Assembly: GCA_028696075.1 (NCBI GenBank)
Contig: JAQVHS010000004.1
Coordinates: 19,603-83,602 of the forward strand
Direction: 5' to 3'
From: Candidatus Gastranaerophilales bacterium
GTDB lineage: Bacteria > Cyanobacteriota > Vampirovibrionia > Gastranaerophilales > JAILCC01
Length of the DNA stretch: 64,000 bases
Below are positions 1 to 64,000 of the stretch, one piece after another. The position numbers and the translations under genes are program-made. Within the stretch, counting starts at the first letter, position 1; each line of letters opens with the position of its first letter. Below the pieces are notes generated by a model that worked only from the letters and a program-made list of their open reading frames with translations, made no database searches and had not been told where the DNA came from.

Positions 1-30
1 ACCCGCATAATCCAAGACAGCGGATTTTAA
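1..30 (+). CDS. Possible 3' end of an upstream gene
   Basis: Reading from base 1, the frame gives TRIIQDSGF and then TAA at 28-30. A second frame stays open to a TAA at 43-45, so the frame cannot be decided. A clear intrinsic terminator follows at 54-80, which implies that a transcript enters from the left. Too little is present to name a product. Confidence 0.3.
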   Translation, partial: TRIIQDSGF

Positions 31-53
31 AAATCCACAAATCCTAAAGATAC

Positions 54-80
54 AGCCTTTGATTTCTCAAAGGCTTTTTT
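54..80 (+). terminator. Intrinsic terminator of the gene left of the window
   Basis: AGCCTTTGA (54-62) pairs perfectly with TCAAAGGCT (67-75) around a TTTC loop and is followed at once by a run of T. This is a textbook Rho-independent terminator on the plus strand. It separates the incoming transcript from the orphan gene that starts at 156. Confidence 0.85.
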
Positions 81-155
81 ATTTATATACTATAAGGGCA
101 ATTTTTTCTGAATTTTGTTTTTATTTATATATCATAGGTAAAGGCATGTAGATTT

Positions 156-989
156 ATGCAAAATCAAGGTATCCAACAAAATCAACAAAATGTAGCCATA
201 CCGGCTGCACAATCGCAGAGAAGCAATCCTGCTCTTAGTTATTTAAACAATGTAAGGGAGCGGGTACCTGCCGATGCGTTTAATAAAAGTGCATTAAGCG
301 CCCAACAAATGAGCCAGCTGCAGCAGTTAGAACAAGCTTATCAAAGTTTAACGCCGGAGCAGCAAATGCAGCTTCAAGCTGCATATCAACAGCAAGTGCA
401 GCAAGCCAGAAGCTCGCGCCCATCTCTTCTCAAGCCTATATTATTTTTAGCATTGGTGGGAACTCTTATATTCAGCGCTAAAGCAAGGGGCATTGCAAAA
501 AAACCGTTTGTAATGTTGAAGAATATGATTACAGGCAGAGGCAAGGTAACAACGGACAAGGCTCTTACAGAACATTTAAAAAATATTCTTGAAAAAGCAA
601 AAACAGGCATTCTCAAAAAAGCCGATATTAAAAATGTATCAATCAGGTTAACAGATATGGCTGCTGCAGAAAAAAATGCTACGGTCGGCACCATAGAAAA
701 ATTAGCGAGAGAATATTCAAACTGCGAGTCAGGCGTTCCTAAAATAATTCTTAAGTTCAAAGAAAATACTAAATTGCCGGACGTCATAAAAAACATGAAC
801 ATATCAGACGATCTTTTGAAAAATCTTGAAAACATATCACTTATAAATAAAGGCGGCAAGTCAACTCTCGGCAACGATATTGATATCCAGGCAATAGTAA
901 GGAGCTTCAATGATACAACGGATAAACCGGCAGCAGTAAGCGGTGTCGGCAGTAAAATTTGGAACTTCATAAAAGGTTTAAACAGCTAA
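156..989 (+). CDS. Orphan single-span membrane protein with Q-rich N-terminus
   Basis: I do not recognise the family. The first ~85 residues are hydrophilic and very rich in Gln and Ala (repeated QQ, with the stretch LTPEQQMQLQAAYQQQ), consistent with a disordered or coiled-coil region. A hydrophobic segment follows at about 92-109 (LLKPILFLALVGTLIFSA) with basic residues behind it, and then ~165 mixed helical residues. There is no signal peptide, so the Q-rich part probably stays on one side of the membrane and the C-terminal domain on the other. AAAGG lies about 11 bases before the ATG. The 3' end overlaps the convergent glycosyltransferase gene by 12 bases. The layout (soluble N-terminus, one span, soluble tail) resembles the protein at 11275. 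Confidence 0.75.
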   Translation: MQNQGIQQNQQNVAIPAAQSQRSNPALSYLNNVRERVPADAFNKSALSAQQMSQLQQLEQAYQSLTPEQQMQLQAAYQQQVQQARSSRPSLLKPILFLALVGTLIFSAKARGIAKKPFVMLKNMITGRGKVTTDKALTEHLKNILEKAKTGILKKADIKNVSIRLTDMAAAEKNATVGTIEKLAREYSNCESGVPKIILKFKENTKLPDVIKNMNISDDLLKNLENISLINKGGKSTLGNDIDIQAIVRSFNDTTDKPAAVSGVGSKIWNFIKGLNS

Positions 990-1940
990 TTTACCGAGCA
1001 TATTATTAATGGCGGTTTTAGACGAATGATTTGCCTCAACAATTTTTCGTGAATTTTGGACTATACGGGTATATTCATCATAATTCTCCAGATAATGGCG
1101 AATCTTCTCAATCAAATCATCAAAACTGCGGTGGATTATAATACTTTCATTTTCTTTAAAAAGCGTGTGTGCTTCTGCCCTGTCATCGCTGATTAAAAGT
1201 TTTTCACAAGCCATAACCTGAAAGGTCCTGTAATTAAGTGAACTCCTCCCCTGGCAGTTAAAATTAAAGACTATTCTTGTCTTATTGAGTTCATCAGCCA
1301 TCTGATTTTCTGTAGCAATGAAGCCCCTGTAATTTTTTTCAAGCAAAGCTTTATCTTCCAAGTTTTCCGCTCTGTTTTTGGCATCTTCAAAATGACGCTC
1401 TATAGCATACCAGGCAAATTGTTTGTCTTTAAACTCTTTCATAAGGTTCAAAACGTTATGAAGCCTGAAATCAGTATCTAAACGACCTGCAAATGATATG
1501 TCATATACAGGCTCAATACCGTGATTTTTATAAATTTGAGTGTTAACAAAATGCGGCTGGTAAAAAAGATTTTTTATCTCATTTTTTTTATCGTTATAAA
1601 GTTCCTCGTCCCAATAAAAAGTATAATTATCATCATCTTTAAGCAAATGGTAATAACATTGCCAATCCTTGCCGGAATGCTCATTCTGCATAACGTCAGA
1701 AAAATAATTTATCGCAGGAATATTGATATTATCAAGCGCTTTAAACCTCAGCGCCGAAAAATCATAACCGACCAAAAAGTCATACTTGTTGGCATTATAT
1801 AACTCTAACAAATATGTTTTCTCGTCTTTTAAGACGTCAAAAATATCAATCACATGTCCGTTCTGTACTATACCGTCAAACAGACTGTTAATTGTAAGTC
1901 TTCCGCCTATACTATGTGGTAAAATTCCTAAAAATCTCAT
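978..1940 (-). CDS. CgeB-type glycosyltransferase (GT-B fold)
   Basis: The C-terminal ~110 residues fit the 'glycosyl transferases group 1' CgeB-like family (Pfam Glyco_trans_1_2): a RIVFNFNCQG segment, then SSLNYRTFQVMACEKLLISD, where acidic and small residues bind the nucleotide sugar, then the usual C-terminal helix with LENYDEYTRIVQNSRK. The N-terminal half has the Rossmann-like pattern expected of a GT-B enzyme. It starts inside the stop codon of waaA (TAATG overlap), so the two genes are translationally coupled. That coupling points to a role in lipopolysaccharide core or another surface glycan. No signal peptide or membrane span is seen, so it is probably cytosolic or peripheral. Donor and acceptor cannot be read from the sequence. 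Confidence 0.8.
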   Translation of the reverse strand: MRFLGILPHSIGGRLTINSLFDGIVQNGHVIDIFDVLKDEKTYLLELYNANKYDFLVGYDFSALRFKALDNINIPAINYFSDVMQNEHSGKDWQCYYHLLKDDDNYTFYWDEELYNDKKNEIKNLFYQPHFVNTQIYKNHGIEPVYDISFAGRLDTDFRLHNVLNLMKEFKDKQFAWYAIERHFEDAKNRAENLEDKALLEKNYRGFIATENQMADELNKTRIVFNFNCQGRSSLNYRTFQVMACEKLLISDDRAEAHTLFKENESIIIHRSFDDLIEKIRHYLENYDEYTRIVQNSRKIVEANHSSKTAINNMLGKLAV

Positions 1941-3208
1941 TACGTTAAAATCTCTTTCACTTCGTTAAGAGCATTTGCCAATGCGCCTTTGTTATCTTCA
2001 AAAACAGCAATAGAAGCTGCCGAAGCTTTTTGATAAAATTCTTCTTCTCTAAGCAGTTTAATAAGGACATCAAGAAGCTGCTCCTTGTTTTCTACAAGAA
2101 AAGAGGCGCCTTTATCAATTAAAAACCTGTATATATCCTTAAAGTTAAAAACAATATTACCTGAAACCGTTGGCACACCATAAATAGCGGCTTCCAGTGG
2201 ATTATGCCCTCCGGTAGAGGAAAAACTTCCGCCTATAAAGGCAATAGCAGAGATACTGTATAACTTTGACAGCTCGCCCATAGTATCAAGCAAAATCACA
2301 TCAGATACGCTAAAATTACCGCCCTTTGAGCGTAGAGAACAGTTAACTTCATAATCTTTCAAAAGATTTTCAACAGAAGCCAGTCTTTCGGGGTGTCTGG
2401 GCGCTAAAATCATTTTCAAATCAGAAAACTCCTGCTTTAGTTTTTTGAAACCTCTTATTATAATTTCATCCTCACCCTTATGGGTGGAACCTGCAATAAT
2501 GACTTTATTTTCGCGGACTTCAAGCTGATTTTTCAAGCTTTCAATCTCTTTAAAAGAGAGCTTTGTATCTTCAATATCGAACTTCAAATTCCCCATAACA
2601 TTGGTGATATCGGGACTTGCACCTATATCAATTATTCTTGCCATATCATCAAGGGTTTGCATCAAAATGCGCGAATAATTGTTCAGAACTTTTTTAAAAA
2701 ACCACGAAAACTTTTTATAGCCTTTGTATGAATTAGGTGAAATCCTGCCGTTTATAATCATGCAAGGGATATTTTTCTTTTTAAGCCTGTAAGCAAAATT
2801 AGGCCATATCTCTGTTTCCGCTATTATAACGAGTTTAGGGTTAACGGATTTTATTGCACTGTTAATTGCAAAAGAAAAGTCAAACGGGAAGTAAACAATT
2901 TTATCAACTGTGGATTGAAATTTTTGGTTAGCAACTGCGTTTCCTGTTTTGGTAACGGTAGAAAGAACTATTTTTTCATTTGGAAATTCTTTTCTAAGCC
3001 TTTTTACAAAATTTTCAACAGCATTAACTTCGCCTACAGAAACCGCATGAACCCAGATAGATTTCTCATCGCCAAAAGATTTTTCATAAAAACCCGCTTT
3101 TTGAAAAAAACCTGCCCGAAACTTCGGCACAACAGCCAAAGCTGCAAGTATAACGGGCAAAAATAAAATCGTTAAAAATATAAATACTAAGTTATAAATA
3201 AAATACAT
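1940..3208 (-). CDS. waaA: 3-deoxy-D-manno-octulosonic acid (Kdo) transferase
   Basis: WaaA (KdtA) transfers Kdo from CMP-Kdo to lipid A precursor at the inner face of the cytoplasmic membrane, which is diagnostic for a lipopolysaccharide-bearing outer membrane. An N-terminal membrane anchor covers about residues 4-27. HAVSVGE (54-60) carries the conserved catalytic Glu60, AETEIWPN is the second family motif, and GGSFSSTGGHNPLEAA near residue 320 is the CMP-binding motif. The length of 422 is typical. It lies 27 bases downstream of rimO and overlaps the next glycosyltransferase by one base, so it forms part of a yajQ-rimO-waaA-GT transcription unit. Confidence 0.95.
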   Translation of the reverse strand: MYFIYNLVFIFLTILFLPVILAALAVVPKFRAGFFQKAGFYEKSFGDEKSIWVHAVSVGEVNAVENFVKRLRKEFPNEKIVLSTVTKTGNAVANQKFQSTVDKIVYFPFDFSFAINSAIKSVNPKLVIIAETEIWPNFAYRLKKKNIPCMIINGRISPNSYKGYKKFSWFFKKVLNNYSRILMQTLDDMARIIDIGASPDITNVMGNLKFDIEDTKLSFKEIESLKNQLEVRENKVIIAGSTHKGEDEIIIRGFKKLKQEFSDLKMILAPRHPERLASVENLLKDYEVNCSLRSKGGNFSVSDVILLDTMGELSKLYSISAIAFIGGSFSSTGGHNPLEAAIYGVPTVSGNIVFNFKDIYRFLIDKGASFLVENKEQLLDVLIKLLREEEFYQKASAASIAVFEDNKGALANALNEVKEILT

Positions 3209-3235
3209 GTTTTTCCTTTTTTAATTATTATAGCT

Positions 3236-4543
3236 CTAAATCTCACCAATCAAATCATACTCATCTGCGCCTGTTATGGTGCATAGTTCAATATCAGCAG
3301 GAAGCAGCGGTTTATCGGATTTAATATAAACCAAACCGTCAACTTCAGGAGCATCTCTGTATGAGCGTGCCGTAATTTCGCCGTTAGAGGCGATTTGCTC
3401 TATTATAACCGGAATCTGCTTACCTATGAAGCCTTGATTAATCTCATAGGAAATTCGGCTTTGGGTTTTCATTATAATTTTTTTGCGTTCTTTCTTTATT
3501 TTTGCAGGAATTTGAGGCTTCAAATCATAAGAATAAGTGCCTTTTTCTCTTGAATATTCAAACACTCCAAGCTTATCAAACCTCATATCTTTAACAAATT
3601 GGTGCAAATGCTCAAACTGCTCCTCGGTTTCTGTAGGATAACCTGTAATAAGGGCTGTTCTTACTGCAACACCGTCAATTTTGCTTCTTATTTTTGCCAA
3701 AAGCTCCCTATAATCAATTACGGGTCGAAGCATTTTTTTCAAAACTTCAGGATGCGAATGCTGCAGCGGAATATCAAAATATTTAACGACTTTAGGCAAA
3801 TTTGCCACAGCATCAATTAATTCATCGTTAATCATAGAAGGATAAGTGTACATCACCCGTATCCACCCTAACCCCTGTATATCATTCAGTTTTTCAAGCA
3901 AACTTGCCAAGACAGGCGCGCCGAATTTATCATATCCGTAATAAGATGTATCCTGCGCTATTAAAATAATTTCGTTAACGCCTTTATCAACCAACTGTTT
4001 TGCTTCTTTAATAACATCTCCCATATTTCTGCTTCTATAAGGACCTTTTAAAGCAGGAATAATGCAGTAGCCGCATTTATAATTGCAGCCCTCCGCTATC
4101 TTAAGATAAGAGGCAGAACCAACCGTAATTTGCTGACGCTTTACATTTTCAGGGTAAAAAATTACGGGATTGGGTGTAACATGGTAAATTTTCTTAATCT
4201 GTTTTTGTTCAAAATCCTTGATGACATCAACAATTTTGGTAATATCGGCAGTACCCAGAAATGCAAAAATCTCGGGGATTTGCTCCTGCAGTTCCTGCTG
4301 GTACTTTTGAGCCAGACAACCTGTTACAATTAAGGGCTTATTAATCTCAACAAGCTCCAGAATATAATGAATGCTCTCTTTTTGGGCATCTAAAATGAAT
4401 GAACAGGTATTTACAATAACAACGTCGGCGCCCTCTGTATCAAGAGTAACTTTATAACCTGCCTCTGAAACCATACCCAGCATAAGCTCCAAGTCCACAA
4501 GGTTTTTAGGACAGCCGAAATTAATTGCGCCTATCAGGGTCAT
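3236..4543 (-). CDS. rimO: Ribosomal protein S12 methylthiotransferase
   Basis: RimO is a radical-SAM enzyme that adds a methylthio group to the conserved Asp of ribosomal protein S12. The N-terminal UPF0004 domain holds the three cluster cysteines C11 (GCPKN), C47 (NTCSF) and C76 (TGCLAQ). The radical-SAM CxxxCxxC is in EGCNYKCGYCIIP, and a TRAM domain ends the protein (RSYRDAPEVDGLVYI). The GCPKN motif and the DAPEVDG signature separate RimO from MiaB. The length of 435 is normal. It begins 3 bases after the yajQ stop with an AGGT Shine-Dalgarno. Confidence 0.95.
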   Translation of the reverse strand: MTLIGAINFGCPKNLVDLELMLGMVSEAGYKVTLDTEGADVVIVNTCSFILDAQKESIHYILELVEINKPLIVTGCLAQKYQQELQEQIPEIFAFLGTADITKIVDVIKDFEQKQIKKIYHVTPNPVIFYPENVKRQQITVGSASYLKIAEGCNYKCGYCIIPALKGPYRSRNMGDVIKEAKQLVDKGVNEIILIAQDTSYYGYDKFGAPVLASLLEKLNDIQGLGWIRVMYTYPSMINDELIDAVANLPKVVKYFDIPLQHSHPEVLKKMLRPVIDYRELLAKIRSKIDGVAVRTALITGYPTETEEQFEHLHQFVKDMRFDKLGVFEYSREKGTYSYDLKPQIPAKIKKERKKIIMKTQSRISYEINQGFIGKQIPVIIEQIASNGEITARSYRDAPEVDGLVYIKSDKPLLPADIELCTITGADEYDLIGEI

Positions 4544-4546
4544 AAT

Positions 4547-5047
4547 CTACCTGTAGTTTGTAAATTGAAGAGGAATATTATATGCATCTTCATTACTTTT
4601 TAATAATTGAATTACCGCCTGCAGGTCATCTTTATCTTTGCCGCTGACTCTGACCTGATCTCCTTGAATAGCAGGCTGCACCTTTATTTTAGAAGCTTTG
4701 ATATCTGCCGTGATTTTTTTTGCCAACTCCTGCGTAAGACCTTTTTTTAAATTAAATACCTGTCTTACATTACCGCCTAAGGCATTTTCAAGCTTTTGCG
4801 CATCTAAAATTTTGATACTTAAATTACGTTTAATCATCTTGGATTGTAGAATATCAATAATGTTTTTCAATTTTGTTTCATCGTTAGTAGTAATAGTTAT
4901 AGCCTTATCAGCTTCAAGTTCTACTTGTGAGTTGGAATCTTTTAAATCAAACCTTGCCGAAATATCCCGCTTAGTCTGGTCTATTGCATTTACCAGCTCT
5001 TGTGCGTTAAATTCACTTACAACATCAAAACTGCAATCTTTTGCCAT
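4547..5047 (-). CDS. yajQ: YajQ-family nucleotide (c-di-GMP)-binding protein
   Basis: The 166-residue protein matches the UPF0234/YajQ family: MAKDCSFDVVSEFN at the start, DLKDSNSQVELE, then IKASKIKVQPAIQGDQVRVSGKDKDDLQ near the end. Family members bind nucleotides, and some bind cyclic di-GMP and act with a transcription factor. The ATG at 5047 is preferred over an in-frame ATG 19 codons upstream for two reasons. It begins with the family-standard MAK.CSFD, and GAGGG sits 6 bases in front of it. It heads the rimO-waaA unit. A c-di-GMP link would fit the HD-GYP protein at 19651, but this is inference. Confidence 0.9.
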   Translation of the reverse strand: MAKDCSFDVVSEFNAQELVNAIDQTKRDISARFDLKDSNSQVELEADKAITITTNDETKLKNIIDILQSKMIKRNLSIKILDAQKLENALGGNVRQVFNLKKGLTQELAKKITADIKASKIKVQPAIQGDQVRVSGKDKDDLQAVIQLLKSNEDAYNIPLQFTNYR

Positions 5048-5170
5048 ATCAACCCTCAATACTTGTAACCATAATCCATACCTTATCATTAAAAAAGTTC
5101 GCACGCAAATATTTCACTAAAAATTAGTGAATAAAAATAACATATAAGAATACTCTTATCAAAAAGAGTT

Positions 5171-5220
5171 TAAAAGTGCATAATACTGAAAAATAACAGT
5201 ATAAATTATGTATTATGCAC
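5171..5220 (-). terminator. Terminator hairpin after the 5213 gene
   Basis: GTGCATAATAC (5176-5186) and GTATTATGCAC (5210-5220) are perfect 11-base inverted repeats. The stem overlaps the stop codon of the minus-strand gene and is followed on that strand by TTTTA. A smaller nested hairpin (TACTG/CAGTA) sits in the loop. Confidence 0.6.
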
Positions 5221-5548
5221 TATATTTAAATTCTCTCTTAATGTTTGTATCTAACATCTTGGTAATAGATTCTAATTCGGTAGAAGCTGCCTTTTGTTGA
5301 GTTTCAATATTCTTTTGGTCGATTTCAAGAATTTTGTCCATAGCATTGATTTGGTTTTCTTGTTGTTCCAAAATGTATTGAGTGTAATCATCTTCATTCT
5401 GCATAGCAGTACTTTTTTGTGTAGCAATACCTATTGATTTGTAGGAAAGGTATTGTCTTTTTTCCATAATTCTTTGCATTCTGAACTCAACGTCTGCCTT
5501 GTAGGTGGTTAGTGTGAGCATCCTGCAATTTAGTGATGCAATAGTCAT
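5213..5548 (-). CDS. Small coiled-coil protein of unknown function
   Basis: The 111-residue protein has no recognised family. It is soluble and mostly helical: residues 50-105 are rich in Gln, Glu and Lys with heptad spacing (EQQENQINAMDKILEIDQKN), as in secretion chaperones and flagellar or type III accessory proteins. That resemblance is structural only. The start has a good AGGAGA Shine-Dalgarno. The gene stands alone, with its own hairpin terminator overlapping its stop codon and a ~240-base AT-rich leader region upstream. Confidence 0.7.
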   Translation of the reverse strand: MTIASLNCRMLTLTTYKADVEFRMQRIMEKRQYLSYKSIGIATQKSTAMQNEDDYTQYILEQQENQINAMDKILEIDQKNIETQQKAASTELESITKMLDTNIKREFKYSA

Positions 5549-5789
5549 AACTCTGCTCTCCTGTTCTCTCTGACTTTAATGGTTAAGGGAAGTATATTTT
5601 TTCTCTCTTGTATATATAAAAACAATATACTTTTTATTATTGCTTTTTTAGAAAAGTTTTAGTTAACAAAAGTTCATATTCACCGAAAGTAACAATTTCG
5701 TAACATTTTCAGGGATTTTTATCAAAAAATTTCCAAAATCATGTATTCTAATCATAGGTAACTATAAGATTTCTAACGAGGCATGATAT

Positions 5790-6161
5790 ATGAGAATAGG
5801 AAATTGTACCGGCTATACATTTGGCTCTAAGATTGATGTAGCAAATTCGAGTACACGAAGAGCCTTTAGAGAAATACTCCGAGGTAATCCGAATATTCAC
5901 CCGAATCGTGTTGAAAATTTGATTATGCACCGTACAATGGATGACGGGCATGACCATATTATAAGGTACGTATCAACTTCTGACGGACGTTATTTACTAA
6001 AAATAACCGAAGTAAAATCCGACGGAACAAAGGGAGTATCAACGTTTACCAACAGCATTCCGTTTGTCAATCCGGAAGACTGTTTCGTACATGCCTTTAG
6101 CGAGCATGGAACCCAATACTATATTGACCAAGCAAAAAGAAGGTTATGTGCTATAGCTTAG
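5790..6161 (+). CDS. Orphan small basic protein
   Basis: The 123-residue protein is not recognised. It is basic and soluble with no signal peptide. YTFGS at 9-13 is followed by an Arg-rich segment (STRRAFREILRGNPNIHPNR), then a predicted beta region (HIIRYVSTSDGRYLLKITEVKSDG) and a short helix at the end. ACGAGG lies before the ATG. Its last 11 bases overlap the convergent TIM-barrel gene. The 240 bases in front of it hold only AT-rich, promoter-like sequence. Confidence 0.65.
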   Translation: MRIGNCTGYTFGSKIDVANSSTRRAFREILRGNPNIHPNRVENLIMHRTMDDGHDHIIRYVSTSDGRYLLKITEVKSDGTKGVSTFTNSIPFVNPEDCFVHAFSEHGTQYYIDQAKRRLCAIA

Positions 6162-6981
6162 AGTAATATTCTTTTAAAAGCACTGCATCTTCTTCCATAA
6201 CAGGGCTTTCACAAACCAAAACCCCTCTTACATCAAAAGCTTTAAAGGCTTTCATTAAGGCTTTGTAATCAAAATCAGATTCCCGCATCATTAAATGCCT
6301 TACTTCACCTTTTTGGGTATATTCAATCCCGGCAGCATGCGCATGGAAATTTTTAAGAGCAAAATCACCCAGCTCATCACCTATTTGCTCTAAAATACGG
6401 CTAAAATCGTCATAAGAATTATAAGCCCCGCCGCTCCTTGCATGAAGATGTGAAAAATCTATACAGGGCAGTACATTATCGTAGAGTTTTGATATTTTTA
6501 TAACTTCATCTAAATCCCCCCACTGAGTAGGTTTACCTGTGGTTTCAGGTCTGACAAAAACGGTATTTTTTTCTTCTTTAAGTGTTTGCATAATCTCATC
6601 AAACCCCGCTTTAACTTTATCAAAAACCACGTCTTTATCAGCTCCCATATAAAATGCGGCATGGAAAACTATACTGTATAACCCAAGCTTTTTTGCCATT
6701 TGGGCTGTTTCAACCACTCTTTGAACGCTGGCTTCGATCTTTTCTTCTTCTTTAGAATTCAGATTAATATAATAAGGCGCATGGGCCGTTAAAATCATAT
6801 TCTTTTGAGACGCAAATTCAACAATTTCCCGCTGATTATCGCTGCTCATTCTTACACCATGTACAAACTCAATTTCAACACCGTTAAGCCCCATTTCCTC
6901 AAGATCATCGAATGCCTGCTTATAAGTGCGAGGCTTAGTTCTGATAGGTATTCCGGCAGTAATAAAGTTAAGTTTATCCAT
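6151..6981 (-). CDS. TIM-barrel protein, endonuclease IV / sugar isomerase-like
   Basis: The 276-residue protein belongs to the AP endonuclease 2 / xylose isomerase-like TIM-barrel superfamily. Metal-ligand positions appear in order: HAPYYINL, FHAAFY, RPETTG, CIDFSHLHAR, FHAHAAGIEY and a final CESP. This pattern resembles the archaeal-type endonuclease IV group more than classical sugar epimerases, because the HxxYxINL and FSHxHAR steps match Nfo. AP-site repair or a sugar-phosphate reaction are both possible. It is the last gene of an aminotransferase-MFS-TIM operon with a 2-base gap. That setting hints at a metabolic role, while the motifs hint at DNA repair. Confidence 0.7.
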   Translation of the reverse strand: MDKLNFITAGIPIRTKPRTYKQAFDDLEEMGLNGVEIEFVHGVRMSSDNQREIVEFASQKNMILTAHAPYYINLNSKEEEKIEASVQRVVETAQMAKKLGLYSIVFHAAFYMGADKDVVFDKVKAGFDEIMQTLKEEKNTVFVRPETTGKPTQWGDLDEVIKISKLYDNVLPCIDFSHLHARSGGAYNSYDDFSRILEQIGDELGDFALKNFHAHAAGIEYTQKGEVRHLMMRESDFDYKALMKAFKAFDVRGVLVCESPVMEEDAVLLKEYYSKL

Positions 6982-6983
6982 AT

Positions 6984-8372
6984 TTATACTTGTTTTTCTT
7001 TAATTGTAAGAGAAGCAATTGCAGCCAACAAAAGCACAATTCCTCCGATTATAAAAGCGTATTCATAATGATAAAACGTACCTGTTTGGGTGTTAAAGGC
7101 ATTTTGGTTAATAAACCAGGCTAAAAGCGTACACACTAAAACTTGCGGACCTGCGATAAAGATGTTAAATATACCCATTACAGAGCCTTCCATGCCGGGT
7201 TTAATATATTCGGAAAGCATTGCAAAAGGTAAAGCCAAAACAGATGCCCAGCCTATACCTGCTACAGCCATTGCAGCCATAATAACATTTGTATTAACCG
7301 TAAACGCCATAGCTAAAAATGCCAATGCCATAATAGTTACACAAATAGCATGGACCAGCTTATTACCGAATTTTGTGGATAAAATACCGATAGGAATTGA
7401 AATAACAAAACATATAAGGTTAAATACGGCAAAACATATTGAAGAAAAGTTGGTCCCGTCAAGTTTTGCGGAATTAAAGGATGCAAGAGCAGTGCCGTCT
7501 GTGGCAACATCAGGCACACCAAACACATTATGTACGGCAAATTGCGTAAAGAAAATAAACATGCACATAATGCCTATCCAGGTAAAGAATTGTACGATAC
7601 AAATTTTGGCAACTTCGGGAGAAAGCTGAAAAAATCCTTTAAGATTTTCTATAAATCCGGGGTCTTTAATTTTCTCATCTGCCTGAGCGCTTTCTGCTGC
7701 AGGAGCCTGACCTTCCTGAATAGTAATACATGTCCAAAGCATAGCAAGTAAAAACGCCAGCGCTGCCATTATAAATTGAGCATTAATACTCATTTGATAA
7801 TTAAAAATCATTTTTAAAACAGGTGCAGTACCTGCTGCAACAACAGAGCCAAGCCCTATGGCAAAACTCAGGAAAGAATTTGCGATAGAATGCTGCTCCG
7901 GCGGAACAATATCAGGAACCAAAGCTCTATATGGACCTTGCGCAACATTTACACAGGCATCTATAACCCAAATCATAATTGCAGCAATCAAAAGCCCTGA
8001 CCATACGGGAAGGGAACTCCCTGTAATTCCGCCTAAAAATTCCGCTATATTACCGGAATTGGGGAAAGCCCACAGTGCTATGGCGGCTAAAACAGCACCG
8101 CCTAAAAGATAAGGACGGCGGCGTCCGAATTTGGTATGGGTTTTATCGCTAAGCGCACCTATAACAGGCTGCACAATCATGCCCGTAAAAGGACCTGCCA
8201 GCCATATTAAGCCAAATAACATCGGATTTGCACCAAAACCCTCTGTTACAGGACCTGATAAAATTATCCTCATTTGCCAGGCAAATTGAAGCCCGAAAAA
8301 TCCTAAACAAAAATTCAACAGTTGAAACGTTGATAATCTCTTAAGACCGTTTGAAACAATATTTTCCTGCAT
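6984..8372 (-). CDS. Major facilitator sugar transporter (SLC45/GPH-like)
   Basis: The protein has twelve predicted spans in 462 residues. Signature elements are RIILSGPVTEGFG in the first loop, GALSDKTHTKFGRRRPYLL as the MFS motif A between spans 2 and 3, and VAQGPYRALVPDIVPPEQ after span 5. The last two are typical of the SLC45-type sucrose/glucoside:H+ symporters and their bacterial relatives. It should import a sugar or oligosaccharide across the cytoplasmic membrane, but the substrate cannot be predicted. It begins 12 bases after the aminotransferase with AGAGGG in front. A sugar importer fits a fermentative gut-type metabolism. Confidence 0.85.
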   Translation of the reverse strand: MQENIVSNGLKRLSTFQLLNFCLGFFGLQFAWQMRIILSGPVTEGFGANPMLFGLIWLAGPFTGMIVQPVIGALSDKTHTKFGRRRPYLLGGAVLAAIALWAFPNSGNIAEFLGGITGSSLPVWSGLLIAAIMIWVIDACVNVAQGPYRALVPDIVPPEQHSIANSFLSFAIGLGSVVAAGTAPVLKMIFNYQMSINAQFIMAALAFLLAMLWTCITIQEGQAPAAESAQADEKIKDPGFIENLKGFFQLSPEVAKICIVQFFTWIGIMCMFIFFTQFAVHNVFGVPDVATDGTALASFNSAKLDGTNFSSICFAVFNLICFVISIPIGILSTKFGNKLVHAICVTIMALAFLAMAFTVNTNVIMAAMAVAGIGWASVLALPFAMLSEYIKPGMEGSVMGIFNIFIAGPQVLVCTLLAWFINQNAFNTQTGTFYHYEYAFIIGGIVLLLAAIASLTIKEKQV

Positions 8373-8384
8373 TATAATTCCCTC

Positions 8385-9635
8385 TTAATAGTAAAATCCA
8401 TCTTTTTTCATACGTTCAAAAACTTCATACAAGTTTTCTTCCGTTGCTACAATTGAAACCCTAAAGAAACCCTCTCCGTATTTACCAAACGCAGTACCCG
8501 GCACAGCTACAATACCTGAAGTTTCAAGCAATGCCGATGTGAATTCTTCTGCGGTGTTATATTTTCTTGGTATCGGCAGCCATAAATAAAAGGTATATCT
8601 TGGTACTGTTGAATTGTCAATCTCCCAGCCCAGCTCTTTGAAGCCTTTAACAGCTATTTGCTGTTTCTTTTCGTATATTTTATTAACTTCATTAATATAA
8701 TCATCACCTTCTTTAGCGGTCAAAATTTCGGCTGCCGCCTTTTGGACAGCCTTATATAAGCCTGTATCAATTGTTGATTTAAGTTTGCCTAAAACAGCCA
8801 CAGCATCTTTATTTCCGCAAGCCCAGCCTATTCTCCAGCCTGTCATTGCATAAGGTTTGCTAAGACTGTGAAATTCAATTGCAATATCCTTGGCCTTATC
8901 AAACTCTAGTATGCTTCTTGGCGGCTGCTCACCTTCGAAGTACATATCAGCATAAGCTGCATCACTTACAAGCAAAATATTCTTTTCATAGCAAAAATCC
9001 ACTACTTTTTTTAAGTATTCATCTGTTGCAGAAGCGCCCAGGGGATTATTGGGATAATTAATTACAAAGGCTTTAACTTTTTCGGGGTTAAATCCTTCCT
9101 TTTCAAGCTGCGCCAAAAGCTCATAAGGGTCAGGCATGTAGTTATTTTCAGGAGTTAAAGGAATTGAATAAGCATGCCCGCCTGATGTTTTAATTTGTTC
9201 TTTATAAGAGGCATACCCGGGGTCAGGTATCATAATAATATCCTGATTATGTATATCCAAAGAAGGGTTAATTAAAGTTCTGAACATGGCAGATAGACCT
9301 TCTTTAGAACCTATTAGAGAAAAAATTTCATCCACAGGATTAACATCAACCCCGAAGCGCTTTTTCATCCTATGTTTAACTGCTTCAAGATAAAAAGCTT
9401 CACCTTTTGGTACTGAATAAGAGTGTATGCCTTTTTCATCCATTGATTTTGTCAAAGCATCTATCACGTACTGCGGAGGATTTTGGGTAGGAGCTCCAAT
9501 ACTAAGCATAATAGGGGGACGGCCTTTTGCCTCAAGTTCAGGTCTTAATCTGTTAGTATCCTGTGCTATCTTGAACATAATGTACGTTTCAAGGGTTTTA
9601 ACGTAATCACTGTAAAGCGCTTTTATATCAGGCAT
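8385..9635 (-). CDS. Class I/II aminotransferase, LL-diaminopimelate or aspartate type
   Basis: This is a PLP-dependent fold-type I aminotransferase of 416 residues. YPNNPLGA binds the substrate carboxylate side, SDAAYADMYFEG carries the PLP-ring Asp and Tyr, HSLSKPYAMTGWRIGWACG holds the Schiff-base Lys, and FFRVSIVATEEN near the end holds the Arg for the alpha-carboxylate. The closest groups are LL-diaminopimelate aminotransferases (DapL) and AlaC/aspartate aminotransferases. A cyanobacterial relative using the DapL lysine route is plausible but not proven here. The start has a strong AGAGGGG. It is first in the operon with the MFS and TIM-barrel genes. Confidence 0.85.
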   Translation of the reverse strand: MPDIKALYSDYVKTLETYIMFKIAQDTNRLRPELEAKGRPPIMLSIGAPTQNPPQYVIDALTKSMDEKGIHSYSVPKGEAFYLEAVKHRMKKRFGVDVNPVDEIFSLIGSKEGLSAMFRTLINPSLDIHNQDIIMIPDPGYASYKEQIKTSGGHAYSIPLTPENNYMPDPYELLAQLEKEGFNPEKVKAFVINYPNNPLGASATDEYLKKVVDFCYEKNILLVSDAAYADMYFEGEQPPRSILEFDKAKDIAIEFHSLSKPYAMTGWRIGWACGNKDAVAVLGKLKSTIDTGLYKAVQKAAAEILTAKEGDDYINEVNKIYEKKQQIAVKGFKELGWEIDNSTVPRYTFYLWLPIPRKYNTAEEFTSALLETSGIVAVPGTAFGKYGEGFFRVSIVATEENLYEVFERMKKDGFYY

Positions 9636-9737
9636 GCTATTCCCCTCTTATCTGTAATCGTCTTTTTCATTTTATTACAAATATAGACAGGAAGGAATAA
9701 ACCACTAACGGTTATCGGAGCAAAGTTACTTTTTACT

Positions 9738-10158
9738 GTCATTGCGAAAAAATACGAAGCATTTTGAGGCAATCTATTGATAAGGTGGTGTTTTACAAGA
9801 CATTGACCTGGATTGCTTCACTTACGTTCGCAAAGACGGTTCTCGTCATTGCGAAAAATGCGAAGCATTTTGTGGCAATCTATTGATAAGGTGGCGTTTT
9901 ACAAGACATTGACCTGGATTGCTTCACTTACGTTCGCAAAGACGGTTCTTGTCATTGCGAAAAAATGCGAAGCATTTTGTGGCAATCTATTGATAAGGTG
10001 GCGTTTTACAAGACATTGACCTGGATTGCTTCACTTACGTTCGCAAAGACGGTTCTTGTCATTGCGAAAAATGCGTAAGCATTTTGTGGCAATCTATTGA
10101 TAAAGTGGTGTTTTACAAGACATTGACCTGGATTGCTTCACTTACGTTCGTAAAGACA
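9738..10158. repeat. Four tandem copies of a ~107-bp palindromic element
   Basis: Copies begin at 9738, 9845, 9951 and 10058 and differ by only a few bases. Each opens with GTCATTGCGAA and closes with TTCGCAAAGAC, its near-perfect reverse complement. Inside are AATGCGAAGCATT and a GCAATC/GATTGC pair, so a single-stranded copy would fold into a long hairpin. The array fills most of the 578-base gap between the aminotransferase and the 10214 gene, and reading frames inside it are not genes. Related cores recur at 49.6-50.1 and 52.4-52.8 kb. Confidence 0.9.
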
Positions 10159-10213
10159 GCGAAAAATAACTCTTCACCTATTCACTAACCGCTAAGGGTA
10201 ATAGATATTAAAC

Positions 10214-11086
10214 TTAACCCAATTTGCCAAGCAAATCAGTGCAATTTTCCAAAAGAACATTCGCAAGGTCTTTAGGGTCAATCATAGTTACAACTTGTTG
10301 GATTAATTGAGGCGGCAAACCTTGTGCAATATTGACAAGAAGCTCTTTATCAAGCGCTGCCATACCCTGAATCATATCGCCTTTTAGAGATTTTTCAAAA
10401 CATTCTGATAATCTGTCAGTGGGTATTTCTTTAAACAGTTCAGGCTGCTCTTTTAATAAATGGGCTGATAATCCTACTAAATGCTTTTTGGGAAGACTTT
10501 GAATAGCTTCCAGGAATTTTTCGGGCTTAAGAGCTTCGATTTGTTTAAGCATATCCGATTTATTGCTGGTGTTCATTCTTTGCCCTGTAGCTTCTTCGTA
10601 CATTTTATTCAATTCTTGGGGATTTAGCTGTTTTAAATATTCCATTACGTTCTTTTTTTCAATTTTATCGCTGGCTAAGAATCTTTTAAGCGTGGCTTCG
10701 GGAAGCATTTCCATAATTTGCTTGTTTGTATACATGTTCTTTAGAACTTTAATCATTTCTTCTTGAGGAATAGAGCCTAAAATCTTTGCCAACTTTTCCT
10801 TTGTGAAAAATTTCATGCCAAGAAGAAGATGTTTTTTTTGTAAAAGCTTTAACAAATAGCTGACATCACTGCTTTTCATCATTTTAATGAGCTGATATCT
10901 TACTTTGGGGTCATTTAAGTTCAAATCTTTAACTAATTGTGAAGAATTATAATTGGATTTCTCATAAAACTTAGCAGCACCGCTTTTTTTAGATTTGCCG
11001 CTTTTTGAAGTCCTGCCAGCTTGTTGACTAGTCAACAAGTGCGCATACTGCGTTAGAAGTTCTACATCAATATCCATATTAACCAT
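10214..11086 (-). CDS. Helical-repeat protein (MgtE-N/FliG-like), sigma-28 regulated
   Basis: The 290-residue protein has no signal peptide or membrane span. After a Ser/Lys-rich linker (residues ~20-45) it is all helical, with repeating units such as TKEKLAKILGSIPQEEMIKV, PEKFLEAIQSLPKKHLVGLS and DKELLVNIAQGLPPQLIQQV. The spacing of L-x-x-IP/LP turns resembles the MgtE N-terminal / FliG superhelix, so a protein-interaction scaffold is likely. This is a resemblance, not an assignment. The ATG at 11086 is chosen because GGTGG precedes it. A perfect sigma-28 promoter lies 34 bases upstream, which implies a late flagellar or chemotaxis role. Confidence 0.75.
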   Translation of the reverse strand: MVNMDIDVELLTQYAHLLTSQQAGRTSKSGKSKKSGAAKFYEKSNYNSSQLVKDLNLNDPKVRYQLIKMMKSSDVSYLLKLLQKKHLLLGMKFFTKEKLAKILGSIPQEEMIKVLKNMYTNKQIMEMLPEATLKRFLASDKIEKKNVMEYLKQLNPQELNKMYEEATGQRMNTSNKSDMLKQIEALKPEKFLEAIQSLPKKHLVGLSAHLLKEQPELFKEIPTDRLSECFEKSLKGDMIQGMAALDKELLVNIAQGLPPQLIQQVVTMIDPKDLANVLLENCTDLLGKLG

Positions 11087-11119
11087 TTTCGACCACCAAG
11101 TTTAATATCTGTATTACTT

Positions 11120-11146
11120 TTATCGGCATTTTTACTTAAAACTTTA
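11120..11146 (-). promoter_or_regulatory. Perfect FliA/sigma-28 promoter
   Basis: Read on the minus strand, TAAAGTTT (11146-11139), an 11-base spacer and GCCGATAA (11127-11120) reproduce the enterobacterial sigma-28 consensus exactly. Transcription would start near 11112, about 25 bases before the ATG of the helical-repeat gene. Confidence 0.85.
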
Positions 11147-11155
11147 GGAAAAATA

Positions 11156-11164
11156 TGATATAAT
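11156..11164 (+). promoter_or_regulatory. Extended -10 promoter for the 11275 gene
   Basis: TG-A-TATAAT is an extended -10 box with a perfect hexamer, and no good -35 box is visible. It leaves a leader of about 105 bases before the 11275 ATG. It sits back to back with the sigma-28 promoter of the divergent gene. Confidence 0.55.
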
Positions 11165-11274
11165 CGGAGAAATTGAAACATTTGTTTACAATTCACAAAA
11201 AACTAACAAATTAATGCTTGCCCATGTTTTAAAACAAACAACAAGGTTCTGTATTTAGCTAATGGAGGTTCTAA

Positions 11275-11706
11275 ATGAACGCAATAAGTTTCAACGCACA
11301 TACCCCGCTTTCCCAAAATGACATTACAAGATTGCCAAACCAGGCTTCTGCGGCAATAGCAGCTCCTGCAGCTGCAGTTACCCAGTCAGGGGATTACTAT
11401 GGCGAACCCAAAAAAATGAGCGGCTTAACTAAGACTATTATCGCTTTAGCTGTGGCAGCCGGAGCATTAGTTACTTTAAAAAGGACTAATTTACTAAAAG
11501 TTGCGCCGGATGCAACAGGTACAATGAGTAAAATTAAAGGTTATGCAGCTAAAGCAGCTGATTATGTAGAATATCCTTTTGTAAAAGCTTATAAGTTTGT
11601 GAAGGGCTTGTTCGGCAAAAACGCCGATGATGTAGCAAAAGCAGCTGATAATGTAACACCACCACCGGCAGCAGTAACACCACCACCTGCAGCGGTAACA
11701 CCATAA
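11275..11706 (+). CDS. Orphan single-span membrane protein with PPPAAVT repeats
   Basis: The 143-residue protein is not recognised. It starts with MNAISFNAHTPLS, then a disordered Ala/Pro stretch, one hydrophobic span at about 54-68 (TIIALAVAAGALVTL) followed by KRTN, a basic amphipathic region (YAAKAADYVEYPFVKAYKFV), and a C-terminal tail of two PPPAAVT repeats encoded by a 21-base DNA repeat. There is no signal peptide. A strong TGGAGG precedes the ATG, and it has its own promoter and terminator. The layout resembles the protein at 156. Confidence 0.75.
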   Translation: MNAISFNAHTPLSQNDITRLPNQASAAIAAPAAAVTQSGDYYGEPKKMSGLTKTIIALAVAAGALVTLKRTNLLKVAPDATGTMSKIKGYAAKAADYVEYPFVKAYKFVKGLFGKNADDVAKAADNVTPPPAAVTPPPAAVTP

Positions 11707-11770
11707 CTAAGGCATCTGAGGTGTAGCGGACTTAGCAACTAAAGTTTAAGCTATTTATAGAAATACGAAA

Positions 11771-11801
11771 AACACAATCTTGCAAAAGGTTGTGTTTTTT
11801 T
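11771..11801 (+). terminator. Intrinsic terminator after the 11275 gene
   Basis: ACACAATCTT pairs with AAGGTTGTGT (one G-T pair) around GCAA, followed by seven T. It lies directly in front of the next promoter. Confidence 0.85.
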
Positions 11802-11802
11802 A

Positions 11803-11811
11803 TGCTAAAAT
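11803..11811 (+). promoter_or_regulatory. Extended -10 promoter for the activase-like gene
   Basis: TG-C-TAAAAT begins two bases past the T-run of the preceding terminator. Transcription would start near 11818, just before the AAGGAG that serves the TTG start at 11835. Confidence 0.5.
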
Positions 11812-11834
11812 ATACTCAGGCAAGGAGAAGAATA

Positions 11835-12854
11835 TTGAAAATAGGCATTCCCAGAGGGCTTAGTTATTACAATTATTATCCGTTTTGGCATGGTTTTTTT
11901 ACACATTTAGGTATTGAAGTAGTCGTATCGGATAAAACTACCAAACAAATTGTTTCAAACGGCAGTGCTTTGGTTGTCAGCGAGACCTGCCTGCCTGTGA
12001 AAGTGTATGTCGGGCATGTATTAAACCTCTTGGATAAAGGGGTTGATGTAATATACTCTCCAAGTATTCAATCCATTGAACCTAAAATTTATAACTGTTC
12101 TAAAATAAGGGGTTTGCCTGACCTGGTAAGAAACGTAATTAAAAGGAATTATCTTCTTATTGAACCGACTTTAGATATGTCAGAAAAAAATCAGGGATTT
12201 TATCAATACTTGTATGAGTCAGTTGCGCCTCTCGGCATTACCGATAAAAAATTAATAAAGGCGGCTTCTAAATCAGGGTGGGAAAGTATGAATCGCTATA
12301 CAAAAATGGTGAAATCGGGAATGGATGCCGAAAAAGCAATGCGGCTTGCTATTCAAGGCAAAATAGAACTTGAAAACAAAGAACATAATACTGATAACAA
12401 AATTAAAATAGCCGTTATTTCGCATGCTTACAATTTATTTGATAATCAGATAAGTATGAAAATTATTCAAAAATTAAACAAGATGGGAAGCGTAGTTTAT
12501 TTAGCTGAAGAACTTGAGAAAGAACAGCTGCTTCAAGGGTTCCATAACCTGGATACCGATATTTACTGGGCTAATGAGTACGAAATGTCCGGAGCTGCAG
12601 GATTATATTTAAGAGATAAAAAAATCGACGGCGTTATAACTCTTACATCCTTCGGATGCGGACCCGATTCACTTATGATAGAGAGAATAACAAGGTTTGC
12701 AAAAAAATATAAAAAACCGCTGCTGAATTTGACCGTAGATGAACACACCGGTGAAGCAGGTTTCATCACAAGGTTAGAAGCCTTTACTGACATGATAACC
12801 AGAACAAAGAGAGCTTCTGTATTAAAGCAGCTAAAAAATACCATACAAGTATAG
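11835..12854 (+). CDS. Acyl-CoA dehydratase activase-related protein (DUF2229)
   Basis: The sequence KIGIPRGLSYYNYYPFWHGFF is the hallmark opening of the DUF2229 family, whose members are related to activators of 2-hydroxyacyl-CoA dehydratases. SETCLPVKVYVGHV carries a conserved Cys, and ITLTSFGCGPDSLM with LNLTVDEHTGEAG closes the domain. The TTG at 11835 is preferred: AAGGAG stands 7 bases before it and the protein then begins directly at KIGIPRG. An ATG start at 11790 would lie inside the preceding terminator. At 339 residues it lacks the ASKHA ATPase domain of larger fused versions. A substrate is not predictable, and metal-cluster or acyl-CoA chemistry is inferred from the family name only. 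Confidence 0.8.
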   Translation: MKIGIPRGLSYYNYYPFWHGFFTHLGIEVVVSDKTTKQIVSNGSALVVSETCLPVKVYVGHVLNLLDKGVDVIYSPSIQSIEPKIYNCSKIRGLPDLVRNVIKRNYLLIEPTLDMSEKNQGFYQYLYESVAPLGITDKKLIKAASKSGWESMNRYTKMVKSGMDAEKAMRLAIQGKIELENKEHNTDNKIKIAVISHAYNLFDNQISMKIIQKLNKMGSVVYLAEELEKEQLLQGFHNLDTDIYWANEYEMSGAAGLYLRDKKIDGVITLTSFGCGPDSLMIERITRFAKKYKKPLLNLTVDEHTGEAGFITRLEAFTDMITRTKRASVLKQLKNTIQV

Positions 12855-12855
12855 C

Positions 12856-13338
12856 CTAACCTTCGTTATAATCACCCGCAAAACTTATTCTTTCAACAAT
12901 TTTGAAAAAGCCAAAACAAAGTCCGCCTATACCTGCCCAAATACCGGCATTTTTAAACATTGATTTAAGCAGAGAAGTATCCAGTTTCAAAAAAGCTTTC
13001 ATATTGATAAGGGCATCTGCGACTAAACTAACGGCTGCAGCACACCCGCCTACAAAAGCAAGGGATTTTAAATTATCCTTGGTTTCTCCACCAGAACCGC
13101 CGGACTGAAGTTGAGCAACCGCCGTATCCGCTCGCATGAAGGATATGCCACCGCCGTTTCTGACCATGTCATTCCCGCCGCGGCTGACAATTTTGCCCCC
13201 GCCGTTCCTGACCATGTCGTTCCCGCCCCGGCTGACAATATCGTTCCCGCCGTTCCGGCTGAACATGCCGTTTCTGCTGACTCTGCCACCCCTGCTGCCT
13301 CGATGATAAGAAAAGTTTGCATTTATTGCATCTATCAT
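12856..13338 (-). CDS. Orphan membrane protein with 16-residue Gly/Arg/Asn repeats
   Basis: The N-terminal 65 residues consist of Gly-, Arg- and Asn-rich repeats with the unit SRGGNDMVRNGGGKIV, encoded by a 48-base GC-rich minisatellite. Two hydrophobic segments follow (about 92-108 and 130-145). The C-terminal part aligns with the neighbouring 13368 protein (pattern LKxMxxNxxxxAGIxxLxxGxFK), so the two are paralogues. No signal peptide is seen. AAAGGCG precedes the ATG. It ends 1 base from the convergent activase-like gene. Function unknown. Confidence 0.7.
   Translation of the reverse strand: MIDAINANFSYHRGSRGGRVSRNGMFSRNGGNDIVSRGGNDMVRNGGGKIVSRGGNDMVRNGGGISFMRADTAVAQLQSGGSGGETKDNLKSLAFVGGCAAAVSLVADALINMKAFLKLDTSLLKSMFKNAGIWAGIGGLCFGFFKIVERISFAGDYNEG
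13150..13270. repeat. 48-bp GC-rich minisatellite in a coding region
   Basis: Roughly two and a half copies of a unit containing CCGCCGTTCCTGACCATGTC alternate with CCGGCTGACAAT segments. Copies are diverged by a few bases and are in frame, adding 16 residues each. The base composition is far more GC-rich than the surroundings. Confidence 0.75.
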
Positions 13339-13367
13339 ATCATTCGCCTTTATGTAGTAACCATTAA

Positions 13368-13703
13368 CTATTTATTAAATAATCCGTTTATCGCTTTAAA
13401 AATACCGCCAATAAGTAAAAATATTCCTGCAACCTTAGGAATGTTATGTAACATTTGTTTGATTGTTATAGGTTCAACGCTTTTAAAGAATTTGGATGCC
13501 AAGTTATTTCCCAAATCCCATACCACACTAAACGCAGAGGCAGCAGCTATATTTTTGCCTGCCCAGCCGATAAAAGTGTCTTTTTTAATTTCAGCAGGAA
13601 CTATAACGTATTGGGTAGCCCCAAACGCCTGGTTTTGTTTTTGTTCCTCGAAACCGCGCATCCCCGGTTTTATGGGTTGTGCGCCAATCGCTGACACTTG
13701 CAT
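13368..13703 (-). CDS. Orphan small membrane protein, paralogue of its neighbour
   Basis: The 111-residue protein has a hydrophilic N-terminus (MQVSAIGAQPIKPG...QAFGATQY) followed by two hydrophobic segments at about 48-65 and 88-105 (VAGIFLLIGGIFKAINGLF). It shares IKxMxxNxxxxAGIxxLxxGxFK with the C-terminus of the 12856 protein. A strong AAGGAG stands before the ATG, and a TATAAT lies at 13762-13767. Both genes run in the same direction with a 29-base gap and are probably cotranscribed. No known family. Confidence 0.7.
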   Translation of the reverse strand: MQVSAIGAQPIKPGMRGFEEQKQNQAFGATQYVIVPAEIKKDTFIGWAGKNIAAASAFSVVWDLGNNLASKFFKSVEPITIKQMLHNIPKVAGIFLLIGGIFKAINGLFNK

Positions 13704-13761
13704 TGTTCATCTCCTTGGTTTTTGTGGTAAACACTTAACGTGTAACTAATCTTCTTAACAG

Positions 13762-13767
13762 ATTATA
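13762..13767 (-). promoter_or_regulatory. -10 box for the 13368/12856 pair
   Basis: On the minus strand, TGTGTTATTATAAT contains a perfect TATAAT. The same 14-base stretch occurs in the promoter at 17978. The -35 region is weak (TTTAAA). Confidence 0.5.
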
Positions 13768-13812
13768 ATAACACAGCGGTTTTAAAAAGTAAATACCCTG
13801 ATATAAAATTAA

Positions 13813-15042
13813 TTATAAATACTTTGTATCAAGCATTTCATCAGGGAGAAAGGTTTGTGCCTCATTAGGATGATTGTGGGAGTATTTATAATCAATCCCA
13901 AAACCGTAACTTGAAGCAGCTTTATAATGAGCGTCTTTCAAATGGGCAGGCACGGTATAATTTTTACCTTTGTGCAGGATATCATTAAGCGCTGAATCAA
14001 TTGCACAAATTGCCTCATTTGATTTCGGTGCTTTGGCAACGTAAATAGTTGCTTGAGCAAGCGGAATTCTTGCCTCGGGAAGCCCCAGCGTTTCAACAGC
14101 CTTAAGTGCATTCATAGCAAGGACAAATGCTATAGGGTCAGCATTTCCGACATCTTCTGATGCGCAGACGACAAGTCTTCTGGCTATAAATCTCGGGTCT
14201 TCGCCGCCCGCTATCATTTTTGCAAGCCAATATATCGCAGCGTCAGGGTCTGAACCTCTCATTGATTTTTGGTAAGCAGAGGCAATATCATAGTGTTCCT
14301 GCATATCATATTTTATTGTTTTTCTTTGAATAAGCCCTTCCAGGATTTCCAGTGATAGGCTGCGCTCCTGTCCGTTAAAGTCGCTCGAAAAATAAGAATA
14401 TTCAACTAAATTCAACGCAATTCTTGCATCTCCACTTGCAAAATTCACTATAGCTTCACCTATCTGTTTATCCAGTTCAACTTTACCGTATTTTTCCATC
14501 AGATATTTATAACCTTTTCTAATGATGGAAAGCATAGCTTCGTCTTCAAGCGGTTTTAACATCATAACCTGAGACCGTGAAACCAACGCTGGGTTTACCT
14601 GAAACGAAGGATTTTCCGTAGTAGAGCCTATCAGATAAAGCGTTCCTTTTTCAAGATGAGGCAAAAGGGCATCCTGCTGCGTTTTATTATAGCGGTGAAT
14701 TTCATCTATAAACAGAACCGTTTTAATACCAGCCCGTAAATTTTCTTTTGCACGCTCAACAGCATCTTTTATATCTTTTACCCCTGATGAAACTGCACTC
14801 AATTCAATCATATCACTTTGTGTTTCTTTGGTAATAAGCCTTGCAAGGGTTGTTTTGCCGCATCCGGGCGGTCCCCATAAAATCAAAGAAAATAACCGCT
14901 TTGAAAGCAGCAGATTTTTCATTGCATTATTTTCCGATAAAATTTGATTTTGTCCCAAAAATTCACTCAAAGTTTTCGGGCGCAAAATTTCCGCCAAGGG
15001 AATTTGTTTATTTTGTTCTTCCAAATTTGTAAATAAATTCAT
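13813..15042 (-). CDS. rarA: Replication-associated recombination protein A
   Basis: RarA (MgsA) is a clamp-loader-like AAA+ ATPase that acts at stalled replication forks. Walker A is GPPGCGKTT (57-65), Walker B is FIDEIHR, sensor 1 is IGSTTENPSF, and the arginine-finger segment is PALVSRSQ. The C-terminal tetramerisation domain shows RGSDPDAAIYWLAKMIAGGEDPRFIARR and the terminal YKYSHNHP region. The length of 409 is normal. AGGATATT precedes the ATG. It is divergent from the lipoprotein gene with a 39-base shared region. Confidence 0.95.
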   Translation of the reverse strand: MNLFTNLEEQNKQIPLAEILRPKTLSEFLGQNQILSENNAMKNLLLSKRLFSLILWGPPGCGKTTLARLITKETQSDMIELSAVSSGVKDIKDAVERAKENLRAGIKTVLFIDEIHRYNKTQQDALLPHLEKGTLYLIGSTTENPSFQVNPALVSRSQVMMLKPLEDEAMLSIIRKGYKYLMEKYGKVELDKQIGEAIVNFASGDARIALNLVEYSYFSSDFNGQERSLSLEILEGLIQRKTIKYDMQEHYDIASAYQKSMRGSDPDAAIYWLAKMIAGGEDPRFIARRLVVCASEDVGNADPIAFVLAMNALKAVETLGLPEARIPLAQATIYVAKAPKSNEAICAIDSALNDILHKGKNYTVPAHLKDAHYKAASSYGFGIDYKYSHNHPNEAQTFLPDEMLDTKYL

Positions 15043-15081
15043 ATAATATCCTAAGAGGTTAGTTTTTAAATCGGAGTTGAA

Positions 15082-16335
15082 ATGAAAAAAATATCATCAA
15101 TTCTATACGTTAGTCTTATTTTAATTTTATTCTTAACAGGCTGCGGTGTAAACAAAGGAGCGAAAGGCACTATCGAACTGGAATTTTGGACTTTGCAGCT
15201 TGATAGTTTCAGGCCTTACATAACAAACGTTATATCACAATATGAAAAAGAAAACCCTGATATTAAGATTAAATGGGTTGATATCCCTTTTTCGGAAGGG
15301 GAAAAAAGGACACTGGCCTCGGTTATGAGCAACAACACGCCTGATTTGGTCAATCTTAACCCTGATTTCAGCGCTACGCTCGCAACAAGAAAAGCCCTGG
15401 TTGATATAAAAACATTGGCGCAGCCTGAAGATTTGGAAAAATATATCCCTCAAACCATTGATAACCTGAGTTATGGGGAAGTAGTATTTGGTATTCCGTG
15501 GTATTTAACAACCTCTGTTACTTACTACAACAAAAAAATACTCAATGCCGCAAACCTGACAGAGAAAGATTTGCCTCAAAATTACTTTGACCTTAAACAT
15601 TTTGCCGAAAAAATCCGCCAAAATTCCAATGTCTACGCTCTTATGCCTACAGTATGCGAAGGCGGCAATATGCTGAAAATTTTCAACAAATACAATTCCT
15701 TAATCTACAAACCGGAAGGTTTAGACTTTAATAACGCTGAGAATATAAAAATATTAGAGCTTTACAAATACCTTTATCAAAATGACCTTATCCCTAAAGA
15801 ATCAATAACTCAGGGGCATAGAGAAGCGCTGGAGCAATTTATGAGTTCTCAAAGCGTCATTTTGATATCAGGAACAAATTTTTTAAATTCAATAAAAGAA
15901 AACTCTCCCGAAGTGTACTCTAATTTGGGAATATATGAACAACTCAAGGGCAATAACGGTAAGTCGGATTTTTCGATGATGAACCTTATTATCCCGATCA
16001 AGTCAAAGCATCCGAAAGAAGCGCTGAAATTTGCGCTGTTTTTAACAAATGCAAAAAATCAGCTTGAATTTGCAAAACTTGCCCCTGTTTTTCCGTCCCA
16101 AAAAGAAGCGTTGAAAGACGAATATTTTTCATCAAATTCCGATAGCTTAGATAAACAAATACGCCGCATAGGCGCTCAGCAGCTAAATCATTCTGTTGCC
16201 CCGATAAAAATCCAGCAAAATCATGCCCTGCTAAACGAAATAATTAACCGCACGGTACAGCAGGTACTCTTAAACCAAACTCCCGCAAGCAAAGCCCTTG
16301 CAGATGCTCAAAAAGAATGGCTTGGTTTGCAATAA
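15082..16335 (+). CDS. ABC-type sugar-binding lipoprotein (SBP family 1)
   Basis: A lipoprotein signal peptide ends in LTGC with Cys21 as the lipidated residue. The mature protein starts GVNKGAKGTIELEFWTLQ and shows the extracellular solute-binding family 1 pattern: YEKENPDIKIKWVDIPFSEG, TPDLVNLN, GIPWYLTTSVTYYNKKI and a C-terminal EIINRTVQQVLLNQTPASKALADAQ. It should capture a sugar or oligosaccharide for an ABC importer. No permease or ATPase genes are beside it, so it either serves a transporter encoded elsewhere or works alone. CGGAG precedes the ATG. Confidence 0.85.
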   Translation: MKKISSILYVSLILILFLTGCGVNKGAKGTIELEFWTLQLDSFRPYITNVISQYEKENPDIKIKWVDIPFSEGEKRTLASVMSNNTPDLVNLNPDFSATLATRKALVDIKTLAQPEDLEKYIPQTIDNLSYGEVVFGIPWYLTTSVTYYNKKILNAANLTEKDLPQNYFDLKHFAEKIRQNSNVYALMPTVCEGGNMLKIFNKYNSLIYKPEGLDFNNAENIKILELYKYLYQNDLIPKESITQGHREALEQFMSSQSVILISGTNFLNSIKENSPEVYSNLGIYEQLKGNNGKSDFSMMNLIIPIKSKHPKEALKFALFLTNAKNQLEFAKLAPVFPSQKEALKDEYFSSNSDSLDKQIRRIGAQQLNHSVAPIKIQQNHALLNEIINRTVQQVLLNQTPASKALADAQKEWLGLQ

Positions 16336-16361
16336 AAATAACTTTATAAAACTTAATAAAA

Positions 16362-16390
16362 TAGACTTGTGAATAAATAGAAACTATAAT
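16362..16390 (+). promoter_or_regulatory. Sigma-70 promoter for the MerR-like gene
   Basis: TAGACT (16362-16367), a 17-base spacer and a perfect TATAAT (16385-16390) lie about 34 bases before the ATG at 16424. Confidence 0.6.
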
Positions 16391-16423
16391 TTTATTAATC
16401 ACATATTGTTTAAGAGGGTTAAG

Positions 16424-16972
16424 ATGAGCGAAAATACATTGTACAATGACAATGCCATTATGTCACCAAGCGATGTCAGAAAAGTATTGGATACCAACAA
16501 TGAAGAGATTAAGGATCTTTGTCGTAAGTTAAAGGTATTCCCCAAAAGGGACAGGAATACCGGCAAAACTTTCTTTCTGAAAGATGATGTTGAATTCTTA
16601 AAACGAATTAAGGAACTTCATTTTAAGGCTGACAAATTTTCTGAAATAGATGAAAAAGTTATGCCTCATTCTGCTGTCCAAAACCCTATTGCAACAGTAG
16701 ACAATTCTTCTCAACTGCAATTAATGGAAGAGTTTAAAAATGCCGTTGAAAAAATGGCATTTAGCCATGAAGCTCTTATTGAAAAAATTGAAACAACTCT
16801 TGAAAATAAATTGGACGGTTTGGACGAAGTGGTAGTTGAGCTTATTCAGGTAAAAACAGAAAATGAAAATTTAAGAATAAAGCTTAACCAACTTACCAAA
16901 GAAAACTATGAACTTAAGTCCTCTTTAGAAAGATTTAAGCCGATGGGGTTTGGTTTTTTCGTCAGACAGTAG
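16424..16972 (+). CDS. MerR-like HTH protein with C-terminal coiled coil
   Basis: Residues ~12-65 resemble a MerR-type winged helix: SPSDVRKVLDTNNEEIKDLCRKL, then RDRNTGKTFFLKDDVEFLKRIKEL. The last ~100 residues are an acidic and Leu-rich coiled coil (LIQVKTENENLRIKLNQLTK) ending in a short hydrophobic GFGFFVRQ. The ATG at 16424 has AGAGGG in front and is preferred over an in-frame TTG six codons upstream. It could be a transcription factor or a DNA-binding structural protein. The 3' end overlaps the convergent M55 peptidase gene by 11 bases. Confidence 0.7.
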   Translation: MSENTLYNDNAIMSPSDVRKVLDTNNEEIKDLCRKLKVFPKRDRNTGKTFFLKDDVEFLKRIKELHFKADKFSEIDEKVMPHSAVQNPIATVDNSSQLQLMEEFKNAVEKMAFSHEALIEKIETTLENKLDGLDEVVVELIQVKTENENLRIKLNQLTKENYELKSSLERFKPMGFGFFVRQ

Positions 16973-17714
16973 CGGAGATTTTTTGCATGAATTTATAAAC
17001 TTCTTCGTAGTCGGAAGAAGAAAATTTTTCGCACTTACCGTCAGCAAGTTCTATTTCTATTATGTAATTATCCGAAACAGGATAGGTAATTATCGGTAGG
17101 TTATTCACTTTGCTTGCAGTTTGAATATATTCTTCAAGCAGCTCTTCATTCTTTCTGCAAACAGCGGCCGAAAAAGATATGGCTTTTTTGGTTTCTATAG
17201 TTGTAATATTACCTATATCTTCCTTAATTTGAGAACAAAGCACGTCATCCCCCGATGCCAAAACTATACCCACACCTTTTGAAGCGGCAAAAATCGCATT
17301 TAATTGCGCCTCTCCAACCGTAGCGCCGTTAAGTTTAACATCTTTAAACGCCATATTAAAAGTATGAGCCAAAACGCCGTTGCTGCAAACTTTTGCATGA
17401 CAGCCCAAGAATATTACCGCATCAAAGCTTTCATGCAGTCCGTACATCATAGAAACCGGTTTGGGTTTGCCTGTGATAAGAGTTACATCCTCCGGCAGTT
17501 CGCTTAAGGCTATATTATTCATTGCGCCATGCGCATCGTTTATGACTATATCCTCTACACCTGCCAGCTTTAAGCCTTTTATAAGAGCATTAAGTTCCTT
17601 ATGCAGCTGCAGACACATCTCATTATAAGGAATAGAATAATCGCACGCAATCTGACTAGGGTTCACAACCCCGTTTAAGCCTTCAACATCAGCTGAAATG
17701 TATATTTTTCTCAT
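16962..17714 (-). CDS. M55-family D-aminopeptidase (DppA-like)
   Basis: The protein fits the zinc peptidase family M55, whose DppA member is a self-compartmentalising decamer that releases N-terminal D-Ala from peptides. The signature SADVEG gives metal ligands D9 and E11. NDAHGAMNN holds H62, GCHAK the next His, and ATVGEAQLNA a conserved Glu. The length of 250 is close to the usual ~270. A role in recycling peptidoglycan D-amino acid peptides is likely. It starts 1 base after the small 17716 gene, so the pair is cotranscribed. Confidence 0.85.
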   Translation of the reverse strand: MRKIYISADVEGLNGVVNPSQIACDYSIPYNEMCLQLHKELNALIKGLKLAGVEDIVINDAHGAMNNIALSELPEDVTLITGKPKPVSMMYGLHESFDAVIFLGCHAKVCSNGVLAHTFNMAFKDVKLNGATVGEAQLNAIFAASKGVGIVLASGDDVLCSQIKEDIGNITTIETKKAISFSAAVCRKNEELLEEYIQTASKVNNLPIITYPVSDNYIIEIELADGKCEKFSSSDYEEVYKFMQKISATV

Positions 17715-17715
17715 T

Positions 17716-17949
17716 TTAAACTTCTATAAATAATCTTGTACCGACTATATTAGGCTTTCCGTTATAATACCCCGCAAAATATCCCCCATGAACAGGCTTA
17801 TTTTTACCGTAAAACTCCCTTTGGGCAGAAGCTTCGGAATTTACAAACGGATTAGCAAAAGGATTAACCTGCGAGGTCGTCTTTTTAACAGGGGTAACTT
17901 CACCAGTTTGAAATGTTTTACCTAATAGACTGACAAGATTTGCTAACAT
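17716..17949 (-). CDS. Small orphan protein upstream of the M55 peptidase
   Basis: The 77-residue protein has no recognised family. A short hydrophobic N-terminus (MLANLVSLLGKTF) is followed by low-complexity NPFANPFVNSE and a Gly/Tyr-rich segment (HGGYFAGYYNGKPN). AAGGTAA precedes the ATG, and a sigma-70 promoter is present. The tight coupling with the M55 gene suggests a common purpose, but nothing in the protein shows what it is. Confidence 0.6.
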   Translation of the reverse strand: MLANLVSLLGKTFQTGEVTPVKKTTSQVNPFANPFVNSEASAQREFYGKNKPVHGGYFAGYYNGKPNIVGTRLFIEV

Positions 17950-17977
17950 ACTTTTACCTTATAACCACCTGAAAAAT

Positions 17978-18005
17978 ATTATAATAACACAATTCTAAAT
18001 TTCAA
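17978..18005 (-). promoter_or_regulatory. Sigma-70 promoter for the 17716-M55 pair
   Basis: Read on the minus strand, TTGAAA (18005-18000), a 16-base spacer and TATAAT (17983-17978) stand about 30 bases before the ATG at 17949. Confidence 0.6.
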
Positions 18006-18123
18006 TAACCATATTATACAATTTTCGACAAATTTTAACAGCATCAAAACCCAAAAATCATATTAAAAGTTTAGAAAAATTTACCATTAAACTAGCAAAA
18101 AAAAGTTGTCCGAGGATTTAATA

Positions 18124-19647
18124 GTGTTGAAAGTACACATCATGAAAATATTTGGAAACGAAACCCTAACCGGAATAGTTAATAATAATAAATTAAGAAC
18201 CTTAGCGTCAAATCTTACCAGCCCTAAGGCTCTATTGCCGATTATAATTTTAGAAGCAGGTGTAACAGCGGGAAGAACCTATCAAGCTTATAAAAGAGGC
18301 GGGATTATAGAGGCAAAAGAAAGAATTATAGACGAGAGTATAAGTGCAGGCGTATGGCTGTTCGGTATCACGGGTTTAAACTGTCTTTTTGATAAAATAA
18401 TAGGTAAAACCGGCATTTTTGATAAAAAAGGACTCTCTGAAATAAAAGTGGATGTCGGCAGCGATATAATAAGAAACCCGCTTAAAAAAGCCATAGAAGT
18501 AAGACCAGAAATAAAAAACAAGCTCACAAGCCTTAAATTTACAAAAATAGCGATGGCTTCTTTAATAGGCGTATACCTGAGCGGTATCATGCTGCCCAAA
18601 TTTTACCAAAAAATTACTGCCAATACCCTAAAGAAACAGAAAAAAAACAACAACAATAATAATAAACCGCCTCAATCAATAGAGCATAAAGTTTCCATAA
18701 ATGAATTTTTAAAAAAGACTAAACAAAAAGATGTTACTTTCAATGGACTGGGAGATACTATGGGTGCAGCAGCACATCTCATGGAAAATAACCAGATAGT
18801 TAAGCTGCTAACAATAGACGGGGGACTGTTTCTGGGAAGAGCGAAAAGCACGAGGAATAAAGATGAAATGATTGAAATTCTCTTTAGGGACTTGGCATCA
18901 ACTTTCTTCTATATGCTCTCAACTCCGTTAATATTCTTCGGGTTATCTAAAATCGCTGATAAGTTTAAAGGCAAAAACACAAATATAGACCCTAATACAG
19001 CTCATTTTATAAATGAGCAGCTGTCAGGTCGGGTTAAAGCCGGTATGAATTTAAATGATTACAACAGGCTTATTTTAGGAAACAGCCAAAATACAGATGG
19101 CATTATTGCTGCAATAAAAGATAAAACTATTGATATAAAACACTTTGAAGAACTGTTAAAATCCCAAATAACCGACAGTAAAGAGATTTCAAGAGTTACG
19201 GCTAATGCTAAAAGGTTCCTCGACTTAAGACCCGATTGTGCCTCAAAATCACTGCTGACTATCAGTGAAATAAAAAATTCGCTTGGAACAGGACTGGCTA
19301 ATGATGCCGAATTTCTGACAAATGCCGTAAAGACAGCCACCAAAGGTAAATCTCAGAATGCGGCAAAATTTGTATCATTCAAAGAAATAGACAAAATCAA
19401 AATCAAAGCAAAAGAATACCTGGAAAGTGTAGCGGAATATGCATCCAAAGCCGGGCAGGGAGAAATAACCCCCGAAATATTAAAACAGGTTAAAAACCGT
19501 AACATGGTCATGAAACTTTTCTATAACGGAATAGGACTTGGAGTTTCAATACTCTTCTTGTCTACAATAATCCCTAAAATACAATACTACATAACCGAAA
19601 AAAGGACAGGGAGCAAAGAATTTCCGGGAATTAAAGGACTGGTTTAA
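18124..19647 (+). CDS. Large orphan membrane protein, lineage-specific
   Basis: The protein of about 507 residues has five predicted membrane segments: near ALLPIIILEAGVTAG, SAGVWLFGITGLNCLFD, IAMASLIGVYLSGIMLP, FFYMLSTPLIFFGLSKI, and GIGLGVSILFLSTIIP close to the C-terminus. A poly-Asn linker (KKNNNNNNKPP) precedes KDVTFNGLGDTMGAAAHLM. I assign no function. The GTG at 18124 is chosen because AGGA lies exactly 7 bases before it. TTG 18127 and ATG 18142 are possible too, but the ATG has no ribosome-binding site. The GTG start gives MLKVHIMKIFGNETLTG. Confidence 0.75.
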   Translation: MLKVHIMKIFGNETLTGIVNNNKLRTLASNLTSPKALLPIIILEAGVTAGRTYQAYKRGGIIEAKERIIDESISAGVWLFGITGLNCLFDKIIGKTGIFDKKGLSEIKVDVGSDIIRNPLKKAIEVRPEIKNKLTSLKFTKIAMASLIGVYLSGIMLPKFYQKITANTLKKQKKNNNNNNKPPQSIEHKVSINEFLKKTKQKDVTFNGLGDTMGAAAHLMENNQIVKLLTIDGGLFLGRAKSTRNKDEMIEILFRDLASTFFYMLSTPLIFFGLSKIADKFKGKNTNIDPNTAHFINEQLSGRVKAGMNLNDYNRLILGNSQNTDGIIAAIKDKTIDIKHFEELLKSQITDSKEISRVTANAKRFLDLRPDCASKSLLTISEIKNSLGTGLANDAEFLTNAVKTATKGKSQNAAKFVSFKEIDKIKIKAKEYLESVAEYASKAGQGEITPEILKQVKNRNMVMKLFYNGIGLGVSILFLSTIIPKIQYYITEKRTGSKEFPGIKGLV

Positions 19648-19650
19648 GAA

Positions 19651-20613
19651 TCAGTCATTTAACCTCTTATATATACGGTCAAAATCTTCCTGAACGTTAG
19701 AGAAAGCGTCTATTATGTCAGGGTCAAACTGGTTACCTTTACCCTCCATGATAATGGCGCAGGATTTTTCATGAGAAAAAGGTTCTTTGTATGCCCTTCT
19801 GGCTCTAAGCGCATCATAAACATCCGCTATGGACATAATTCTTGCAGCAAGCGGGATTTCTTCACCTTTCAGTTTATCCGGATAACCTGTGCCATCCCAG
19901 CGCTCATGATGTGAACGTGCAATAACTTTACCCATCTGAATAAAAGTATTGTCGCCAAATTTACTGTCAACTTCATTCAATGTATCGTAGCCGAGCACGG
20001 TATGGGTTTTCATAGTCTCAAATTCTTCCTGTGTTAATTTACCCTGTTTGAGAAGAATTAAGTCGGTAATTGCAACTTTGCCTATGTCATGCAAAGGGCT
20101 TGCATTTCTTATATTTTCTATAAACTCTTCCGTAATGACCTCTTGAAATTTAGTTTTTTTAGAAAGCTCAATAGCCAAAGCATAACAAAATTCCTTTACT
20201 CTGTCTAAATGCTTGCCGGTATCATCATCTCTTGATTGGGCAAGTTTTGCCAGAGAAAAAATAGTTTCCATCTGCATAGCATCAATCAGTTTTATATGTT
20301 CCAGCAGTTTTTTTTCAAATTCAGCATTCAAATCGTTCAGGGTTTGTTTTAAATTCTCTGTCTCAAAGAAATTACATAACCGGACTTTCAAGTCTATTGA
20401 ATCTAATTCATCAGCAAAAATAACAGGAATATTTATAATCCTGTCATCAGTTTTGGCAATATTAAAACCGTAAAAATCAAATATAACTAAATCAAAGTTA
20501 AACTCATCAACTTCGTCAAAACTGCTCACGATGACAACATTAGCATCCTCTTCGGCTATGCCAAGCTCTACTCTTCCTTTATCATCTGTAATTACTAAAA
20601 TATTATTAGTCAT
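19651..20613 (-). CDS. HD-GYP domain c-di-GMP phosphodiesterase
   Basis: The N-terminal ~85 residues look like a degenerate receiver domain (NNILVITDDKGR..VIFDFYGF). The C-terminal domain is HD-GYP, the family that hydrolyses cyclic di-GMP. Metal and active-site motifs are SRDDDTGKHLDRV, SPLHDIGKVAI (around residue 173), HTVLGYDTL, ARSHHERWDGTGYP (around 236) with the GYP signature intact, and IMSIADVYDALRARRAYK. All catalytic residues are present. It should lower c-di-GMP and so favour motility. AAGGATAG precedes the ATG. It ends 3 bases from the convergent membrane-protein gene. Confidence 0.9.
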   Translation of the reverse strand: MTNNILVITDDKGRVELGIAEEDANVVIVSSFDEVDEFNFDLVIFDFYGFNIAKTDDRIINIPVIFADELDSIDLKVRLCNFFETENLKQTLNDLNAEFEKKLLEHIKLIDAMQMETIFSLAKLAQSRDDDTGKHLDRVKEFCYALAIELSKKTKFQEVITEEFIENIRNASPLHDIGKVAITDLILLKQGKLTQEEFETMKTHTVLGYDTLNEVDSKFGDNTFIQMGKVIARSHHERWDGTGYPDKLKGEEIPLAARIMSIADVYDALRARRAYKEPFSHEKSCAIIMEGKGNQFDPDIIDAFSNVQEDFDRIYKRLND

Positions 20614-20684
20614 GCTATCCTTACCTAAACTTATTCCAGTTTAACATTTTTTGTAAACAAATGTAAATAATTCTTTTAAAATCC

Positions 20685-20711
20685 TAAAGTTTTTATTAAA
20701 TATGCCGATAA
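20685..20711 (+). promoter_or_regulatory. Perfect FliA/sigma-28 promoter
   Basis: TAAAGTTT (20685-20692), an 11-base spacer and GCCGATAA (20704-20711) match the enterobacterial flagellar sigma-28 consensus at all 16 positions. Transcription would start near 20719, about 30 bases before the ATG at 20750. Confidence 0.9.
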
Positions 20712-20749
20712 ATTGATTAAGAAAAGAAAGTCAATCTAAGGAGAAAAAT

Positions 20750-21154
20750 ATGACACATATCGGACCCGAATACGTTAATCCCAATTCAGTAAATTTTATC
20801 AAAAACGACTCCAAAACAGAAACAAACAAACCTGCTAAAGAAAAAGAAGAGGTTAAAAGCAGCAGTGTCGAAAGCAAAAATATTCCTGCTGATGAAATCC
20901 TGAATCATTTGGCGCATGCCAGCTTAATTGCACAAATGAACATTAAACCTAAAAAAACTATTGACGTTAATCAATACAACGATGAAGCAGCAAAAGAAAG
21001 AATAGGGAACCTTATGGCAGGCTTTGAAGCACAAGTTTTAAAAGGGCTTGGTGCATTCGAAAAAGAAATGGGTAATATGCCGCTGTATCAAAACCTGAGT
21101 GAAAGCGCAAAACTCGAATTGGCAGCTAATTTATTCAGCGCCGATAATATGTAA
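20750..21154 (+). CDS. Unknown small protein under sigma-28 control
   Basis: The 134-residue, soluble, acidic protein has no recognised family. Residues 1-50 are charged and probably disordered (TNKPAKEKEEVKSSSVESKN). Residues 50-134 are predicted helical (EILNHLAHASLIAQMNIK, then RIGNLMAGFEAQVLKGLGAF and LSESAKLELAANLFSADNM). AAGGAG before the ATG is strong, the promoter is a perfect sigma-28 site, and a clean terminator follows, so it is a monocistronic late flagellar-class gene. A flagellar chaperone, an anti-sigma factor (FlgM role) or a chemotaxis accessory are options, but no FlgM motif is visible. Confidence 0.8.
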   Translation: MTHIGPEYVNPNSVNFIKNDSKTETNKPAKEKEEVKSSSVESKNIPADEILNHLAHASLIAQMNIKPKKTIDVNQYNDEAAKERIGNLMAGFEAQVLKGLGAFEKEMGNMPLYQNLSESAKLELAANLFSADNM

Positions 21155-21191
21155 GTTTATAAAGTTATAAGTCTATTTAGAGAAACATTTT

Positions 21192-21218
21192 AACCGTCTT
21201 TTAAAGGCGGTTTTTTAT
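21192..21218 (+). terminator. Intrinsic terminator of the 20750 gene
   Basis: AACCGTCTT pairs with AAGGCGGTT (one T-G pair) around a three-base loop and is followed by TTTTATTTTT on the plus strand. On the minus strand there is no T-run after the hairpin. Confidence 0.85.
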
Positions 21219-21220
21219 TT

Positions 21221-22336
21221 TTAAATATCCTTCAATTTAGCGTAAAAGTAAGTGCCCACGGATATTATGGTTATCGGCAAAAATGCGGTAATAAACGGAG
21301 GCAGAATAGATTTTTCCGCCAGCATATCAATAAAAGGAATTGTCAGGTAATATGAAAAAATTATCAAAGCGCCTAAAGTAAAGCCGACAAAACGATTCTC
21401 CCTCGGTCTGCTCCAGCCCAAAACAACCCCGCAAAGCGCAAAAACTATACAGCTCACTGCCTGCGCATAACGTTGGTAGAGTTTATTTTTTGTATAGTTA
21501 TACTCATCTGATATTTGCTCATCTTTAAGCAAATTCAGATAATCATTTACCTCTTTGTGAGTTAATGATTCTACTCTGATGTCATAGGCTTTTAAAAGTT
21601 TTTGTGCATTTATTGCACTTTTGCCTTTTAAAATAGTTACACTGGGTTTATCTACTATAGCCTTATAAATCCCCGAGGTTAAAAGCTCATATACCTTTAC
21701 TTCATGCACAACAAATTCATCGCCTGTAAATTCACCTCTTTGTGCAAACATAATATTTTTCATCGAAGGGTCATCGGTAGGAAGCAAATTATCAGGCGCT
21801 ATTTGAAAAATATTAATATACTGTATATTAGTACCGTCATAACTGTTAACTATTATAAGTTGTTTAGGGTTGCTTTGAATATCCCGTTCTAAATAGGCAA
21901 ATTGTACATACTGCTTGCCTTTTCCGGTATAAACAAGTTTTTTGGCTGAATATGGGATTAATACATTGTATGCAAATAAACAAAATACGGCGAAAATCAG
22001 ACCAAGTGTGATAACAGGGGTTACAAGCCTGAAAAAACCTACCCCCGCCGAGCGTAAAATAACAAGCTCAAAATTACGGCTCATTACATCAACAACAAAT
22101 AATGAACCGAGCAATAACCCTACCGGAATTGCTTTGCCCAGGATTGAAGGAATTTCGAGAACAAAAAGTTTCAACCCTACCTGAAAAGAAATTTCACCAT
22201 CAATTATTTTACCTATAATTTTGAACATAATTTCAGGAGAAATCCATATAACGACGAAAACAATAATCCCGACAACAGTTGCCGCTAAAATTGATTCCAA
22301 AATATATTTATCTAAAAGTTTGATTTTATTTTTCAT
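21221..22336 (-). CDS. lptF: LptF/LptG-family lipopolysaccharide export permease
   Basis: This YjgP/YjgQ family protein forms the inner-membrane channel of the Lpt machine that lifts lipopolysaccharide out of the cytoplasmic membrane. Spans appear near residues 15-35, 60-85 (IPVGLLLGSLFVVDVMSRNFELVILRSAG, a family hallmark) and 105-128. A periplasmic jellyroll domain follows and then three C-terminal spans. The length of 371 is typical. Only one gene of this type lies in the operon, so either a homodimer forms or the partner is elsewhere. It starts 2 bases after lptB with no own ribosome-binding site, implying translational coupling. Confidence 0.9.
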   Translation of the reverse strand: MKNKIKLLDKYILESILAATVVGIIVFVVIWISPEIMFKIIGKIIDGEISFQVGLKLFVLEIPSILGKAIPVGLLLGSLFVVDVMSRNFELVILRSAGVGFFRLVTPVITLGLIFAVFCLFAYNVLIPYSAKKLVYTGKGKQYVQFAYLERDIQSNPKQLIIVNSYDGTNIQYINIFQIAPDNLLPTDDPSMKNIMFAQRGEFTGDEFVVHEVKVYELLTSGIYKAIVDKPSVTILKGKSAINAQKLLKAYDIRVESLTHKEVNDYLNLLKDEQISDEYNYTKNKLYQRYAQAVSCIVFALCGVVLGWSRPRENRFVGFTLGALIIFSYYLTIPFIDMLAEKSILPPFITAFLPITIISVGTYFYAKLKDI

Positions 22337-22338
22337 TG

Positions 22339-23061
22339 TTATAGCTCAAAATCTTCACCCAGGTAGAATTTTTTAGCCTGAGGGTTATTTGCGACATCAA
22401 TGCTTGAGCCTGATATCATAATTTGACCGTCAAATATAATATTAACCCTGTCCGTAATAGATAGCGTTGCCTTTGGATTATGGTCAGTTATAAGAACTCC
22501 TATATCCTTTTTAATCAGTTTTCTTATATGTTCCTGAATTTCCTGAATGGCGATAGGGTCAATGCCTGTAAAGGGTTCATCAAGCAGTATAAATCTCGGC
22601 TGTGCTGCCAATGCTCTTGCGATTTCAACTCTTCTTCTTTCTCCGCCCGATAACTTAACGGCAGAAACACCTCTTAAACGTGTCATACCAAAATCGTCCA
22701 GCAATTCTTCCAGAAAATCTTTCTTCTGTTTATCATTAAGTTTCTGATTCATTTCAAGCACCAGCTTAATATTATCTTCTACCGTCAATCGCCTAAAAAT
22801 AGATGTTTCCTGAGGCAGATAACCAATACCGGCAAGCGCCCTTTCATGCATTGGTCTGTTAGTCAGGTCGACACCGTCCAGCTCAATTTTGCCTGCTTCA
22901 GGTCTTACCAATCCCACTATCATATAAAATGAAGTTGTCTTGCCTGCCCCGTTAGGACCTAAAAGTCCTACTACCTCGCCGGGGTTTACATCAAAAGTAA
23001 CATTATTAACTACTGTTCTGTTGTCATAAATTTTTACTAAATTCGTTGCTTTTATTGCCAT
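22339..23061 (-). CDS. lptB: Lipopolysaccharide export ATPase
   Basis: LptB is the ABC ATPase that powers the Lpt transenvelope bridge. Walker A is GPNGAGKTT (35-43), the Q-loop is in YLPQETSIF, and the ABC signature is KLSGGERRRVEIARAL (near 137), the LptB-specific GGERRR form. Walker B is RFILLDEPFTGIDP and the switch His is in ITDHNP. The length of 240 matches E. coli LptB (241). It is placed between lptA and lptF/G with 2-base gaps. Confidence 0.97.
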   Translation of the reverse strand: MAIKATNLVKIYDNRTVVNNVTFDVNPGEVVGLLGPNGAGKTTSFYMIVGLVRPEAGKIELDGVDLTNRPMHERALAGIGYLPQETSIFRRLTVEDNIKLVLEMNQKLNDKQKKDFLEELLDDFGMTRLRGVSAVKLSGGERRRVEIARALAAQPRFILLDEPFTGIDPIAIQEIQEHIRKLIKKDIGVLITDHNPKATLSITDRVNIIFDGQIMISGSSIDVANNPQAKKFYLGEDFEL

Positions 23062-23063
23062 CT

Positions 23064-24032
23064 CTATATACCTTTATTCCCTGAATCTAAACTTTCAAGG
23101 TTGTTTATTATCGTCCTAACATTGCCTTCTGCGGTAAAGTTTTTCGGGTTCATGGTAATTTCAATTTCATCAGCCTGAATGCTCTTATCCCCTTCCGTAA
23201 TAGTAGAACGGCCGGCAAATACAATTTTGTTGGGTTTTTTAGTTTTAGGGTTAGGTAACAAAACAGCTTTTGGGCCTGTGGCAGTAAATTCGTTATAAAT
23301 AATCTTCACCGAACCGCTTGCCATTGCCGTATTTGTTTTATTGTTAAACTGCTGATATTTACCCCAAATATTAACTTTGGTATCATCAGAAACCAAAACA
23401 GTATGAGTATTGCCGTTTGCAGTCAAAACCTCCGTAGCTGTGGTTAATGTTATTTCATCACCTGTAACCGTAACTTTTTCCTGAATAATTTTTGCATTAC
23501 CTAAAATCCTGAGTTTTTCCAAGCCGCCCTTGTTAGTAATTTTAATAACTGCGCGGTCAGAATTTGTTTTTATATCATCATAAGTCATCACGACATTATT
23601 TTTAGCTTCCATAATATTGGTATCCAAATTAAATGACTGGTAATCAGACTTTATCGTAACCGTAGGTTTTCCCATCTCTGTCATCTTTGATTGAACATTA
23701 CCTGTCGCCTCGCCTTCCTTATTAATCAAAGAAAGTTTTAAAATACTTGCTTTCACCTCACTTTTGCTATCTTTTGTCATTTTTATAACATTAACTCCGT
23801 CCACAAAAGTAGCAGTATCAGGTTTACCTTCGGCATTAATAGTTAAAAACGCCTTTGGGCTGCGCACATTAACATCATCTATGGTAACTTTAACATCTTT
23901 AGTTAAAGTAATAAGTTTTTTACTGTCATCGTAATCCTGTTTTTTTGACTCAACTACTAAAGTTGCGGCATGTGCCGAATGAATGCCGATTATCAAAATG
24001 AGTATTAAAATTATATGTCTTATAACTTTCAT
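23064..24032 (-). CDS. lptA: LptA/OstA-like periplasmic lipopolysaccharide carrier
   Basis: A signal peptide (MKVIRHIILILILIIGIHSAHA) is followed by repeated OstA beta-strand units such as SKKLITLTKDVKVTIDD, KNNVVMTYDDIKTNSDRA and TAMASGSVKIIYNEFTATG. These build the beta-taco fold that shields the lipid of LPS in the periplasm. At 322 residues it is much longer than E. coli LptA (185), so the bridge is built from more units per chain, as in other non-proteobacteria. AGGAGAG precedes the ATG. It is third in the lptC-A-B-F order. Confidence 0.88.
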   Translation of the reverse strand: MKVIRHIILILILIIGIHSAHAATLVVESKKQDYDDSKKLITLTKDVKVTIDDVNVRSPKAFLTINAEGKPDTATFVDGVNVIKMTKDSKSEVKASILKLSLINKEGEATGNVQSKMTEMGKPTVTIKSDYQSFNLDTNIMEAKNNVVMTYDDIKTNSDRAVIKITNKGGLEKLRILGNAKIIQEKVTVTGDEITLTTATEVLTANGNTHTVLVSDDTKVNIWGKYQQFNNKTNTAMASGSVKIIYNEFTATGPKAVLLPNPKTKKPNKIVFAGRSTITEGDKSIQADEIEITMNPKNFTAEGNVRTIINNLESLDSGNKGI

Positions 24033-24048
24033 AGGCTCTCCTATCCTT

Positions 24049-24606
24049 TTATTTCTTATAAATTCTTAGTTCTGTATTATCGTATATTTCTATTTTTTTG
24101 AAATCTGTCGTTATGCTTGCGCTGTTACTTAAAGCAACGATTTCATATTGCTTCCTTATAACAACATTACCATGAGCATAAACTTTATCATCGGCAGTAG
24201 CCCAGGATGCTTCATTAGCAGTAATTTCAGTATCATCCTCACCTACTACACGAACCCCTCCCGTTAAAGTAACTTTTTTTTTGTCTGCAGAATAAATACC
24301 CGTTGGAGCGGTAAAGCTCATAATTACTTTGCCCTTCTGATAGTAATTACCAACTATATCAGTGAGTTTTGCGTTAACTTTAGTGCTGTCATATTCACCG
24401 ATAGCGCTATAAATTTCCCAATATTTTATCCCGTCTTTTGTTTCTGTAATAACAATATCTTTGATGGTAACGGACTCTAAAGAACCGTCGCCTGAAAGCG
24501 CCTTTTTAAAATCAGCTGTAATTCTTGCAGAAAAAATAAACGCCGCTACCCCCAAGACAGCAAAAACGATTAAAAATATTATGGAAAATTTCGTTCTCTT
24601 CTTCAT
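24049..24606 (-). CDS. lptC: LptC-family lipopolysaccharide transport protein
   Basis: The 185-residue bitopic protein has an N-terminal anchor (residues ~7-27, IIFLIVFAVLGVAAFIFSA) and a periplasmic beta domain typical of LptC/YrbK: TETKDGIKYWEIYSAIGEYD, then FTAPTGIYSADKKKVTLTGG and the shared OstA-like TANEASWATADDKVYAHGNV. LptC links the LptBFG transporter to LptA. The length is close to E. coli LptC (191). It is the first Lpt gene, 66 bases after priA. Confidence 0.9.
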   Translation of the reverse strand: MKKRTKFSIIFLIVFAVLGVAAFIFSARITADFKKALSGDGSLESVTIKDIVITETKDGIKYWEIYSAIGEYDSTKVNAKLTDIVGNYYQKGKVIMSFTAPTGIYSADKKKVTLTGGVRVVGEDDTEITANEASWATADDKVYAHGNVVIRKQYEIVALSNSASITTDFKKIEIYDNTELRIYKK

Positions 24607-24672
24607 ATGAAATATTTTACCAATAAATAACCGAAAATAATACTACGTTAAGTAAGATTTAACAATTAAATC

Positions 24673-27114
24673 CTACAACATATCAACAGGGTCAACATCA
24701 ATAAGGAACTTTATTTCAGACGGGGTATTAATGGTCTTTATAAAAGAAGTAATCAAAAAATGCCCCTTGCCGCCCATTCTGTTTTTAATTAAAATTTGAT
24801 ACCTGTATTCATTATTCAACTTGGAAAGAACGCATTCTGACGGACCGAAAATTTCCAGTTTTTCTTCAATACCCTGATTTTTAACAAGCGCTAAAAATCG
24901 GTTTGCAATTTCAGCAGCCAATTTTTCTGCCCTAAACTGAAGCTTTGAACTCACAATAAAGCGAATTAACTTAGAGTAAGGGGGATACCCGAGTTCGTAC
25001 CTGTTTTGGATTTCCTGCAAATAAAAATTCTTATAGTCCTGATTTTTAGCATCTGTCAAAGCAAAAAAGTCAGGATTATATGACTGAAAAATCACAAGCC
25101 CTTCAAAATTTCCCCGGCCTGCTCTGCCTGCCACTTGCGTCAAAAGCTGAAAGCCTCTTTCCGATGCTCTGAAATCAGGGAGCCTGAAACTTTGGTCAGC
25201 CATCAAAACCCCCACCAGTGTAACATTGTGGTTATCAAGTCCTTTTGCTATCATTTGAGTGCCTATAAGGATATCAATTTTACCGTTTGCAAAATCCTGC
25301 AAAATATTGATATGACCGTGCTTCGTCGACATAATATCACTATCAAGCCTTGCTATTTGAGCCTCGGGAAAGTCTTGTCTTGCAAATTCTTCCACCTTTT
25401 GCGTTCCCAGCCCGTAATTTTTTATGGTTTCTTCACCGCACTCAGGGCAAACTGAGGCAATATTACGGGTATAATTGCAGTAATGGCATCGAAGTTGGTT
25501 TGTAGGTTTGTGCAAAATCAAAGGTATCGAACACTTCGGGCATTCAATGATATGACCGCAGCTTACGCAGTACGAAGTTGTCGAAAACCCCCTTCGGTTA
25601 ACAAGCAGAATAATTTGCTTTTTGTTGGCTAAATTAGCGTTAATTTCATTACGCAAGGCATTTGAAAATATGCTATGGTTGCCTTTGGCATTTTCAAAAC
25701 GCATATCAACAACCTTAACTTTTGGAAGTTTTGCATCGTTATATCGTTCGGTTAAAGTCAAGAGGTGATTCGAATTCAATGCCTCATAATAAGAATTTAT
25801 ATCAGGCGTTGCGGTTCCTAAAAGCACCATTGCTCCTTCTCTTTGCGCCCGTTCTTTTGCGAGCAGGCGGGCATCATAACGGGGATTTACCGAGGTTTGT
25901 TTGTATGTGCTTTCATGTTCTTCGTCAATAACTATCAAGCCTATATTCTTTATCGGAGCAAATACTGCAGAGCGGGCGCCTATAATGATTTTTATTTCTT
26001 CTGATTTGAGTTTTTGGTAAATATCATATTTCTCGCCTTCAGAAACGCTGCTGTGCCATACTGCTACCTGCTCTATACCGAATTTAGCGGCAAAACGTCT
26101 TGCAAGCTGAGAGGCGAGGGCTATTTCCGGCACTAAAAATATCACGGTTTTACCTTGTTCTATCACATCGTTTATCAGCTTAAAATATATTTCAGTTTTG
26201 CCTGAACCTGTAATTCCGTAAAGCAAAAACGGAAAAGTATCCCCTGCTTTAAACGCTTCTTTGAGTTTATAATATGCAAAATTCTGCTGCGCATTTAAAA
26301 CCGCCAAATCCTCCTGCTCTACGTTTGCAAAAATTTTAAGTGCATTTCTGTATACCTCTGCTTCTTTTATTTCAAGATTTCCGTTTTGCTCAAGTTTTTT
26401 TAAAGTAGCGCCGGTTGTTTTAGCAAGTTTTATAAAATCGCTTTGTTTGATATCACCTGTTTCCTTTAGAATATCAAGCACTGTTTGCTGACGTTTTGTA
26501 GCGTTGTCAGAGTTTTTATAAACAATGGTTTTTTCAAATTTTGTTTGTGCTGATTTTTCCTCAATCTCACTTTGTACCGTTAAAATTTCTGCAGCCTTAA
26601 GTTTCCTTAAAGCCTCATAAAATTTTGAAGGGGTGAGCTTCGCAGCTTTAAGCAAGGAAGTTTGCGGTGTCTTTTGTTTTTCTTTTAAAATTTCAAGAAT
26701 TTTGAGCTGTTCTTTGGAAAAATCATGCCCGCCTAAAATCCCGTCTTCAAGCAAAGTAACAATTTTCTTGGATTTAGATATAAAAGAAGCCGGAACAGCG
26801 GTATCTATAACACTTTGCAAAGAGCAGCAATAATAAGCCGAAATCCATTGAAGGAAATTCAGATATTCCAAAGTAAAAACAGGTGTTTCTTCTAAAATTT
26901 GATATATTGATTTAGCTTTGATATTTGCGGGCAGATAGTTAGAAAACCCGACCACAAAAGCATTGACTGCCCCTTGCATACCGAAAGGAACGAGAACAAT
27001 TTGTCCTATTTTAAGTTTTGGTTTTAAATCCTCGCTGACCTTGTAGCTGAACGTTCGCGTATCAATATTCGGAATGTCTACCAAAACCTGTACATATTGA
27101 AAATCATTATTCAT
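24673..27114 (-). CDS. priA: Primosomal protein N' (replication restart helicase)
   Basis: PriA reloads the replisome at repaired or stalled forks. The N-terminal DNA 3'-end binding domain begins at VQVLVDIPNIDTRTFSYKV. Walker A is GITGSGKTEIY, Walker B is the DEEH form (VIDEEHESTYKQ), followed by GTATPDINSYY. Eight Zn-binding Cys run through CVSCGHIIECPKCSIPL..CHYCNYT..CPECGEE, and LIGTQMIAKGLDNHNVTLVG with QVAGRAGRG are the helicase C-terminal motifs. The ATG at 27114, 4 bases after the SDR stop, is preferred to a GTG five codons upstream. The length of 813 is above average because of an extended winged-helix region. Confidence 0.93.
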   Translation of the reverse strand: MNNDFQYVQVLVDIPNIDTRTFSYKVSEDLKPKLKIGQIVLVPFGMQGAVNAFVVGFSNYLPANIKAKSIYQILEETPVFTLEYLNFLQWISAYYCCSLQSVIDTAVPASFISKSKKIVTLLEDGILGGHDFSKEQLKILEILKEKQKTPQTSLLKAAKLTPSKFYEALRKLKAAEILTVQSEIEEKSAQTKFEKTIVYKNSDNATKRQQTVLDILKETGDIKQSDFIKLAKTTGATLKKLEQNGNLEIKEAEVYRNALKIFANVEQEDLAVLNAQQNFAYYKLKEAFKAGDTFPFLLYGITGSGKTEIYFKLINDVIEQGKTVIFLVPEIALASQLARRFAAKFGIEQVAVWHSSVSEGEKYDIYQKLKSEEIKIIIGARSAVFAPIKNIGLIVIDEEHESTYKQTSVNPRYDARLLAKERAQREGAMVLLGTATPDINSYYEALNSNHLLTLTERYNDAKLPKVKVVDMRFENAKGNHSIFSNALRNEINANLANKKQIILLVNRRGFSTTSYCVSCGHIIECPKCSIPLILHKPTNQLRCHYCNYTRNIASVCPECGEETIKNYGLGTQKVEEFARQDFPEAQIARLDSDIMSTKHGHINILQDFANGKIDILIGTQMIAKGLDNHNVTLVGVLMADQSFRLPDFRASERGFQLLTQVAGRAGRGNFEGLVIFQSYNPDFFALTDAKNQDYKNFYLQEIQNRYELGYPPYSKLIRFIVSSKLQFRAEKLAAEIANRFLALVKNQGIEEKLEIFGPSECVLSKLNNEYRYQILIKNRMGGKGHFLITSFIKTINTPSEIKFLIDVDPVDML

Positions 27115-27118
27115 AACA

Positions 27119-27844
27119 CTAACCAACACTCATACCCGCACAAAGATTAATATTTTGCCCCGTAACCCCCTTTGCCTCCTGCGAAATCAGATATCTAACA
27201 AGGTTTGCTATTTCAACAGGCTCAATAAATCTTGACTGGGGAATCATATCTGTCAGCTCTTCTTTTGTAAAACACTCGTCAAAAGACTCTTCAAGCAGAC
27301 GTGTCTTTACAAAACCGGGGCTGATTGTATTAACTGTTATATTAAAAGCCGCAAGCTCCAGCGCCAGAGCTTTTGTCATTCCGGTGAAAGCTGATTTTGT
27401 CATTGAATACAAAGAAGCATTTGCCTCGCCTACCACTCCGCTGATTGAGCCGATATTTATTATCCTGCCGAAAGAAGCCGATTTCATATCTTTTACACAT
27501 AGTGAAATCAACTCATAAGGTACAATAGTATTAAGCCTTACAAGCCTGTTAATATCAGAAATTGAAGTATCTTCAACCTTGCCGTAAAAATATCCGCCTG
27601 CGTTATTAATTAAAACCTCTATCCCGCCCAAAGCTTCTTTAGCTTTATTATAAAGAATATCAGCGGCATTCTCCCGCAAAAGGTCAATTGCAAAATAACC
27701 TTTCGCACCTATATGTGACTGCAGACAAGCAAGCTTAGTTTCATCTCTGCCTGTTAAAAATACACTATGTCCGCTCCCGGCGAGCAAAGCGGCAATACTT
27801 TCGCCGATTCCGTTAGAACTCCCTGTAATAAGAATATTCGTCAA
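27119..27844 (-). CDS. Short-chain dehydrogenase/reductase (FabG-like)
   Basis: This classical SDR of 241 residues has the NAD(P)-binding TGSSNGIG at the start, NNAG, catalytic Ser in NIGSISG, YSMTK (Tyr/Lys pair) and SPGFVKT. The C-terminal GVTGQNINLCAGMSV resembles the FabG GqtinvdGG end, so 3-oxoacyl reduction or another carbonyl reduction is likely. The start is TTG, because no ATG precedes the NILITGSSNGIG strand and the GHL10 stop lies only 3 bases upstream. GGAG inside the end of the GHL10 gene can serve as the ribosome-binding site. Confidence 0.85.
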   Translation of the reverse strand: MTNILITGSSNGIGESIAALLAGSGHSVFLTGRDETKLACLQSHIGAKGYFAIDLLRENAADILYNKAKEALGGIEVLINNAGGYFYGKVEDTSISDINRLVRLNTIVPYELISLCVKDMKSASFGRIINIGSISGVVGEANASLYSMTKSAFTGMTKALALELAAFNITVNTISPGFVKTRLLEESFDECFTKEELTDMIPQSRFIEPVEIANLVRYLISQEAKGVTGQNINLCAGMSVG

Positions 27845-27847
27845 AGC

Positions 27848-29686
27848 TTACTTTTTCTCCGGTTTTTCATACAAACGATCTTGCTTCTTAGTTGAAGGTT
27901 TGCGCAAAACGCTCAATCTTAAAGCATCAAAAAAAGTTTTACTGATAGAATCAACATCGTAAAAAATCATTCCGTCCATTTTTTGCGCTCTTGCAACCAA
28001 AAGCTGGTTGAAAAAATCACGGGGAGGGTTGTCGTTATAAGGTTCTGTATAAACAGGATAAATTTGTGTTTCTTTCGGCACGTTTAAATTTATATTCTCA
28101 AAGATTTTTTTTGCAAAATCATCATCAGCCGACGTTAAAACAGGCAATAACGCTATTTGATTTTTATCAGCATTCCAATTTTTATAATCCTGAGAAGACT
28201 CTGCTGCCAAAGGGTACAAATTAACAGACAAAAGCAAGTCTTTATTTAGCTGCCTCAAAATCTTCAAATTCCTGACTAAAGCGGTTATTTTAGAAGCCTT
28301 GTATGCCTTCCACAAATGCTCCTGCTCACTGAGCGGTTCTATTTTTGCAGGGTCAATACCCGTAAATTTATGAAATTCTTCTTTTGCATATTTGGTATAT
28401 CCAAGCTGTTTGTTATCGGCATCTTCTGAATAAGGATAAATCAAATAAGAAAAGTTTATACCGTCAACATCGTATTTTTTAACCATTTCAACGGCAGTAT
28501 CAATAATAAAGCGCTGCACTTCAGGGTTGGCAGGGTCAAGGTAATAGTCCGCTTCCCCCGCTTTTGACAATTTAGAGTGCGTATTCAACCATTCGGGGTG
28601 AAGTTTTGAAATATGAAGTTGCCTTTGGGAAGGGTCCGGAGTTCCTGCATTAAAGGTCGGGGTTGATAATATGACTTTCATGTCATTTTGATGAGCAAGC
28701 TCTATCCAGGCCGCTATAGGGTCAAAATTGCCGTAATAACGCAGCTGCTCAGGCATGCCGGCTTTCTTCATAACTGATGAAGGATAGACCGTAAAACCTT
28801 TGTAAGTTGTGTCTATATATATGTGTTCTATGTCCAGCCTTTGAATAATATCAAAAGCCTGCACTACTTCATCAACAGACCGTTGCAAAGGTATAACCCA
28901 CATCCCCCTGTGCTCGGACGGGATATATTTGGCAGAAGAGTACTGCGCCATATCGGCATATAACATTGCGTCTTTGGAAAGTCTGTTAGCATCTTCATAG
29001 TCTTCAAACTTAACAAGCTTCCTTGCCGTATAAAGCAAATCATCCGCTCTTTTCAAATAAAACTTCATGTTATCAACATTAACTTCATCAGGGTTAGAGT
29101 TTGCAAGAATATCTTTAACTTTGTCAATTCTTGCACGGGCTTCATAGGTATAATTGTCCGGTATAGCCTTTACTTTAAGTTTGCTGCTTTCAAAATCTAT
29201 CTCTATATCAGCGCCCTCAAACAGGTTATCATTGATAAAGTTTTTGGCAGTGCCTTCACCGCTGAGAACAAACCCGTTTTTGGGTATAAAAGAGTTATAC
29301 TGGTTGATTTTAGACACTCTGTTATTAATGATTACAGCTTCCAGCCCGTTAGGCGCGGTACCTGTTGTTTCCCCGTAAAGGCTTGTAAAAATAACGAGTT
29401 CGTTCGCCCCTCTTAATTTATCGCCGGGGTCAATTTTAGAGATAACAAACTCTTTATAAACAACATAAGGAGAAGTTTTTTTTACTCTGGGCTTTTCTTC
29501 CCAAAATCTGTATTTTTTAGGTTTCTCCTGGGTTTGGGTATTACCGTCAACATTAGCTTCATTAGAAGTTACGGCAGGTGAATTTTCCACAGGTGTATTT
29601 TCTTGCGCACAAGCAACGGAAATACACATAAAAAGTGAAATTATAACAGGTAAAATCTTCTTTATATACACTAAAAAGTCCCTCAT
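27848..29686 (-). CDS. Secreted glycoside hydrolase-like protein, GHL10 (DUF187) type
   Basis: A signal peptide (KKILPVIISLFMCISVACA) is followed by a Thr/Pro-rich stretch and a ~150-residue N-terminal region. From about residue 258 the GHL10/PF02638 TIM barrel begins: SEHRGMWVIPLQRSVDEVVQ, HIYIDTTYKGFTVYPSS, LHPEWLN, YYLDPANPEVQRFIIDTAVE, KYDVDGINFSYLIYPYS. Family members act on cell-wall or surface glycans and are common in cyanobacteria. It probably acts in the periplasm. It is the first gene of a seven-gene run ending in lptF, which supports an envelope role. At 612 residues it is longer than a minimal GHL10 enzyme. Confidence 0.85.
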   Translation of the reverse strand: MRDFLVYIKKILPVIISLFMCISVACAQENTPVENSPAVTSNEANVDGNTQTQEKPKKYRFWEEKPRVKKTSPYVVYKEFVISKIDPGDKLRGANELVIFTSLYGETTGTAPNGLEAVIINNRVSKINQYNSFIPKNGFVLSGEGTAKNFINDNLFEGADIEIDFESSKLKVKAIPDNYTYEARARIDKVKDILANSNPDEVNVDNMKFYLKRADDLLYTARKLVKFEDYEDANRLSKDAMLYADMAQYSSAKYIPSEHRGMWVIPLQRSVDEVVQAFDIIQRLDIEHIYIDTTYKGFTVYPSSVMKKAGMPEQLRYYGNFDPIAAWIELAHQNDMKVILSTPTFNAGTPDPSQRQLHISKLHPEWLNTHSKLSKAGEADYYLDPANPEVQRFIIDTAVEMVKKYDVDGINFSYLIYPYSEDADNKQLGYTKYAKEEFHKFTGIDPAKIEPLSEQEHLWKAYKASKITALVRNLKILRQLNKDLLLSVNLYPLAAESSQDYKNWNADKNQIALLPVLTSADDDFAKKIFENINLNVPKETQIYPVYTEPYNDNPPRDFFNQLLVARAQKMDGMIFYDVDSISKTFFDALRLSVLRKPSTKKQDRLYEKPEKK

Positions 29687-29777
29687 CTTAAAAATATTAA
29701 AAAATAATTTATTTTCTTTTGTTTATACAATTATTATATTAAAATAAAAACATTAGAATGTATTGTAAAGAAAAAAT

Positions 29778-30821
29778 ATGAAATACAAAGATTATTACGA
29801 AATTTTAGGCGTAAAGCGCAGCGCAACGGACAAAGAGATAAAATCCTCTTATCGTAAACTGACAAAAAAATACCATCCTGATGTAAATAAAGAAAAAGGT
29901 GCGGAAGAAAAGTTTAAAGATATAAACGAAGCGTACGAAGTCCTCTCTGACAGCCAAAAACGTCAAAGATACGACCAATTGGGTTCAAATTGGCAGCAAG
30001 GTTCTGAATTCACTCCGCCGCCGGGGTTTGAAGGCTTTAACTTTGGCGGAGGCAGGGGCGGTTTCGGCGGTTTCAGGACATCTTCTTCTTATGAAGACCT
30101 TGGCGGATTCAGCGACTTTTTCAGTTCTTTGTTCGGTGATTTTACCTCACAATCTCAATCGCAAAGAAGAGCCTCAAAAAATACGGGTTCACCATTTCAA
30201 TCATATACCCGGAGCGCAAAACGCCCAAACCCTAAAAACCTTGATATAAACGAAACCCTCATAATCGAACCTGAGGACGCAATAGACGGCATATCCAAAC
30301 CCGTAAAAGTTACTTACCTTGACAGCTGCATAGAATGCACCGGCAGAGGCAGCAACTGCTATAAATGCGGCGGAACCGGAATTGCTACGGTTTCAAAATC
30401 ATTAAATATTAAAATACCCAAGATGATAAAAGAAGGTCAAAAAATAAGACTGCCCCGCGAAGGTAAAAAAGATGAATACGGCAATATCGGCGACCTTTAT
30501 CTGACAATAAAATTCAACCCCAAATCACAATTTAAAATCGAAGGCGAAAATGTAACTTCTGACGTAGAAATCACTCCTGCAGAGGCTGTTATGGGTACGG
30601 TGAAAGAAGTAAGAACGCTAAGCGGTGCGGTAAAAGTTACTATTCCGCCGGGAACTCAGGGCGGAAAATCTTTGCGCCTGAAAAATCTCGGGCTTCCTAA
30701 AAAAGACGGTTCATCAGGTTTTCACAATGCCAGAATTAAAATTGTACTTGAAAGTCCTATGTCGCCCGAGGTGAAGGAACTATATAAAAAATTGTTTGAG
30801 ATTGGCAAGCATGCAAAATAA
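29778..30821 (+). CDS. DnaJ/CbpA-type co-chaperone with a half zinc finger
   Basis: The J-domain at residues 1-70 has the HPD motif (KKYHPDVNK). A Gly/Phe-rich region follows ([13 protein letters not shown]), then a Ser/Gln linker and the two C-terminal substrate-binding barrels ([19 protein letters not shown]). Between them lie only two CxxCxGxG-type repeats ([16 protein letters not shown]) instead of four, enough for one zinc site. It should stimulate a DnaK ATPase. It is intermediate between DnaJ (four repeats) and CbpA (none). The ribosome-binding site is weak. The stop overlaps tcdA by 11 bases. Confidence 0.88.
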
Positions 30822-31575
30822 CGATATTTTTCAACGAAATGAAATGTTTTGGGGCAAAGAATTTCAGCAGTATCTTCAAAACGTTAATGTTGCCGTTTTC
30901 GGCATAGGCGGGGTGGGCTCTTATGCGGCAGAAGCCTTAGCCCGTAGCGGCATAGGATGTTTTACTATTATTGATTTTGACAAGACTGCCCCTTCTAATA
31001 TCAACCGGCAGCTTATTGCAACGTGTAAAACTTTAGATAAATATAAAGTTGACCTGATGAGAGAAAGAATACTCCAAATCAACCCGACTGCAAAAGTCAA
31101 TGCCGTTAATGATTTTTATACATCTGATATGAACAGCTTATTTGAAAAAAATTTTGATTTCGTATTGGATGCAATAGATAGTTTTGCATTTAAAACAGCG
31201 CTTATAGGGTACTGTATGGCAAAAAATATCAACATCATAAGCTCTATGGGGGCAGCAAACCGAATTGACCCCTCACAGCTTTACATTGCAGACCTGAAAG
31301 ATGTTACAAAAACCAACTGTGCCTTTGCTTCAAGAATAATTAACAGATTAAAAAAGGATGGGATTAAAGAAGGACTGGCAATGGTCTTAAGCAGCGAAAA
31401 GCCGATAAAACCGGAGAAACATACAATAGAAGAAAAAATAACAACAAATTCGGGACAAACTATAGAATATAAAAAAATCACACCTGCAACAACGCCTTTT
31501 GTTGCGCCATGCGCAGGGATTATAATGGCATCGTATGTACTTCAAAAGTTATTGGAAAACAAAAAACAGGGATAA
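30811..31575 (+). CDS. tcdA: tRNA threonylcarbamoyladenosine dehydratase (ThiF/MoeB family)
   Basis: The protein is an E1-like ATP-dependent enzyme: [20 protein letters not shown] binds nucleotide, [13 protein letters not shown] is the TcdA-characteristic segment, [13 protein letters not shown] follows, and [12 protein letters not shown] with [13 protein letters not shown] near the end is typical of CsdL/TcdA. TcdA cyclises t6A at position 37 of tRNAs to ct6A. The ATG at 30811 gives [20 protein letters not shown], the family-like beginning, and is preferred over a TTG five codons upstream. It overlaps the dnaJ-like gene, so the two are coupled. The length of 254 is usual. Confidence 0.88.
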
Positions 31576-31635
31576 CTATGTTAAACACTCTGCCTATAGC
31601 TTTACCTTAGCAATAGCTTCTTACGCAGGGGCTGC

Positions 31636-32190
31636 TTATGTTTCGGTTGTATCTTCCGTTTCTTCAGGTGCTGTTGTTTCTTCTACTGCAAAAGCGGAAA
31701 CGGATTTATAAAAATCGACTTCTTTTTGCAATGATTCTAGTGTTGCTTTTAGAGTATCAAGATCCTTTTGATTACTGTTTACCTGGTTTTGGTAAACCTT
31801 AATTTGGGTACCTGTAGCTCCTTCTAATCTTGCTTGCCATTTTGTAAGTTCTGCTTCTTGCTCTTTTATATCATCTTCAAGAGTTTTAAGTTCATCTTCT
31901 TTTGTTTCTATATTACCGTAATCAGCAAGGATTTCAGCTTTAGCCTGGGCTTCAGTTAAACCTTTTGCTTGAGCATATCTTGTTATAAATGCTGCTGCTG
32001 TCTCGTTAGGATTGGGTGTAATTGTAGTACCTGTGGACGGTGGCGGAGTAGTTGTTCCGCTTCCGTTGGCGGAACCTGTGGAAGAATCTTCCGTTACATA
32101 CTTAAAAGTTGATGTACGTGCGGTTGTTTTGGTATTCGGAGTATACACATCATACCTTGCTTGCCAGTAGCTGAAGAAATCATTAGTCAT
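31636..32190 (-). CDS. Thr-rich coiled-coil protein with sigma-28-like promoter
   Basis: The 184-residue soluble protein has no recognised family. It opens MTNDFFSYWQARYDVYTPNT, followed by a low-complexity Thr/Ser/Gly/Pro linker (residues ~30-60), a short helical unit (AAAFITRYAQAKGLTEAQAKAE), a long acidic coiled coil (ETKEDELKTLEDDIKEQEAE to LESLQKEVDFYK) and a Thr/Glu-rich tail. AAGGGG stands before the ATG. The promoter resembles sigma-28, so a flagellar-phase role is inferred. An exported axial or chaperone-like protein is possible, but no motif proves it. Confidence 0.7.
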   Translation of the reverse strand: MTNDFFSYWQARYDVYTPNTKTTARTSTFKYVTEDSSTGSANGSGTTTPPPSTGTTITPNPNETAAAFITRYAQAKGLTEAQAKAEILADYGNIETKEDELKTLEDDIKEQEAELTKWQARLEGATGTQIKVYQNQVNSNQKDLDTLKATLESLQKEVDFYKSVSAFAVEETTAPEETEDTTET

Positions 32191-32229
32191 AAATTTAAAA
32201 CCCCTTATTACACTATTTATATTTTATTT

Positions 32230-32257
32230 GTATCGGCATATAACTATCAAAACTTTA
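32230..32257 (-). promoter_or_regulatory. Near-consensus sigma-28 promoter
   Basis: On the minus strand, TAAAGTTT (32257-32250), a 12-base spacer and GCCGATAC (32237-32230) match the sigma-28 consensus at 15 of 16 positions, with a spacer one base longer than the usual 11. It lies 40 bases upstream of the ATG at 32190. Confidence 0.7.
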
Positions 32258-32364
32258 ATATTTGAGAATCGTTATTTACAAATTGTTACAATATTATTTC
32301 AAATTACCAAAGTGTTTTTTTTATGTAAGAATAGGAAAGGAGAGTTTAAAACGGAGAGAATATA

Positions 32365-33408
32365 GTGATTATAGTAATGGAACCCGGGGCAGGTCAAGAA
32401 CAAATCCAAAAAGTGGTCAAAAAACTTGAGGACAACGGTTTTAAAATCAATATAAACTGGGGAGAAGTACTGACGGTAATTGCGGCAATAGGCGATAAAA
32501 GGCTTGTCCAGCCGCAGTCTATAGCATCACTTGAAGGGGTAAGAGAAGTTAAGCTTATTCAGGAACCGTTTAAACTCGCAAGCAGAGAATCAAAAAAAGA
32601 AGATACCGTTATTGAATTTGCAAACGGCGTTAAAATAGGCGGCAATTCAAGACCTGTTATAATGGCAGGACCTTGCAGCGTGGAAGATGATGTGGAAGGG
32701 CTTTTGGAAATAGCCGCAGGGGTAAAAGCTGCAGGAGCTACTATTTTAAGAGGCGGAGCTTTCAAACCCAGAACATCGCCTTATGACTTTCAGGGGTTAG
32801 AGGAAAGAGGGCTTGAGCTTCTTGCTGCGGCAAGAGAAAAAACCGGGCTTCTTATTGTAACGGAAGTTATGGATACTTTGGACTTGCCGTTAGTTAAAGA
32901 ATATGCCGATATCATACAAATCGGTGCAAGAAACATGCAAAACTTCAAACTCTTAAAAGCCGTAGGCAAATGCCAGAAACCCGTAATGCTAAAAAGAGGA
33001 CCTGCTGCTACTATAAGAGAATTTTTACTTGCTGCTGAGCATATTATGTATGCAGGCAACGAGAATGTAATTTTATGCGAACGGGGCATCAAAGGTGTAG
33101 ATACAACTTACGCAAGGAACACCCTTGATATTACCGCTATTCCTATAATAAAGAAGTTTTCTCATTTACCTGTTATTATTGACCCCAGCCATGGAACAGG
33201 GAGAAGATATTTAATAGAACCAATGAGCAAGGCAGGACTTATAGCAGGCGCCCACGGGCTGATGATTGAGGTTCACAACAACCCTGATGCGGCAAGCTCA
33301 GACGGGGCTCAAAGTCTTTCTATTGAACAATTTCAAACAATGATGGTAACATTAAATAAGTTAATAGGCAGGATTGATTGGGATAATAATGGCGGAAAAA
33401 AAGCTTAG
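32365..33408 (+). CDS. aroF: 3-deoxy-7-phosphoheptulonate synthase (type I beta, ACT-like domain)
   Basis: DAHP synthase joins phosphoenolpyruvate and erythrose 4-phosphate at the entry to the shikimate pathway. Residues 1-70 form a ferredoxin/ACT-like regulatory domain, as in the Thermotoga enzyme. The barrel follows: MAGPCSVE, RGGAFKPRTSPYDFQG, TEVMD, QIGARNMQNF, LKRGPAATI, DPSHGTGRR and MIEVHNNPD. The start is GTG with ACGGAGAG six bases before it. It lies just upstream of, and overlaps, tyrA, which makes an aromatic amino-acid unit. Feedback control by Tyr or Phe through the N-terminal domain is likely by family precedent. Confidence 0.95.
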   Translation: MIIVMEPGAGQEQIQKVVKKLEDNGFKININWGEVLTVIAAIGDKRLVQPQSIASLEGVREVKLIQEPFKLASRESKKEDTVIEFANGVKIGGNSRPVIMAGPCSVEDDVEGLLEIAAGVKAAGATILRGGAFKPRTSPYDFQGLEERGLELLAAAREKTGLLIVTEVMDTLDLPLVKEYADIIQIGARNMQNFKLLKAVGKCQKPVMLKRGPAATIREFLLAAEHIMYAGNENVILCERGIKGVDTTYARNTLDITAIPIIKKFSHLPVIIDPSHGTGRRYLIEPMSKAGLIAGAHGLMIEVHNNPDAASSDGAQSLSIEQFQTMMVTLNKLIGRIDWDNNGGKKA

Positions 33409-34249
33409 TATAGGAATTATAGGTCTAGGATTAATCGGCGGCTCGATTTTAAAAGGGCTGCAGGTTTTTGGTAATTTTAAAATTAATGCCTTCAGCGCTA
33501 ATGAAAAAACTATCCAATCCGTAAACAAGCTTAAAAATTGTCATGCCGCTAATAATATAAATATATTGAAAGACTCTGATGTCATTTTTATTTGCACACC
33601 TATTCATAAAATCATTGAGGACGTTAAAAATATTCTGCCGATAGTTAAAAAAGAATGTATTATAGCTGATGTTGCAAGCCTGAAAGAAGATATTTTAAAT
33701 GAAATCAATGAAAGTATCGAATGCAAATTCATAGGCACACATCCTATGGCGGGAACAGAAAATTCAGGCTTTGAAGCGAGCTTCTCCACCCTGTTTGAAG
33801 ATACAAAATGGGTAATAATACCTTCTAAATGGGTAACTGAAGAAGACGTACAAACATTAACGGAGATAATAAAAACTTTAAACGCTCAACCCTTAACGGC
33901 GGATGCAAAAAGCCATGATAAGGCGGCAGCGATTATAAGCCACACGCCTATGCTTATAAGTCAGGCTATTTTTGCAGCATTAATCAAAACGCAGGATGAA
34001 GAAGTCAGGAATTTGGCTTCAAAACTTGCTTCAAGCGGGTTTAAAGATATGACAAGACTGGCACTAAGCAATACAACCATGGCTTCAGATATGCTAAAAT
34101 TAAATAAAGACAATATTAACGAGGTATTGGAAAGTATTCACGCACAAGAAAAAATGCTTATGCTGCCTCATTATTTTCACAAAACAATAGAAGAAATAAT
34201 TGAAAAACGATTAGAAATGTACTCAAAAGAAGGAAAAAACAGGTTATAA
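33389..34249 (+). CDS. tyrA: Prephenate/arogenate dehydrogenase
   Basis: The Rossmann NAD(P) site is GIIGLGLIGGS near the N-terminus. ICTPIHKI, DVASLKEDI, GTHPMAGTENSGF (substrate-binding His) and SHTPMLISQAIFA complete the TyrA pattern. The length of 286 fits the catalytic core without ACT or chorismate mutase domains. The ATG at 33389 is preferred over an in-frame TTG five codons upstream; GGGA sits 5 bases in front. It overlaps aroF by 20 bases, so expression of the first and last steps toward tyrosine is coupled. Confidence 0.9.
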   Translation: MAEKKLSIGIIGLGLIGGSILKGLQVFGNFKINAFSANEKTIQSVNKLKNCHAANNINILKDSDVIFICTPIHKIIEDVKNILPIVKKECIIADVASLKEDILNEINESIECKFIGTHPMAGTENSGFEASFSTLFEDTKWVIIPSKWVTEEDVQTLTEIIKTLNAQPLTADAKSHDKAAAIISHTPMLISQAIFAALIKTQDEEVRNLASKLASSGFKDMTRLALSNTTMASDMLKLNKDNINEVLESIHAQEKMLMLPHYFHKTIEEIIEKRLEMYSKEGKNRL

Positions 34250-34253
34250 TTTT

Positions 34254-35057
34254 ATGTCGATAGCTGATATTAAACGCATAATAAATACACTTCCGTCCTT
34301 GCCTGCAATGCCTAATATTGTAGCCGCAGCGCTTGACGTGATAAAAGACCCGGAATCTAACGCAAGCGAACTGGGCGCAATAATAACCAACGACCAGGCG
34401 TTAACTTCTCAAATATTAAAAGTGGTTAACTCCGCTTATTACGGACTCTCAAGACCTATTACCACCGTTCAGCAATCCATAACAATGGTTGGTTTCAATG
34501 AAGTGAGAAGCATAATCATAAGTTCTGCAATGAAGCCTATGCTCACTACTCAAGGCGGTAAAGAACTTTGGGAACATTCTATAAAAGTTGGGATAGGCGC
34601 AGAAGTCATAGCCAAAAAACTCGGCAGGCGTGATTTTGATGAATGTTTTGCTTTGGGACTATTGCATGACATAGGAAAAATCATTTTTGAATTATATAAC
34701 CCTAAAGCCGCTTTTGAAGTAAAAAAACTTATCTCGTGCGGAGCGAACTCTTATACGGCAGAAAAAATGCTGTTCGGATTTGACCATACAGACGTAGGGT
34801 TTGAACTTGCGGCAAAATGGAAACTTCCCAAGGTTATAGCCTCCGCCTTAAAATATCACCACCGTCCTCAATTAAGCGATTTTCCGACCACAGTGGGAAT
34901 TGTTTACGCTGCAAACAGGATTGTCAAAGACCCGCCGAAGGTTCCTGTACTTGAACCCGAGGTTGCAAGAAGGCTTGACTTTGATATACCGAATCCTACA
35001 AAACTCAAACAGGAAATTAATGAAAAAAGCGCCTTGCTGATTAAAATATTAAACTAG
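34254..35057 (+). CDS. HDOD domain signalling protein
   Basis: The 267-residue protein consists of one HDOD domain, a catalytically inactive HD relative found in motility and signal output. LPSLPAMPNIVAAALDVIKDP, TNDQALTSQILKVVNSAYYG, VQQSITMVGFNEVRSIII, FALGLLHDIGKIIFE and YHHRPQ are the family pattern. HDIGK is present here, but the other metal residues of an active HD-GYP are not. It follows tyrA by 4 bases, so it is cotranscribed, though a metabolic link is not evident. HDOD proteins of this size are often linked to motility or c-di-GMP circuits. Confidence 0.85.
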   Translation: MSIADIKRIINTLPSLPAMPNIVAAALDVIKDPESNASELGAIITNDQALTSQILKVVNSAYYGLSRPITTVQQSITMVGFNEVRSIIISSAMKPMLTTQGGKELWEHSIKVGIGAEVIAKKLGRRDFDECFALGLLHDIGKIIFELYNPKAAFEVKKLISCGANSYTAEKMLFGFDHTDVGFELAAKWKLPKVIASALKYHHRPQLSDFPTTVGIVYAANRIVKDPPKVPVLEPEVARRLDFDIPNPTKLKQEINEKSALLIKILN

Positions 35058-35098
35058 CTTATATGCCAAGAAGAATAATTATATTTATTTTTTTAGTA

Positions 35099-35107
35099 TG
35101 ATAATAT
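35099..35107 (+). promoter_or_regulatory. Extended -10 promoter for ctpA
   Basis: TG-A-TAATAT lies 30 bases before the TTG start. No clear -35 box is visible. Confidence 0.45.
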
Positions 35108-35136
35108 AAGAAAAATACATTAAGAGGAAATGAAAA

Positions 35137-36357
35137 TTGAAAAAATCATTCTTAAACAAAGCAATAATAAGTTTCATAATTTTAATATCGGTATTCTGCA
35201 TAAGTTACAACGTATTTGCTTATACGCCGCAATCCTTATACGATGAGGTTTGGAAACTGATTTACTCAAAATATGTAGACCAGGATAACAACGGTCAAAA
35301 TTGGAATAAATGGCGGCATAAATACGATGATGAAATAAAAACCGATAAGGATGCTTTTGTAGCAATAGATACAATGGTACTTAGCTTGAATGACCCTTAT
35401 ACAAAATTCCTCAACCCTGAAGAGTTTGCCGAAGAAGGAAGCGCAATAAGCGGAACTCTTAAAGGTATCGGTGTCCAAATATCGGTAAAAGACGGAAAGC
35501 TGCTCGTTGTAGCCCCTATTGAAGATACCCCCGCGTCAAAAGCAGGACTGCTTGCTAACGATTATATAGTTGAAATTAACGGCAAAAGTACCAAAGGCAT
35601 GAGCGTAAAAGATGCGGCAGATAACATCAGGGGCGAAGAAGGAACAACTGTTACGCTTTTAATCAGAAGAAATAATGTGGATAAAACTTTTATAATCCCG
35701 AGGGCAGAAATTAAGTTAAAATCAATTTCAACAACACCTGTTAACAAAATGAAACTTAATGATTCTATCGGTTATATCCGTATAAGTACTTTTATGAATA
35801 AAAGCACGGCAGCCGAGTTTGCTCAGGCATTAACAACGTTAAGTAAAAAACAAGGCTATATAATAGATTTACGTTCCAACCCCGGAGGGCTTTTGTCCAA
35901 CGCAATATTTATAACAGATATGCTGGTAAGCGGCGGAACAATAGTAAGCACGGTAGACCGTGACGGTTACAAAGATACAACAAGAGCAAGCAAAAGGATT
36001 GTAACCAACAAACCGCTGGTTGTTTTAATCAACGGCGGAAGCGCCAGTGCCAGTGAAATCCTTAGCGGTGCGCTAAAAGATAACGGAAGAGCAACTCTTG
36101 TCGGCGAAAAAACTTTCGGCAAAGGGCTGGTTCAGGAGATTAATAGGTTACCCGGCGGAAGCGGTATAAATATCACCACTCAAAAATATCTGACCCCTAA
36201 CGGCACAGACATTAACAAAAAAGGTATTACACCCGATATTGAAATAAAACTTACAGAAGACGATATCAAGAACGAAAAAGACCCTCAGCTCCTAAAAGCC
36301 CAAAGCGTATTGATTGAAAAAATTTGTCAATGCAATAAAACCGCCAACCAAAATTAA
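35137..36357 (+). CDS. ctpA: Carboxy-terminal processing protease (S41, CtpA family)
   Basis: This is a periplasmic serine protease with a signal peptide (residues ~6-28, ending NVFA). An N-terminal helical region is followed by a PDZ domain at about 105-190 (GIGVQISVKDGKLLVVAPIE..AGLLANDYIVEINGK). The catalytic domain has IDLRSNPGG, GGSASASEILSGAL with the nucleophile Ser near 303, and GEKTFGKGLVQ with the base Lys near 328. The start is TTG with AGAGGA 8 bases upstream. A nearby ATG is out of frame. The C-terminal ICQCNK carries two Cys. Confidence 0.93.
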   Translation: MKKSFLNKAIISFIILISVFCISYNVFAYTPQSLYDEVWKLIYSKYVDQDNNGQNWNKWRHKYDDEIKTDKDAFVAIDTMVLSLNDPYTKFLNPEEFAEEGSAISGTLKGIGVQISVKDGKLLVVAPIEDTPASKAGLLANDYIVEINGKSTKGMSVKDAADNIRGEEGTTVTLLIRRNNVDKTFIIPRAEIKLKSISTTPVNKMKLNDSIGYIRISTFMNKSTAAEFAQALTTLSKKQGYIIDLRSNPGGLLSNAIFITDMLVSGGTIVSTVDRDGYKDTTRASKRIVTNKPLVVLINGGSASASEILSGALKDNGRATLVGEKTFGKGLVQEINRLPGGSGINITTQKYLTPNGTDINKKGITPDIEIKLTEDDIKNEKDPQLLKAQSVLIEKICQCNKTANQN

Positions 36358-37169
36358 TGCGCGGAAAAATGGAAATTTTTACCTAAAATTTTATCTCTGA
36401 GGATGACCATATCTTTGCCGTAAATATCTTCCAGAGATTTACCCAATTTTGACTGTACATCTCTCAAATACATATCATGAACAACAACTTCTTTTATAAT
36501 AAAGACCAGTCCTTTATTTTTGGTATAAACACAGTTAGGAGCGGAGTCCTTTTGGCTTATTGTTCCAACCATACCTTCTTCATTATCAACAGAAAGCACA
36601 ATCCATCTGCCGCCAAGATTTTCTTCTATTTTATCACCTAAACCATGTTGATATATAAGACCAAAATCAGACTCCAGATTGTTATAACCGACAATTTTAA
36701 TATCCACTCCTCTGTCATGCGCATCTTTAAATTCCTGCCTGTAAGCCTGAAAATCCTCATCCCAAATTTCAACAAAAATCTCTTTTTGGGCGCTTTGCAA
36801 AATACTTACAAACTGGTCGCTTATAGATTTTTCGTCACGCAAATTAATAATCGGTTCGATATAATCATCTGATAAAGAAGGCAAATTTTCTTCCAAATAC
36901 TCAATAGAAGTATCTATCTTATTTTTGTACCTGTCTAAAATTTTCTTGGGCTTAATAGGCATATACATTTGAGGTTTACCGCCCGTAGCAACTATTATTT
37001 TCTTGGTTTCCAACGCTTTTAAGGTATCATAGGCTCTGGCCTGTGGAACACCTGAATTTTTACTTACCTCATACCCTGTGGAAGGATTATTTTTTAACAA
37101 AGCGACATAGACCTTTGCCTCGTAAGAATTAAATCCTATTTCTCTCAGATGATTGATTAAAATATCCAT
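36354..37169 (-). CDS. TrmB-family sugar-responsive transcriptional regulator
   Basis: The N-terminal TrmB winged helix has [40 protein letters not shown] and [12 protein letters not shown] coiled linker follows ([18 protein letters not shown]), then a phospholipase-D-like ligand domain ([20 protein letters not shown]). This architecture is best known from archaea, where TrmB responds to maltose or trehalose, and is found patchily in bacteria. GGAAGTAG precedes the ATG. It is convergent with ctpA (4-base overlap) and divergent from ychF. Candidate targets in the window are the sugar MFS gene and the lone solute-binding protein, which is speculative. Confidence 0.85.
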
Positions 37170-37272
37170 AAACTACTTCCAAAAAACCCATGCTTATAAT
37201 ATCTTTTATATTATAACATGCTTGTTTTTCGGAAACGGCTGCAGCAGAGAATACAACAGAGAGGATATAACA

Positions 37273-38367
37273 TTGTTAAGAGCAGGAATTGTAGGATTGC
37301 CTAACGTAGGGAAATCAACCTTATTTAATGCGCTGACTTGCAGTAAAAACGCGGAGTCGGCAAATTATCCGTTTTGTACCATTGAACCCAACGTAGGTGT
37401 TGTAATGGTACCGGACGAAAGATTATATAAGTTAAAAGACCTTGTAAAAACACAAACTGTTATTCCTGCCGCAATAGAATTTTGTGATATAGCGGGACTT
37501 GTTAAAGGGGCAAGTCAGGGTGAAGGTTTGGGAAACCAATTCTTACACCATATAAGAGAAGTCGATGCCATTATAGAAGTCGTAAGATGCTTTGATGATG
37601 AAAACACAATCCACGTTGCAGGAAAAGTAGACCCTGTTGCTGACATAGAGATAATCAATACGGAACTTGCTCTTGCCGATTTGTACAGCTTGGAAAAACG
37701 CTTAGAGAGAATATCAAAGCAGGTAAAAGCAAAAGACAAGGCAGCTGTAGTTGAAGAGAGCGCAATCAAAAAAGCTCAAGGTCTTCTTGAAGAGGGCAGA
37801 TTTTTCTCTATAGAAGAATTTACGGAAGAAGAAAAGCCTTTTATTAAAAACCTTCATCTTCTTTGCTCTAAGCCTATAATTTATGCGGCAAATGTATCTG
37901 AGAATGAGTTGGCGGCTTCAAACGATTATGTAAGACAAGTGGAAGAATATATTAAAAACCAAAATGCACAGGTTGTTATCATCAGCGCACAAATAGAATC
38001 GGAACTGGCTGAACTTGATAAAGAAGAGGCAAAAGCATACCTGCAAGACCTTGGGATAGAAAACTCGGGAGTTGAACGTATGATTAATGCCGCTTATCAT
38101 TTATTGGGACTGAGAACATACATCACGGCAGGTGAAAAGGAAGTCAGGGCCTGGACTATTACAAAAGGGGCAAAAGCGCCTGAGGCTGCGGGAGTTATAC
38201 ACTCTGATATGGAAAAGGGGTTTATAAGGGCAGAAGTCATTGCTTATGCGGACTTCATAGCCTCAGGTTCACACCTGGCTGCAAAAGAAAAAGGTCTGAT
38301 GCGTCTTGAAGGAAAAGAGTACATTGTTCAAGACGGTGATATAATGCTTTTTAGATTTAACGTCTGA
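37273..38367 (+). CDS. ychF: Redox-regulated ribosome-binding GTPase/ATPase
   Basis: YchF (OLA1) is an Obg-family ATPase. Walker A is GLPNVGKST (8-16), the effector region is [15 protein letters not shown]3 is [20 protein letters not shown], and the C-terminal TGS domain has [33 protein letters not shown] and a final [18 protein letters not shown] at 37273 gives the canonical [15 protein letters not shown] and 364 residues, and GAGAGGA stands before it. The reading frame is open for 40 more codons upstream, but those residues have no homology pattern and overlap the trmB-like start. Confidence 0.95.
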
Positions 38368-38395
38368 CAAAAATCTTCTACAAAATCAAAGAATA

Positions 38396-38404
38396 TGATA
38401 TAAT
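38396..38404 (+). promoter_or_regulatory. Extended -10 promoter for the sigma factor gene
   Basis: TG-A-TATAAT has a perfect -10 hexamer, 34 bases before the GTG start. The -35 region is poor. Confidence 0.55.
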
Positions 38405-38438
38405 TGGGGTACCACAAGTTGTAGTTAGAGGTTAAAGA

Positions 38439-39230
38439 GTGTTTTCCGAAGTAAACGACTTAAATTCCAGTGTAATAAAAGATCTTATTGCAAGGTACAG
38501 CCTGTCTAAATCGGACAATGAAAAAAAACTTCTTAAAAAAGAGATTACGTCTTTGTGCCTGCCTTTTGTTAAAAAAATTGCAAGAGGGCTGGCGAGAAGA
38601 AATACTGACCCTATTGAAGACTTAATTCAGGTAGGTTGCGTCGGGCTGTTAAAAGCTATAGAACAGTACAGCAGCAAACACAAAACAACTTTCAAAACTT
38701 ATGCGACTTATTTCATAACAGGCGAAATAAGACATTATCTCAGGGATAAAGTTTCAATGATAAGAGCCCCGAGAGAACTTCAGGAATTATCTTATCGTAT
38801 CAACCAGCTTATCAGAACCCTGACGCTGGAACTTGACAGAGAACCGACAGACTATGAAATATCAGAACATTTATCTATCAGTGTAGAAAAGATAAATGAA
38901 ATAGTTCAAATAGACAGAAGGAAGAATCTTGTATCGCTTGATCAAGCTCAAGCAAATCAAGATGATGCTTCTCTGATAGATAAGCTTGTGGATAACAAGT
39001 ATCTTGAGTCTGAAAAAAACAAAGAGGAAAACGGCATTCTTATTGAAGCTATAAACAGTTTAGAACCGCAATTGGCGGAAGTTATCAGGATGAGTTTTTT
39101 TCAGGATATGACACAGCAGGAAATTTCACAGGAAGTCGGAGTTTCACAGATGCAAATAAGCAGAAGACTGAAAAAAGCATTGGAAGAGCTTTCTGCTATT
39201 ATGATACAAAAGCGGGAAGAAAATGATTAA
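38439..39230 (+). CDS. Group 3 sigma factor, SigB/SigF type
   Basis: The sigma-70 domains run in order: region 2 (DPIEDLIQVGCVGLLKAIEQ, FKTYATYFITGEIRHYLRD), region 3 (RAPRELQELSYRINQL, LDREPTDYEISEHLSI) and region 4 (LEPQLAEVIRMSFFQDMTQQ, EISQEVGVSQMQISRRLKKA). The ISQMQxSRR helix and the GEIRHYLRDK segment are typical of SigB/SigF stress or developmental factors rather than of FliA. The start is GTG after AGAGGTTAAAGA. The end overlaps prepilin peptidase by 8 bases. In Synechocystis SigF controls pili and motility, which makes that coupling suggestive. No anti-sigma gene is adjacent. Confidence 0.88.
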   Translation: MFSEVNDLNSSVIKDLIARYSLSKSDNEKKLLKKEITSLCLPFVKKIARGLARRNTDPIEDLIQVGCVGLLKAIEQYSSKHKTTFKTYATYFITGEIRHYLRDKVSMIRAPRELQELSYRINQLIRTLTLELDREPTDYEISEHLSISVEKINEIVQIDRRKNLVSLDQAQANQDDASLIDKLVDNKYLESEKNKEENGILIEAINSLEPQLAEVIRMSFFQDMTQQEISQEVGVSQMQISRRLKKALEELSAIMIQKREEND

Positions 39231-40269
39231 TACTCTGCAGCTTTTACTTAAGGAAAGCTTATTTTTTTACTGGTATAGCGCACTTTTTGTTTTTATTGCG
39301 GGACTTTGCGTAGGAAGCTTTTTAAACGTTGTCGCATTACGTTCATTAAGCAATGAAAGTATCGTACTGCCGCCTTCAAAATGCCCGAAATGTAATCACC
39401 CCCTGAAATGGTATGATAATATACCTGTATTGTCATATTTTATACTCTTAAGAGGCAAATGCAGGTACTGCTCAGCTCCTATAAGCATTCAATATCCTAT
39501 TGTGGAATTAACTACAGCATTGATTTTTACAACTTTGTTCATGAAATTCGGGGCAACGTGGAATTTTATACTTTTATGCTGCTTAGCCTCATGTTTCATT
39601 GTAATGTGTATTACAGACCTGAAAGAACAGGTAATATTCGATAATATTTCAATACCTGTTATCCCTATAGGTCTATTCTACAGTTTTTTTAATATCGGCA
39701 ATTTTCATTCCGGCAGCGTAAATGTTTTTAATACGGGCATATATCTTCAAAATTCTTTTATCTCCTCTCTTGCGGCTGTATTTATTGCATTGTTGTTCTT
39801 TGAAATCATATCTTTTCTTTCAAAGCTTTTTATTAAACACCGTGCATTTGGAGAAGGCGATACCATAATAGCTATGGGAATAGGAGCCTGGTTTGGAGTA
39901 AAAATACTTATAATAACGATTATTTTAAGCTTTATTACGCAGGTAGTAGCAACGCTGCCCTTAGTAACAGCCAAGCTAATCAAAAATAAAAATTACAACT
40001 TACTGCAAGGCTTCGGCTTATTAATAATATCTCTCATTGTGGCTGTAACTTCAAATATTTTAGGCGTTACAGAAACCCATACAGGCGCGGTTATAACATT
40101 AGTTATAACTATTATTGCTGCGCTTTACGGTACCATTAAGATTTTCTCAAATTTAGACAAAACAAACCTTACAATGCTGCCTTTCGGACCTGCACTGATT
40201 GCGGCAGCTTTTTTAGCTGTATTCTTCACAGATTACTGTGTTGATATTATCTATACATTTCTTCGATAA
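39223..40269 (+). CDS. pilD: Type IV prepilin peptidase (A24)
   Basis: The aspartic prepilin peptidase and N-methyltransferase has FIAGLCVGSFLNVVALRSL at the N-terminus, the zinc site CPKCNHPLKW..CRYCSAPIS, and the two catalytic Asp in CITDLKEQVIFD and FGEGDTIIAMGIG. About eight spans are predicted. It is 348 residues, about 60-90 longer than common PilD, because of extra C-terminal spans. It should process the prepilin encoded at 42314 and other pseudopilins needed for DNA uptake with ComEC. The start overlaps the sigma factor stop, indicating coupled translation. Its 3' end overlaps the convergent synthetase gene by 23 bases. Confidence 0.92.
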   Translation: MINTLQLLLKESLFFYWYSALFVFIAGLCVGSFLNVVALRSLSNESIVLPPSKCPKCNHPLKWYDNIPVLSYFILLRGKCRYCSAPISIQYPIVELTTALIFTTLFMKFGATWNFILLCCLASCFIVMCITDLKEQVIFDNISIPVIPIGLFYSFFNIGNFHSGSVNVFNTGIYLQNSFISSLAAVFIALLFFEIISFLSKLFIKHRAFGEGDTIIAMGIGAWFGVKILIITIILSFITQVVATLPLVTAKLIKNKNYNLLQGFGLLIISLIVAVTSNILGVTETHTGAVITLVITIIAALYGTIKIFSNLDKTNLTMLPFGPALIAAAFLAVFFTDYCVDIIYTFLR

Positions 40270-42184
40270 CACGTTCGTACTTTTCAAAAACCATATTTTT
40301 TCTGATTTTTGCTGTAAAAGTCATTAACCCGTTTTCTATCGTAAAACCGTCTGAAACAAAGCTTAGGTTACTTATTCGCTCAAAAGTACGATAATTGCTT
40401 CTTGCCGCAATTTTCTCATTAAGTTCTTTTAAAAGCATCTTTTTAAACGCAGGGTCTTGTTCAACTCCCGACTCTTTAACTCCGTTTTCCTGAGCCCATT
40501 TAATCATAGTTTCTTCATCAGTTTTAATTAAAGCGCCCAAAGAGCTTTTGTCCTGACCAACAAGAACTATTTGTCTTACAAAATCGCTCATCATACAAGT
40601 TTGTTCAATAGTATCAGGCTCTATATTTTCGCCGTTGGAAAGAACTATCAAATCTTTTGCCCTTCCCGTTAAAATAAGGCAATTATCTTCCGTAATCCAG
40701 CCTAAATCACCCGTTATAAACCATCCTGTCTTTAATAAGACCTTATCGGTTGCTTCTTTATCTTTATAATACCCTCTCATTATCTGGGGACCTTTTGCCA
40801 AAACCAACCCTCTTTGCCCTTTCGGCATAAGAGTTAATTTGTCGGGGTCAACAATAACAATTTCGGTTTCGTTGATAGGATAACCGGCAGAATACATCTT
40901 ATTTTTAGCGAACTGTCTTGCTGTTAATATAGGTGATGTTTCAGTCAAACCGTAACCTACTACTACCTGCAAGTTGGCTGCATCAAAGAAATCCTCTATA
41001 TGTGGAGCTAACGCGCCGCCGCCTGATATACATTTTGGAAACTTACCGCCTAAAGCTTTTCTTATTTTATTGAAGACCAGTTTGTTGGCAAGGTTGTAAG
41101 CAGGCATAAGATATGCCATCTTAATATTTGCTTCAAACCTTTCTATACCTCTCGGCGATTGATTATGTATACAGGTACCGTCTAAAAGCCTTCTTACTTT
41201 TCTGTATCTTTTTGCCATATGCAATAAAGAATAAAAAATACCTCTTTGAATATTAGATTTTGTTTTTATCTCATTAGCAATACCTTCATAAATAGATTCC
41301 CAAAGCCTCGGAACCCCTACTATAAAATCGGGGCGGTATTTTTTCATATCTTTTTTAAAGCTTCTTATATTTGTATAGCATAAGGTAGAACCGCAATACA
41401 AAACATAATATTCAACCATTCTTTCGTACATGTGCCATATAGGAAGAACGCTCAATATATGCTGGTTGCTCGGAATTACGATACATGGGTGAAGGTTGAT
41501 AAGCTGACTTACGAGATTGCCATGCGTTAACATAATCCCCTTTGGCTTCCCTGTTGTTCCCGAGCTGTACACCAAAGTAGCCAGGTCATCTCTTGATATA
41601 TTCGCTCTTTTTACTTCTCTGCCCTTGCCCATTTCAACAAGATTTTCAAAGCTGTAAAGAGGAACTTCCGTTTCCAGATTGGAAATGTCTTCATTTCCGA
41701 TATAAACAATAAATTCAATACGGGAAGCGGACAGCATACCTGCTTTCTTGATTAAGTCAATACTATCAGTTACCAAAGCCTCACTATCACTGTGTTCATA
41801 AATGTATCTTAATTCTTCAAAAGGCGCCAATGAACCTCTGACAGCGTTAACAGCGCCGCAAGCCAATATAGCCTGATCAATAAGCAGCCACTTTGCCGTA
41901 TTTTCGCTGAAAATTGCAATGTGTTTACCTTTTTCCAATCCTAAGGTTTGCAGAGCAGCTATTACCAAGTTAACTTTTTCATAAGCTTCTTTAAAAGTTA
42001 AACGAATTTTGGAATAATCATCCTTTAATGCAAAAAGGTCAGGGTATTTTCTTGCACATAGCGAAAGTGCCTCCGTAACGGAGTTCAATTCCTTAATATT
42101 TTTGATAACAAACATGTGCTTACTTACAAATTTTGAAATGTCATAACCCGAATCCGGTGTCTTCGTTAATATTTCCGCGTGCAT
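40247..42184 (-). CDS. Long-chain acyl-CoA / acyl-ACP synthetase (AMP-forming)
   Basis: This ANL-superfamily adenylating enzyme has the P-loop-like TLVYSSGTTGKPKGIMLTH, the A4 region PIWHMYERMVEY, VVVGYGLTETSP, TGDLGWITEDNCLILTGRAKD and the terminal-domain SNGENIEPDTIE. The 'HxYER' and long mid-section insert are typical of bacterial FadD15/Aas-like fatty acid activating enzymes, including cyanobacterial acyl-ACP synthetase. It recycles or activates free fatty acids. The ATG at 42184 (645 residues) follows a purine-rich GAGAAAAAGAAT. The ATG 11 codons upstream lies inside an inverted repeat and lacks a ribosome-binding site. Confidence 0.88.
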   Translation of the reverse strand: MHAEILTKTPDSGYDISKFVSKHMFVIKNIKELNSVTEALSLCARKYPDLFALKDDYSKIRLTFKEAYEKVNLVIAALQTLGLEKGKHIAIFSENTAKWLLIDQAILACGAVNAVRGSLAPFEELRYIYEHSDSEALVTDSIDLIKKAGMLSASRIEFIVYIGNEDISNLETEVPLYSFENLVEMGKGREVKRANISRDDLATLVYSSGTTGKPKGIMLTHGNLVSQLINLHPCIVIPSNQHILSVLPIWHMYERMVEYYVLYCGSTLCYTNIRSFKKDMKKYRPDFIVGVPRLWESIYEGIANEIKTKSNIQRGIFYSLLHMAKRYRKVRRLLDGTCIHNQSPRGIERFEANIKMAYLMPAYNLANKLVFNKIRKALGGKFPKCISGGGALAPHIEDFFDAANLQVVVGYGLTETSPILTARQFAKNKMYSAGYPINETEIVIVDPDKLTLMPKGQRGLVLAKGPQIMRGYYKDKEATDKVLLKTGWFITGDLGWITEDNCLILTGRAKDLIVLSNGENIEPDTIEQTCMMSDFVRQIVLVGQDKSSLGALIKTDEETMIKWAQENGVKESGVEQDPAFKKMLLKELNEKIAARSNYRTFERISNLSFVSDGFTIENGLMTFTAKIRKNMVFEKYERVIEEMYR

Positions 42185-42200
42185 ATTCTTTTTCTCACAA

Positions 42201-42226
42201 TGTAGTAGTTCATACATTCTACTACA
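42201..42226. promoter_or_regulatory. Inverted repeat, possible operator of the acyl-CoA synthetase gene
   Basis: TGTAGTAG and CTACTACA are perfect 8-base arms around a 10-base centre. The element lies 17 bases before the chosen start in the leader between the divergent synthetase and prepilin genes. TetR/FadR-type regulators bind sites of this size. Confidence 0.5.
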
Positions 42227-42296
42227 AAACCTATAAATAAAAAAATTTGTTACAATAGTATCATTTTTTTAATTAACTTCTCTAAACAGGAAAAAA

Positions 42297-42317
42297 ATGT
42301 TAGAATTAAAGCTATGA
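42297..42317 (+). CDS. Possible six-codon leader peptide MLELKL
   Basis: An AGGA lies 5 bases before ATG 42297. The frame reads MLELKL and ends with TGA that overlaps the prepilin ATG as ATGA. The prepilin start itself lacks a ribosome-binding site, so ribosomes could terminate here and reinitiate. This is a prediction from spacing alone. Confidence 0.3.
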   Translation: MLELKL

Positions 42318-43255
42318 ATAATAGAAGTAAAAAAAACGCATTTACATTATCGGAAGTTCTGACTACCCTTATGATAGTAGGTGTGGTTGCAGCAATTACC
42401 ATACCTGCTCTTAATTCTAATATAACGGAAGAAACAAAACTCAAATCTCTTAGAGCTTTTAATAATGCTTTTAATCAAAATATCCTCACAACAATCGCTG
42501 AAGATGCTTGCGACAGTCTGTCCTGTCTTAATAAGTGGGGAGATTCGGCAAATGCCAACATAATGCACAACGGGGCTTTGGAAAAATATCTGAACTATGC
42601 AAGCCGATGTATTCCCGATACAACTATACCGGATGCTGAATGTCTGATACAGGGTTGTAAAGATGAAAAAGATACGAAACAAGAAGGTTGCGTAAATGAA
42701 CTATGCAAAGATAAACAAGGTCAGGAAAAAGACGACTGTTTAACAGAGGAACATGACGAGTGTTCTTATGACATAAATGAATGCTACGACCCAAAATGTA
42801 CGGGATCGGGCTGCTGGGGTAATTCAAAAGCATATTGTATGTTAGACGGTGCTGACTGTAAGAATATTAATTACAATAAAGATTTCAGAAAATATTTACT
42901 GACAAACGCTATGTCATTAGCTATAGTGGATTTCCCCGGAAATTGTGCAAACGAAGATATCGCAGCTGAAGACGGCGAATCGTCATTATATGCCTGTTCC
43001 TTAATTTATGTGGATGTAAATGGCATAAAAGGCCCAAACCAAGCAGGGAATGATATTTTTGCTTTTTATATTCTTGATAAACCTATAAACAATGTATTCC
43101 TGTTCCCGTTCGGAGGCGAGATAGATTTCCCCGATGAAGACGGCGCTGTACATAGATACAGCTTGGGAGAAACTCAATGCGACCCTAAAAGCATTAATAT
43201 AGAAAATAGGTTTGCCTGCACAGCAAGAAATTTGAAATTCGGAAGTCATCAATGA
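42314..43255 (+). CDS. Type IV prepilin-like protein (class III signal)
   Basis: MNNRSKKNAFTLSEVLTTLM carries a type IV prepilin leader. Cleavage would fall between A9 and F10, with Glu14 as E+5, followed by the hydrophobic helix to about residue 33 (IVGVVAAITIPAL). The leader has Ala instead of the usual Gly at -1. The 280-residue globular part is Cys-rich (about 20 Cys) with a central Asp/Glu/Lys-rich low-complexity region, so multiple disulfides are likely outside the cell. It is a major or minor pilin or pseudopilin processed by the PilD encoded at 39223. A six-codon leader frame ends in ATGA overlap with its start. Confidence 0.88.
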   Translation: MNNRSKKNAFTLSEVLTTLMIVGVVAAITIPALNSNITEETKLKSLRAFNNAFNQNILTTIAEDACDSLSCLNKWGDSANANIMHNGALEKYLNYASRCIPDTTIPDAECLIQGCKDEKDTKQEGCVNELCKDKQGQEKDDCLTEEHDECSYDINECYDPKCTGSGCWGNSKAYCMLDGADCKNINYNKDFRKYLLTNAMSLAIVDFPGNCANEDIAAEDGESSLYACSLIYVDVNGIKGPNQAGNDIFAFYILDKPINNVFLFPFGGEIDFPDEDGAVHRYSLGETQCDPKSINIENRFACTARNLKFGSHQ

Positions 43256-44520
43256 AAATACTAGTAATAGGCAAAACTGCAAGAGAACATGCTTTCATAG
43301 AAAAAATTTCAAACAGCCCGAGGATTACCGAGCTTTTTTGTGTACCGGGAAATCCCGCTATAGCGGAATATGCAACTTGTGTAAACATTGCGCTTGATGA
43401 TATTGAAGCAATGGCATCTTTTGCAGCCGAACATCAAATAGATTTAACCGTAGCGCTTGATGAGTATGTTATTGCAAAAGGCATAGCGGATATTTTTGAG
43501 CAGTATAATCTTAAAATTTTTGCACCAAAAATAAGCAGCGCACAAATTGCACTCAGCAGAGTTTTTGCAAAAAAATTTATGTATAAAAACAAAATCCCCT
43601 CTTCGAAATACGGTATCTTTGATAAAGAAACATCAGCCATTGACTACGCAAGAAAATCTTCTTATCCCTTATTGATAAAGTACGATACTCTTGAAGAGCA
43701 GGATACTTACTTTTGCGAAACCTTTAACGAAGCAAAAAAATATATTCAAAAAGCTTTTAGCGATGCCCAAAAACAAATCGTGATAGAAGACTACATTGAA
43801 GGTGATGAAATCACATTTACAATCCTTACCGACGGGTTTAATGTTTTACCTTTTCCTTTTGTAAAATTGTACAAAAGAGCGTTGGAAGGCGATGGCGGAG
43901 CTATTACAAAAGGAGTGGGGGCTTATATTCCTCCAAACAAAATTAATCTTCACATAGAAGAAATCATTGCAAAAAAAATAGTATTTCCGCTGTTAGACAC
44001 AATGCAGGAAGAAAGTATTGCTTATGAAGGTTTTTTGTCGATAAATTTTGTTATAACTCCCAAAAACGAAGTAAAAGCGCTGGAATTTTCTCCTGCTTTT
44101 AACATTTTAGAAGCGGTAAGTGTTCTCCCTCTGGTTGAGGATGATTTAATAGATATAATTTATGCGAGTATATCAGGTGCATTGGGTGATGAATATTCAA
44201 GCCTCAACATCACTGACGATACGGTAGTAAGCGTCGGGCTTTTAAGCGGAAATTATCCTTTTAACCATAAAGAAAATACAATGATTGAAGGCATAGAAGA
44301 TATTGATGAGGATGAAGTTGAAGTCTATTACAATAATACCGCTATGAACAGCAGCTACGAACTCGTTACCGCGGGCGGTCTTCCCGTTATATTAAGAGGA
44401 ACCGGCTCAACTGTAAATAATGCGAGAGAAAGAGTTTACAACTGCATAGATACAATCACTTTCCCTGAAATCAGATACAGAAAAGATATTGCAAAATTTA
44501 ATATTTCAAAAGACTTCTAA
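43252..44520 (+). CDS. PurD-like ATP-grasp protein with degenerate active site
   Basis: Its overall fold and length (422) match phosphoribosylamine-glycine ligase: ILVIGKTAREHAFIEKISNSP, IAPKISSAQIALSRVFAKKF, IVIEDYIEGDEITFTILTDG, GAYIPP and a C-terminal GGLPVILRGTGSTVNNARERVY. Several catalytic motifs are changed, however. GGGREHA has become KTAREHA, VGPE is missing, the AAGKGV loop is missing, HKRxxDGDxGPNTGG is YKRALEGDGGAITKG, and ExNxRFGDPE is EFSPAFNILE. A diverged enzyme or a regulatory pseudoenzyme are both possible. The ATG overlaps the prepilin stop (ATGA), so the two are coupled. Confidence 0.8.
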   Translation: MKILVIGKTAREHAFIEKISNSPRITELFCVPGNPAIAEYATCVNIALDDIEAMASFAAEHQIDLTVALDEYVIAKGIADIFEQYNLKIFAPKISSAQIALSRVFAKKFMYKNKIPSSKYGIFDKETSAIDYARKSSYPLLIKYDTLEEQDTYFCETFNEAKKYIQKAFSDAQKQIVIEDYIEGDEITFTILTDGFNVLPFPFVKLYKRALEGDGGAITKGVGAYIPPNKINLHIEEIIAKKIVFPLLDTMQEESIAYEGFLSINFVITPKNEVKALEFSPAFNILEAVSVLPLVEDDLIDIIYASISGALGDEYSSLNITDDTVVSVGLLSGNYPFNHKENTMIEGIEDIDEDEVEVYYNNTAMNSSYELVTAGGLPVILRGTGSTVNNARERVYNCIDTITFPEIRYRKDIAKFNISKDF

Positions 44521-44550
44521 ATAATAAAAAAGCCTGCCGTTTAAGGCAGG
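44521..44550 (-). terminator. Intrinsic terminator of gyrB
   Basis: CCTGCC and GGCAGG form a perfect six-base stem with a six-base loop. On the minus strand it is followed by CTTTTTTATTAT. It could also slow transcription from the PurD-like gene on the plus strand, but there is no T-run on that side. Confidence 0.75.
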
Positions 44551-44648
44551 TATCGGTTAAATATGCTCTTCATAAATCTACTATACCCTGATAAATCTTA
44601 TTTGAACATTAGGCTGTAGAATTATTAATATATTAGCCTTGAGAATAA

Positions 44649-47114
<2,466 letters not shown>

Positions 47115-47128
47115 TTACTTCCTTCTGT

Positions 47129-47137
47129 ATTATAACA
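47129..47137 (-). promoter_or_regulatory. Extended -10 promoter of gyrB
   Basis: On the minus strand TG-T-TATAAT lies about 40 bases before the gyrB ATG, with no strong -35 box. Weak -35 with extended -10 is a usual form for supercoiling-sensitive gyrase promoters, which is an inference here. Confidence 0.6.
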
Positions 47138-47184
47138 CAAAGGTATCTAAATAGCTGAAATGTTACAAGCACAAAATATTATAT

Positions 47185-49560
47185 CTATTTACTGCAAGGT
47201 TTTTGATGGATTTGCTTCTTCCATTGTTTGCTCTCATTATCAAAATTATAAACATGAAAAGTTTTACCATCGGTACTGATTCTTATTGAGTTATCATAAT
47301 CGGTTCTGAAAATTCTTCCGTATTTAAGGTAATTCATTACTATAGGGCATGGATGTCCGTAACTATTCTTACCAACGGATATTACGGAAACATCAGGATT
47401 TACCATTTGTGCCATCTGATAATTAAGCGCATTTTTGCTGCCATGATGACCTACTTTAAAGGCTTCTACTTTTTTGCCGACATTCTCCTTAAGGCATTTG
47501 TAAGAATTTTTTTCATTATCACCCATCAAAAGCAGATCAAAATCTTTATAAACAATAAAAAGTATTATAGAGGTATCGTTTTGACTGTTAGGAATAGTAT
47601 CAGGCGGCTTAATGGCAATTATTCTGATAGAATCATCAAGCTTTATTTCTTGAACCGGGTTTAATATTTGAACCGGTTTAATATTTTTACTGTTAAAATA
47701 ATCCATCATGGTGTAATATGTCTTACTTTTAGCGCTTTCGCCGTTTGTAATCACCTGCTTGACATTAACGGACTTAAGAACATCAACAGCCCCGCCTATA
47801 TGGTCGCTGTCAGGATGCGTCAGAATTAACATATCAAGCGTGTTAATACCGCTGTTCTTCAAAAACGGGACAATAACACTCTTTCCCGAATTATAATTCT
47901 TGCCTTCGTTTCTGCCTGCATCAACAAGTATAGTCTTATTCTGTGGTGTTTCAATCAAAATACTGTCCGCCTCACCTACGCTCAAAAATGTTACGCGCAA
48001 ATCATCCGCAAAAGCTTTTACTGCAAATGAAACAGACAGGAATATTACAAGTATGAAGGTTATTATTTTCTGTCGCATATTCTTAAATTCATTTTTAATT
48101 AATATTGTAAATAATATTATTATACTATAGAATATAATTATTTCCAATAAATTAGGCTTTGCAATATAAATAGTAGCATTTGGCAGTTTTGAAATAAATT
48201 CGGCTACAAAGATTATTAAATTAATAAAAGGTTCATTGACTTTATCAAGCAGAAAGCCTATAAAATAGCCTGCTTTAGACATCCAAATAAATATACTTGA
48301 AATAAAACCGCAAAAACTCATAATTGCCATAAACGGAAGAACAAGCATATTCGCCAAAATTGAATAAATATTAAAAGTATTAAAGCAATACATCTGAACC
48401 GGAGCTGCCCATACCTGTGCCACAAAAGGAACGACGAACCATCCTGATATCCAGGGTTTTACGGGGAATAAATTCATCAAAGGTTCAGCACAGTTCATAA
48501 TCCCGAAAGTAACTAAAAAAGATAATAAAAATCCTATATCGGTAATAAGCATAGGGTCATAAATAAGCAAAAGCATACATACCAAGAACAAAATCGTATT
48601 ATTAGGCGCAGCTCTGTCCAAGAGTTTCCCGAGCAAACCAAGTTCTAACATCCAGGTAGCTCTTGTAACAGATGGCGGAAATCCCGTCATCAAAGCGTAC
48701 ACAAATACAACAAATGCGCCTGAAATGATAGTTAATCTAAACGGAACCTTAAGCTTGGAAAAAATAAAATACCATACCCCGAAGATAAAAGCCACATTCA
48801 TACCCGATGCCGCAAGCAAATGATATAACCCGGAGTTTATAAAATCCTGCTTTATTTGTGCGGACGGCTTGATTGCTTCGCTGCCAAAAACTATCCCGCC
48901 GAGTACTTCCGTTTGGCCGGGTGATAAAATTTGCAAATGCTTTTGAATAATATTTTCTCTTACCTTGTCCGCTAACTGAATAATTTTTTGCCAAAACGTT
49001 ATTTTTTCGGGAATTTTTTGAAAGCTTTTTGCAATAGAAATTGTAAAAATCCCCTGATTTTTTAAATATTCCCCGTAATCAAACTGCCCGGGATTATGTA
49101 CTTCAAACGGTTTTTTGACTTCAACATCAAGCCTTAAATAATCGCCGCGCCTTACATCAACATCGCCGTCAAGCAAAACCATAGTTTTCGCCTTGAGGGT
49201 TTCCCTAGAGCCGTCGTTATTTTCGACATTATCTATATTAAAATAAAATCTCTTTTTACCGGAGGCGCTAAAATCAGGCAGATTAGCAACTCTGCCGTAG
49301 ATGGTTTTGGTCTGATAAGCATAAGACAAAAATTCATCGGGTCTCGGGATTCTAAGGAAGGTATATACAGTCATTAACAAAAAAGCTAACACTAATACAA
49401 TACTAAAGCGTAAGCTCAAATATTTTTTATAAAATCCGAAAAGCAAAGCTAAGGTAAGTAAAACGGCAAAAAGCGGAATTAATCCTAAGATTGCCCCACT
49501 GACAGCAAAAATAGCAACGCTCGAAAATATTATAGTTTTTATATGCTTTTCCAACTCCAT
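47185..49560 (-). CDS. comEC: DNA internalisation competence protein ComEC/Rec2
   Basis: ComEC forms the inner-membrane channel for single-stranded DNA during natural transformation. An N-terminal DUF4131/OB-like domain (residues ~40-170) has the PFEVHNPGQFDYGEYLKNQGI motif. The competence domain follows: LYHLLAASGMNVAFIFG, GFPPSVTRATWM and about eight further spans. The C-terminal metallo-beta-lactamase domain has FLSVGEADSILIETP, LTHPDSDHIGG and VGHHGSKNA, a likely nuclease. The length of 791 is full. The start ATG lacks a clear ribosome-binding site; an in-frame TTG six codons upstream is the alternative. With prepilin and PilD in the window, natural competence is likely. Confidence 0.94.
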   Translation of the reverse strand: MELEKHIKTIIFSSVAIFAVSGAILGLIPLFAVLLTLALLFGFYKKYLSLRFSIVLVLAFLLMTVYTFLRIPRPDEFLSYAYQTKTIYGRVANLPDFSASGKKRFYFNIDNVENNDGSRETLKAKTMVLLDGDVDVRRGDYLRLDVEVKKPFEVHNPGQFDYGEYLKNQGIFTISIAKSFQKIPEKITFWQKIIQLADKVRENIIQKHLQILSPGQTEVLGGIVFGSEAIKPSAQIKQDFINSGLYHLLAASGMNVAFIFGVWYFIFSKLKVPFRLTIISGAFVVFVYALMTGFPPSVTRATWMLELGLLGKLLDRAAPNNTILFLVCMLLLIYDPMLITDIGFLLSFLVTFGIMNCAEPLMNLFPVKPWISGWFVVPFVAQVWAAPVQMYCFNTFNIYSILANMLVLPFMAIMSFCGFISSIFIWMSKAGYFIGFLLDKVNEPFINLIIFVAEFISKLPNATIYIAKPNLLEIIIFYSIIILFTILIKNEFKNMRQKIITFILVIFLSVSFAVKAFADDLRVTFLSVGEADSILIETPQNKTILVDAGRNEGKNYNSGKSVIVPFLKNSGINTLDMLILTHPDSDHIGGAVDVLKSVNVKQVITNGESAKSKTYYTMMDYFNSKNIKPVQILNPVQEIKLDDSIRIIAIKPPDTIPNSQNDTSIILFIVYKDFDLLLMGDNEKNSYKCLKENVGKKVEAFKVGHHGSKNALNYQMAQMVNPDVSVISVGKNSYGHPCPIVMNYLKYGRIFRTDYDNSIRISTDGKTFHVYNFDNESKQWKKQIHQKPCSK

Positions 49561-49650
49561 AAAAGAATTATATAGCAATAAGCTTAAGAGAGGAAGCTGG
49601 GAAGGAAGCTAGGCAGCTGGGAAGCTGAGAAGCTGGGAGGTTATTTTGCC

Positions 49651-49894
49651 GTCATTGCGAAAATGCGCAAGCATTTGAAGCTGTTATTTTGCCGTCATTG
49701 CGAAAATGCGCAAGCATTTGAAGCTGTTATTTTGCCGTCATTGCGAAAATGCGCAAGCATTTGAAGCAATCTATGGGAAAGAAGTTAGGCAGCTAGGCAG
49801 CTGAGAAGCTGGGAGGCTGGAAGGTGAAAAGGTGGAGAGGTTATTTTACCGTCATTGCGAAAATGCGCAAGCATTTGAAGCAATCTATAGGAAG
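49651..49894. repeat. Repeat cluster: palindromic 30-base cores in 43-bp tandem
   Basis: GTCATTGCGAAAATGCGC begins cores at 49651, 49694, 49737 and 49851. The first three are spaced by exactly 43 bases with TTATTTTGCC between them. Each core folds on itself (AAATGC/GCATTT inside ATTGC/GCAAT). Between the clusters lie GAAGCTGGGAGG-like direct runs. A fifth, diverged core lies in reverse at 50063-50101. This 630-base stretch upstream of comEC holds no gene. Confidence 0.85.
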
Positions 49895-49972
49895 GAAGCT
49901 AGGTAGCTGGGAGGCTGGGAGGTGAAAAGGTGAAGAGCTTAAGAGTTGAAGTTCTTCTTAATGTCATGCTGA
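49839..49972 (+). repeat. Left arm of a ~130-bp inverted repeat
   Basis: Block A (49839-49893, 55 bases) and block B (49929-49972, 44 bases) are exact reverse complements of 52702-52756 and 52630-52673. The mirrored order A-B ... B'-A' brackets the 697-residue coiled-coil gene. Confidence 0.9.
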
Positions 49973-50133
49973 GGAGCGTAGCGAGCTCAGTATCTTACCG
50001 ATTTTATGTTTAAACTTCAAGTTGGAGGACTCAAGTACCTATTGGTAAGACTTGAAGCACTGGATTGTCACAAAAATGCTAGGCATTTTTTCGCAATGAC
50101 ATCACGCTTTTATGTATTGAAGTTACAATCATG

Positions 50134-50166
50134 AAAAACAGGTCAGAATAACTTCTGACCTGTTTT
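50134..50166 (-). terminator. Strong bidirectional terminator after the 50192 gene
   Basis: AAAACAGGTCAGAA and TTCTGACCTGTTTT form a 14-base perfect stem with a TAAC-type loop. The A and T runs on both sides make it work in both directions. It ends the 697-residue protein gene. Confidence 0.85.
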
Positions 50167-50191
50167 AACCTATTTGATTATTTTGCTCATC

Positions 50192-52285
50192 TTATTGTTT
50201 TTTTCGTCTTATTTCGTGACCCTCTTCTGCTAGTGAGAAAAATCCTTTCACAAAGCTTGTTTTCACTTCACTTAATTTAGTTTTTGCCGAATTATATTCA
50301 GCGCTGGCATATTCTTTTGCTTCTTTAACTTTTGCCTCAATCGGGTCTAATACTTTATTAGCGGCTGCACCTATACCGATTTCAGTTTTTTCTGCAACTG
50401 CAGAAGCTTTTTCTTTAACTTTTTCCTTTACTGCTGTTGCTGCGTCAGATACAACTTCTAAGCCACCTCTTAATTCTTCACCATAAGCTTTTAATACTTC
50501 TTTTGTCGCATCATATTTTTCGCCTGCATATTCTTTTGCTTTTTTAACTTTTGCCTCAATCGGGTCTAATATATCATTTGCTACAGTTCCTACAGCTATC
50601 ACTGCTTCCTCTTGTCGTTGTTTAGAAGAATCTGTAGCTTTTACGTTAGGTTGTGTTGCTGGTGCTTTATTTGCTGTTTTTGCTGCGTCAGCTGGTGGGT
50701 TAATTAAATCAGCTTGTTTTTCAGCTGCTTCTGCTGCGTCTGCTGTTTTTTGTGCTGCGGCAGGTATAGGTGGGGTTGCTGATGAGTTGGGCAATAGGCT
50801 ATCTGCTAAGTCAGGGGATATTAGCGCTAATTCATCTGCTTCTTCTGGTGTTAGCGTACCCATCCCATATTTATTCATAAGTTCTAATTTTCTTGGATTT
50901 GCATCATTTTGAGAGGTATTCGTACCCACATTACTCTCTTGTGCTGCTGATCCATCAAAACTATCATTTCTGTGTGGGTCTTCACTTGCAGTCTCTTGTG
51001 CTGCCGGTGTTGCTGCCGGTGCCGCTGCCGGTGTTTCTGCTTTATCTGTTTTTTGGAATTTCTCTAAGTTTGATTTTGCTTTAGGTAGTTCAAGGTTTAA
51101 TTTTTCAAGATTTTGTTTTGCTGTTTGCAGTTCTTTTTCATCTTGTTGTTTTGCTGCTAATTTTTCTTTCGTTGTTGCTTGAGCTTTTGTATATTCAGCT
51201 TCAGCGTTTTCAAGTTTATCTTTAGCTTCTTTAACTTTGCCTTCTAATACTTTTATTTGATCATCATATGCTTTAACAGCTTCATTATATGCACTTGTAT
51301 CAAGAGAACCATCTTCTTTTTTATAGTCGTTTTGATTTGGTTTGTTATTAGTTTTATAGTCGCTAAGCTCTTTTTCTGCAGTAGTTACGTCTGTTTTAGC
51401 TGTGGCTACTCCTTCTTTAGCTTTTGTTTCAGCGCCTTGAGCTTCTATGTAAGCGTTTGCTGATGCTTCAGCTTGTTTTGTTTCTGTATCAACAGCTGCT
51501 TTTTCTCTAGCTATTGCAGTTTCAATATCATTTACTTGTGTTTGTGCTTCCGTTCCGGTTGTAGGATTACCTGCTGTAGGTAAACTTGAAGTTCCGGCGG
51601 GGCTTGCACTCGGTGATGGGCTTGAAGCTGCTTGAGGTTGAGGTTCGGCTTGAGGTGTACCGGCAGCTTGTGTTTTTCCGCCGCCGAATAAAAGATTGCT
51701 TAACCCGCTGAAAATATCACCAATAGCGCCAAGTATCCCACCTGAGCTTTGATTTGTATTATTAGCGGCTGTATTGTCATTTGCAACGGCTGTATTAGCT
51801 GTAGTTCCTGTTGTTCCTGAAGTATTTGCAAGCGCATTTTTTACTTGATCTCTATAGGCTTGATTAGTTGTATCCTGAGTGTTAGCTGTCGAACCTTGTG
51901 ATGAACTGCCAAAATATCCCATGATACCTGCAGTGCTGTTGCCTTTTAATGTATCTGCAATATGAGATTGAGCGTTACCTGTTAATGCTCCTGATACTGC
52001 TCTTTCACCAACTCCAAATACGGATGCGCCTGTATTCCATGTTCCTTTTATCGCATCACCTGCTGTACTGCCTACAGCTCCAAATATATCAAAAGATGAA
52101 CCATTGTTATCCAAATCAAAAGCATCGGCTGTTACTATGTTGGCACCGTTAACCACAACATTTTTACCGGTATCGTATATGCTTTTGCCAAGGTCTGTAA
52201 CTCCTGTTTTTTCGCCGAGGGATTTTACATCATCCCATCTTCTTGAAAACCAATTTGAATTTGATACTTGTGCTACGTCTGCCAT
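50192..52285 (-). CDS. Ala/Thr-rich coiled-coil and LEA-like protein
   Basis: The 697-residue protein has no signal peptide. Residues 1-130 are moderately ordered (NWFSRRWDDVKSLGEKTGV, then Gly-rich turns). Low-complexity Thr/Asn/Ser follows, then an amphipathic GGILGAIGDIFSGLSNLLFG. A ~170-residue acidic/basic coiled coil (ETKAKEGVATAKTDVTTAEK to LNLELPKAKSNLEKFQ) and an Ala-rich linker come next. Two copies of a DPIEAKVKKAKEYAxxxY module close the protein, as in LEA- or apolipoprotein-like amphipathic helices. AAGGAG stands before the ATG. It is bracketed by inverted repeats. No catalytic motif is seen, and a surface, secretion-linked or stress-protective structural role are all possible. 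Confidence 0.75.
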   Translation of the reverse strand: MADVAQVSNSNWFSRRWDDVKSLGEKTGVTDLGKSIYDTGKNVVVNGANIVTADAFDLDNNGSSFDIFGAVGSTAGDAIKGTWNTGASVFGVGERAVSGALTGNAQSHIADTLKGNSTAGIMGYFGSSSQGSTANTQDTTNQAYRDQVKNALANTSGTTGTTANTAVANDNTAANNTNQSSGGILGAIGDIFSGLSNLLFGGGKTQAAGTPQAEPQPQAASSPSPSASPAGTSSLPTAGNPTTGTEAQTQVNDIETAIAREKAAVDTETKQAEASANAYIEAQGAETKAKEGVATAKTDVTTAEKELSDYKTNNKPNQNDYKKEDGSLDTSAYNEAVKAYDDQIKVLEGKVKEAKDKLENAEAEYTKAQATTKEKLAAKQQDEKELQTAKQNLEKLNLELPKAKSNLEKFQKTDKAETPAAAPAATPAAQETASEDPHRNDSFDGSAAQESNVGTNTSQNDANPRKLELMNKYGMGTLTPEEADELALISPDLADSLLPNSSATPPIPAAAQKTADAAEAAEKQADLINPPADAAKTANKAPATQPNVKATDSSKQRQEEAVIAVGTVANDILDPIEAKVKKAKEYAGEKYDATKEVLKAYGEELRGGLEVVSDAATAVKEKVKEKASAVAEKTEIGIGAAANKVLDPIEAKVKEAKEYASAEYNSAKTKLSEVKTSFVKGFFSLAEEGHEIRRKKQ

Positions 52286-52465
52286 GCTCTATTCTCCTTA
52301 TGTAATTCTATTAGTTATATTAATAAAGTTATTCTGTGATATATTGTTGCTATATTGGGTATATACTATTTCATTAAGTCTATATGCATAAGGGTTTTAG
52401 GTGCTTTACAAAAGTTAATATTTGGGTTTCAACCCCTTCAGCCTAATCTCAGCTTCTTGCCCTCC

Positions 52466-52937
52466 TTCCTATAGATTGCTTCAAATGCTTACGCATTTTC
52501 GCAATGACGGTAAAATAACCTTCCCAGCCTCTCAGTATGACAATAAGGCTGTCACCCTGAACTTGTTTCAGGGTCGCATGGTTGAGCCTGGTTTATATCG
52601 ACGTACAATAATGAGATGCTGAAATAAATTCAGCATGACATTAAGAAGAACTTCAACTCTTAAGCTCTTCACCTTCTCAGCTTCTCAGCTGCCTAACTTC
52701 TTTCCTATAGATTGCTTCAAATGCTTGCGCATTTTCGCAATGACGGTAAAATAACCTCCCCAGCCTCTCAGTATGACAATAAGGCTGTCACCCTGAACTT
52801 GTTTCAGGGTCGCATGGTTGAGCCTGGTTTATATCGGCGTACAATAATGAGATGCTGAAATAAATTCAGCATCTCATTAAGAAGAACTTCAACTCTTAAG
52901 CTCTTCACCTTCTCAGCTTCTCAGCTTCCCAGCTTCC
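52466..52937. repeat. Two tandem copies of a 236-bp composite repeat
   Basis: Copies start at 52466 and 52702 and are nearly identical. Each contains, in order, the reverse form of the TTGCGAAAATGCG palindromic core (52474-52508, 52710-52744), CCCTGAACTTGTTTCAGGG as a hairpin, a GCTGAAATAAATTCAGC hairpin, and a run of CTTCTCAGCTTCTCAGC-like steps. They fill the gap upstream of folE2; reading frames here are not genes. Confidence 0.9.
52630..52756 (-). repeat. Right arm of the ~130-bp inverted repeat
   Basis: Block B' (52630-52673) and block A' (52702-52756) are exact reverse complements of the left-hand blocks at 49929-49972 and 49839-49893. The interval between the arms holds exactly one gene and its terminator. 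Confidence 0.9.
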
Positions 52938-52956
52938 TAGCTTCTTTTCCTGCTTA

Positions 52957-52965
52957 TGCTATAAT
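52957..52965 (+). promoter_or_regulatory. Extended -10 promoter giving a probable leaderless folE2 mRNA
   Basis: TG-C-TATAAT ends 7 bases before the folE2 ATG, and no ribosome-binding site lies in between (TTTTTGC). Transcription would begin at or next to the A of the ATG. The -35 region falls in the end of the 236-bp repeat. Confidence 0.65.
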
Positions 52966-52972
52966 TTTTTGC

Positions 52973-53767
52973 ATGACTAACGATTTAAAAGACATACAAA
53001 ACCTCACTGATACACGAGGAGTGGAAATACAAAAAGTCGGGGTAAAAAACGTAGAAGTACCTTTGAATGTACAAAGAAAAAACAGCGACAACCAGACTGT
53101 CAGTGCAAAAGCTAGGCTTAGTGTAGCATTGCCGCATAATTTCAAAGGCACTCACATGTCGCGATTTATTGAAGTTTTGTCAAAATGGGGAAGTAAAAAC
53201 CTGCTCGGAGTTGATATAAAAGGATGCTTAATAGAAGTTGTCAACAAACTGCATGCCAAAAAAGCCGAAGCAAAATTCGAGTTTAAATACTTCATAGAAA
53301 AAACAGCCCCCGTAAGTAAAAAGACATCGCTTATGGGTTACGACTGCTCATTTAAAGGAATATACAAAGCCGACGGCGAATACAAATTTATTCTGGGGGT
53401 AAAAGTACCTGTTACAACGCTATGCCCTTGCAGCAAAGAGATTTCTCAATGCGGAGCCCACAATCAGCGTGCAATAATAAGCGCCAATATAAGCTATGAT
53501 GAAGAAGATATTATTTGGATTGAAGACTTGATAGAAATAATAGAGTCAGCGGCAAGCTGCCCCATATACCCCCTTTTAAAAAGGCAGGATGAAAAATTCG
53601 TTACGGAACAGGCTTATAATAATCCGAAATTTGTTGAAGATGTAATAAGAGATTTGGTATTAAAATTCAGAAAAAATGATAAGATAACTTGGTTTGAAGT
53701 TGATATAGAAGCATTTGAAAGCATTCATAATCACAGTGCTTGGGCTTATCAAAAAGAGAGCAAATAG
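52973..53767 (+). CDS. folE2: GTP cyclohydrolase FolE2 (type IB)
   Basis: The FolE2 family (COG1469) makes dihydroneopterin triphosphate from GTP, the first step to folate and queuosine, and can work with metals other than zinc. DTRGVEIQKVGVKNVEVPL opens the protein. The metal-site Cys lies in VPVTTLCPCSKEISQCGAHNQR, and SCPIYPLLKRQDEKFVTEQAYNNPKFVED is the family's second conserved block, with the active Glu and His near the end (IEAFESIHNHSAWAY). The length of 264 is typical. No ribosome-binding site precedes the ATG, which lies 7 bases after an extended -10 box. Confidence 0.95.
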   Translation: MTNDLKDIQNLTDTRGVEIQKVGVKNVEVPLNVQRKNSDNQTVSAKARLSVALPHNFKGTHMSRFIEVLSKWGSKNLLGVDIKGCLIEVVNKLHAKKAEAKFEFKYFIEKTAPVSKKTSLMGYDCSFKGIYKADGEYKFILGVKVPVTTLCPCSKEISQCGAHNQRAIISANISYDEEDIIWIEDLIEIIESAASCPIYPLLKRQDEKFVTEQAYNNPKFVEDVIRDLVLKFRKNDKITWFEVDIEAFESIHNHSAWAYQKESK

Positions 53768-53782
53768 AGAAGTAGAGGAAAT

Positions 53783-55153
53783 ATGTTATATAAATTTATT
53801 GAATCATTTAAGCAGCCGCCCGAGCTTGCACCTATAAACGATAAAAAAATTGTTGATAAACTGTATCCAAGATGGCGTTTTAAAATGTTTTATTCTCTCT
53901 ATATCGCTTATGTTGTGTTTTATCTTTGCAGAAAAAACATTTCCGTTGCCATGCCTGCAATGAGCGCCGATTTAGGATATTCCAACACAGAGTTGGGGTT
54001 AATCGGCAGCGCATTATATTTTTCGTACGCTTTTGGTAAATTCATTAACGGCGTGCTTGCTGACAATTCCAACGTAAGAATGTTTTTACCCACTGCATTA
54101 ATTTTGTCCGGGGTAGTCAATTTTTTATTTTCCTTAAGTGTAAGTTTTTTCCTTACAGATTCAATACACATTTTAGGTTATACAATTCCTGTTCTGCTGT
54201 GGATTTTAGCATTTTTATGGGGATTTAACGGATGGTTTCAGTCAATGGGCTTCCCTCCCATAGCAAAAAGCCTCACCTACTGGTTTTCTAACAAAGAAAG
54301 AGGTACAAAGTGGTCATTGTGGAGTACCTCGCACGAAGTCGGCACATTTTTAAGCATAATTTTATCAGGATTTTTGATTGAGCATTTTAACTGGCACAGT
54401 TTATTCATAGTACCTGCAGCCATTGCAATAATCACGGGTAAATGGCTCTGGCACAGATTAAGGGATAAACCTCAAACAATAGGTCTGCCTGATATCGAAT
54501 TATACAGGGAAAATAATCCCGCCGAAATTAAAGAATCCGAGGAAGAAGAATCTCTCTCTTACCTTGAAATATTTAAAGTACATATCTTATTTAACCGTAC
54601 AATGTGGTTGTTGGCGTTTGCTTATGTATTTGTATACATAGTAAGGTTCGGCACTCTTGACTGGATAGTTAAATATCTGGTGGAAGTAAAGCAATATACG
54701 CTTTCAGCAGCCGCAATGAAACTCAGCATACTACCGTTAATAGGGAGCATAGGCACAATATCCGCAGGGTTTGTTTCAGATACTTTATTTAAAGGCAAAA
54801 GAGCGCCTGTTAATATAATTTATTTATTCGCCTGCGCTGTTTCGATTGTAGCTTTCAAATTTAATACCATCCCTGCTCTTGATTATTTATATTTATCGCT
54901 CATAGGAATATTTACCTGCGGACCCCAAGTATTAATCGGAGGGTTATGCGCAGTAGAGTCCAGTTCTAAAAAGGTTGCTTCAGCTGCAACAGGCTTCACC
55001 GGTTCATTCGGGTACCTCGGTGCAATCTTCTCGGGAATAGGCACGGGATTTGTAGTCGATAAATTCGGTTGGAACGGCGCCATCGCATTTTGGACTTTAT
55101 CGGCATTGGCAGGTTTGATTTTGTGTATCCCGATGCTCCGTAATAATAAGTAA
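53783..55153 (+). CDS. Organophosphate:phosphate antiporter (GlpT/UhpT/UhpC family)
   Basis: The twelve-span MFS protein of the OPA family has YVVFYLCRKNISVAMPAM in span 1 with the signature YLCRKN, GKFINGVLADNSNVRMF as motif A, a GWFQSMGFPPIAKSLTYWF stretch characteristic of OPA members, and a central loop of ~60 residues. It should exchange a sugar phosphate or glycerol 3-phosphate for inorganic phosphate. GAGGAA precedes the ATG, 15 bases after folE2. The SIS-domain isomerase gene follows at once, which hints at a hexosamine-phosphate substrate. UhpC-type sensor function cannot be excluded. Confidence 0.88.
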   Translation: MLYKFIESFKQPPELAPINDKKIVDKLYPRWRFKMFYSLYIAYVVFYLCRKNISVAMPAMSADLGYSNTELGLIGSALYFSYAFGKFINGVLADNSNVRMFLPTALILSGVVNFLFSLSVSFFLTDSIHILGYTIPVLLWILAFLWGFNGWFQSMGFPPIAKSLTYWFSNKERGTKWSLWSTSHEVGTFLSIILSGFLIEHFNWHSLFIVPAAIAIITGKWLWHRLRDKPQTIGLPDIELYRENNPAEIKESEEEESLSYLEIFKVHILFNRTMWLLAFAYVFVYIVRFGTLDWIVKYLVEVKQYTLSAAAMKLSILPLIGSIGTISAGFVSDTLFKGKRAPVNIIYLFACAVSIVAFKFNTIPALDYLYLSLIGIFTCGPQVLIGGLCAVESSSKKVASAATGFTGSFGYLGAIFSGIGTGFVVDKFGWNGAIAFWTLSALAGLILCIPMLRNNK

Positions 55154-55194
55154 TTAACAAATCAGCGAACTTGGACTTTTTCTATATACTGCTA

Positions 55195-55200
55195 TATAAT
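55195..55200 (+). promoter_or_regulatory. -10 box directly in front of the SIS isomerase ATG
   Basis: A perfect TATAAT (in CTGCTATATAAT) ends 6 bases before ATG 55207, so transcription would start at or near the start codon. AGGA lies between, but only 3 bases from the ATG, too close to act well. Confidence 0.5.
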
Positions 55201-55206
55201 CAGGAA

Positions 55207-56325
55207 ATGAAAAATTTGTTTAATATCAGAATAAATAAAAATAAAGAATACCTTATGCTTAAAGAAACGCTGGAGCAGGAAAAAGTCTTTAAAGATTTAG
55301 TAAGTAAATATTTTGATACTGATTTTAACATCACAACCAAAGATTTTCCGTTAAAAAAATGGGACAAAATAGTTATTTGTGCGAGCGGTTCATCAAAAAA
55401 TGCAGGGGAAATAGTCCGTTATGTAATAGAAGATTTGGCACAAACAACTTGCGTTGTAGAATATGCAAGTGAATATGCGCACAGAAAAAGTAATCTTGGG
55501 GCAAAAGATTTATTTATAGCGATATCACAATCAGGCAACACCGCCGATACTTTTGAAGCCCTCAATCGCGCAAAAGAAACAGGGGCTTGTACCTTTGCAA
55601 TAACTAACGATGAGAATTCAAAAATCCACAAAACTGCCCACTACAGTGTAATAGCCGATGCAGGAATAGAAAAAAGTATTGCGGCAACAAAATCATTTAC
55701 GGCGCAGCTTTTTATCCTTTTTGTATTTGCAATAGCGTTGGCAGAGCAGAATACTAAAAATAACCTGACAGACTTAAAACGCGATTTTTGCGCTTTAGGT
55801 GATTTATACAAAGAGGTCTTTGACCAGCGCAAAAAAATTAAAAAAATAGCAAAAACTCTCAAAAAATCAAAAAGCATTGTTGTTTTATCGCGTAATATAA
55901 ATTCGGCGCTTGCTAAAGAAGGCGGGCTGAAAATAAAAGAAACCTGCTATATTAATGCAATAAGCGCATCGTCAGGAGAGTTTTTGCACGGGCATTTTGC
56001 ATTTTTGGACAGAACCGTACCTATTATAGCAATCTGCAATAAACCTACAGATACTCAGGAAAATTATGATTTACTTTTAAATAACATTTATCAAATCAAA
56101 ACTAAACGAAAAACCAATACAATTATAATCAAAACCCGAAATGATTGTTTCATTGAAGAAAGATTAAAGAACAAATTCTCTATTGAAATCCCGCCTGTTA
56201 TAGAAATTTTCACTCCGTTTTTAAACTTAATAGCTTTGCAGCTGATAGCCTATGAAACCGCAAAGCTTATTCATACAGATATTGATAAACCAAGAAATCT
56301 AACCAAGTGTGTTGATAACGAATAG
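55207..56325 (+). CDS. GlmS-like SIS isomerase without glutaminase domain
   Basis: The 372-residue protein equals the isomerase half of glucosamine-6-phosphate synthase. The linker-like EYLMLKETLEQEKVF is followed by SIS 1 with CASGSSKNAGE, SQSGNTADTFEAL and KSIAATKSFTAQL. SIS 2 has GGLKIKETCYINAISASSGE with the catalytic Lys and Glu positions kept, and the C-terminal DKPRNLTKCV holds the sugar-ring Lys. With no glutamine amidotransferase domain, it more likely runs as a GlcN-6-P (or related amino sugar) deaminase/isomerase, like FrlB, AgaS or NagB-II. ATG 55207 is chosen, and the transcript may be leaderless. Confidence 0.85.
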   Translation: MKNLFNIRINKNKEYLMLKETLEQEKVFKDLVSKYFDTDFNITTKDFPLKKWDKIVICASGSSKNAGEIVRYVIEDLAQTTCVVEYASEYAHRKSNLGAKDLFIAISQSGNTADTFEALNRAKETGACTFAITNDENSKIHKTAHYSVIADAGIEKSIAATKSFTAQLFILFVFAIALAEQNTKNNLTDLKRDFCALGDLYKEVFDQRKKIKKIAKTLKKSKSIVVLSRNINSALAKEGGLKIKETCYINAISASSGEFLHGHFAFLDRTVPIIAICNKPTDTQENYDLLLNNIYQIKTKRKTNTIIIKTRNDCFIEERLKNKFSIEIPPVIEIFTPFLNLIALQLIAYETAKLIHTDIDKPRNLTKCVDNE

Positions 56326-56331
56326 CGTCAA

Positions 56332-56697
56332 TTAAATATCAAATATACTGTTGCCGGTTTTTTCGGTAGATTTAATTTGATAAGCGTCTATGACATCCTG
56401 TTCTTGTTTTACACCCAAAATTTCTTTCTTAATCTCCATTTTTTGAAGCTGCATTGCTTTGAGAATAAATTCATTTTTTTCTTTCATTATTTTTGTAAGC
56501 TTAAGAATATATTCAAACTTTTCCTCATCAAGTTCTTCAAGGTTAAATTGAGAATCCGCAAGTTTGGCAACCATATCATAACGCTGTTCAAAAGGTTCTT
56601 TTACATCATCGAATTTCTTTTCTTTACACAGTTTTTCAACTATTTCGGTTTTTTCCAAAATAGCTTCATAAAGGCTTTTATACTCTTCATAATTCAT
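56332..56697 (-). CDS. fliT: FliT-like flagellar chaperone
   Basis: The 121-residue all-helical protein has the position and look of FliT, the FliD/axial-protein export chaperone: EEYKSLYEAILEKTEIVEKL, then a second helix pair (LKLTKIMKEKNEFILKAMQL) and a flexible C-terminus AYQIKSTEKTGNSIFDI that resembles the extended end of FliT/FlgN. Sequence similarity is weak, so the name rests mainly on synteny with fliS (2-base gap). AGGAG precedes the ATG. fliD itself is not in the window. Confidence 0.65.
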   Translation of the reverse strand: MNYEEYKSLYEAILEKTEIVEKLCKEKKFDDVKEPFEQRYDMVAKLADSQFNLEELDEEKFEYILKLTKIMKEKNEFILKAMQLQKMEIKKEILGVKQEQDVIDAYQIKSTEKTGNSIFDI

Positions 56698-56699
56698 CC

Positions 56700-57131
56700 C
56701 TAAGCACTCCTGTTTATCAAGTCTTTATCAATCAAACTTTCTTTTTCTTCCCCTGCCGCAATTTTTATTGCCTGCTCCCAGGTTTGCTTGAGCTCTCTCA
56801 AATGTGCAATAACTTCATCAAGCATCGAAGAATCCTTCTTTACATTTGCCTGTATTAAACGGTGGCTTAGGTAATCATAAAGCCTGAATAAATTCTCTGC
56901 AACTTCACCGCCGTTTTTCATATCAAGAGTGTTCATAAACTCTGTTATAATTCTTTGGGCTTTAACAATATTATTGTGTGTTTCTTCTATTTCACGATTA
57001 TCCATAGAAACTTTAGCACGATTTAAAAAATTTATCGCACCGTCATAAAGCATAATAAGAACTGTTTCCGGCGATGCCGTTAAAACCGAGTTTTGTTTAT
57101 ACTGTTTTATGTAAGGGTTGTATGAATTCAT
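56700..57131 (-). CDS. fliS: Flagellin export chaperone
   Basis: FliS caps flagellin subunits before export. NPYIKQYKQNSVLTASPETV, LIMLYDGAINFLNRAKVSMD, NNIVKAQRIITEFMNTLDMK and NLFRLYDYLSHRLIQANVKK are the family's four helices. The length of 143 is close to the usual ~130. AGAGGA precedes the ATG. A sigma-28-like promoter lies 28 bases upstream, matching its class in other flagellated bacteria. Its neighbours are flaG upstream and the fliT-like gene downstream. Confidence 0.95.
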   Translation of the reverse strand: MNSYNPYIKQYKQNSVLTASPETVLIMLYDGAINFLNRAKVSMDNREIEETHNNIVKAQRIITEFMNTLDMKNGGEVAENLFRLYDYLSHRLIQANVKKDSSMLDEVIAHLRELKQTWEQAIKIAAGEEKESLIDKDLINRSA

Positions 57132-57158
57132 AAATTCCTCTTATAAGATTATAATTAT

Positions 57159-57185
57159 ATATCGGACAAATCTTAAAAAACTTGA
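57159..57185 (-). promoter_or_regulatory. Sigma-28-like promoter of fliS-fliT
   Basis: On the minus strand TCAAGTTT (57185-57178), an 11-base spacer and TCCGATAT (57166-57159) match the sigma-28 consensus at 13 of 16 positions with ideal spacing, 28 bases before the fliS ATG. Confidence 0.7.
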
Positions 57186-57203
57186 TACTCCGTTCGATGT
57201 ATT

Positions 57204-57647
57204 TTAAATCTTTTTATCAACAAACATTCCGGAAGCGCTTTTAGCTTTATCTAACACCATTAAAAGCTCTTCAGGACTAACTTCTTGTATGATTTTGTTC
57301 GTAGTAACGTCTATCATTTCTATAATTTTTTTTACCGAGTTGAATTTTACGGTGTACTTTAATTCTTCGACAGACTCGCCGTCCTCTAATGTAAGCTCCA
57401 GAATTTTTTCGTCATCATCCTGCTCTATAAGTTCGTTGGTTTTCTTTATCGCAAGCTGTTTCTTTTTATTATCCTTTTCTTTTTTCTCATCAGGGTTAAT
57501 TTTAGCGTCTTTTTCCGCCTGCTCTACCGTTTTCAAATAAACTTCCGCACGCTGTTTAGACTCTACTTCCGCCTGATGGGCTGTTTCGGAAGGCGCTACG
57601 GGTCTGTATAAAGCAAAATTTGCATTTGTAAGTCCATCCAATGACAT
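57204..57647 (-). CDS. flaG: FlaG-family flagellar protein
   Basis: The C-terminal 50 residues match the FlaG pattern: LKYTVKFNSVKKIIEMIDVT, IIQEVSPEELLMVLDKAKSA and a final GMFVDKKI. The first 100 residues are charged and probably disordered (ERAEVYLKTVEQAEKDAK-like, then polar KKEKDNKKKQ). FlaG affects filament length in other flagellates. The length of 147 is within the family range (110-150). AAAGGAT precedes the ATG, and an extended -10 box is at 57675-57683. It sits directly before fliS, a common order (flaG-fliD-fliS) with fliD missing here. Confidence 0.85.
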   Translation of the reverse strand: MSLDGLTNANFALYRPVAPSETAHQAEVESKQRAEVYLKTVEQAEKDAKINPDEKKEKDNKKKQLAIKKTNELIEQDDDEKILELTLEDGESVEELKYTVKFNSVKKIIEMIDVTTNKIIQEVSPEELLMVLDKAKSASGMFVDKKI

Positions 57648-57674
57648 ATAAAAAATCCTTTTTCAACTACTATA

Positions 57675-57683
57675 ATTATAACA
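57675..57683 (-). promoter_or_regulatory. Extended -10 promoter of flaG
   Basis: On the minus strand TG-T-TATAAT stands about 28 bases before the flaG ATG. It has the same form as the gyrB promoter. Confidence 0.5.
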
Positions 57684-57748
57684 ATTTTATTCCTCAAATG
57701 CAAAGTTAATAAATATTTGAAAAAATTCAAGTTTTTAAATATTCTCTA

Positions 57749-57757
57749 TGCTAATAT
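57749..57757 (+). promoter_or_regulatory. Extended -10 promoter giving a probable leaderless uvrA mRNA
   Basis: TG-C-TAATAT ends 6 bases before ATG 57764 with only TTTGTT between them and no ribosome-binding site. The TATGCTA context is shared with the folE2 promoter. Confidence 0.6.
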
Positions 57758-57763
57758 TTTGTT

Positions 57764-60601
57764 ATGAATAACTTTCAAGAAAATTTTATAACGGTAAGAA
57801 ATGCTTCTTTACATAACCTGAAAAATATAAGCGTAAAAATACCAAAAAACCAAATAGTAGTTTTTACGGGAGTGAGCGGGTCAGGTAAAAGCACCTTGGC
57901 GTTTGATACAATTTTTGCAGAAGGTCAAAGACGATATATAGAAAGCCTGAGTACCTATGCACGCCAATTTTTGGGACAGTTGGATAAGCCTGAAGTAGAA
58001 AGCATCGACGGCTTAAGCCCTGCGATATCAATCGACCAAAAAGCCGCAAATAATAACCCCCGTTCAACTGTAGGTACTATAACGGAAATTTATGACCACT
58101 TAAGGCTTTTATTTGCAAGGATAGGCACCCCTTACTGCCCGAAATGCGGCAAGCCTATCAAACCTCAAACTTTAGATGAAATAACCGACAGTATTATGTT
58201 GATGCAGGAAGGCACAAAATTTCAAATACTTGCTCCTGTAGCAAAAGGCAAAAAAGGAGAATTTACCGCTACATTCAGCGCACTAAAACAAGAAGGTTTT
58301 GCCAGAGTAAGCGTTGATGGCGAAATATACAACCTTGATTTTGACGAAATAACACTCGATAAAAATAAAAAACACAACATTGATGTTGTGATAGACAGAA
58401 TTATACTGAAAGAAAGCGCAAAATCGCGTATTGCAGAAAGCGTACAAACAGCTTTAAAAAAAGGAAACGGCATAGTTAAAATATTAAAAGACGACAAAGA
58501 AAAAATATACTCTGAAAAACTTGCCTGCTCTGAATGCGACTTGTCTTTTGATGAACTTGAACCGCGAATATTCAGCTTTAACAGCCCATACGGAGCATGT
58601 CAGGAGTGTGGCGGATTAGGCGTACATTTAAAAATAGACCCTGATTTAATAGTTCCCGATAAAACCAAATCCCTTAGAGAAGGTGCGATTTATCCATGGG
58701 CAAGAACAGGAAACCCCTACTACACGGACGTGCTTTTATCCGTAGCAAAAGAATTCAATATAGACTTTGATACACCTTTTGAAAAACTAAGCGAAGAAGA
58801 ACAAAATATTATTCTATACGGCAGCGGCGACAGAAAAGTCTTAATGTCGCATGATGACTTTGCAAGAAGAGAAAGAAAAATATACAAGACCAGATTCAAA
58901 GGCGTTATTCCGTACCTTACCAACCGCTATGAGGGTACAAACAGCGAACTTATTCGCAGTGAAGTTCAAAAATACATGAGCGCTATCCCCTGCAGCGCCT
59001 GCAAAGGCGCCAGACTGTCAGAATTTGCACTGGCTGTTAAAATAGAAGATTTATCAATCCATGATGTGTGTATCCTGCCCATAAAATACAGCTATGAATT
59101 TATATCTTCACTTATGTTAAAGCTTGATAACTACAAACTCTCCATTGCAAAGCAGCTTTTGGAAGAAACAAGAGAACGGTTGAAATTCCTGATTGATGTA
59201 GGACTTGATTATTTATCTTTAGACCGGCAGGCAGGGACGCTTTCAGGCGGCGAAGCCCAGAGAATAAGGCTTGCCACTCAAATCGGGTCAGGACTTTCGG
59301 GGGTGTTGTATGTGCTTGATGAGCCAAGTATAGGACTCCATCAGGTTAATAATGAGCAACTTTTAAAAACTTTGGTGAGGCTTAGAAACCTTGGAAATAC
59401 CTTAATAGTGGTTGAACATGACGAAGAAACCATTAGAAAATCCGACTGGATAATTGATATAGGGGCAAAAGCAGGTATCCATGGCGGCAAAATAGTGGCT
59501 CAAGGCTCGGTTGAAGATATTATAGCCGCAAAAAAATCTATAACAGGAAAATATCTTAGCGGCGAAAAATTCATTCCGGTACCGGTTTCACGCCGCGGCG
59601 GAAACGGAGAATTTATAGAAATTATAGGCGCAAATTTAAACAACCTTAAAAATATAGATGTCAAAATCCCGCTCGGAACAATAACAACGATAACAGGGGT
59701 AAGCGGCTCAGGCAAAAGCAGTTTGATTTTTGACATACTGGATAAATATGCCATTCACAAATTGAGAAAAAATACCCCCAAACCTCAGGGTGTTAAAGTA
59801 ATAAACGGGCTTGAAAATATAGACAAAATAATAGACATTGACCAATCTCCTATCGGAAGAACCCCAAGGAGTAATCCTGCTACATACACAGGAGTTTTCG
59901 ACCATATCAGGGATTTGTTTTCAAGAACAACCGAAGCCAAAACAAGAGGATATAAAGCAGGCAGATTTAGCTTTAACGTTAAAGGCGGCAGATGTGAAGC
60001 GTGCAGCGGCGACGGCATTATAAAAATAGAAATGAATTTCCTCTCAGACATATACATCCCTTGTGATGTTTGCAAAGGCAAACGCTACAACGCGCAAACG
60101 CTTGAAGTCAAATATAAAGGCAAATCAATTTATGATGTACTTAATATGACTGTAGAAGAAGCATTGGAATTTTTCCAAAATATCCCCAGGATAGCAGCAA
60201 AACTCCAGACGCTTTACAATGTGGGGTTAGACTACATAAAACTGGGTCAAAGCGCAACAACACTTTCAGGCGGAGAGGCTCAACGGGTAAAACTTGCTGC
60301 CGAATTAAATAAAAGAAGCACGGGCAAAACGCTGTATTTGCTTGACGAACCTTCCGTGGGGCTGCACTGGTATGACTTGGATAAACTTAATGAAATCCTG
60401 CAAAAATTGGCAGACTTTGGCAATACTGTAGTAATAATAGAACATAATCTTGATTTGATAAAAGCCTCAGATCGGGTTATAGACTTAGGTCCCGGGGGCG
60501 GAGATGAAGGCGGATATATAATTGCCCAAGGCACACCGGAAGAGGTAGCAAAAATCAAAAACTCCCACACGGCGAAATATTTAAAGAAAATCCTTAAGTA
60601 A
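57764..60601 (+). CDS. uvrA: Excinuclease ABC subunit A
   Basis: UvrA recognises damaged DNA in nucleotide excision repair. The two ABC modules have Walker A GVSGSGKST near residue 36 and GVSGSGKSS near 644. Signature motifs are LSGGEAQRIRLA and LSGGEAQRVKLA, and Walker B is VLDEPSIGLH and LLDEPSVGLH. Zinc-binding Cys lie in CPKCGKPI, CSECDLSF..CQECGGLG and CEACSGDG..CDVCKGKR. The length of 945 equals typical UvrA (940). The start has no ribosome-binding site. It is divergent from flaG. Confidence 0.97.
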   Translation: MNNFQENFITVRNASLHNLKNISVKIPKNQIVVFTGVSGSGKSTLAFDTIFAEGQRRYIESLSTYARQFLGQLDKPEVESIDGLSPAISIDQKAANNNPRSTVGTITEIYDHLRLLFARIGTPYCPKCGKPIKPQTLDEITDSIMLMQEGTKFQILAPVAKGKKGEFTATFSALKQEGFARVSVDGEIYNLDFDEITLDKNKKHNIDVVIDRIILKESAKSRIAESVQTALKKGNGIVKILKDDKEKIYSEKLACSECDLSFDELEPRIFSFNSPYGACQECGGLGVHLKIDPDLIVPDKTKSLREGAIYPWARTGNPYYTDVLLSVAKEFNIDFDTPFEKLSEEEQNIILYGSGDRKVLMSHDDFARRERKIYKTRFKGVIPYLTNRYEGTNSELIRSEVQKYMSAIPCSACKGARLSEFALAVKIEDLSIHDVCILPIKYSYEFISSLMLKLDNYKLSIAKQLLEETRERLKFLIDVGLDYLSLDRQAGTLSGGEAQRIRLATQIGSGLSGVLYVLDEPSIGLHQVNNEQLLKTLVRLRNLGNTLIVVEHDEETIRKSDWIIDIGAKAGIHGGKIVAQGSVEDIIAAKKSITGKYLSGEKFIPVPVSRRGGNGEFIEIIGANLNNLKNIDVKIPLGTITTITGVSGSGKSSLIFDILDKYAIHKLRKNTPKPQGVKVINGLENIDKIIDIDQSPIGRTPRSNPATYTGVFDHIRDLFSRTTEAKTRGYKAGRFSFNVKGGRCEACSGDGIIKIEMNFLSDIYIPCDVCKGKRYNAQTLEVKYKGKSIYDVLNMTVEEALEFFQNIPRIAAKLQTLYNVGLDYIKLGQSATTLSGGEAQRVKLAAELNKRSTGKTLYLLDEPSVGLHWYDLDKLNEILQKLADFGNTVVIIEHNLDLIKASDRVIDLGPGGGDEGGYIIAQGTPEEVAKIKNSHTAKYLKKILK

Positions 60602-60667
60602 TTCAGCTTGTTTTAAACCTATTTCTTTTGTATCATTATGTTAGTTTTAAAATTGGTTAGTGTCCGC

Positions 60668-61318
60668 ATGGAAAAAAATTCTGTTAATGTATTAATCGTT
60701 GAAGATCATTCATTGACTTTGTTTGGGTTAAAAACTGTATTTAAAGAGCAGGATTTTATCGGGGAGATTTTTGAAGCTCAAAATGCAGCCGATGCCATTG
60801 AGTATTGTCATAATAAAAAAATAGATATTGCTATAATTGATCTGGGGCTGCCTGATATGGACGGCATTACGCTTACAAAGCAAATTAAACAATTATCCAA
60901 TCAGACTAAAATTGTTATATTAACTTCGCATAAAACAAAAGAAGACGTAACAGATGCCTTAAAAAGCGGTGCAAGTGCCTATTGCAACAAGGAAATAGAC
61001 ATAATGAACCTCCTGAAGGTTATAGAACAGGTTAATTTAGGGGCTTTATGGATTGACCCTGCCGTTTCAAAGATAGTTATTGATACCCTTTGTACGGGAA
61101 GGCATAATGATTTTGAAAATATAAATAAATACTGTTTGACAGAAAGAGAGAAAAGTGTGCTAAAGCTTATGTGTGAAGGCTTAACAAATTTGGAAATGTC
61201 AAACAAACTATCTGTAAGTATTCATACCATTAAAGCGCATATCTGCAGCATTTTGCAAAAGCTGTCTGTAGAAGACAGAACAAGAGCGGTAATTAAAGCC
61301 TTAAAAACAAATATTTGA
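60668..61318 (+). CDS. NarL/FixJ-type response regulator
   Basis: The receiver domain (residues ~6-120) has the acidic pocket (VEDH), phosphoacceptor Asp in IIDLGLPDMDG, Thr/Ser switch (ILTSHKT) and Lys in YCNKEIDI. The C-terminal LuxR-type helix-turn-helix has LTEREKSVLKLMCEGLTNLE and SVSIHTIKAHICSILQKL. It should be phosphorylated by a histidine kinase that is not in the window. The ATG at 60668 fits the family opening EKNSVNVLIVEDH. An ATG ten codons upstream is an alternative. Neither has a strong ribosome-binding site. It lies between uvrA and the flagellar fliJ cluster, so a motility role is possible. Confidence 0.88.
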   Translation: MEKNSVNVLIVEDHSLTLFGLKTVFKEQDFIGEIFEAQNAADAIEYCHNKKIDIAIIDLGLPDMDGITLTKQIKQLSNQTKIVILTSHKTKEDVTDALKSGASAYCNKEIDIMNLLKVIEQVNLGALWIDPAVSKIVIDTLCTGRHNDFENINKYCLTEREKSVLKLMCEGLTNLEMSNKLSVSIHTIKAHICSILQKLSVEDRTRAVIKALKTNI

Positions 61319-61420
61319 TTTTTTATAACAAATCATTAATAAAATACAGTAAATGTATGTGGTCAAGATATACAAACAAGTCCATAATACACTAGGGTAA
61401 TAGTAGGCGGGTTTTGTCAA

Positions 61421-61915
61421 ATGCCTTTTGTGTACAATTTGCAAAAAGTCTTAAATTTCAGGATTACAAAACGAGATGAGCAAATAGAAGTAGTCAAAAG
61501 GGCAGAACAAAAAGTAGCACAAATACAAGCCCAAATCGATGAAAAAAAACAGGAGGTATACTCTGTTCAGGAAAATATGCGCCATGCACAGCATATAATG
61601 ATGGAAACTTACGACAGATACATTAAGCACTTGCATGAACTCATAGCAAAACTTGAAGAAGATAAGCAAAAGGCAATTAAAATACTTGAACAAGAAAGAG
61701 AAACACTGACAGAATACGAACAAGGTGTAAAAGTACTCGAAAAACACAAAGAAAAGAAAAAAGAAGAGTACCTGGCGGAAGAAAAAAGGATTGAAATGAA
61801 GCGATTGGATGAGGTCGGCGCTATAAAACATTTCAGATTAACAAGGGAAAAAGAAGAAGAAGAGCTTGAGTTGGAAGAACTCCTAAAGTTAAGGGAATAC
61901 GACGATGAATATTGA
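61421..61915 (+). CDS. fliJ: FliJ-like flagellar export stalk protein
   Basis: The 164-residue protein is almost wholly coiled coil. It begins FVYNLQKVLNFRITKRDEQI, the FliJ family opening (F..L..VL..R...E), continues with VKRAEQKVAQIQAQIDEKKQ and ends with the charged RIEMKRLDEVGAIKHFRLTR. FliJ is the central stalk of the FliI export ATPase. The length is close to E. coli FliJ (147). No clear ribosome-binding site lies at the ATG (GGCGGGTTTTGTCAA). Its stop overlaps the next gene by 11 bases. Confidence 0.85.
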   Translation: MPFVYNLQKVLNFRITKRDEQIEVVKRAEQKVAQIQAQIDEKKQEVYSVQENMRHAQHIMMETYDRYIKHLHELIAKLEEDKQKAIKILEQERETLTEYEQGVKVLEKHKEKKKEEYLAEEKRIEMKRLDEVGAIKHFRLTREKEEEELELEELLKLREYDDEY

Positions 61916-62666
61916 AGACATAAACAAAAATAAAATAAGCAGCTTCGGAGATAAGACCGGCTATTCTTCATCATCTTGCAATACCAATAACGAAGTATTT
62001 CTGGCTGAAATCCAAAAAATGCAAGGTGAAGACGGCGAAGGCGACCCTAATGTTGCATTGACCGAGGAACTGCTCCAAGGAAATGAAGAAAATAAATTTA
62101 AAGAAGGCTATCAATATCTGGACTATTTAAAACATATAAACTCTTCTCAATTTAATTTTGATTTTTCCGTTAAAGATAACGAAAAATTTTCAGATAAAAA
62201 AATATCAAACAAATTCAACGTGAATTTATCTTCGCTAAACTCAGATGACATAAGAGTATTTATGCAGCTAAGCCAAAAAAATGATATATCAATACAATCA
62301 ATAGACACCAATACACAAAAAGCAACTATAAGCGTTAATAACGTAGAAAATCAGATAAGCTACAAAAGCATAGAAGTTTCAAAGACCCTGTTTAATGCCA
62401 TAGAAGCGGCATATCAAACAAACAGACCCGTAAGATTAGATTTTGGCAATGATACCTCGGTAATTTTAAAAATAGGCAAAGACGGTAGAATTTCAGCGGA
62501 TTTTATTCCTAATGACAAAGCAATGGAAGTGATTTTAAGAAATGCGCTTCCTGAATTAAAGGCAAAATTCGACTCGGAAAATTTACCCTATAACGAATTA
62601 AATTACAGACAATACAACCAACAAAAACAAAACAAGGAAGATAAGGAGAAAAATAACGATGAATGA
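61905..62666 (+). CDS. FliK-like hook-length control protein
   Basis: Residues 1-150 are polar and poorly conserved, as in FliK N-termini. The C-terminal ~80 residues follow the FliK substrate-switch domain: RPVRLDFGNDTSVILKIGKD, ISADFIPNDKAMEVILRNAL, then LPELKAKFDSENLPYNELNY, comparable to the LRP..L..V.V......V.F......R..L...L..L...L...G pattern. A Gln/Lys-rich tail ends it. The position between fliJ and a hook/rod gene fits. At 253 residues it is short for FliK (375 in E. coli). Both overlaps with its neighbours imply coupled translation. Confidence 0.65.
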   Translation: MNIEDINKNKISSFGDKTGYSSSSCNTNNEVFLAEIQKMQGEDGEGDPNVALTEELLQGNEENKFKEGYQYLDYLKHINSSQFNFDFSVKDNEKFSDKKISNKFNVNLSSLNSDDIRVFMQLSQKNDISIQSIDTNTQKATISVNNVENQISYKSIEVSKTLFNAIEAAYQTNRPVRLDFGNDTSVILKIGKDGRISADFIPNDKAMEVILRNALPELKAKFDSENLPYNELNYRQYNQQKQNKEDKEKNNDE

Positions 62667-63462
62667 CGGATTTATTACAGCGCTAAACACTCAACGTTCT
62701 ACCTCCAACTGGATGGATGCTTTGGCGGAAAACCTCAGCAACATCTACACCCCGGGCTACAGAGAAAACCAATTTCGTTTTAATACATTTTTAGGCGGTA
62801 CATACGTGGATACATTCGGAATGAAAACAGACCAGGGGAAATCACTTCCCGGCACCGCCCCTGAAAACATTTTTCTTGAAGGTCAGGGCTATTTTGTAAC
62901 TAAAAATGACAAAGGACAAACCGTCTATACAAGGCTGGGAGAATTTCAATTTGATGCACAAGGTGTGTATAAAACAAAAAACGGCGCCAGAGTACAAGGT
63001 TATATCCTGAACGATGAAGGCAAAGTCCTCTCCAATTCTTCAGAGGTGGAAGGTGATGTGGCAAGTATGCCGACGACCGACATAAAATTATGGATAGACC
63101 CCTCTAACGGTAAATATTTAGGAAAATATGACGAATTTGAATTTGGCGGCAATGGAATTTTATACGGTAAATCAGATGGCGGAAAACTCAAAACTCCTCT
63201 GTATAAGGTTGCCATACACAATTTTAATAACCCTGAAGGGCTTCTTAATATACAAAAAGGCGAATATGTAGAAACCGAAGAATCAGGCAAACCCGTTATA
63301 GGAAATGCCCAGGTAAGAGGCGGTTTAATAGAACAATCAAACGTTGACTTTAAAACAAACATTGCATACTATCAACAGGCAAAAATGCAAATGGAACTTT
63401 CAAATAAATTGATTTCAACAAACAAACAACTCCTTGAAGAAGCTATGAGGTTAATTCAATAA
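62659..63462 (+). CDS. Flagellar hook-basal body protein (FlgG/FlgF/FlgE family)
   Basis: The N-terminal rod-type motif is ALNTQRSTSNWMDALAENLS followed by NIYTPGYRENQF. The middle region has PENIFLEGQGYFVTKNDKGQ and TVYTRLGEFQFDAQGVYKTK. The C-terminus has GNAQVRGGLIEQSNVDFKTN and a coiled QQAKMQMELSNKLISTNKQL. The 267-residue length and the single D1-type core fit FlgG/FlgF distal-rod proteins better than full-length FlgE. AAGGAG lies before the ATG. It begins inside the FliK-like gene's last codons. It is exported to the rod/hook. Confidence 0.88.
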   Translation: MNDGFITALNTQRSTSNWMDALAENLSNIYTPGYRENQFRFNTFLGGTYVDTFGMKTDQGKSLPGTAPENIFLEGQGYFVTKNDKGQTVYTRLGEFQFDAQGVYKTKNGARVQGYILNDEGKVLSNSSEVEGDVASMPTTDIKLWIDPSNGKYLGKYDEFEFGGNGILYGKSDGGKLKTPLYKVAIHNFNNPEGLLNIQKGEYVETEESGKPVIGNAQVRGGLIEQSNVDFKTNIAYYQQAKMQMELSNKLISTNKQLLEEAMRLIQ

Positions 63463-63541
63463 ATCTTTACATATTCTTCCCTTTTATTATATTTACTTTT
63501 TTAGTATCATAAAGTCGTAGGATACCACCAAGGGGAAGAGC

Positions 63542-64000
63542 GTGTATAATGCGATTATCATAGGCGCAGGTCCGGCAGGGATTTTTTCTGCGTTGGAACT
63601 TGTCAAATTAAAACCCGATTTTAAAATTTTAATAATAGAAAAAGGACCCAAAATAGAAAACAGAAAATGCCTCATAAGAGAAGGGGCAAAGAGCTGCCCA
63701 AGCTGTATAAAATGCGGTTTACTCTGCGGATGGGGCGGAGCTGGTGCTTTTTCTGACGGTAAACTAACACTTACGCCCGATGTAGGCGGAAATCTTGGCG
63801 ATTATATGCCAAGATATGAAGTAGAAGAATTATTGAAATACACAGATAATATCTATTTAAAATACGGCGCTACAGAAGAGGTTTACGGCACTAATAACAA
63901 AGATGTTGAAGATATAGCCAAAAAAGCAACTATGGCGGAACTGAAACTTATTTACTCTCCGGTAAGACACTTGGGAACAGAGAGAAGTTTAACCGTACTT
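63542..64000 (+). CDS. FAD-dependent dehydrogenase, COG2509 type (5' part)
   Basis: The gene runs off the right edge; 153 codons are present. GTG at 63542 is preceded by AAGGGG. The Rossmann FAD motif IIIGAGPAGIFSALELVKL starts at residue 5, and IIEKGPKIENRKC follows. CPSCIKCGLLCGWGGAGAFSDGKLT is split by cysteines and contains the GGAGAFSDGK signature of uncharacterised FAD-dependent dehydrogenases. No flagellar link is evident. It starts 79 bases after the hook-basal body gene, in a short AT-rich region with a TATCATAAA-like box. Confidence 0.85.
   Translation, partial: MYNAIIIGAGPAGIFSALELVKLKPDFKILIIEKGPKIENRKCLIREGAKSCPSCIKCGLLCGWGGAGAFSDGKLTLTPDVGGNLGDYMPRYEVEELLKYTDNIYLKYGATEEVYGTNNKDVEDIAKKATMAELKLIYSPVRHLGTERSLTVL

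Follow-up and report, generated by a model that had tools for sequence, protein, structure and literature searches.

A sigma-28-type promoter precedes the gene of an order-specific MgtE_N-type solenoid protein in some flagellated and aflagellate Candidatus Gastranaerophilales

Introduction

Which process is served by a soluble helical-repeat protein whose gene stands behind a promoter of the flagellar sigma-28 type, in a bacterial order in which, according to Soo et al. (2014, PMC4040986), most of the members available at that time lacked complete sets of flagellar genes? The question is raised by a 64,000-nt stretch of a Candidatus Gastranaerophilales genome (hereafter the window), for which an initial annotation had proposed that such a protein, made together with the filament genes, may be a motor, brake or chemotaxis component.

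Results

A sigma-28-type promoter upstream of the 290-aa gene

The following elements of the window define the locus and its regulon:

10214-11086, minus strand: gene of a 290-aa cytoplasmic helical-repeat protein of an order-specific family with MgtE_N-type repeats (ORF and Pfam)
11093-11097, minus strand: probable Shine-Dalgarno sequence GGTGG, 6 nt 5' of the ATG, by sequence reading
11120-11146, minus strand: sigma-28 (FliA) type promoter, exact match to TAAAGTTT-N11-GCCGATAA
20685-20711, plus strand: second exact sigma-28 promoter present in the window, part of the same regulon

The promoter claimed ahead of the 290-residue ORF is indeed present, with 33 nt between the end of GCCGATAA and the ATG, a spacing compatible with a transcription start about 25 nt upstream. 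Two exact copies of the element occur in the window versus none in 100 dinucleotide shuffles, and the 1.84-Mb genome holds only three exact N11 copies, the reversed control pattern giving none. Because these counts exceed both shuffles and control, the promoter of the 290-aa gene is, by sequence statistics, real and of the sigma-28 type, and we infer that FliA uses this and the other sigma-28 sites; a FliA-type sigma factor is encoded in the same genome (TIGR02479 over cut-off at G000:C11:45474). Allowing one mismatch, eight sites were found in the genome, including one upstream of a flagellin gene (C5:9922), which bears out promoter control shared with a flagellin gene, whereas at three mismatches the counts are those of the background (83 in all versus 101 for the control). 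That the site is a chance match, reflecting nothing beyond an AT-rich background, is extremely improbable and was discarded on the basis of the shuffles, with none expected, and of the conservation of its position across families.

Around the two promoters, a 143-aa ORF (window 11275-11706) diverges from the 290-aa gene and is conserved in family f1, and a 134-aa ORF (20750-21154) follows the second exact promoter, both being devoid of Pfam matches. Just 3' of the 290-aa gene (9737-10182) lies a 126-nt repeat in four copies, with a spacing of about 107 nt and 78-97% identity to the first copy.

Conservation of the promoter was assessed in the 140 bp upstream of 89 orthologues, accepting at most two mismatches to TAAAGTTT-N11/12-GCCGWTAA. 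A site was found upstream of 24 of the 89, versus 0.1 expected (kinship ignored in these counts), distributed as 3/3 in family f1, 3/3 in f7 and 18/59 in aflagellate members of f2. Within the same limits, no recognisable site preceded the gene in any of the 11 flagellated members of f2, nor in f3, f4 or f5. Further genera of f2 carry drifted versions, such as TGAATTTT-N12-GCCGTTAA, with the distance unchanged. Slightly 5' of the promoter, f2 orthologues also share conserved GTTAACAAA/GTTACAAA repeats, possibly a regulator site.

In twelve aflagellate genomes, sites deviating by no more than one mismatch numbered about 100, compared to about 15 for the reversed control. Most of them are located 20-50 nt upstream of ORFs belonging to recurrent families. 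These families comprise the MgtE_N protein itself, HD-domain-like proteins about 420 aa long, proteins measuring 490-1000 aa, large proteins starting with MGMAAxQARxLxIT, and small proteins. The recurrent uncharacterised families are candidate export substrates. The largest one accounts for 34 sites and starts with MG[LM][AS]AxQxRxLxxTxR (loci such as L268, L226, L254 and L072).

The 290-aa protein is a soluble MgtE_N/ARM-type solenoid

Pfam MgtE_N (PF03448) matched the 290-aa protein over two stretches (E=2.8e-8; 34.6 bits versus a curated cut-off of 25.9), and the domain was found in 38 of the 40 orthologues tested (E<=0.01). The regions recognised are:

10262-10528, minus strand: C-terminal MgtE_N domain match, residues 187-275 (PF03448, profile positions 2-91 of 102)
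10688-10894, minus strand: another stretch of MgtE-like repeats with a weaker match, residues 65-133 (TIGR00400, E=1.8e-4, below the equivalog cut-off; two Pfam MgtE_N stretches)
10973-11044, minus strand: predicted disordered N-terminal linker, residues 15-38 (pLDDT below 50)

An AlphaFold2 model built with 40 orthologues is an all-helical solenoid of short helices, none longer than 14 residues, with a mean pLDDT of 84.8 and values above 90 in the body. In many orthologues the linker region reads S-V-x-E-I-x-E-A-E-A-A-x-G-N. Neither a transmembrane or hydrophobic segment nor a signal peptide or long coiled coil was found in the protein, and its Pfam and NCBIfam matches include the N domain only, with no CBS or transport domain.

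The superhelical repeats of MgtE_N type that the initial annotation had described are therefore present by Pfam and in the model, whereas of the likeness to "FliG/MgtE" only the MgtE_N half holds. Profile-profile comparison of the family with 15 FliG proteins of the same order was marginal (57% probability, in the N/middle region of FliG), and the protein matched neither the Pfam FliG family nor FliG_C, the only FliG_C match of the genome being a different gene (G000:C3); orthology to FliG was rejected because the profile similarity is weak. The fold likeness to FliG or MgtE found no counterpart among solved structures: Foldseek searches of the PDB with the model gave no match at E<=0.001 (MgtE appeared at E=4.7, TM 0.12), FliG was absent among the PDB matches listed, and a sequence search of solved structures returned nothing significant. 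The protein is a soluble MgtE_N/ARM-type solenoid and not an orthologue of FliG, MgtE or MotE/FlgY.

The gene is conserved throughout the order irrespective of flagella

Of 97 relatives within the order, 89 carry an orthologue, in nearly every case a single one. In a sample of the phylum, the gene was present in 102/108 members of the order and in 0/5 other members of the class; outside the class this sample contained no orthologue, merely weak matches to short stretches resembling true MgtE. A scan of genome contigs with a relative's protein matched Candidatus Gastranaerophilales MAGs, and the same scan with the window's own protein gave no match. The gene belongs to the single-copy core of Candidatus Gastranaerophilales and is specific to this order.

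FliG was found in only 32 of the 97 genomes. Genomes were considered aflagellate when they lacked both FliG_C and a flagellar-type FlhA, two criteria that coincide in 30 genomes and disagree in three, of which two are incomplete assemblies. Among genomes at least 90% complete, 59/63 FliG-negative and 23/24 FliG-positive ones carry the 290-aa gene (Fisher test; p=1), so that the gene is equally frequent with and without FliG, and the co-occurrence with flagella that a motor, brake or chemotaxis role implied was not observed. A FliA-type sigma factor exceeded the cut-off in 93/97 genomes, the remaining ones being incomplete assemblies.

No neighbour or operon partner was conserved across the 89 loci. 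The gene adjoins fliA or lies within about 8 kb of it in four genomes (G021, G087, G088 and G083). At the fliA locus of the window's genome (L304:4888-7053), the neighbours of fliA encode a conserved protein of 183 aa, which adjoins fliA in G021 as well, and a 222-aa protein that reads like the PilZ/YcgR type.

A second, FliG-less flagellar-type export gene set

Two full-length FlhA paralogues were distinguished in the order, one essentially restricted to flagellated (FliG) genomes and the other present in practically all. FliP follows the same pattern: practically every genome has a second FliP, and 96/97 have at least one. In the window's genome and in the aflagellate genomes G018, G004, G028, G038, G049, G057 and G066, the second flhA belongs to a conserved fliE-fliF-X-fliH-flhA gene order, fliE being included where found, and Pfam searches supported FliE, FliF and FliH in both genomes tested:

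L292:4957-10725 (G000:C6, window's genome) and L294:4659-10637 (aflagellate G018): fliE2-fliF2-X-fliH2-flhA2, the second export locus, which lacks FliG
L292:6977-7933 and orthologues (alignment A2): protein X, which occupies the fliG position (all-helical model, pLDDT 85)

A separate cluster, also found in aflagellate genomes, encodes a FliMN_C protein followed by FliO-FliP2-FliQ2-FliR2 (L360:7464-11429; L359:8025-11910). The flagellar set (FlhA1, FlhB, FliR, FliQ and FliP; FliF1, FliG and FliH1) occupies other loci of the window's genome, its names being assigned in part by sequence reading. In gene content, aflagellate members thus possess a FliG-less export apparatus of flagellar type, and flagellated members both sets. 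As the second set coexists with a full flagellar set in flagellated members, it is not simply a decayed flagellum. Exact sigma-28 sites are enriched within 12 kb of flhA2 (9 versus 1.4 expected; p=2e-5, kinship ignored). FlgF/FlgG/FlgB/FlgC-like rod genes and the gene of an SLT transglycosylase lie ahead of the flhA2 locus in the window's genome.

Protein X was found in 107/108 members of the order and, weakly, in 4/5 other members of the class; it could be assigned to no known family, and showed no Pfam FliG match, no similarity to FliG and no PDB fold match. Homology between the 290-aa protein and protein X was considered and rejected, since hhalign revealed no profile similarity between the two families. 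Some genomes encode a second, shorter copy of the N-terminal part of protein X.

Discussion

Relatives without flagella keep the protein, its promoter and the second export machine, and for this reason a role in secretion is more likely than one in swimming. Tentatively, and with confidence somewhat short of even, we propose that the 290-aa protein is a cytoplasmic MgtE_N/ARM-type adaptor or chaperone of a sigma-28-controlled, non-rotary type III export system, with which it would physically work. RNA polymerase carrying the FliA-type sigma-28 would transcribe the gene along with the late-class products of the second, flagellum-independent exporter, and the solenoid would act on the cytoplasmic side of this apparatus, either holding export substrates as an adaptor or chaperone or, alternatively, bridging the MS ring, the FliMN-like C-ring and the cytoplasmic domain of FlhA. 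Such a role would be comparable to that of FliG-type ARM domains or of a gatekeeper, outside any rotary motor.

In support of this proposal, FliA is order-wide, the promoter is conserved in three families, 18 of the 24 sites belong to aflagellate f2 members, and MgtE_N/ARM-like domains are in use at the flagellar base in FliG and in FlgY/FlbB/MotE (PMC13023049). Against it count the lack of conserved linkage between the gene and the second apparatus, five near-complete genomes that lack the gene and keep flhA2, the 4/5 other genomes of the class with a weak protein X homologue and 0/5 with the 290-aa gene, the unrecognisable promoter in f3, f4 and f5, and the absent profile similarity to protein X. 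The co-occurrence of gene, FliA and apparatus within the order is uninformative, because all three are near-universal in it. A broader claim, doubtful at this stage, is that Gastranaerophilales, flagellated or not, own an undescribed FliG-less, non-rotary secretion system under sigma-28 control, with the 290-aa solenoid as its dedicated cytoplasmic adaptor or gatekeeper and a new class of export component.

The nearest alternative to an adaptor, itself rather unlikely, is that the second apparatus exports the protein itself as a late substrate, which may then contribute to an extracellular structure. The sigma-28 class of flagella consists mainly of late substrates and chaperones, most other ORFs behind the sites resemble substrates rather than machinery, the N terminus is unstructured, and another family of the regulon shares a Y-S/T-x-E-E-I motif. 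In contrast, the solenoid is compact and conserved and its gene belongs to the single-copy core, whereas the families of the regulon are variable and multi-copy; moreover, the usual place of MgtE_N domains is the cytoplasm or the base of the motor. The motif, as Y-S/T-x-E-E-I/L, recurs among the MgtE_N orthologues at about residues 25-45 of the query family and in the other family at L199, L202, L220 and L226; its sharing may be due to chance.

Third comes a housekeeping cytoplasmic scaffold, related for instance to magnesium or to the envelope, with no tie to secretion and with a promoter recruited by FliA in some lineages; we consider this unlikely. An order-wide core gene without conserved partners, whose promoter is absent or drifted in many lineages, would agree with it, as would the MgtE_N domain, best known from a Mg2+ transporter. 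However, a promoter that occurs in three families, f1 and f7 among them, and persists in aflagellate genomes is what an ancestral member of the regulon would be expected to show, and no CBS or transport domain accompanies the repeats. The N-terminal cytosolic domain of MgtE resembles the protein through the Pfam MgtE_N match above cut-off, whereas the 290-aa protein is free-standing and soluble, with two repeat regions and neither CBS nor membrane transporter domains, its match to NCBIfam mgtE being far below cut-off.

A component of the flagellar motor, a brake or a chemotaxis protein is very improbable. The E-ring proteins FlgY, FlbB and MotE are membrane-anchored and periplasmic. Their MgtE_N domains, which lie beside flagellar motors and form an ARM-like superhelix in a flagellar/export context, resemble the ARM-like motifs of FliG (PMC13023049), and this precedent, the weak profile similarity to FliG and the flagellin gene behind the same promoter of the same genome speak for such a role. 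Nevertheless, the gene is as frequent without flagella, and its promoter is kept in many aflagellate members and absent in the flagellated ones of f2 (0/11), the phylogenetic profile and promoter pattern on which we ruled the role out. In addition, the 290-aa protein is soluble and lacks the signal or transmembrane segment and long coiled coil of FlgY/FlbB/MotE, and it occurs in aflagellate bacteria. With FliG it shares helical ARM/MgtE_N-like repeats and the N/middle profile similarity, but not the FliG_C torque domain, a Pfam FliG match or a PDB fold match, and it is present where flagella are not.

In these gut-dwelling, non-photosynthetic cyanobacteria, sigma-28 control appears to persist where flagella do not, which points to a role in secretion. 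An order-wide marker gene, together with the second export gene set, offers a handle on the secretions of common, mostly uncultured gut bacteria, and the findings bear on the non-rotary reuse of flagellar export machinery.

In the open-licence papers searched, we found no description of a second, FliG-less export set that spans an order and combines a fliG-position protein of its own with a sigma-28 regulon, nor anything relevant on type III systems of Melainabacteria. Soo et al. (2014, PMC4040986) interpreted the partial sets of flagellar genes in this same order as loss. Among the nearest precedents is Chlamydia, which is non-motile and keeps sigma-28 and the flagellar-type export proteins FliF, FlhA and FliI (PMC2830194, PMC10597470). 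Unlike Gastranaerophilales, Chlamydia also has an injectisome, whereas the second set of Gastranaerophilales is fuller (FliE/F/H, FliMN, FliO/P/Q/R and FlhA), order-wide, and provided with its own protein at the fliG position. In many genomes of the order, FHIPEP further has a third match, about 490 aa long and resembling the cytoplasmic domain of FlhA alone (L300:1889-3370), which in G009 is found next to FliJ-like, FliK-like and hook genes.
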